DNA of 20,877 nt. Origin: a virus. The position numbers were made by a program, and so were the translations under genes. Location: the IMG/VR virus record IMGVR_UViG_3300022200_005297, positions 1 to 20,877 of that record. The stretch is one strand, 5' to 3'. Of this stretch, positions 1-20,877 are shown piece after piece. Numbering within the stretch: the stretch's first letter is position 1; every line of letters begins with the position of its first letter. The notes beneath the pieces were generated by a model, which searched no databases, had not been told where the DNA came from, and worked only from the letters and a program-made list of their open reading frames with translations.

Positions 1-87
1 GCCCCCTACTCCACCCACATTGTAAAAACCACAGCCGGCGGCAGCAGCGACCCGCTCCGCGCTGTCGGTATGCGACGCACCATCTGA
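1..87 (+). CDS. C-terminal fragment of an upstream gene, likely virion protein
   Basis: The frame is open from the first base and ends at the TGA at 85-87, giving 28 residues that end in GMRRTI. The next gene starts 15 bp later on the same strand with its own ribosome-binding site, so this is the tail of the preceding gene in the late operon. In T7-type phages the portal and other head genes lie upstream of the scaffold, so a head or connector protein is possible. The fragment is too short to identify, and the product is unknown. Confidence 0.6.
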   Translation, partial: APYSTHIVKTTAGGSSDPLRAVGMRRTI

Positions 88-102
88 ATCAAGGAACTTA
101 TC

Positions 103-534
103 ATGGCAGACAGCTTTTTCTACAAATCTCTCAGCAACGTGAACTTCTCGAACTGGGCCTCACTCGACGTGAGGGCTGCGCTGCTGATGACCAACACCAC
201 CGGCGATACGGACGTGGACGCAGAGTTCATCGACGATATCACCACGCTCGACGAGTTCGACGGCAGCGGCTACTCCCGTCAAGCACTCGATTCCGAAGCG
301 TTGAATGTCGATGCCGCGAACAACCGTGTCGAACTCGATGCGGCTGATGAGGTGTTCTCCACACTCGGCAACGGCACACGCCAGATCGCGGGGATTCTGC
401 TCTATATTCACGTCACCGACGACACCGACAGTCCGGTTGTCGCATGGATTGACTCCGGCGGCTTCCCCCTCGACCCTGACGGTGGCGACCTCACGATCAC
501 GTGGAACGCCGAAGGTATTTTGCAAGGCTCGTAA
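103..534 (+). CDS. Putative virion (head-region) protein, 143 aa
   Basis: The start ATG at 103 has AAGGA at 91-95, seven bases upstream. The 143-residue product is acidic and soluble, with no signal peptide or membrane segment. The middle (about residues 65-115) has alternating hydrophobic residues followed by a VTDDTDSPVVAWID stretch. I recognise this pattern from small proteins of unknown function encoded near phage capsid genes, where it looks like a beta-sandwich. Its place upstream of the scaffold fits a decoration, head-fibre or other virion-associated protein. The role is inferred from position and general resemblance only. The gap to the next gene is 18 bp. Confidence 0.7.
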   Translation: MADSFFYKSLSNVNFSNWASLDVRAALLMTNTTGDTDVDAEFIDDITTLDEFDGSGYSRQALDSEALNVDAANNRVELDAADEVFSTLGNGTRQIAGILLYIHVTDDTDSPVVAWIDSGGFPLDPDGGDLTITWNAEGILQGS

Positions 535-552
535 GCCGAAAGGCGGCGGGCA

Positions 553-2031
553 ATGCCTGATACAGGGTGGCTTTCGTTTGCTACATTTACATCGCAGTTG
601 TCTGGGTTGGCGTGGAGCAACCCATCTTACGCGCAAAGTGATGATGGGAATTATTCGAGCGCGGGTACTCTTACGACGATCGGACAAGGGACACAACGGC
701 TTTACGGTCGCAATGTTGGTTCGCCATCTATACCATCAAACGCGGTGGTTGTTGGTATTGAGGTTCGGATCGAAAGATATGCCTCTGCCGCAAACTTGTT
801 ATACCACAGGGTTCAGGTGATGGATGGGGGTGGAACGCCGCAAGGCGACTTGAAAACCATAAATGATACGTGGTCAACATCCGTAGAAACCAAGATATTT
901 GGAAGTAGTACGGATGACTGGAATGCCGGGTTTGACGGAAGTGATGTGCTAGGGTCGCTTTTTGGTATTAGAACCTATGTAACAAATCCGCTAACCCAAA
1001 ACACAGACGTGTATATTGATTACGCGGAAATCAAGGTTTATTACGAGTATTTCTCTCCAGAGCCGTCAACTGTCGCCTTTGCCTTCACGCCAGTCAGCCC
1101 GGCAATATCTGTGGACAAAGCAGTATCGCCAAATGGGATTTCATTCTCCATATCCCCACAATCGCCGTCGATTACCGTTGGAACCACCGTCACGCCAGCC
1201 GCCATTTCGTTCGGGTTCTCTCCAACCACGCCAACAGTCGAGATTGATTATTCAATAACCCCGACAGCGACACCGTTTGGATTTTCTCTTGCGGCCCCAA
1301 CCGCCACAGTAGATAAATCTGTTTCAACCGACCCTGTTACATTCGGCTTCGCCATCGCATCGCCAACCGCCACGCCGCACAAGACTGTAACGCCGTCGCC
1401 CGCGGCGTTTGCTTTCACGGTGAACACGCCGGGAGTAACCTCTGGCGGGAACGTGGCACCAAGCCCAACAACCTTTTCAATTTCTGTCGCTTCGCCAGGG
1501 GTTTCGGTGGATAAGGGTGTTTCCCCATCCCCCCTCGCCCTTGGCATTTCAATTCCGACACCATCTGTCAGTGTGGGTAAATCGCCCGATCCATCCACGC
1601 TACCATTCACCATGACGCCGGTTGCCCCCGGTATTTCAGTGGATAAAACCGTTTCCCCACTCCCCGTAGGCTTCGCCTTCACAGTGATGAATCCGGCGAT
1701 TACTATCGGCCCCACCGTCGATGCCGGACGCCACATCGACACCATAATCGACCTCGACTACACAATGAGGCCAACGGTTCTTGAGGGCGGGTCGGCGATC
1801 ACGACATACTTGTGGGAAGTGGTGAGTGAGCCGATGGGCGCGACCGTGACATTCAGCGCCACCAGTGTAGAAGCACCAACCGTCAGCTTTGATACCGTAG
1901 GCGATTACACCCTCCGCCTCACCGTGACGGATGCGAACGGGAATGACGGCGACGACACTGTGACAGCGACGGTTTATCTGTCCCTCGGCGGTGATCCGCT
2001 ATACCGTTCACTACCAAGGAAGTTTGTATGA
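553..2031 (+). CDS. Modular surface/adhesin-like protein with ten 22-residue repeats and a PKD-like domain
   Basis: This 492-residue protein has three parts. Residues 1-170 form a beta-rich domain with a W-x-NPSYA start, the pattern IPSNA followed by GIEVRIER, and an end in VYIDYAEIKVYY. That domain type recurs in phage and environmental extracellular proteins. Residues 172-389 are ten tandem repeats of 22 residues. Residues 390-480 resemble a PKD/Ig-like domain (YLWEV, VSFDTVGDYTLRLTVTDANG). There is no signal peptide, so it is probably assembled into the particle as a head fibre, decoration or glycan-binding appendage. The start ATG has AAGG at 540-543. The stop overlaps the sulfotransferase start as ATGA, so the two are likely translated together. 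Part of the N-domain is much more A/T-rich than neighbouring genes, suggesting acquisition. A role in host attachment is inference. Confidence 0.75.
   Translation: MPDTGWLSFATFTSQLSGLAWSNPSYAQSDDGNYSSAGTLTTIGQGTQRLYGRNVGSPSIPSNAVVVGIEVRIERYASAANLLYHRVQVMDGGGTPQGDLKTINDTWSTSVETKIFGSSTDDWNAGFDGSDVLGSLFGIRTYVTNPLTQNTDVYIDYAEIKVYYEYFSPEPSTVAFAFTPVSPAISVDKAVSPNGISFSISPQSPSITVGTTVTPAAISFGFSPTTPTVEIDYSITPTATPFGFSLAAPTATVDKSVSTDPVTFGFAIASPTATPHKTVTPSPAAFAFTVNTPGVTSGGNVAPSPTTFSISVASPGVSVDKGVSPSPLALGISIPTPSVSVGKSPDPSTLPFTMTPVAPGISVDKTVSPLPVGFAFTVMNPAITIGPTVDAGRHIDTIIDLDYTMRPTVLEGGSAITTYLWEVVSEPMGATVTFSATSVEAPTVSFDTVGDYTLRLTVTDANGNDGDDTVTATVYLSLGGDPLYRSLPRKFV
1066..1725 (+). repeat. Ten tandem 66-bp (22-residue) coding repeats
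   Basis: The units start at 1066, 1132, 1198, 1264, 1330, 1396, 1462, 1528, 1594 and 1660. Every unit up to the last is exactly 66 bp. Shared protein positions are Phe (or Leu/Ile) at 5 and 7, Pro at 12, Val/Ile at 14 and 16, often Asp-Lys at 17-18, Val at 20 and Pro at 22. The DNA of the units has diverged strongly while length and hydrophobic pattern are kept, so selection acts on the protein. The pattern suggests a beta-strand rod or stalk. The repeats are coding, with no spacers, so they are not CRISPR. Confidence 0.9.
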
Positions 2032-2636
2032 TCTGCATACTATCCAGCGGTCGATCTGGAACCACCTACACCTCGAACCTACTCAACGCGCTCGGTGTTG
2101 ACGTGGGGCATGAGAAGGTGGGAGAGCGGGGGATGATCGGGTGCAATTGGTACGAGTTCCTTGACAGACCGAAGTATCGTGGGAAGTTCACGCGCAGGCT
2201 ACACCAGGTCCGCGAACCCATTGCCTGCATCCGTTCCATGCTCACCCTGAAAAACGGGATTTTCAGTCGAATCGAATCGGTGGTGGGCGCTCCGAAGCTG
2301 CACCCGAACGAAGAACTCCGCAAGGTCCATCGTGCCGCATCCGTCTACATGAGGTTTAACCACCTGATGGCGAGCAAAGCGTCGTGGACCTACCGCGTCG
2401 AGGACTTGAAGTTCGGGAGTGCGGTGTATGACAACCTGTGCAACATATTCGATGTTCCACGTGGAACACGCCCCCGCATCCTCAGGTTGCCCCTGAATAT
2501 CAACACAAGGCCCAAGGCAGGCGTGCCGGAGGTTTCGTGGGAAATACTCAAGAAGATTGACGAAAGCCTGTCAGATGGCATAATGAGCATGGCAGAGAGT
2601 TACGGATACACCTACGCAAAACAGGAAATCACATAA
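2028..2636 (+). CDS. Sulfotransferase family protein (PAPS-dependent type)
   Basis: The 202-residue protein carries the three sequence marks of the sulfotransferase fold. A P-loop-like 5'-phosphosulfate loop, SSGRSGTT, lies at residues 6-13. A 3'-phosphate motif has R62, P64 and S70, the Arg-to-Ser spacing of eight seen in the family. A downstream RVED motif (residues 123-126) matches the conserved RYED element. By family knowledge the enzyme would move a sulfuryl group from PAPS to a hydroxyl or amine; the acceptor is unknown. It is somewhat shorter than typical cellular enzymes (about 250-300 aa). The ATG has AAGGA at 2016-2020 and overlaps the upstream stop as ATGA. The stop overlaps the scaffold start by one base. 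It therefore sits inside the head operon, suggesting that it acts late on a cell-envelope glycan or on a virion component. Confidence 0.8.
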   Translation: MICILSSGRSGTTYTSNLLNALGVDVGHEKVGERGMIGCNWYEFLDRPKYRGKFTRRLHQVREPIACIRSMLTLKNGIFSRIESVVGAPKLHPNEELRKVHRAASVYMRFNHLMASKASWTYRVEDLKFGSAVYDNLCNIFDVPRGTRPRILRLPLNINTRPKAGVPEVSWEILKKIDESLSDGIMSMAESYGYTYAKQEIT

Positions 2637-3481
2637 TGAGCGAAGAATCAACGACCGCAGAAGCAACCGAAACCAGCGAATCCACGGAATCTACGGTTTC
2701 AACTACGGAAACCACCGACTGGCGCGACTCACTTCCCGATGACCTGAAAGCCGATCCGTCCTTGGCCTCGATCAAGGATGTGCAGGGGCTTGCAAAGGGC
2801 TATGTTCACGCGCAAAAACTCGTCGGTGCCGACAAGGTTGTGATCCCCGGTCGTGACGCGCCGCAAGAGGAAATCGACGCCTTCTACGCCAAACTCGGTC
2901 GCCCCGAATCAGCCGACAAATACGAGTGGCCAACCGAAAACCTACCGGAAGGTGTGGAAATTGCCGACGCGGACAAGGGTAAGATCGGCGAAATCGCACA
3001 CGACCTCGGCCTCAGCAAGACGCAGGCGGCGAAACTCTACCGCGCCTACGCGCAGCAGATCGCGGACGGTCAAGCATCAATCTCGTCCACGATTGAGCAG
3101 CAGCGGACAGAAGCCGAGCAATCCCTTCGTAAAGAATGGGGTAAGGCGTTCGACCAGAATATCGCCCTTGCTCAATCAGCGGTGAAGGAGTTTGGCGGCG
3201 ATGAGCTTTTACAGGCTCTTGATGGCGCGGGCCTCTCCAATCACCCTGCCGTCGTGAAGGCAATGGCGAAGATCGGTCGCGCAATCTCCGAAGATGAGGT
3301 TATCGGGGGCGGCAAAAAGCAGAGTTTCGACAAGTCGCCGGCGGAGGCGCAGGCGGAATTGGCCAATCTCGGCATGGATGCGGAGTTCACAAAGGCGCTC
3401 ACCCAAGACAACCACCCCGGCCATGCAGCAGCCGTGAAACGACGCCAAGCACTCTACGAGCAGGCTTATCCTGAAAACTAG
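2636..3481 (+). CDS. Capsid assembly scaffolding protein, T7 gp9-like
   Basis: The 281-residue acidic protein begins with a low-complexity Ser/Thr/Glu tail (residues 1-26). It then shows the motif order common to phage scaffolds of this group: DWRDSLPDDLKADPSL, a lysine-containing KGYVHAQKLVGA helix, an IPGRDA loop, and FYAKLGRPESADKYEW near residues 83-98. The rest is helical and charged, as expected for a scaffold that fills the procapsid and is later released. AGGA at 2623-2626 serves the ATG. It lies directly upstream of the major capsid gene, the usual place. The C-terminal segment, rich in basic residues and ending near QALYEQAYPEN, may be the capsid-binding helix; this last point is inference. 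Confidence 0.88.
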   Translation: MSEESTTAEATETSESTESTVSTTETTDWRDSLPDDLKADPSLASIKDVQGLAKGYVHAQKLVGADKVVIPGRDAPQEEIDAFYAKLGRPESADKYEWPTENLPEGVEIADADKGKIGEIAHDLGLSKTQAAKLYRAYAQQIADGQASISSTIEQQRTEAEQSLRKEWGKAFDQNIALAQSAVKEFGGDELLQALDGAGLSNHPAVVKAMAKIGRAISEDEVIGGGKKQSFDKSPAEAQAELANLGMDAEFTKALTQDNHPGHAAAVKRRQALYEQAYPEN

Positions 3482-3484
3482 CGC

Positions 3485-3514
3485 TTGACTTTGAGATTTA
3501 GTGTCAGTTATAGT
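3485..3514 (+). promoter_or_regulatory. Sigma70-like promoter for the major capsid gene
   Basis: TTGACT (3485-3490) matches five of six bases of the -35 consensus, and TATAGT (3509-3514) matches five of six of the -10 box. The spacer is 18 bp. It begins immediately after the scaffold stop codon and points at the capsid gene. Transcription would start near 3521, giving a leader of about 145 nt. The position corresponds to the phi10 promoter of T7, but the sequence resembles a host RNA polymerase promoter. Confidence 0.55.
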
Positions 3515-3520
3515 GGTGGC

Positions 3521-3665
3521 GGCGGATAACCTTCGGGCCTGCCTGACCACGCGAAAGGGCGTCACCGACCGGGTGTAAAACGACAGGAAGTGTCCACATC
3601 GTTTGTGTGGGTAGCCCTTCCGAAGCATACGGAATCCCCCGTTGTTTCGTGAAAGGAAACTCACA
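3521..3665 (+). promoter_or_regulatory. Structured 5' leader of the major capsid mRNA
   Basis: This is the longest non-coding stretch in the window. Several short hairpins can be read: a CC-TTCG-GG tetraloop near 3530-3538, CCACA at 3594-3598 with TGTGG at 3606-3610, and TTCCG at 3618-3622 with CGGAA at 3630-3634. The ribosome-binding site AAAGGA (3652-3657) follows in an unpaired region. Such a leader could stabilise the capsid mRNA or help regulate its translation. I do not recognise a known RNA family. Confidence 0.4.
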
Positions 3666-4559
3666 GTGTCTTTTGAAATTACCACAGCCTTCGTCGAGCA
3701 GTTCAAATCTGCCGTTGACCTCAAACTCCAAGCTGGCGGTTCCAAAATCCGCCCCTACGTGATGGAAGAATCCGTCACCGGCGATACCGCATGGTTTGAA
3801 CAGATCGGTGCTACCGAAGTTCAAGACGTTGCGAGCCGTCACGGCGACTCCCCCCTCGTCAGTACGCCGCATGACCGCAGGAAATGCGTGTTGCAGGACA
3901 AGGAGTGGGGCGACATGATCGACAAACTCGACCGTGTTCGCACCCTCATCGACCCGACCAACCCCTACGTCACCAACGCACGCATGGCTTTCGGTCGGTC
4001 ACTCGACAGCATCATCCTCACCGCCATGAATGGCACGGCCTACTCCGGCCACACCGGGGCAACGGCCAACACCCTCGCCACGGCCAACAAGGTTGCCATC
4101 AACTACGTTGAAACCGGCTCGGCTGCGAACAGCGGCCTCACGGTCGGCAAACTTCGTCGCGCCAAGGCGATCATGGACGATGATGAAGTGCCGGAAGATG
4201 ACGGCAACCGCCACATCGCGGTCACCGCAACCCAACTCCACGATCTGTTGCAAGACCCCGAAGTCACAAGCTCGGACTACAACACGGTCAAAGCCTTGGT
4301 CAATGGTGAAATCAACCAATACCTCGGCTTCAACTTCCACCGGATTTCGTCCGGCATCCTGCCCGCATCAAGCACGACCCGTCAATGCCTCGCATGGCAT
4401 CGTAACGGCGTGAAGTTGGGCGTCGGCATGGATGTTACCGCCCGCGTCGCGGAACGCGCCGACAAGCGCTTTTCGTGGTACGCCTACCTCTGCATGTCGT
4501 TCGGCGCTGTCCGACTGCAAGAGGAATACGTCGTCCAAATCAGTTGCGATGAGTCGTAA
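3666..4559 (+). CDS. Major capsid protein
   Basis: I chose the GTG at 3666 because AAAGGA lies eight bases upstream. An upstream in-frame TTG at 3642 would add eight residues but has no ribosome-binding site. The product is 297 residues without signal or membrane segments. It reads like the capsid family of T7-like and related podoviruses. The N-terminus is helical, and the middle includes RTLIDPTNPYV and MAFGRSLDSIIL. The C-terminus has RVAERADKRFSWYAY and GAVRLQEEYVVQI, the segment typical of the end of these capsid proteins. The HK97 fold is inferred from family knowledge. It follows the scaffold and has its own promoter and a terminator after the next gene, which suits a very abundant protein. 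No frameshift signal for a longer minor form is visible near the stop. Confidence 0.88.
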   Translation: MSFEITTAFVEQFKSAVDLKLQAGGSKIRPYVMEESVTGDTAWFEQIGATEVQDVASRHGDSPLVSTPHDRRKCVLQDKEWGDMIDKLDRVRTLIDPTNPYVTNARMAFGRSLDSIILTAMNGTAYSGHTGATANTLATANKVAINYVETGSAANSGLTVGKLRRAKAIMDDDEVPEDDGNRHIAVTATQLHDLLQDPEVTSSDYNTVKALVNGEINQYLGFNFHRISSGILPASSTTRQCLAWHRNGVKLGVGMDVTARVAERADKRFSWYAYLCMSFGAVRLQEEYVVQISCDES

Positions 4560-4627
4560 GACCCGTTCGACTGAACCCCGCTTACTCGTATGAGGCACAT
4601 TAACCCCGTTCAGAAAGGCAATCCCCA

Positions 4628-5143
4628 ATGGGAACCACTTACTCAGACACAGTGACCAACTTGGTCGCCAACCCGCCCGTACCGAACTCTGTTTCCGTCC
4701 AAGGCGGGCGCGTCCGAACGGTCAAAAGCACCATCGCGCTCGGCACAGGCGACATTGACGATGACGATATCATCGTGATGGCTCGTGTCCCGTCGAACGC
4801 CGTCATCCAGAGCATCAGGCTCTTTAACGACGACCTCGACGCACACACCACGCCGACGTTGGTCGCCGACGTGGGCCTCTATAAGCCCGATGGTACGGTC
4901 GCAGACCGCGATTGCTATGCGTCGCTCATCACCACGTTGCAGTCGGCCAACACCGCCGGCGTCGAACTCATGTTCGAGGCTCGCAACATCAACGAAGTCG
5001 CTAACAAGGTGTGGCAAGACGGCGACGCCGTTCTCACCACCGATCCGGGCGGCTTGCTCGACATCGCAATCACGATCGAGACTGTCGCTGCAACCGCGGC
5101 AGCAGGCGATGTGACCATGATCGTTGAATACACGGTCGATTGA
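4628..5143 (+). CDS. Putative head decoration/minor structural protein, 171 aa
   Basis: The ATG has AAAGG at 4614-4618. The 171-residue protein has the pattern of a small family often found immediately after phage capsid genes: an N-terminal tail with NSVSVQGGRVRTVKSTI, then IIVMARVPSNAVIQSIRLF, a central TLVADVGLYKPDG, and a final beta strand DVTMIVEYTVD. It has no membrane segment and is acidic. It is the last gene before the terminator at 5177-5214, so it shares the strong capsid transcription unit and is probably needed in many copies. A decoration or stabilising role is inferred from position; no member with known function is recognised. Confidence 0.7.
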   Translation: MGTTYSDTVTNLVANPPVPNSVSVQGGRVRTVKSTIALGTGDIDDDDIIVMARVPSNAVIQSIRLFNDDLDAHTTPTLVADVGLYKPDGTVADRDCYASLITTLQSANTAGVELMFEARNINEVANKVWQDGDAVLTTDPGGLLDIAITIETVAATAAAGDVTMIVEYTVD

Positions 5144-5149
5144 TCCAGC

Positions 5150-5181
5150 GGGTCGAAAGATTCCTGTTTTCTGCTCGACCC
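5150..5181 (+). promoter_or_regulatory. Alternative hairpin overlapping the terminator (possible attenuator)
   Basis: GGGTCGA at 5150-5156 is perfectly complementary to TCGACCC at 5175-5181, with an 18-nt loop. The right arm uses the first five bases of the terminator stem (5177-5181), so the two structures compete. The arrangement resembles an antiterminator, but the terminator stem is much stronger, so any effect would be partial. Confidence 0.3.
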
Positions 5182-5214
5182 CCGGCCTGTTAAATGGTCG
5201 GGGGTCTTTTTTTT
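5177..5214 (+). terminator. Strong rho-independent terminator between head and tail genes
   Basis: An 11-bp stem pairs 5177-5187 with 5196-5206 (one G-T pair) around an 8-nt loop, followed by eight T residues (5207-5214). It lies between the last head gene and tail tubular protein A, the position of the Tphi terminator in T7. It would cap the capsid message and reduce downstream transcription. Confidence 0.9.
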
Positions 5215-5256
5215 GCTCCTCATGCGTTATACTCTTATCAAGATTGGAGGCGGCAC

Positions 5257-5862
5257 ATGGCGTCCAGTGAAGTCGATATTGCAAATGCGGCCTTGATTAT
5301 GGTTGGTGAGTCCACAATCGCCTCCTTGACGGACGAAACCAAGTCTGCCAGGGTGTGCAACCACCGCTACGCCTCCGTCCGCGACGCCATTCTCCGCCGC
5401 CACCCTTGGAACTGCGCTACGAAGCGGGTTGACCTTGGCGCAGTTTTGGCCGGAACGGACGTACCTGCTTTCGGCTACACCTACGCTTACCAACTCCCTG
5501 CTGATTTCCTCCGCGTGGTGCAACTTCAAGAGTTGGACGAGCCGTACAAGGTCGAGGGGCGCAAGTTCCTGACGAATGTGAACCCGGCGAAGATCATTTA
5601 CATCTACAAAATCACCGACGTATCTGCTATGGATTCGCTTCTCACAGAGGCGATTTCGGCTCAACTCGCGTCGGAGATTGCCAAATCCATCGGCGGTAGT
5701 GAGACAATGGCAAGAGCAATGGCTGAAATGGCCAACGAGAAGATTCAGGAGGCGCAGTACGCCGACTCCCGCGAATCAGGTATCGACCAGATCACAAGCA
5801 GCACGTGGCTCGATGCACGACATGGCCAAGACTCGAACTATCGAGCAATCTCTGAGGTTTAA
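5257..5862 (+). CDS. Tail tubular protein A, T7 gp11-like head-tail adaptor
   Basis: The ATG at 5257 is chosen because GGAGG lies at 5246-5250. The longer frame beginning at 5194 would start inside the terminator hairpin. The product is 201 residues. It has the family layout: VDIANAALIMVGE near the start, SARVCNHRYASVRDAILRRHPWNCA (residues about 28-52), then AYQLPADFLRVVQL, a short KVEGRKFLTN strand, IIYIYKITD, and a C-terminal helical part with SQLAS-like and MANEKIQEAQYADSRESG segments. By analogy with T7 gp11 it forms the ring that joins the portal to the tail nozzle. It is the first gene after the terminator and is followed two bases later by tail tubular protein B. Confidence 0.88.
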   Translation: MASSEVDIANAALIMVGESTIASLTDETKSARVCNHRYASVRDAILRRHPWNCATKRVDLGAVLAGTDVPAFGYTYAYQLPADFLRVVQLQELDEPYKVEGRKFLTNVNPAKIIYIYKITDVSAMDSLLTEAISAQLASEIAKSIGGSETMARAMAEMANEKIQEAQYADSRESGIDQITSSTWLDARHGQDSNYRAISEV

Positions 5863-5864
5863 CC

Positions 5865-8123
5865 TTGACGCGATCAACGAAAGTACAAACGAACTTCACC
5901 GCTGGCGAACTATCGCCCCGGCTGTTCGGTCGTACTGACATTGCCAAGGTTCAAAGCGGGGCCAAGACGGTTGAAAATATCATCTGTCAGAAGCATGGCG
6001 GGGCAATGCGTCGTCCGGGTACGAAGTACGTCAGCGAAGTGAGGGATTCGTCCGACACCACACGGCTGATTGGCTTTGAGTATTCTGTCGATCAGACCTA
6101 CGTTCTTGAGTTTGGCGATCAGACGATTCGCTTCTACCGCAGCAGCGGGCAACTCACAAAGTCTCACACGGTCACAGGAGCGACGTGGAGCGGTGGTACG
6201 GCAACGGTGACTGTATCTGCCGCGCACACGATGCTCGTCGGTACGACCGTCACAGTCGCCAGTATTGACCCGTCAGGCTACAACGGTACGAAGGTTATCA
6301 CCGCCGTAACCTCAACGACGATCGAATACGCGGTAGCGTCCGACCCCGGCTCTTATTCGAGTGGCGGGACTGTGGTTGCCCCCTATGAAATCAGTAGTCC
6401 ATGGACTTCCGCCGAACTCGCCGAAATCAAGTACACACAGAGCGCGGATATCCTCTACCTCTGCCACCCCGACTATTCCCCGCGTGAACTTCGCAGGAAC
6501 GGTGACACGGATTGGGAGTTGGCGGAGTTTGACTTCACCGATGGCCCATACCTCGATGTGAACCTCACAACCACCACCCTGACACCTGCCGCGACCTCTG
6601 GAACGGGCGTGAATATCACCGCGTCAGCCACGACGGGCATCAATGGGGGCGATGGGTTCAAGACAACCGATGTTGGCCGATGGATCAGGATTAAGCACAC
6701 CTCGACGTGGGGTGCAGCGCAGATCACGTCCCGAACCTCATCGACGGTGGTGGTGGTTGATATTGCGGAGAACTTTGGCGGGACAACGGGGAAAACCGAG
6801 TGGCGACTTGGAACATGGTCTGACACCACAAGCTGGCCGTGGGTGTGCAGCTTCCACCAGGAACGCCTCTACTTCGGCGGCAGCGACAACCACCCGCAAA
6901 CCCTGTGGGGTTCGGTGGTGGGTGATTTCGTCAACTTCCAGCCCTCGCAGACGGATGGTACGGTGGCCGACGATGATGCTGTCACGTACACGATCAGCGC
7001 CAACCAGGTGAACGCCATCCGGTCCTTGAGCAGCAACGCACGCGGCATTTTGATCGGTACGCAGGGTGGCCCGTGGGTGGGTAAGTCCACCGCCGCTTTC
7101 GACCCGATCAGCCCGACCAACTTCGCGGTGTTTAAGCAGAGCAGCTACGGCGTCAGCGACACGATCAGGTCGCATGAAGTCGGCCCCTCAATTCTCATGG
7201 TCCAACGCGGGGATCAGGTGGTGCGTGAACTGGCGTTCAGCTTCGACGCCGATCAGTTCATCGCACCCGACATGACCATCCTTTCCGAGCATATCACTAC
7301 CGGAGGCGTGGTTGACTCGGCTTATCAGCATGAGCCAAACAGCGTGTTGTGGCTTGCGCGTGCGGACGGCCAACTACTCGGCATGACCTACGAGCGAGAG
7401 CAAGAGGTTGTGGGGTGGCATCGCCACGTCATCGGTGGGACTTTGACGGGAGCATCGCAGCCGGCGGTAGAGTCGATCGTTTCGATCCGCGAAGGCAACG
7501 AAGATCAGTTGTGGATGATCGTGAAGCGGACGATTAACGGGGCGACGGTTCGATACGTCGAATACCTCACGTCCGACTTCGACGGCGTGGCCTCCGACGT
7601 TGACGATGCGATTTTCGTTGATAGTTCCCTGACCTACGACAGTACCGCGACGGACACGATCACCGGCCTTGACCACCTTGAAGGCGAGTCTGTGACAATC
7701 CTTGCCGATGGTGCGGTTCACCCTGCCCGAACCGTGAGCAGCGGAAGTATCACGTTAAAGGACACCTACTCCACTGTGCAGGTCGGCTTGCCCTACACAT
7801 CGACGCTTCAATCAATGCCGATTCACCCTGAGTCAACGGTGATGGATTCACGCGGTAAGATTGGCCGAGTCTACAAGGCGTCAATCCGTTTCTTTGAAAC
7901 CATTGGCGCCAAGATTGGTGACACGGCAGAAACACTCGATATCATTAAGTTCAGGAGTTCTGACGACCCGATGGACGCTGGAACGCCGTTGTTCTCTGGA
8001 TATAAGACGGTTGCCCCAAACTCATCAATGAGCCGAGGGGTGATGTTGACCTTGACGCAAGATCAGCCGTTACCAATGACCGTTCTTTCAATCGTATGGG
8101 AGTTTGACCTTGGCGGAGTTTGA
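5865..8123 (+). CDS. Tail tubular protein B, T7 gp12-like nozzle/stabilisation protein
   Basis: The start is TTG at 5865 with GAGG at 5853-5856. The 752-residue product opens with FTAGELSPRLFGRTD, then GGAMRRPGTKYV, both hallmarks of podoviral tail tube/stabilisation proteins. Residues about 325-530 hold the conserved core: FHQERLYFGGS, WGSVVGDFVNF, ANQVNAIRSL, GTQGGPWVG, SYGVSD and HEPNSVLWLARADGQLLGMTYEREQEVVGWHRH, reading as beta-propeller-like repeats. A Gly/Thr/Ser-rich Ig-like insertion lies near residues 105-165. In the virion it would build the distal nozzle through which DNA leaves. The reading frame overlaps the next gene by 14 bp. Confidence 0.88.
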   Translation: MTRSTKVQTNFTAGELSPRLFGRTDIAKVQSGAKTVENIICQKHGGAMRRPGTKYVSEVRDSSDTTRLIGFEYSVDQTYVLEFGDQTIRFYRSSGQLTKSHTVTGATWSGGTATVTVSAAHTMLVGTTVTVASIDPSGYNGTKVITAVTSTTIEYAVASDPGSYSSGGTVVAPYEISSPWTSAELAEIKYTQSADILYLCHPDYSPRELRRNGDTDWELAEFDFTDGPYLDVNLTTTTLTPAATSGTGVNITASATTGINGGDGFKTTDVGRWIRIKHTSTWGAAQITSRTSSTVVVVDIAENFGGTTGKTEWRLGTWSDTTSWPWVCSFHQERLYFGGSDNHPQTLWGSVVGDFVNFQPSQTDGTVADDDAVTYTISANQVNAIRSLSSNARGILIGTQGGPWVGKSTAAFDPISPTNFAVFKQSSYGVSDTIRSHEVGPSILMVQRGDQVVRELAFSFDADQFIAPDMTILSEHITTGGVVDSAYQHEPNSVLWLARADGQLLGMTYEREQEVVGWHRHVIGGTLTGASQPAVESIVSIREGNEDQLWMIVKRTINGATVRYVEYLTSDFDGVASDVDDAIFVDSSLTYDSTATDTITGLDHLEGESVTILADGAVHPARTVSSGSITLKDTYSTVQVGLPYTSTLQSMPIHPESTVMDSRGKIGRVYKASIRFFETIGAKIGDTAETLDIIKFRSSDDPMDAGTPLFSGYKTVAPNSSMSRGVMLTLTQDQPLPMTVLSIVWEFDLGGV

Positions 8124-8532
8124 CCTTCGACAATTCGAGCCAAGCGACGCAGGTGAGATTCAGTTGCAATCCTACATGGAGGTTCCGAGCGACCCGAAAG
8201 TGTGGGAGGCGGCGGCAAGCGGCGGCGATTGCTTCACCGGCAGGCACGACGGCAGGATTATCGTTTGCTCTGGCATCGTTCGCCATTGGCAGACACGCGC
8301 CGAGGCGTGGCTACTCATGGGATGCCCCGTCAGCCGAACGGAAATGCTTTGGATTCACCGCCGGGTGTCTGATTTCCTTGAGAACGCGGGCATCGTCAGG
8401 ATTGAAACGACGGTCAAACAAAACTTTGACGCCGGCCATCGGTGGGCGAAGATGTTGGGATTTAAGGCTGAGGGGCGAATGAGTCGCTTCGGCCCTGACG
8501 GTACAGATTACCAGATGTATGCGAGGGTTTGA
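8110..8532 (+). CDS. GNAT-fold protein in the gp13 position
   Basis: Two in-frame TTG starts exist, at 8104 and 8110. I prefer 8110 because GGGAG at 8098-8102 is seven bases away, giving 140 residues. The C-terminal half resembles a GNAT acetyltransferase: a helix, then IVRIETTVKQNFDAGHRWAKMLGF followed by KAEGRMSRFGPDGTDYQMYARV, which match the beta4-helix4-beta5 region where acetyl-CoA binds. The usual Q/R-x-x-G-x-G/A loop is not evident, so catalysis is uncertain. In T7-type genomes the gene between tail tubular protein B and gp14 is gp13, a minor internal virion protein needed for maturation. Position suggests that role. Its start overlaps the previous gene. Confidence 0.7.
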   Translation: MAEFDLRQFEPSDAGEIQLQSYMEVPSDPKVWEAAASGGDCFTGRHDGRIIVCSGIVRHWQTRAEAWLLMGCPVSRTEMLWIHRRVSDFLENAGIVRIETTVKQNFDAGHRWAKMLGFKAEGRMSRFGPDGTDYQMYARV

Positions 8533-8533
8533 T

Positions 8534-9022
8534 ATGGCTCCAGTGACAATATTTGCGATTGCGGCAGCGGCAGGAACCGGCATTAGCGCCATCGCTTCCT
8601 ACTCCGCTTATCAGCAGCAAGCCAAGGTAGCCGAGTCGAACGCGGACGCTGCAAGTGCGGCGGCGCGGGCTGAGGAGCAACGCCTACGTCGTGACCGCGC
8701 CCGACGCATGGGGTCGATTCGTGCGGCCTACGGCGCAGCAGGTGTGCAGGCAACAGGGACGCCGCTGGAAGTGCTTGGCGATCAGGCGATGGAGGCGGAA
8801 CTGGACGCTCTGGCCGTTCGATACGGTGGTGCGGTCAGGTCACGTAACTTCGAGAATCAGGCCGACTCCAATAGATCGTCAGCCATCGGCTCACTTATCG
8901 GCGGCGCTGCGGGTGTTGGCACTTCACTCCTTGGCAGCGCGCAGGCAGGGGCATTTAAGAAATCGCCGGGTACGTCATCAGACTTTTATGTTCCAGAGGC
9001 CCAACACGGAAGCCTTTACTAA
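8534..9022 (+). CDS. Internal virion protein, T7 gp14-like
   Basis: I chose ATG 8534, which has GAGG at 8522-8525 eight bases away, over the in-frame ATG at 8519 that overlaps the previous gene. The 162-residue protein starts with a hydrophobic helix (IFAIAAAAGTGISAIASYSAY), then an Ala/Arg-rich amphipathic helix, then RRMGSIRAAYGAAGVQATGTPLEVLGDQA, which is typical of gp14-like proteins. A second Gly/Ala-rich hydrophobic stretch (about residues 115-135) follows. By analogy it is ejected and forms a pore in the outer membrane. It overlaps the next gene by one base (TAATG). Confidence 0.82.
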   Translation: MAPVTIFAIAAAAGTGISAIASYSAYQQQAKVAESNADAASAAARAEEQRLRRDRARRMGSIRAAYGAAGVQATGTPLEVLGDQAMEAELDALAVRYGGAVRSRNFENQADSNRSSAIGSLIGGAAGVGTSLLGSAQAGAFKKSPGTSSDFYVPEAQHGSLY

Positions 9023-11331
9023 TGGCCAGAATCCCCGCATTTGCATCGTCAACCTCTCACGCGCCTGGTCGTGTTCCTATCGTTGCTGACATTCAGACCA
9101 ATGTGAACACGGGGCAGGCTGGCGTCGCTCTTGGCCAGGGTATCGCACAGCTTGGGAATGCGGGAGAGCGGTTTGCGCTCAGTATCAAAAAGACGCAGCA
9201 GGCAAACGCCGCTGCCAAACTGCAACTTCAATTCCTCGAAGCGGACGACGCTGCGTGGGCGGCATCGCAAGAGGCAGACCCATCGCAGGCATCTTCGGTT
9301 TACAGCCAGCAAATCGGCTCATTTATCGAGGGTTTGGACAATCTTGAAGATCGAGAGTTGCGGGACGCAATGATCAACCGCTTCGCTGACCAAGCAAAGC
9401 GGCGTGAGATTGGCATTCGCCGCGAATCGGCAGGCAGAGTTGTCAAGGAAAGCATCGACACGGTAAAGGAAAGTGGATTGCAGTTGGCCGACCGTCTTGG
9501 CAAAGACGACACGATGCGATACGACGACGCCGCCAAAATGGTCGATGAACACCTGTCGCTGATTGAGGGGCAGGTTGGCAAGGATGTGGTGGATGATCTG
9601 CGAAAAAGCATTAAGCCCAAGCTGCTACGCGCCAAGATTGATTTTCTATTCGACACAGGCCAATATGAATCGGCGGAAGCCCTTGCATCGAGCGACGAGG
9701 GCATGAAGTATTTGAGCGGGCATGATATCCGCAGCGTGAAGGACGCGGCTAAGAAGGGTCTTGATTCCGTCTCTGAACACGCGGTCGGTGCTGCCACCAA
9801 CGACCTTCGACAGCGATTGAGCCATGTGTTCTCTGCCAAGAAGTTCGCCGCCGAGGACTTCAATGAGTCGATGCAAATGTTCGACGCAGAAATGCGCATC
9901 CTCTCTGATGCCGGAACACGAAACGAAGTGCTGATCGAAGTGCTTACTCCCGAACTTGAGGACGCTGCGGCAGACGGCGACGGTCCCCGATTCGAGGCAA
10001 TCGTCGATGCAATGCCTACCACGGCTGACGCTCGCAACGAAGTCAACAAACATCGCAAGACATACGAAGCGGTAGTGAAGCGGTCGCAGGAGTCGGACGA
10101 CCTGGCGATGGAACTTGACACCCGTATGCAAAAGGGCGAGTCGATCGACGGTATTCCAATTACGAGCGATGTTCTTGATAAGTTTTTCAGGATGCGTGTG
10201 GCAAGGGGTGAGAGCGTTGAGTCCGTAGCCGCAGATACCGCCGAGGCGGGGCTTCGCCAATCGCCAGCACTCATGCGAGAATTAAACGACCGGACGCGGG
10301 GCGGCGCGGACCTCCCAGGCTTCGCGTCTGTTATGCACGCGATTGATGAAAAAAACCACAATCAGGCGCGTCAACTGTTGCGCGAAAATGAAAACCGAAA
10401 ACTCGCAGAGGATGCTTTCTATCTCACGCGAAACATGAAAGACCCGAAAGCGATTAGTGCGGTTCTCGATAAGCTGGTCACCCCGCAAGCCGCGTCAATT
10501 TCTGAGAAATCGGCGGCACTCTTATCGACCGGCGTTGAGAAATTGAACGGCGGCAACGCGATCAACGTCTTGTCCGCAGTAAAGAACGCCTACGGCAGAG
10601 ACATTACGATGCTCTTGTACGAGCAAAAGAAAGAGTTTGGTGCGAGGTTTACGCTGGCGTTGATAGATCAAACTGGCCAAAGCGCAGAGATTACAGAGGA
10701 AGCTATTTCAAAGGCGACCAGTGACGCCACCGCGTTCCTCGGTAACTTCCTGATCCTACAAAATGCCACGGGGCAAAACGTGCCTGCAAGGGCTGAGTTG
10801 TTCGGCGTCGGCACTTCCGCTGCACCAGACGAAGTTGGTGTGGCGAGGCTTGAGGCTTCGATTGCGGAGATTAGCGACGCGCCAAATTGGCTAACTCAAT
10901 ATGTCAGGGATGGATTAGACGACCGCCCCTGGCTTTCGTACCGGGAGGGTATCAGGACTCAAGTGCCATTCTTCGACGGCGACGGAAACCTTGCCGCTGC
11001 GATGGAGTGGAATGTGGCGACTGCATCTCCAAACAACGTCCTACGTCGTGGCGATGACGGGTTTGAAGAAATCGAGCGAAAATTTCAAAAGCATATCTCC
11101 AAAACGGACGGTATGCCGAACGCTCAGCTTTACTGGCAACCGGAGTACGGTGACAAAACACCGCAGAATGTTGACGCTTCTATTGTTAGCGGGATGATGG
11201 AACTTGCGAAAGAGAAGTTCTCGTCTTTGGGCGGACATGGCCGACAGCCAAACCTTGACAATGAAGAAGATGTGGCAGAGCTTGAAGAATACCTTAGACC
11301 GATACTCGCTGAATACGGTTGGATACGATGA
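9022..11331 (+). CDS. Internal virion (ejection) protein, gp15-like
   Basis: The product is 769 residues, similar in size to T7 gp15 (747). It begins MARIPAFASSTSHAPGR and is almost wholly alpha-helical and charged, with no signal, membrane or enzymatic motif that I can see. The N-terminal third contains long helices (QQANAAAKLQLQFLEADDAAW; EDRELRDAMINRFADQAKRRE) of the kind found in phage core proteins that follow gp14. The C-terminal part has Trp-rich stretches (PNWLTQYVRDGLDDRPWLSYREG). In T7 this protein forms a periplasmic tube with gp16 for DNA entry. The start overlaps the gp14-like stop (TAATG) and the stop overlaps the next start (ATGA), so the three are translationally coupled. Assignment rests on size, composition and order. 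Confidence 0.78.
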   Translation: MARIPAFASSTSHAPGRVPIVADIQTNVNTGQAGVALGQGIAQLGNAGERFALSIKKTQQANAAAKLQLQFLEADDAAWAASQEADPSQASSVYSQQIGSFIEGLDNLEDRELRDAMINRFADQAKRREIGIRRESAGRVVKESIDTVKESGLQLADRLGKDDTMRYDDAAKMVDEHLSLIEGQVGKDVVDDLRKSIKPKLLRAKIDFLFDTGQYESAEALASSDEGMKYLSGHDIRSVKDAAKKGLDSVSEHAVGAATNDLRQRLSHVFSAKKFAAEDFNESMQMFDAEMRILSDAGTRNEVLIEVLTPELEDAAADGDGPRFEAIVDAMPTTADARNEVNKHRKTYEAVVKRSQESDDLAMELDTRMQKGESIDGIPITSDVLDKFFRMRVARGESVESVAADTAEAGLRQSPALMRELNDRTRGGADLPGFASVMHAIDEKNHNQARQLLRENENRKLAEDAFYLTRNMKDPKAISAVLDKLVTPQAASISEKSAALLSTGVEKLNGGNAINVLSAVKNAYGRDITMLLYEQKKEFGARFTLALIDQTGQSAEITEEAISKATSDATAFLGNFLILQNATGQNVPARAELFGVGTSAAPDEVGVARLEASIAEISDAPNWLTQYVRDGLDDRPWLSYREGIRTQVPFFDGDGNLAAAMEWNVATASPNNVLRRGDDGFEEIERKFQKHISKTDGMPNAQLYWQPEYGDKTPQNVDASIVSGMMELAKEKFSSLGGHGRQPNLDNEEDVAELEEYLRPILAEYGWIR

Positions 11332-14300
11332 CCCAAGCCACAACCAGCCAAACCGAACTTGATATTTTTGCAAAAGCTCTTGGCCAAAAGCCGGCGTCTG
11401 CGCAGGAAGCCGAGCCAAAGCCCACCGATCCCCCGCTTCCCATCGAGCAGGACATGATACGTCGGTATCGAAAGCAGGAGTCGGTTGGCGCTATGGGCGG
11501 CATCTCGCGTGGCGTTGCTCGCGGCACGATTGGTTTTATTGAGGGCATGGCCCGACAGCCAGCAGCCGCAGCATCAGCAGTAAGTCGTGGTGGGAGTGAG
11601 GCCGATCTTGCGATAGCCCGGATGATTCGGGACGACCCACGGGAAACCCCGATCAACAGGATCAGTTCTGCCTTGCGGCTTTTTGTTGAGCCGGTCCTTA
11701 GCTATATACGCGACACTTCCAACAAGCGGGCTGATCTGTACAGCAGCATCCGTGAGTCTCGCCACCTTGCGCCCGACCCCGCTTCGGTGATTGAAGGCCA
11801 AGGGTGGGATTCCGTAAAAGAGGCGATGGAAAGCCCTGAATGGTGGCAGAACCAAGCGCCCGAACTTATTACAAGCACCGCCATGTCGATACTGATTGGT
11901 GGTGGCATGTCAAAAGCTGCCGCCGTACCCGGTATGTCGCAGCAGGCGGCAAGGCAATTTGGCTTCGCCGTTGCTGCCGCAATGACCACCGCCTCTGAAA
12001 TGGGTGGCACGTACAAGTCTATGCGCGACGATCTTATCGAAAAGGGCGTTCCGAAAGAGGAAGCCGAGATTGTTGCGGGTCGTGGCGCTGTTGCGTATGG
12101 CATTATCGCAGGTGTGCTGGAACGCGGCATCTTGCCCCATCAGTTCACTGAGGTTCCAGGTAAGGGTTTTTGGGCTTTCACCAACCGCGTGCTTCGCGGT
12201 GGCGCGGGCGAAATGTTCGAAGAAGATTCGCAGATGTTTTTGGAGGGCGTGACGCGCCTTGTCGCCGGGCTCGATCACGGCATAACCCCGCGTGGTGCTT
12301 TTGAGTCAACACTTGCAGGTGGTCTTGGCGGTGGCGTTGGCGCTTCCGTCACCACGTTTTCGGGTGGTGACGCTGACGCCTCCAAAGACATCGAACAAAA
12401 TATCTCTGATGCGCTGAATGAGTCTGCGCCAGATACCGCCGCCGACACCACGACCGAGGTTGATGTAACCGAAGCTATCGAAGGCATGTCCATCGAGGAA
12501 AAGCGAGAATCCTCTGACAAAATTGAGGAATTGCTTGAGCAGGATGAAGCGGACAGGGCGGAAGGTTCGGATGTACCCCTCGAAGATCGCCTGACCGATG
12601 ACGACAGGTCTAATTGGCAGTTCATCCTTGAGCGGATTGAGGTTGGTATTGCCGCTGATGAAGCCGCTGCCGCTGCTGATGAGTCGGTAAAACCAAAGCT
12701 GAACATCTCTGAAAAGAAGCGGGCCGACAAGGGGCAAGCCGCCGCAGACGAGCAGCGTTCACCACGCCTCAGCGAAAAGCCCACAGACACGCTCCGTAGG
12801 CTCGGCATAGTTCCATCCAAGGAAAGAGCCACGATTACAGACAGGCAGGCTCTACGGGCCTCTCTGTCCCGGCAACAGACAACGGCGCGTCAGGTGGAGC
12901 TCGCCACACGCAAAACAGAGCGTGCGAAAGCAAAAGCGGCTATTAACGAGGTCAAGCGGTTTGCGAAAGATCGTGAGGCTCGGCTGAACGGACTTCGCGC
13001 TGAACTTGTGGATATCACCGAGCGCCTACTCCCCAAAGAGATTCAAGGTGAGATGCTCAAGGATGTGAGGGATATCAAGACTCGGCCCGGATTAGAGAGG
13101 GCGATTGAGAAGATTCAGGGGAAACTTGAAACGCTGGCCCGCAAGGACGCGGTAAGCCAGATGAAAACTGCGGCAAAGTCGGCCAAGCCCAAAACCATGC
13201 TCACGCCAGAGCGAAAGAAGGCGGTCGAGGAACTTCTGGAAAAGGTTGAAGCCTATGACACCAAGGACGGCAGTACGGATGGCATGACGGAACTTGCCAA
13301 CGGCCTTGCCGAGTTGGTTGCGGCGAACGACCGAGAGCAAAGGGCGATCATTCTTGGGAAAAAGGTAGAACTTCAAAAACTCAAAAAAGCCCTCATTGCC
13401 GAAATCAGCAAACTCAAAAAGCGGAAGGTTGACCCGTCCGACGATAGGCTTGAGTCTTTAAGGGGTACGAAGATACTCGACGCTGTTGCGAGCGTGGAAT
13501 CGCACGCCACGATGGATACGCTCGGCATCATGGTTGGCGAAACCTTCCGCAAAGTTATCTACGAAAACGTCGTCGCCGGACAGGACGCACAAGAGGCGGA
13601 CCTTGCCAAGTTCCAAGACTTCATCATCAGCGCTTTGAAGTCTGCGGGCATGGCTCCGGGTACGCCTGCGTGGGCGAGGATTAACAAAACTACTGGCAAT
13701 CTTTACAAGCGGTGGACGCGGCTCAGGTTTCCCGGATCAAGTGTGCAGACGCAGAAGTTTGGCGATCAGAAGGTAAAGCTGGACCTTGACCAGAGGATGC
13801 ACCTATTTGCAACGCTCCTTGATAAAAGCACGATGGCCGCTGTTGTGGACACCGAGAATGAAGCGGGCGAGGTGAAGCGAGGTACGGGCATCGTAATCGA
13901 GGGCCAAGATAAGACCCGCACGATTCACCTGAGCGATCAAGATATCGCCACCATTATGTCTGACACATCCTTCCTGACCGAAGCAGAGCGTGGGTATGTC
14001 AGGAAGGTTGTCGAGTATATGAACGGGCCGCTAAAGAAGCTCATCGCTGATTGGTCGCTTGCAAATCTCGGACGAGATATTACAAAAGACGACACCTATT
14101 TCCCGCGTGCATCCCTCAAAGATGGTGATCCGATCCCGTTCGGGTCGTCAAAACTCATGGATGTAAGGATGCTGGAACAGGCCAGCGTTATCCAGAGGCG
14201 TAGTGGACCGGCTGGCCCTGTCATTATCGGCTCGTTCGTAATGTCAACGGAGAATCATGCTCGAAAGACTACTGCCGTCGCGCATATGTCTGAGGCGATT

Positions 14301-15527
14301 GATACCGCTACGCGACTTCTCGAATCCATATCGCCCGAACTGAACAACGTGAAGCGTGGGCAGCGTCTTGTGAGGCGAGTCCTTATGACGTTCGACACGC
14401 TCGCTGAACATAACATCGGAGCGAAAAAGAATCTGTCGTTTTGGGAGCCGGCGGTGCGGTTTGTCGCCAATAACATAACCAGTTCACTCCTGATCGTTAA
14501 TCCGAGAATCGCCGCATACCAGTATTCGTCAATCGCTGCGGCTGAGTCTGAAATCAGTTCGATTTATTTGTCGAGGGCAATCGCCACAGGCGCGATAGCC
14601 GACAAGAGGATTGATGATCGCATCAACCGTTATTCCCCTCCACTTCGCGCTCGTGCTGCGGCCAGCGGTCAGTATCTGGTGCATGAAGGTGCGGACAGCG
14701 ACGTGGGTTTGCATGGCGTGCATCCCAAACGCCAAATTGGATTCGCATGGATTCACGCAGTTGACGCGGCGGCAATCCGAACCATCTGGAAAGCGGCAGA
14801 GTTTCAGGCGACAAAAGAAACGGGGAAGATCAACGGTGATGAATACTTTGCCCGCGTTGCGGAAATTGCCAACCGTGTTGTTCGCCGAACACAACCGACG
14901 TTTGACCCATTGCATGTCAGCGGGTTGGCTCTTGAGTCACGGGCGCATGGATCAGCCAAGATCGTAAACGCCTTCCGTTCGCAGCGGTCGAAGCACATTG
15001 ACATTGCGATACGTTCGACGATTCAGATGTCCAGGGGGCAAATGTCAAGGCGTAGGTGGGTTGCGACGATGACCAACGTTTTCGTCCTATCGTCTATCAC
15101 CGTCGCCAGCATTGCCAGCCTTTTCGACTGGGATAATGAAGATGAGAAGGAAGATCGGCTAAAGGCGTTGGCGCAGCGGGTTGCGGAAACAGCGGCAAGC
15201 AATGTGCTGTTCGGCGATATGGCGGCAACGATATTAAGCGCTCTCGTCTTTCGCGGTAGCCAGAGCCACGCACCAGCAGTATCGCCGCACATCTCCTTTA
15301 TCGAGGGAGCACAGGAACGCGCACGGGGCTTGATTGACAGTATGCAGCGCGAAGAAGATATCGAAGATATGCTACCCAAGATTGTAATCTTGTCAGCCGA
15401 CCTTGCTGCCATCTGGGTTGGCAATGTTCCGCTTTACCCGATCCGTGAAGGCATGAAGGTTTACAAACACGTAAGAGAAAAAGACACCAACGCCGCGAAG
15501 CGCAGGCAAAACGCGACCCTTGATTGA
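11328..15527 (+). CDS. Large internal virion (ejection) protein, gp16-like
   Basis: The start is the ATG at 11328, which forms ATGA with the previous stop; a TTG three codons earlier is less likely. At 1399 residues it is close to T7 gp16 (1318). Hydrophobic, Gly/Ala-rich segments lie near residues 55-85, 175-230 and 320-345. An acidic region covers about 345-440. A long Lys/Glu-rich coiled-coil-like region spans about 500-720. The central part (TFRKVIYENVVAGQDAQEAD and beyond) resembles helical modules of large phage ejection proteins. A membrane-like helix lies at 1248-1267 (TNVFVLSSITVASIASLF) with another hydrophobic stretch near 1290-1305. I see no transglycosylase motif at the N-terminus, unlike T7 gp16. 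It should be injected to complete the DNA channel across the inner membrane. Confidence 0.8.
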   Translation: MTQATTSQTELDIFAKALGQKPASAQEAEPKPTDPPLPIEQDMIRRYRKQESVGAMGGISRGVARGTIGFIEGMARQPAAAASAVSRGGSEADLAIARMIRDDPRETPINRISSALRLFVEPVLSYIRDTSNKRADLYSSIRESRHLAPDPASVIEGQGWDSVKEAMESPEWWQNQAPELITSTAMSILIGGGMSKAAAVPGMSQQAARQFGFAVAAAMTTASEMGGTYKSMRDDLIEKGVPKEEAEIVAGRGAVAYGIIAGVLERGILPHQFTEVPGKGFWAFTNRVLRGGAGEMFEEDSQMFLEGVTRLVAGLDHGITPRGAFESTLAGGLGGGVGASVTTFSGGDADASKDIEQNISDALNESAPDTAADTTTEVDVTEAIEGMSIEEKRESSDKIEELLEQDEADRAEGSDVPLEDRLTDDDRSNWQFILERIEVGIAADEAAAAADESVKPKLNISEKKRADKGQAAADEQRSPRLSEKPTDTLRRLGIVPSKERATITDRQALRASLSRQQTTARQVELATRKTERAKAKAAINEVKRFAKDREARLNGLRAELVDITERLLPKEIQGEMLKDVRDIKTRPGLERAIEKIQGKLETLARKDAVSQMKTAAKSAKPKTMLTPERKKAVEELLEKVEAYDTKDGSTDGMTELANGLAELVAANDREQRAIILGKKVELQKLKKALIAEISKLKKRKVDPSDDRLESLRGTKILDAVASVESHATMDTLGIMVGETFRKVIYENVVAGQDAQEADLAKFQDFIISALKSAGMAPGTPAWARINKTTGNLYKRWTRLRFPGSSVQTQKFGDQKVKLDLDQRMHLFATLLDKSTMAAVVDTENEAGEVKRGTGIVIEGQDKTRTIHLSDQDIATIMSDTSFLTEAERGYVRKVVEYMNGPLKKLIADWSLANLGRDITKDDTYFPRASLKDGDPIPFGSSKLMDVRMLEQASVIQRRSGPAGPVIIGSFVMSTENHARKTTAVAHMSEAIDTATRLLESISPELNNVKRGQRLVRRVLMTFDTLAEHNIGAKKNLSFWEPAVRFVANNITSSLLIVNPRIAAYQYSSIAAAESEISSIYLSRAIATGAIADKRIDDRINRYSPPLRARAAASGQYLVHEGADSDVGLHGVHPKRQIGFAWIHAVDAAAIRTIWKAAEFQATKETGKINGDEYFARVAEIANRVVRRTQPTFDPLHVSGLALESRAHGSAKIVNAFRSQRSKHIDIAIRSTIQMSRGQMSRRRWVATMTNVFVLSSITVASIASLFDWDNEDEKEDRLKALAQRVAETAASNVLFGDMAATILSALVFRGSQSHAPAVSPHISFIEGAQERARGLIDSMQREEDIEDMLPKIVILSADLAAIWVGNVPLYPIREGMKVYKHVREKDTNAAKRRQNATLD

Positions 15528-15541
15528 TTTGGAGATTTAAC

Positions 15542-16876
15542 ATGACCGTTGCCAGTTCCACAAGTACCGTCAGCTACGCAGGCGATGGCGCGACCGTGGC
15601 GTTTTCCGTCCCGTACTACTTCCTCGCCGACGGCGACTTGGTGGTTTACGTGGTGGTGGACTCCACAAGCGTACCCACGATCAAGACCCTCACCACCCAT
15701 TACACCGTGACGGGCGCTGGCAATCTGGCGGGCGGTACGGTCACGATGCTCACCGCCCCCGCCTCTGGCGAGACGATCCACATCGACAGGTGGGTGACGC
15801 CTACCCAGGGTGTGGACTACGTGGAGAATGACGACTTCCCCGCCGAGACGCATGAGCAAGCCCTCGACCGGCTCACGATGCTGGCGCAGCAGGCTTTCAC
15901 CAGGACTGGTGGTGCGGCTTTCTACGTTGGTGCGACACAACTCATGTCCCTCTCGGCCACTGACCTCAGCGCATGGGATGCCGACTCCAAACGCATCACA
16001 AATGGCGCGGACGCAACAGCGGCTACGGACTACGTAACGTTGCAGCAGTTGCAGGCTGCGGAAGTGAGTGGCGGCAACCTGCCTACGGTTACTGGTGATG
16101 ATAAGTTCCTCGTTGCGGCAAGTGATGCGTGGGCTGTGGAAACAGCAACGCAAGCCCGGACTTCGCTTGGGCTTGGTACGGCGGCGGTGGTTGATACGGG
16201 GACCGACGCTGGCGACGTACCCCTCAACAGCGATCTCGGCTCTGCCTCGCTGGTGGATACGGGCGTGGCCAATGGAAACGTACCCGTTATGGACGCCACG
16301 GGCTACCCGGCTGCGGACGGTTCGCAGATCACGGGGTTGACTGGCGCGCAGGGCGCAAGCCTTGTCCTCATCGAAACCGTCACGGCATCCAACACCGCCA
16401 CGATCGACTTCGCCACTGGCATAAGTTCGACGTACAGGACGTACCTCGTTGTCCTCAGTAACGTCGTACCCGCGACTGACGCGGTGCAGTTGCTTATGCG
16501 GTTTTCAGATGACGCGGGCAGTACGTGGAAGTCTGGTGCATCTGACTACGCATGGGCTGTTACGGGTGGTGATGGTACAGCACGAAATGGCACTGACACC
16601 GCAGACACCGCCATATCGCTCTCTCACGCGACGTACACCGTGGGTAGCGATACGTCCGAAGGTCTATCTGGTGTGGCTCGCATCCACAACCCCGCCGGCA
16701 CAACTACATTCCAGTTCGCCGAGGGTCAAACCTTCTGCATCCAAGGTGCAGGCACACCCCTGATCCTCTCGTTTGGTGGCGCGTACCTCACCGCAGTTGC
16801 AATCACCGGCATCCAGTTCCTGTTTTCAAGCGGGAATGTGGAGTCGGGTGTGTTTAAGCTGTATGGGGTGAAGTAA
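15542..16876 (+). CDS. Tail fibre protein with T7-type N-terminal domain
   Basis: The ATG at 15542 has GGAG at 15531-15534. An in-frame upstream start at 15524 overlaps the previous gene and is disfavoured. The protein has 444 residues. Residues 1-125 match the T7 tail-fibre N-terminal domain that attaches to the tail: STVSYAGDGATVAFSVPYYF, then LTTHYTVTGAG, GETIHIDR and ETHEQALDRLTMLAQQ. A linker follows with two related fibre-type segments (ARTSLGLGTAAVVDTGTDAG; LGSASLVDTGVANG). The C-terminal 160 residues form a compact beta-rich module (YRTYLVVLSNVVPATDAVQLLMRFSDD to GVFKLYGVK) that I recognise as a recurrent phage fibre tip. It is short for a tail fibre (T7 gp17 is 553 aa) and has no enzymatic signature, so it probably binds rather than cleaves its receptor. 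Confidence 0.87.
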   Translation: MTVASSTSTVSYAGDGATVAFSVPYYFLADGDLVVYVVVDSTSVPTIKTLTTHYTVTGAGNLAGGTVTMLTAPASGETIHIDRWVTPTQGVDYVENDDFPAETHEQALDRLTMLAQQAFTRTGGAAFYVGATQLMSLSATDLSAWDADSKRITNGADATAATDYVTLQQLQAAEVSGGNLPTVTGDDKFLVAASDAWAVETATQARTSLGLGTAAVVDTGTDAGDVPLNSDLGSASLVDTGVANGNVPVMDATGYPAADGSQITGLTGAQGASLVLIETVTASNTATIDFATGISSTYRTYLVVLSNVVPATDAVQLLMRFSDDAGSTWKSGASDYAWAVTGGDGTARNGTDTADTAISLSHATYTVGSDTSEGLSGVARIHNPAGTTTFQFAEGQTFCIQGAGTPLILSFGGAYLTAVAITGIQFLFSSGNVESGVFKLYGVK

Positions 16877-16887
16877 GAAGCTACTTC
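16870..16887. terminator. Inverted repeat across the convergent stop codons (weak bidirectional terminator)
   Basis: GAAGTA (16870-16875) and TACTTC (16882-16887) form a 6-bp hairpin with a 6-nt loop. It spans the fibre TAA and the minus-strand TAG, which are 4 bp apart. Neither side has a T tract, so termination would be weak or rho-dependent. Confidence 0.3.
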
Positions 16888-17153
16888 GTCATTGCATCTG
16901 GAAGCGTGCCGAGGCGTGTTTCAATGCGGATCGTGGCGTTGTAGATGTACTCCTGCCGCTGCTCGACCTTGCTTATCCGCTTGGAGTGATCCGCTAGTGT
17001 CATATCAATCTTCGTTGCAATTGTCGCGTCGTCACGCGCCGAGTCAATTGCTGCTGACACTATTGGATTGATTATGCCGAAGGCAACGATAATCGCGCCA
17101 CAGACAAGACCAATAGGAATCATGGTTTTTCCATCAAGTACGCTGACGTTCAC
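16881..17153 (-). CDS. Small membrane-anchored coiled-coil protein, possible i-spanin or holin-associated
   Basis: The 90-residue protein starts with GTG at 17153. GGAGG seven bases upstream supports this over the internal ATG. Residues about 11-35 form one transmembrane helix (MIPIGLVCGAIIVAFGIINPIV). The rest is hydrophilic and helical with coiled-coil character (HSKRISKVEQRQEYIY). An N-terminal anchor plus coiled coil is the layout of Rz-type inner-membrane spanins, and also of small phage proteins annotated as holin-like. It overlaps the upstream gene by the four bases GTGA and is the last gene of the minus-strand cluster, two genes after the holin/lipoprotein fusion. A lysis role is inferred from topology and context. 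Confidence 0.65.
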   Translation of the reverse strand: MNVSVLDGKTMIPIGLVCGAIIVAFGIINPIVSAAIDSARDDATIATKIDMTLADHSKRISKVEQRQEYIYNATIRIETRLGTLPDAMTK

Positions 17154-17368
17154 GTTTGGACCTCCGGGCTGGTAGGTTTCGGCTTGCCATGCAATACATT
17201 TGCTACATGGTCGATGGCTGAAAGTAACTGCTCGTTGGTTGCCTCATCCGTCAGCACGACGATAACCGACTTGCGATCCTGCTTATAATCACCATGCCCG
17301 CGCATAAGGGCATAGTCGGCACTTCGGCCAATCCAAACCGCTTCACGTTCGATGGTGGATAGCGTCAT
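17150..17368 (-). CDS. Small protein of unknown function, 72 aa
   Basis: The ATG at 17366-17368 lies three bases after the upstream stop codon and follows a GGCGG-type purine-rich site. The product has no membrane segment or cysteine. It contains an EREAVWIGRSADYALMRG segment followed by a hydrophobic strand (SVIVVLTDE) and a short helix (NEQLLSAIDHVANVL). I do not recognise it. The tight spacing and the GTGA overlap with the next gene indicate one transcript with the presumed lysis proteins. It might be a soluble regulator or accessory of that cassette, but the sequence alone does not show this. Confidence 0.6.
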   Translation of the reverse strand: MTLSTIEREAVWIGRSADYALMRGHGDYKQDRKSVIVVLTDEATNEQLLSAIDHVANVLHGKPKPTSPEVQT

Positions 17369-17371
17369 GGG

Positions 17372-18073
17372 TTAGCCGCCGCTTCCCGGCGTCACGTTCA
17401 CGTCAACAGGGATGTTGGGGTTGGCGGTTGCCGTGGGGGTTTGGTTGGTGGTATTGCCTTGGGTGGGCGATTGAGTAGGGGTTTGCGTTTGGCCCTGCGT
17501 TGTACCTTCGGTAGAACCACTGATTGTGGCGCTGGCGGAAGGGCTGTACTCGGCGTTTTGAGCGATGATGAGGGTTTCGATAGGGCCGCTGGCCGATCCT
17601 GTGACCTTGCCATTCTCATCGACCGACCATGTTACGGAAGCCTGACCGGGTGTATCACCCGCCCTACGGTTTGGCTTATCACCCACACCCGCCTGTGCGC
17701 CGCCGGCTGCAGCCGCTACATTGTTATCACCCTGCCCCGCTCGCTGTTGCCCCGTCTGCGGGGTGGCTTGGCGTGCGGCCTGCGGGGTTGTGTTGGTTGC
17801 TGATGCTGGCGCGCAACCGACGATTGACAGGGAGGGTAGGAGCATGAGGGCAATGACCAATGCCCCACCTGCCGCCCGCTTCACCCCGCCGCGGTTGACT
17901 TGATACCCCATCGCCACAAGCACCGCGCCGAGGATTGCGGCGATCTTCTCGCGTGGCGACCCTGCTGCGAAGTGGTCGCTCACGACGAGGGCTGAAACGA
18001 TGGTGGCTGCGACAGAAAGCCAGAACTCAGTTGTTTTGTATCCGGGTTTGACTTCGGCGGTTGACTTGGCCAT
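17372..18073 (-). CDS. Holin-like protein fused to a low-complexity lipoprotein
   Basis: The 233-residue protein starts at ATG 18073 with AAGGA seven bases upstream. Residues 9-60 resemble small phage holin-like proteins: KPGYKTTEFWLS, a first membrane helix (about 17-36), then a GSPREKIA loop and a second helix (about 44-57). After KR at 65-66 a third hydrophobic stretch (70-86) ends in IVGC, a lipobox with Cys87. Residues 88-233 are hydrophilic, rich in Thr, Gln, Pro, Gly and Ala, with a small beta-like part (ASVTWSVDENGKVTG). The positive-inside rule puts the lipobox at the periplasmic face, so signal peptidase II could separate holin and lipoprotein (o-spanin-like) parts. A GTG at 17884 could start the lipoprotein alone, but it lacks a well-placed Shine-Dalgarno. 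No endolysin is adjacent. Confidence 0.72.
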   Translation of the reverse strand: MAKSTAEVKPGYKTTEFWLSVAATIVSALVVSDHFAAGSPREKIAAILGAVLVAMGYQVNRGGVKRAAGGALVIALMLLPSLSIVGCAPASATNTTPQAARQATPQTGQQRAGQGDNNVAAAAGGAQAGVGDKPNRRAGDTPGQASVTWSVDENGKVTGSASGPIETLIIAQNAEYSPSASATISGSTEGTTQGQTQTPTQSPTQGNTTNQTPTATANPNIPVDVNVTPGSGG

Positions 18074-18115
18074 GACGGGTTCCTTACCTGTTTTGGGGTT
18101 TAGCTTTGCAGTAAT

Positions 18116-18144
18116 ATCATAAGTAAACTACACCTTTGCAGCAA
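18116..18144 (-). promoter_or_regulatory. Candidate promoter for the presumed lysis cassette
   Basis: On the minus strand TTGCTG (18144-18139) and TATGAT (18121-18116) are separated by 17 bp, upstream of the holin-like gene. The -10 box matches five of six consensus bases; the -35 matches only its first three. The 8-mer CTTTGCAG occurs twice on the plus strand, at 18104-18111 and 18134-18141, one copy overlapping the -35. It could be an operator pair. The 79-bp gap is the largest in the minus-strand cluster, which supports a control region. Confidence 0.4.
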
Positions 18145-18152
18145 CGATCAAT

Positions 18153-18881
18153 TCAAAGGCCGACCGCCTCCAATTCTTCTCGTTCCGCAAGCCTTGACTG
18201 GAACGCCCCGAAATTGCGGGGTGGTCTGGACACGCCAATATAAAAAGACTCGGCGTACAAGAGAGTTGCGGCGGGAAACTCAAGGTATCCAACCCATTCT
18301 CCATCAAAAATATTTGGATGTGATAGGGTCGCCCGCTTACTGAGGTTTATGCTTTGCCCCACATAAACAATATCGCCGTACTCGTCGCGTACAAAATAAA
18401 CACCAGATGATTCAGGAAGCCCATCGCCATCGCAAGTCGCTGGAAGCCGGAGTGGGGGGATTGGGGGATACGCATCTGACCAGTACGGCGGGGCTTTGGG
18501 GTCAGGGCGTATCTGGATTGCGTTTGCGGTGTGACGGCTGATTGCGCGAAGCCTATCCTCGACCTCAGCCTCTATACGACGATCACGATCAGCGCGTTCC
18601 AGTTTATACAAATACCCATAATCAAGATTCACATTCCCAATCTCTTGTAGCCGATCTAGCGATTCCGGGGCTATCCGACTCAATATTTCGGCGTATAGGC
18701 CACTCGGAACATGGTTCCAGCGGACAGCACACATGATGCACGCGGACAGATGCTCGATAACCGCAATTAGTTCGCGGTTTTTGCCGGTGGCAATGATGTG
18801 CTTGACCTCACTATCGTCACACGACTTTACCCAACACTCATGCCCACCACCCCTACAGCGTCGAACGCCAGAATCAGCCAT
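18153..18881 (-). CDS. GIY-YIG nuclease with N-terminal cysteine-rich region
   Basis: I prefer the ATG at 18881, with GGAG nine bases upstream; the ATG at 18896 lacks a ribosome-binding site. The 242-residue protein has a C-terminal GIY-YIG domain (about 160-220): GVYFV with Tyr162, VYVGQS with Tyr173, Arg183, and Glu211 in LLYAESFYIG as the metal ligand. The N-terminus holds Cys9, His14, Cys16, Cys21, then H44-LSACIMC with Cys48 and Cys51, a plausible zinc site. The middle is helical and charged with a Pro-rich linker (PPYWSDAYPPIPPLRLP). The gene is more A/T-rich than its neighbours, suggesting recent arrival. It could be a homing-type or host-DNA-attacking nuclease, or act in DNA repair; the target is unknown. 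Confidence 0.82.
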   Translation of the reverse strand: MADSGVRRCRGGGHECWVKSCDDSEVKHIIATGKNRELIAVIEHLSACIMCAVRWNHVPSGLYAEILSRIAPESLDRLQEIGNVNLDYGYLYKLERADRDRRIEAEVEDRLRAISRHTANAIQIRPDPKAPPYWSDAYPPIPPLRLPATCDGDGLPESSGVYFVRDEYGDIVYVGQSINLSKRATLSHPNIFDGEWVGYLEFPAATLLYAESFYIGVSRPPRNFGAFQSRLAEREELEAVGL

Positions 18882-18902
18882 TTCAAGAATCTCCATGTAG
18901 AA

Positions 18903-19256
18903 TTAAAGGTCGGCTATTGTCAGTTCTTCTCGCCTCACCGTCCACACTTTCCGCTTGCCTCTCGCCCCCCGCTTCGCCCACGACACCACCTCGAACCTCC
19001 CGCCTGCCTTGAGCCAGTCTTGCAACGCCTCTTGCTCCAGCGCCTTCGTCCTGCGTGCCGCGTGACTCGACCCAGCGCACGCCTGAATACCGACCACGCC
19101 AACACCCTCACGCACCGCGACAATGTCGATGCAGCCGAACAGGTCGATGCGCCTGCGGGAGTATTGACACCACCGCTCGACCACCTGCACCTTGAATCCA
19201 AGGTCGCGGAAGTATGCGAGAGTGCGCTGTGTGGGTGAATTACTTGCCACGTTCAC
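18903..19256 (-). CDS. PD-(D/E)XK-like nuclease-fold protein, 117 aa
   Basis: The GTG start at 19256 overlaps the upstream stop as GTGA. The 117-residue basic protein follows a nuclease-like plan: an N-terminal helix (TLAYFRDLGFKV), a strand with Glu27, RRRIDLFGCIDIVAV with Asp38 and Asp44, then GVVGIQACAGSS and a basic helix (HAARRTKALEQEA). It ends with WLKAGGRFEVVSWAKRGARGKRKVW. This matches a small phage family that I remember as related to Holliday-junction-resolvase/VRR-NUC folds. The usual E-x-K is replaced by Gln58-x-Cys60, so activity may be altered or lost. It precedes the GIY-YIG gene, suggesting a DNA-processing pair, though GC content differs between them. Confidence 0.68.
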   Translation of the reverse strand: MNVASNSPTQRTLAYFRDLGFKVQVVERWCQYSRRRIDLFGCIDIVAVREGVGVVGIQACAGSSHAARRTKALEQEALQDWLKAGGRFEVVSWAKRGARGKRKVWTVRREELTIADL

Positions 19257-19654
19257 GCCCCCCTCGCATCGCGCGCGGCGGATTTGGCAAGGGCGCGGGT
19301 GGAGTACAGCGCCGTCGTGTACGGGTCGCTTTCATCCGCCATTACATTACCGCCATCAGTTATGTCAATCGGGTGTCCGTATTGAACGCGGACACGGAGT
19401 AAATCAGCGCCTGCTACGCGACCGTCAATTGTGCCTGTGCGGAACGCACAATAGACGTACATCCCCGGAACGATCGGCACGCCGTCAGCCGTCTTTGGCA
19501 GCTTTTCGACGATGGCACGCAGGCGGGTGAGTTGGTCAAGCCTTGCTGTGACGACTTCCCACGCATCACCTACGCCGGTGTCGGGTTCAGTAAAGCCCGC
19601 GACGTTTTCAATCGTGCGGATAGCTCCATCAAGTTGCTCGTCGTTGTTACTCAT
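19253..19654 (-). CDS. Phage accessory protein of unknown function, 133 aa
   Basis: The start is the ATG at 19654 (MSNNDEQLDG), preceded by an AGG-type site. The frame extends upstream to 19864, but the added residues look like out-of-frame translation of the neighbouring gene. The product has an acidic helical N-half (GAIRTIENV; AWEVVTARLDQLTRLRAIVEKLP) and a C-half opening with TADGVPIVPGMYVYC, a motif I recognise from small early-region phage proteins without known role. Short strands follow (GTIDGRVAGADLLRVRVQYG). The first eight bases overlap the upstream gene and the stop overlaps the next start. Confidence 0.7.
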   Translation of the reverse strand: MSNNDEQLDGAIRTIENVAGFTEPDTGVGDAWEVVTARLDQLTRLRAIVEKLPKTADGVPIVPGMYVYCAFRTGTIDGRVAGADLLRVRVQYGHPIDITDGGNVMADESDPYTTALYSTRALAKSAARDARGA

Positions 19655-19883
19655 CTGCGGCCTGCCTTTCCTGTTGCCCGCACTCGTCGGGTGCGTTCCA
19701 AGTAAACGAACCATCGCGGGGGTCGTAGTGCGCGTGGCCGTGGTCGATGGCCTCGCGCTGTATGTCTCGGCGTTCGGTGAGTCTCGCGGAGGTATCGACG
19801 CTTCCAACCACTCTGAAGGCCGCGTTCGCGACAAAGCAAACAAAGGCACACACACACACGGCAAAAAGGAGGGGTTTTAGCAT
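19647..19883 (-). CDS. Small signal- or membrane-anchored protein, 78 aa
   Basis: The ATG at 19883 has GAGG seven bases upstream; an in-frame GTG at 19886 is possible. Residues 2-22 form a hydrophobic helix (LLFAVCVCAFVCFVANAAF) that is either an anchor or a cleavable signal ending near NAA. The remainder includes a REAIDHGHAHYDPRDGSFTW segment. That REA-I-x-x-G-x-A-x-Y then F-x-W pattern occurs in many small phage and prophage proteins of unknown function. It overlaps both neighbours, by one base upstream and eight bases downstream, as in a compact phage operon. Confidence 0.68.
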   Translation of the reverse strand: MLKPLLFAVCVCAFVCFVANAAFRVVGSVDTSARLTERRDIQREAIDHGHAHYDPRDGSFTWNAPDECGQQERQAADE

Positions 19884-20338
19884 CACCGCACCTCACTTTC
19901 TGTTTCACCCTGCGCGTCGGCGGGCGGGGCCAGGGCGGCTAAGGCGATCCTTGCTAAATAATCTTCTGCCTCAATAACAGCGCACTCTAACTCCCCATAT
20001 CCTTGCGCTGGCAAGCTGCACGAAGTATCCCCGTGCTTAGCCGAAGCAATTTTCTTTAGCGCCTCCTGCAACCGCTCCACCTCCACATCCGTCGCCTGCG
20101 CGGGTGAGGGTGCAGGGGTGGTGAGGTAGGCGTTTATGTTTTTCGCGGCAAGGGCTGCGTCACAGCCATCGCAGTCGAAGTTTGTGCCGCGATTCCCGGC
20201 TTCAAGACACTGGTGATAAAACTCGCCCTTGTCCAGAAAGACGGTTGCGGCCTCAAGCAACCCCCTCGCCTCCCGCACCTGTCGCTCCGCAGCTTCCGCG
20301 CGGGCCTGCCAGTCAATTTGTGTTTGTTGGTCGGTCAT
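19883..20338 (-). CDS. Hypothetical phage protein with coiled coil and Cys-x-x-Cys, 151 aa
   Basis: The ATG at 20338 (MTDQQTQIDW) has AAGGA eight bases upstream; the longer frame reaching 20407 reads out of frame through the upstream gene. Residues about 8-35 are a charged amphipathic helix (ARAEAAERQVREARGLLEA). Next comes a segment with several cysteines (FYHQC then FDCDGCDAALAAKN), which could hold a metal. The C-terminal half is helical (VEVERLQEALKKIASAKHG; LECAVIEAEDYLARIALAAL) with Ala/Pro-rich linkers. The mix of Ala-rich helices and linkers is common in accessory proteins of proteobacterial phages. Function unknown. Confidence 0.65.
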   Translation of the reverse strand: MTDQQTQIDWQARAEAAERQVREARGLLEAATVFLDKGEFYHQCLEAGNRGTNFDCDGCDAALAAKNINAYLTTPAPSPAQATDVEVERLQEALKKIASAKHGDTSCSLPAQGYGELECAVIEAEDYLARIALAALAPPADAQGETESEVR

Positions 20339-20339
20339 T

Positions 20340-20711
20340 TCAAGAGTCCTTGTCGGGGGTGGTGGATCGAAACTCAAAAAAGTCCGCGAATCGCGGGTCA
20401 ACGCCAACCAGCTTGTGCGCGTAGTAGGTACTCATGTGGTCGTTGATTTTGAAGCCGTCGTTATCCGCTCGGTCGATGGTGTATTCCCATCGGATGCGGT
20501 GGATGATTGCTCGCGCAGAGAATCGCGTCAGACCTTTGTCCTTGGCCTCACGAGCGAGCTTGACAAACAACTGCCACACGTCGGGGTGGTCGCGGTCGTA
20601 CTGCTCAGGTGTGAATAGCCGGGCGATGGGTTTGTCCTCGCCATACGTCCTGCCGGTTCCGTCGCCAGTCGGCGCGGTGTTGAATAGCGTTGGTTGTTCG
20701 GTCGTACTCAT
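20340..20711 (-). CDS. Conserved phage protein of unknown function, 123 aa
   Basis: The ATG at 20711 is preceded by GGAGG at a seven-base distance. After a low-complexity N-terminus comes a compact helical domain: HPDVWQLFVKLAREAKDKGLTRFSARAIIHRIRWEY, then FKINDHMSTYYAHKLVGVDPRFADFFEFR. I recognise this pattern (H/N-P-x-V-W-x-L-F, F-S-A-R-x-I-x-x-R-I-R-W-E, F-K-I-N, Y-A, F-F-E-x-R) from a widespread small phage/prophage family whose role I do not know. A DNA-binding or recombination-associated role is only a guess. It overlaps the upstream 25-codon gene by four bases (ATGA). Confidence 0.75.
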   Translation of the reverse strand: MSTTEQPTLFNTAPTGDGTGRTYGEDKPIARLFTPEQYDRDHPDVWQLFVKLAREAKDKGLTRFSARAIIHRIRWEYTIDRADNDGFKINDHMSTYYAHKLVGVDPRFADFFEFRSTTPDKDS

Positions 20712-20785
20712 CGTTCAGCCTCCACGCGATTAAGGGTGTGCTTCGGGAGTAGTAAGCGCCGGGTTTTTACTTTGGGGGTGGGCAT
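20708..20785 (-). CDS. 25-residue basic mini-protein
   Basis: A short frame starts at ATG 20785 with GGAGG seven bases upstream and ends at the TGA of 20708-20710. It gives MPTPKVKTRRLLLPKH followed by TLNRVEAER. The start overlaps the preceding stop as TAATG and the stop overlaps the next start as ATGA. The good ribosome-binding site and the two-sided overlap argue that it is translated. It is strongly basic at the N-terminus. Function unknown; translational coupling alone could explain it. Confidence 0.55.
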   Translation of the reverse strand: MPTPKVKTRRLLLPKHTLNRVEAER

Positions 20786-20877
20786 TACGCTGCCTCCATA
20801 AATGATTCCGATTCAACACTCGACACCAGCGAACAGAGGCCCGACCGCAGCCGGGTCATCCACTGGTTCCATGAGGC
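20785..20877 (-). CDS. C-terminal fragment of an upstream minus-strand gene
   Basis: The frame is open from the window edge to the TAA at 20785-20787, giving 30 residues (SWNQWMTRLRSGLCSLVSS, then VESESFMEAA). The stop overlaps the next ATG by one base. The W-x-x-W-x-x-R-x-R-x-G pattern resembles the ends of small phage accessory proteins. The gene begins outside the window, so the product cannot be named. Confidence 0.5.
   Translation of the reverse strand, partial: ASWNQWMTRLRSGLCSLVSSVESESFMEAA

Follow-up and report, generated by a model that had tools for sequence, protein, structure and literature searches.

A 233-residue reading frame in an uncultured podovirus raises the question of whether one phage gene can supply both a holin and an outer-membrane spanin, and how its single product could be divided. 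The window analysed here is the whole stretch of 20,877 nucleotides, an IMG/VR contig that encodes a T7-type tail-fibre N-terminal domain, a nozzle protein and a Phage_capsid_2 head protein. An earlier note on this DNA had described the product as two holin-type helices continued in frame by a lipoprotein, and had proposed a split by signal peptidase II. Comparison with the relatives of this protein (the query) leads us to a similar view, in which a class II holin-like domain appears to be fused to an o-spanin-like lipoprotein and the product is, by a modest balance of the evidence, probably split by Lgt and LspA.

The fused gene and its predicted parts

The gene occupies positions 17372–18073 on the minus strand, as do all its parts given below. 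It starts with an ATG (18073–18071), preceded by the Shine-Dalgarno sequence AAGGAA (18080–18085; duplex energy -6.1 kcal/mol). Hydropathy reveals three hydrophobic segments (residues 15–31, 44–60 and 71–87), the second and third of which are separated by V64-K65-R66. The N-terminal two-helix domain (residues 1–65; 17879–18073) was delimited by an alignment of 54 relatives and carries KPGYKTTEFW at residues 9–18. With this alignment, AlphaFold2 predicted a confident hairpin consisting of helix 1 (residues 14–31; 17981–18034) and helix 2 (residues 40–62; 17888–17956), both supported by hydropathy and with a pLDDT of about 90, and in addition a weak helix at residues 71–83. According to hydropathy, the third helix, which would be the h-region of a lipoprotein signal, spans residues 68–86 (17816–17872); at its end lies the lipobox I84-V85-G86-C87 (17813–17824, with Cys87 at 17813–17815). 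The 146 residues after the cysteine (residues 88–233; 17375–17812) form a low-complexity, presumably periplasmic part rich in T, Q, P, G, A, N and S, predicted by AlphaFold2 to be mostly disordered save for a small beta-beta-alpha element at residues 146–172. Sequence and hydropathy thus bear out the layout given in the earlier note (two helices, KR, a third helix, IVG-Cys87 and 146 low-complexity residues).

The lipobox of the query, KRAAGGALVIALMLLPSLSIVGC, is preceded by a hydrophobic segment and a positive n-region and matches the strict consensus [LVI][ASTVI][GAS]C given in a spanin survey (PMC6139136). In one respect the query differs from a conventional lipoprotein: the signal is not N-terminal in the primary product, since 65 residues with two helices precede it.

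The fused gene is present in identical form in two further contigs (L002 and L003), and therefore, with three contigs in total, it is not an assembly error. An assembly or stop-loss artefact is ruled out by these three identical contigs together with the seven other fusions described below. One of the two further contigs is 41.1 kb long and contains the whole window at 99.9% identity. In this 41-kb copy, no lipoprotein-type signal apart from that of the fused gene lies on a plausible coding strand; the three others are antisense to larger open reading frames. The GC content by codon position did not discriminate whether the low-complexity half of the query is coding.

Separate relatives of the two halves

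Relatives of the N-terminal domain were collected from viral collections in scans with the KTTEFW motif, each of which gave about 260–280 relatives, the best 80 being taken, and from 13 more loci with the domain on bacterial and MAG contigs. This resulted in 131 distinct domain proteins. Among the relatives so listed, separate proteins of 60–100 amino acids are the rule (at least about 120 distinct ones), and nearly all of them end right after the hairpin, typically with ..GYTVSRTMVKK and a stop codon. G11–W18, Y57, R61 and K65 are invariant across the 54 aligned members. At one locus (L184:3962–4384) the two-helix domain is duplicated in tandem, resulting in a single 140-aa protein with two KTTEFW motifs.

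Is this domain a holin? When the members were scanned one by one against PHROG, holin families were the commonest named matches (phrog_526, 34682, 2359, 1299, 297, 565 and 3428). The matches are weak (best E-value 8e-5), and they were obtained with other family members, the query's own domain matching no PHROG holin family. Since NCBIfam gave equally weak chance matches to unrelated membrane families, we take the PHROG matches only as support. The holin type that the earlier note had seen in the N part is in keeping with these results, which place it in a family of free-standing two-helix proteins that weakly resemble holins. The hairpin of the query is flanked by positive residues (K9 and K13 on one side; R61, K65 and R66 on the other), after which the fused protein runs on into the third helix. 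Because positive charges are present at both ends, the sequence suggests an N-in/C-in hairpin, which is the topology of class II holins (PMC9636201).

The lipoprotein half was searched for as a neighbouring gene, defined by a start codon, a positive n-region, a hydrophobic stretch, a lipobox cysteine and at least 20 further residues. Such a signal was found within 420 nucleotides downstream on the same strand in 75 of the 119 distinct separate relatives whose downstream sequence was long enough (63%), compared with 10 of 1254 windows of the same size taken elsewhere in the same loci (0.8%), the counts not being independent because many of the 119 are related. Homologs with the two halves as separate genes, for which the earlier note had advised a search, are thus frequent. 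At least four or five unrelated lipoprotein families are located downstream of separate domain genes. The main one has the pattern ..C..SRTVFVPESSPMRIGP..VY..GEWxLSxNxVxIPEGWY.. and usually lies inside a second small open reading frame but is read in a different frame, an Rz/Rz1-like arrangement. Examples located directly downstream of a separate two-helix gene are L006:5180–5521, L016:2403–2711, L052:2196–2375 and many others.

The query gave no match above the cut-off in Pfam, PHROG or NCBIfam and no sequence match in the PDB, and neither the query nor its separate relatives matched annotated phages. In 50,697 annotated phage records, no convincing match to the domain or to the main lipoprotein family was found; no Pfam family and no PHROG with a named function covers either of them, and the nested lipoprotein family likewise had no match in annotated phages, PHROGs or Pfam. 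For the C part of the query, no relative outside its own virus was found in the viral collection searched. A C-terminal domain shared by four other fusions (see below) is resembled by a lone lipoprotein in the phage record MW202816 (tblastn E 0.02; profile comparison E 0.0005, probability 32%), the gene of which is located just upstream of an annotated N-acetylmuramoyl-L-alanine amidase.

The eight fusions and the possible use of their lipobox

Eight of the 131 distinct proteins extend the domain in frame by more than about 60 residues, namely the query, L013, L067, L027, L037, L102, L337 and L342, the last of which ends at the end of its contig. The only other long domain protein is that of L184, whose extension is the second domain copy. 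A maximum-likelihood tree was built from 71 rows of the 60-residue domain and is partly unresolved because there are few columns. It requires five changes between the separate and the fused state, and at least four of them are forced by well-supported branches. The query (represented by L003) groups with L004, L006 and L011, which carry a separate downstream lipoprotein gene. Because of the five changes and of these neighbours with separate genes, the fusion looks derived, and it happened more than once.

All eight fusions have [AGS]-Cys at the end of the third hydrophobic stretch, compared with 42 of 581 internal hydrophobic helices (7%) from other open reading frames in the same loci. The lipoboxes end in IVGC (query), QTSC (L013), QIAC (L067), LGGC (L027), MIAC (L037), APAC (L102), STGC (L337) and FSGC (L342). 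Five of the eight fit a PROSITE-type lipobox pattern, which is the case for only 24 of the 581 control helices (4%). The position of [AGS]-Cys at the end of helix 3 is more than chance. The earlier note had made its reading depend on conservation of the cysteine and the lipobox in relatives, and among these fusions the cysteine is kept throughout. The strict consensus quoted above is fitted by the query only, with Q at -3 in L013 and L067 and P at -2 in L102 among the departures; functional spanin lipoboxes outside this consensus have been reported in the spanin survey (PMC6139136). None of the eight has an Asp at +2. Behind the lipobox, L013, L067, L337 and L102 have a C-terminal domain in common (36–49% whole-length identity to L067), in which the lipobox cysteine and one later cysteine are invariant; its predicted structure, modelled for the L067 family, has a pLDDT of 40 and is too poor for use. 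No relation was detected among the C parts of the remaining fusions.

A lipobox that departs from the PROSITE-type pattern in three of eight fusions, at a place where lipoprotein signals are normally not found, since they are N-terminal, could be explained without any lipid. Helix 3 would then be an ordinary transmembrane helix with an unmodified cysteine, and the product an uncleaved three-helix N-in/C-out protein with a flexible periplasmic tail. We consider this quite improbable: it would not account for [AGS]-Cys in eight of eight cases against 7% of internal helices, reached in about five fusions of independent origin whose C parts are mostly unrelated, nor for the lipoprotein genes that separate relatives carry in the same place.

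It might also be possible that the lipoprotein is made from an in-frame nested gene with an internal start (GTG64 in the query, ATG68 in L027, GTG62 in L067), so that the full-length frame would be translated as well and no polyprotein would have to be cleaved. Internal ATG or GTG codons in the query, L027, L013, L067 and L337 would indeed give a signal with a positive n-region 20–25 residues before the cysteine, and in relatives with separate genes the lipoprotein frequently begins within another small open reading frame or overlaps one. However, the internal starts lack a Shine-Dalgarno sequence: their duplex energies lie between +1.2 and -3.3 kcal/mol, while the 128 starts of N-domain genes average -6.8; for random NTG triplets the mean is -2.8. 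For the GTG at codon 64 of the query (17882–17884), already described in the earlier note as lacking a good Shine-Dalgarno sequence, the energy is -1.7 compared with -6.1 kcal/mol at the gene's own start, so that it could serve as an alternative start, though a weak one. No usable internal start exists in L102, and those of L342 lie far off and have weak sites. Moreover, the internal codon specifies a Val or Met that belongs to the ancestral end of the domain (..VSRTMVKK), so that no start function is needed to explain its presence. An internal start at GTG64 is thus the main alternative, a weaker one than cleavage by Lgt and LspA, and we regard it as unlikely.

Under the preferred reading, cleavage by Lgt and LspA, residues 1–66 would be a class II-like holin domain with two helices, N-in and C-in, and residues 67–233 an o-spanin-like lipoprotein whose former signal peptide would now serve as the third helix. 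From an N-in/C-in hairpin it follows that helix 3, inserted by the Sec machinery, would be oriented N-in/C-out and that Cys87 would lie at the outer, periplasmic face of the inner membrane. Lgt and LspA act at this face in the established lipoprotein pathway. Lgt would add diacylglycerol to Cys87 and LspA would cut before it, leaving an 86-residue holin-like membrane peptide that retains a remnant helix, and releasing a lipoprotein of 147 residues. Because there is no Asp at +2, sorting to the outer membrane by the Lol pathway would be possible, and there the lipoprotein might disrupt the outer membrane together with a coiled-coil protein of the inner membrane, for which the 90-aa product of 16881–17153 is a candidate. 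In the literature searched, we found no record of LspA cleaving a lipobox located behind two earlier helices, and the searches of open-licence papers turned up nothing relevant on holin-spanin fusions or internal lipoboxes.

Since the fusions have several origins and always keep the lipid-attachment cysteine, the fused genes look like one-gene lysis modules that may be cut in two by the host signal peptidase. The broader idea, that tailed phages repeatedly fuse a holin with an o-spanin and let the host lipoprotein signal peptidase yield both, is put forward tentatively, as possible rather than probable.

Lysis context and relation to known lysis proteins

In relatives with a recognisable endolysin gene, this gene lies near the domain gene. 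The fused genes of L013 and L067 share 4 nucleotides with the gene of an Amidase_2 endolysin (E 1.3e-9 and 1.1e-7). About 250 nucleotides downstream of the fused gene of L037 lies the gene of an endolysin that has M23-type features and a peptidoglycan-binding domain (phrog_2649, E 8e-15). A search for Amidase_2 in 48 viral records of the domain family detected it in five, in all of them within 1 kb of the domain gene: apart from the two overlaps it lies 290 nucleotides downstream (L249), 77 nucleotides upstream (L120) and about 830 nucleotides upstream (L112). The lysis setting proposed in the earlier note is therefore backed by those relatives in which an endolysin is recognisable, whereas in the query phage none was recognised by gene calling, by searches with two Pfam families or by scanning selected proteins against PHROG.

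A short open reading frame that encodes a single helix and a coiled-coil-like stretch ends shortly before the domain gene in 26% of the representatives (18 of 68), compared with 3.7% of control windows. This layout is that of i-spanins and class III holins. The query genome has a candidate for such a partner two genes downstream of the fused gene, a 90-aa open reading frame (16881–17153, minus strand) with one N-terminal helix followed by a coiled-coil-like segment; the gene in between (72 aa, 17150–17368, minus strand) has no family match. Similarity to Rz families near domain genes reached E 0.003 at most (L027).

Phage exclusion lipoproteins exist, for instance Llp of T5, and a membrane protein and a surface lipoprotein made late could thus serve superinfection exclusion or envelope modification instead of lysis. 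One N-domain member weakly matches a PHROG family annotated as superinfection exclusion, and the absence of a recognised endolysin in the query phage would also fit this. Such a function nevertheless seems improbable to us, given that Amidase_2 adjoins the domain gene wherever it is present (five of five), that coiled-coil single-helix genes are located beside it, and that holin families are the commonest PHROG matches.

None of the described holins, spanins and annotated phage families matches the query protein, and that it works like a holin plus an o-spanin is suggested by analogy. With class II holins such as S68 of the lambdoid phage phi21 the family shares two helices, a length of about 60–70 aa in separate relatives, positive charges at both ends and a place in lysis gene clusters. 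It differs in its weak sequence similarity to any holin family and in the lipoprotein fused to its C terminus. With the o-spanins lambda Rz1 and T4 PseT.2 (PMC6139136), the query shares the features of a phage lipoprotein with a lipobox and a low-complexity or small periplasmic part, a coiled-coil single-helix gene nearby and endolysin neighbours in its relatives; it differs in that the third helix of a holin-like protein forms its signal peptide, and in having no sequence similarity to known o-spanins. Unimolecular spanins such as T1 gp11 also combine a lipobox and inner-membrane helices in one polypeptide; they have an N-terminal lipobox and a C-terminal helix and bridge both membranes, whereas the order is reversed in the query. 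A unimolecular spanin is ruled out here, as the lipobox follows the helices and the protein lacks a helix at its C terminus. The NCBIfam entry NF058595 (lipo-invert putative C-terminal anchoring domain) likewise has a lipobox-like motif away from the N terminus; its match to residues 21–106 of the query (E 0.009, 16 bits with a cut-off of 37) is probably due to composition.

The spanin survey of 2018 lists 528 two-component and 58 unimolecular spanins and recognises embedded, overlapped, separated and unimolecular architectures (PMC6139136), and these spanin classes recur in a survey of viral lytic proteins from 2025 (PMC12596118); in the parts of both that were consulted, there is no mention of a holin fused to a lipoprotein. 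If our reading is right, a holin-fused type would be a fifth spanin gene architecture, and phages would use the host signal peptidase II for cutting a polyprotein. A single translation product would then couple the attack on the inner and the outer membrane in stoichiometry and timing, and lysis should be sensitive to LspA inhibitors such as globomycin. The separate genes would constitute an undescribed pair or triplet in many environmental phages, consisting of the KTTEFW two-helix protein, a lipoprotein and often a single-helix coiled-coil protein, and the lysis genes of these phages would have been missed by annotation.

Several further observations concern the genome of the query phage. 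When the window is compared with its 41-kb copy, 18 of 19 differences fall within 18948–19285, the rest of the 20.9 kb being otherwise identical; the differences in this segment are mostly located at multiples of 3 nucleotides within a 117-aa open reading frame (18903–19256), so that it has the appearance of a tract of recombination or gene conversion. Immediately upstream of the fused gene lies a 247-aa open reading frame (18153–18896, minus strand) with a weak GIY-YIG match, possibly a homing endonuclease gene inserted in the late region. In the head gene region, a 202-aa open reading frame (2028–2636, plus strand) has a sulfotransferase-like N terminus (CILSSGRSGTTY; Sulfotransfer_3, E 0.1). 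Just left of the window, the 41-kb copy encodes among its structural genes an N-terminally membrane-anchored protein (L220:18423–19496) with weak similarity to GDSL/SGNH hydrolases (DUF6473, E 1e-4).
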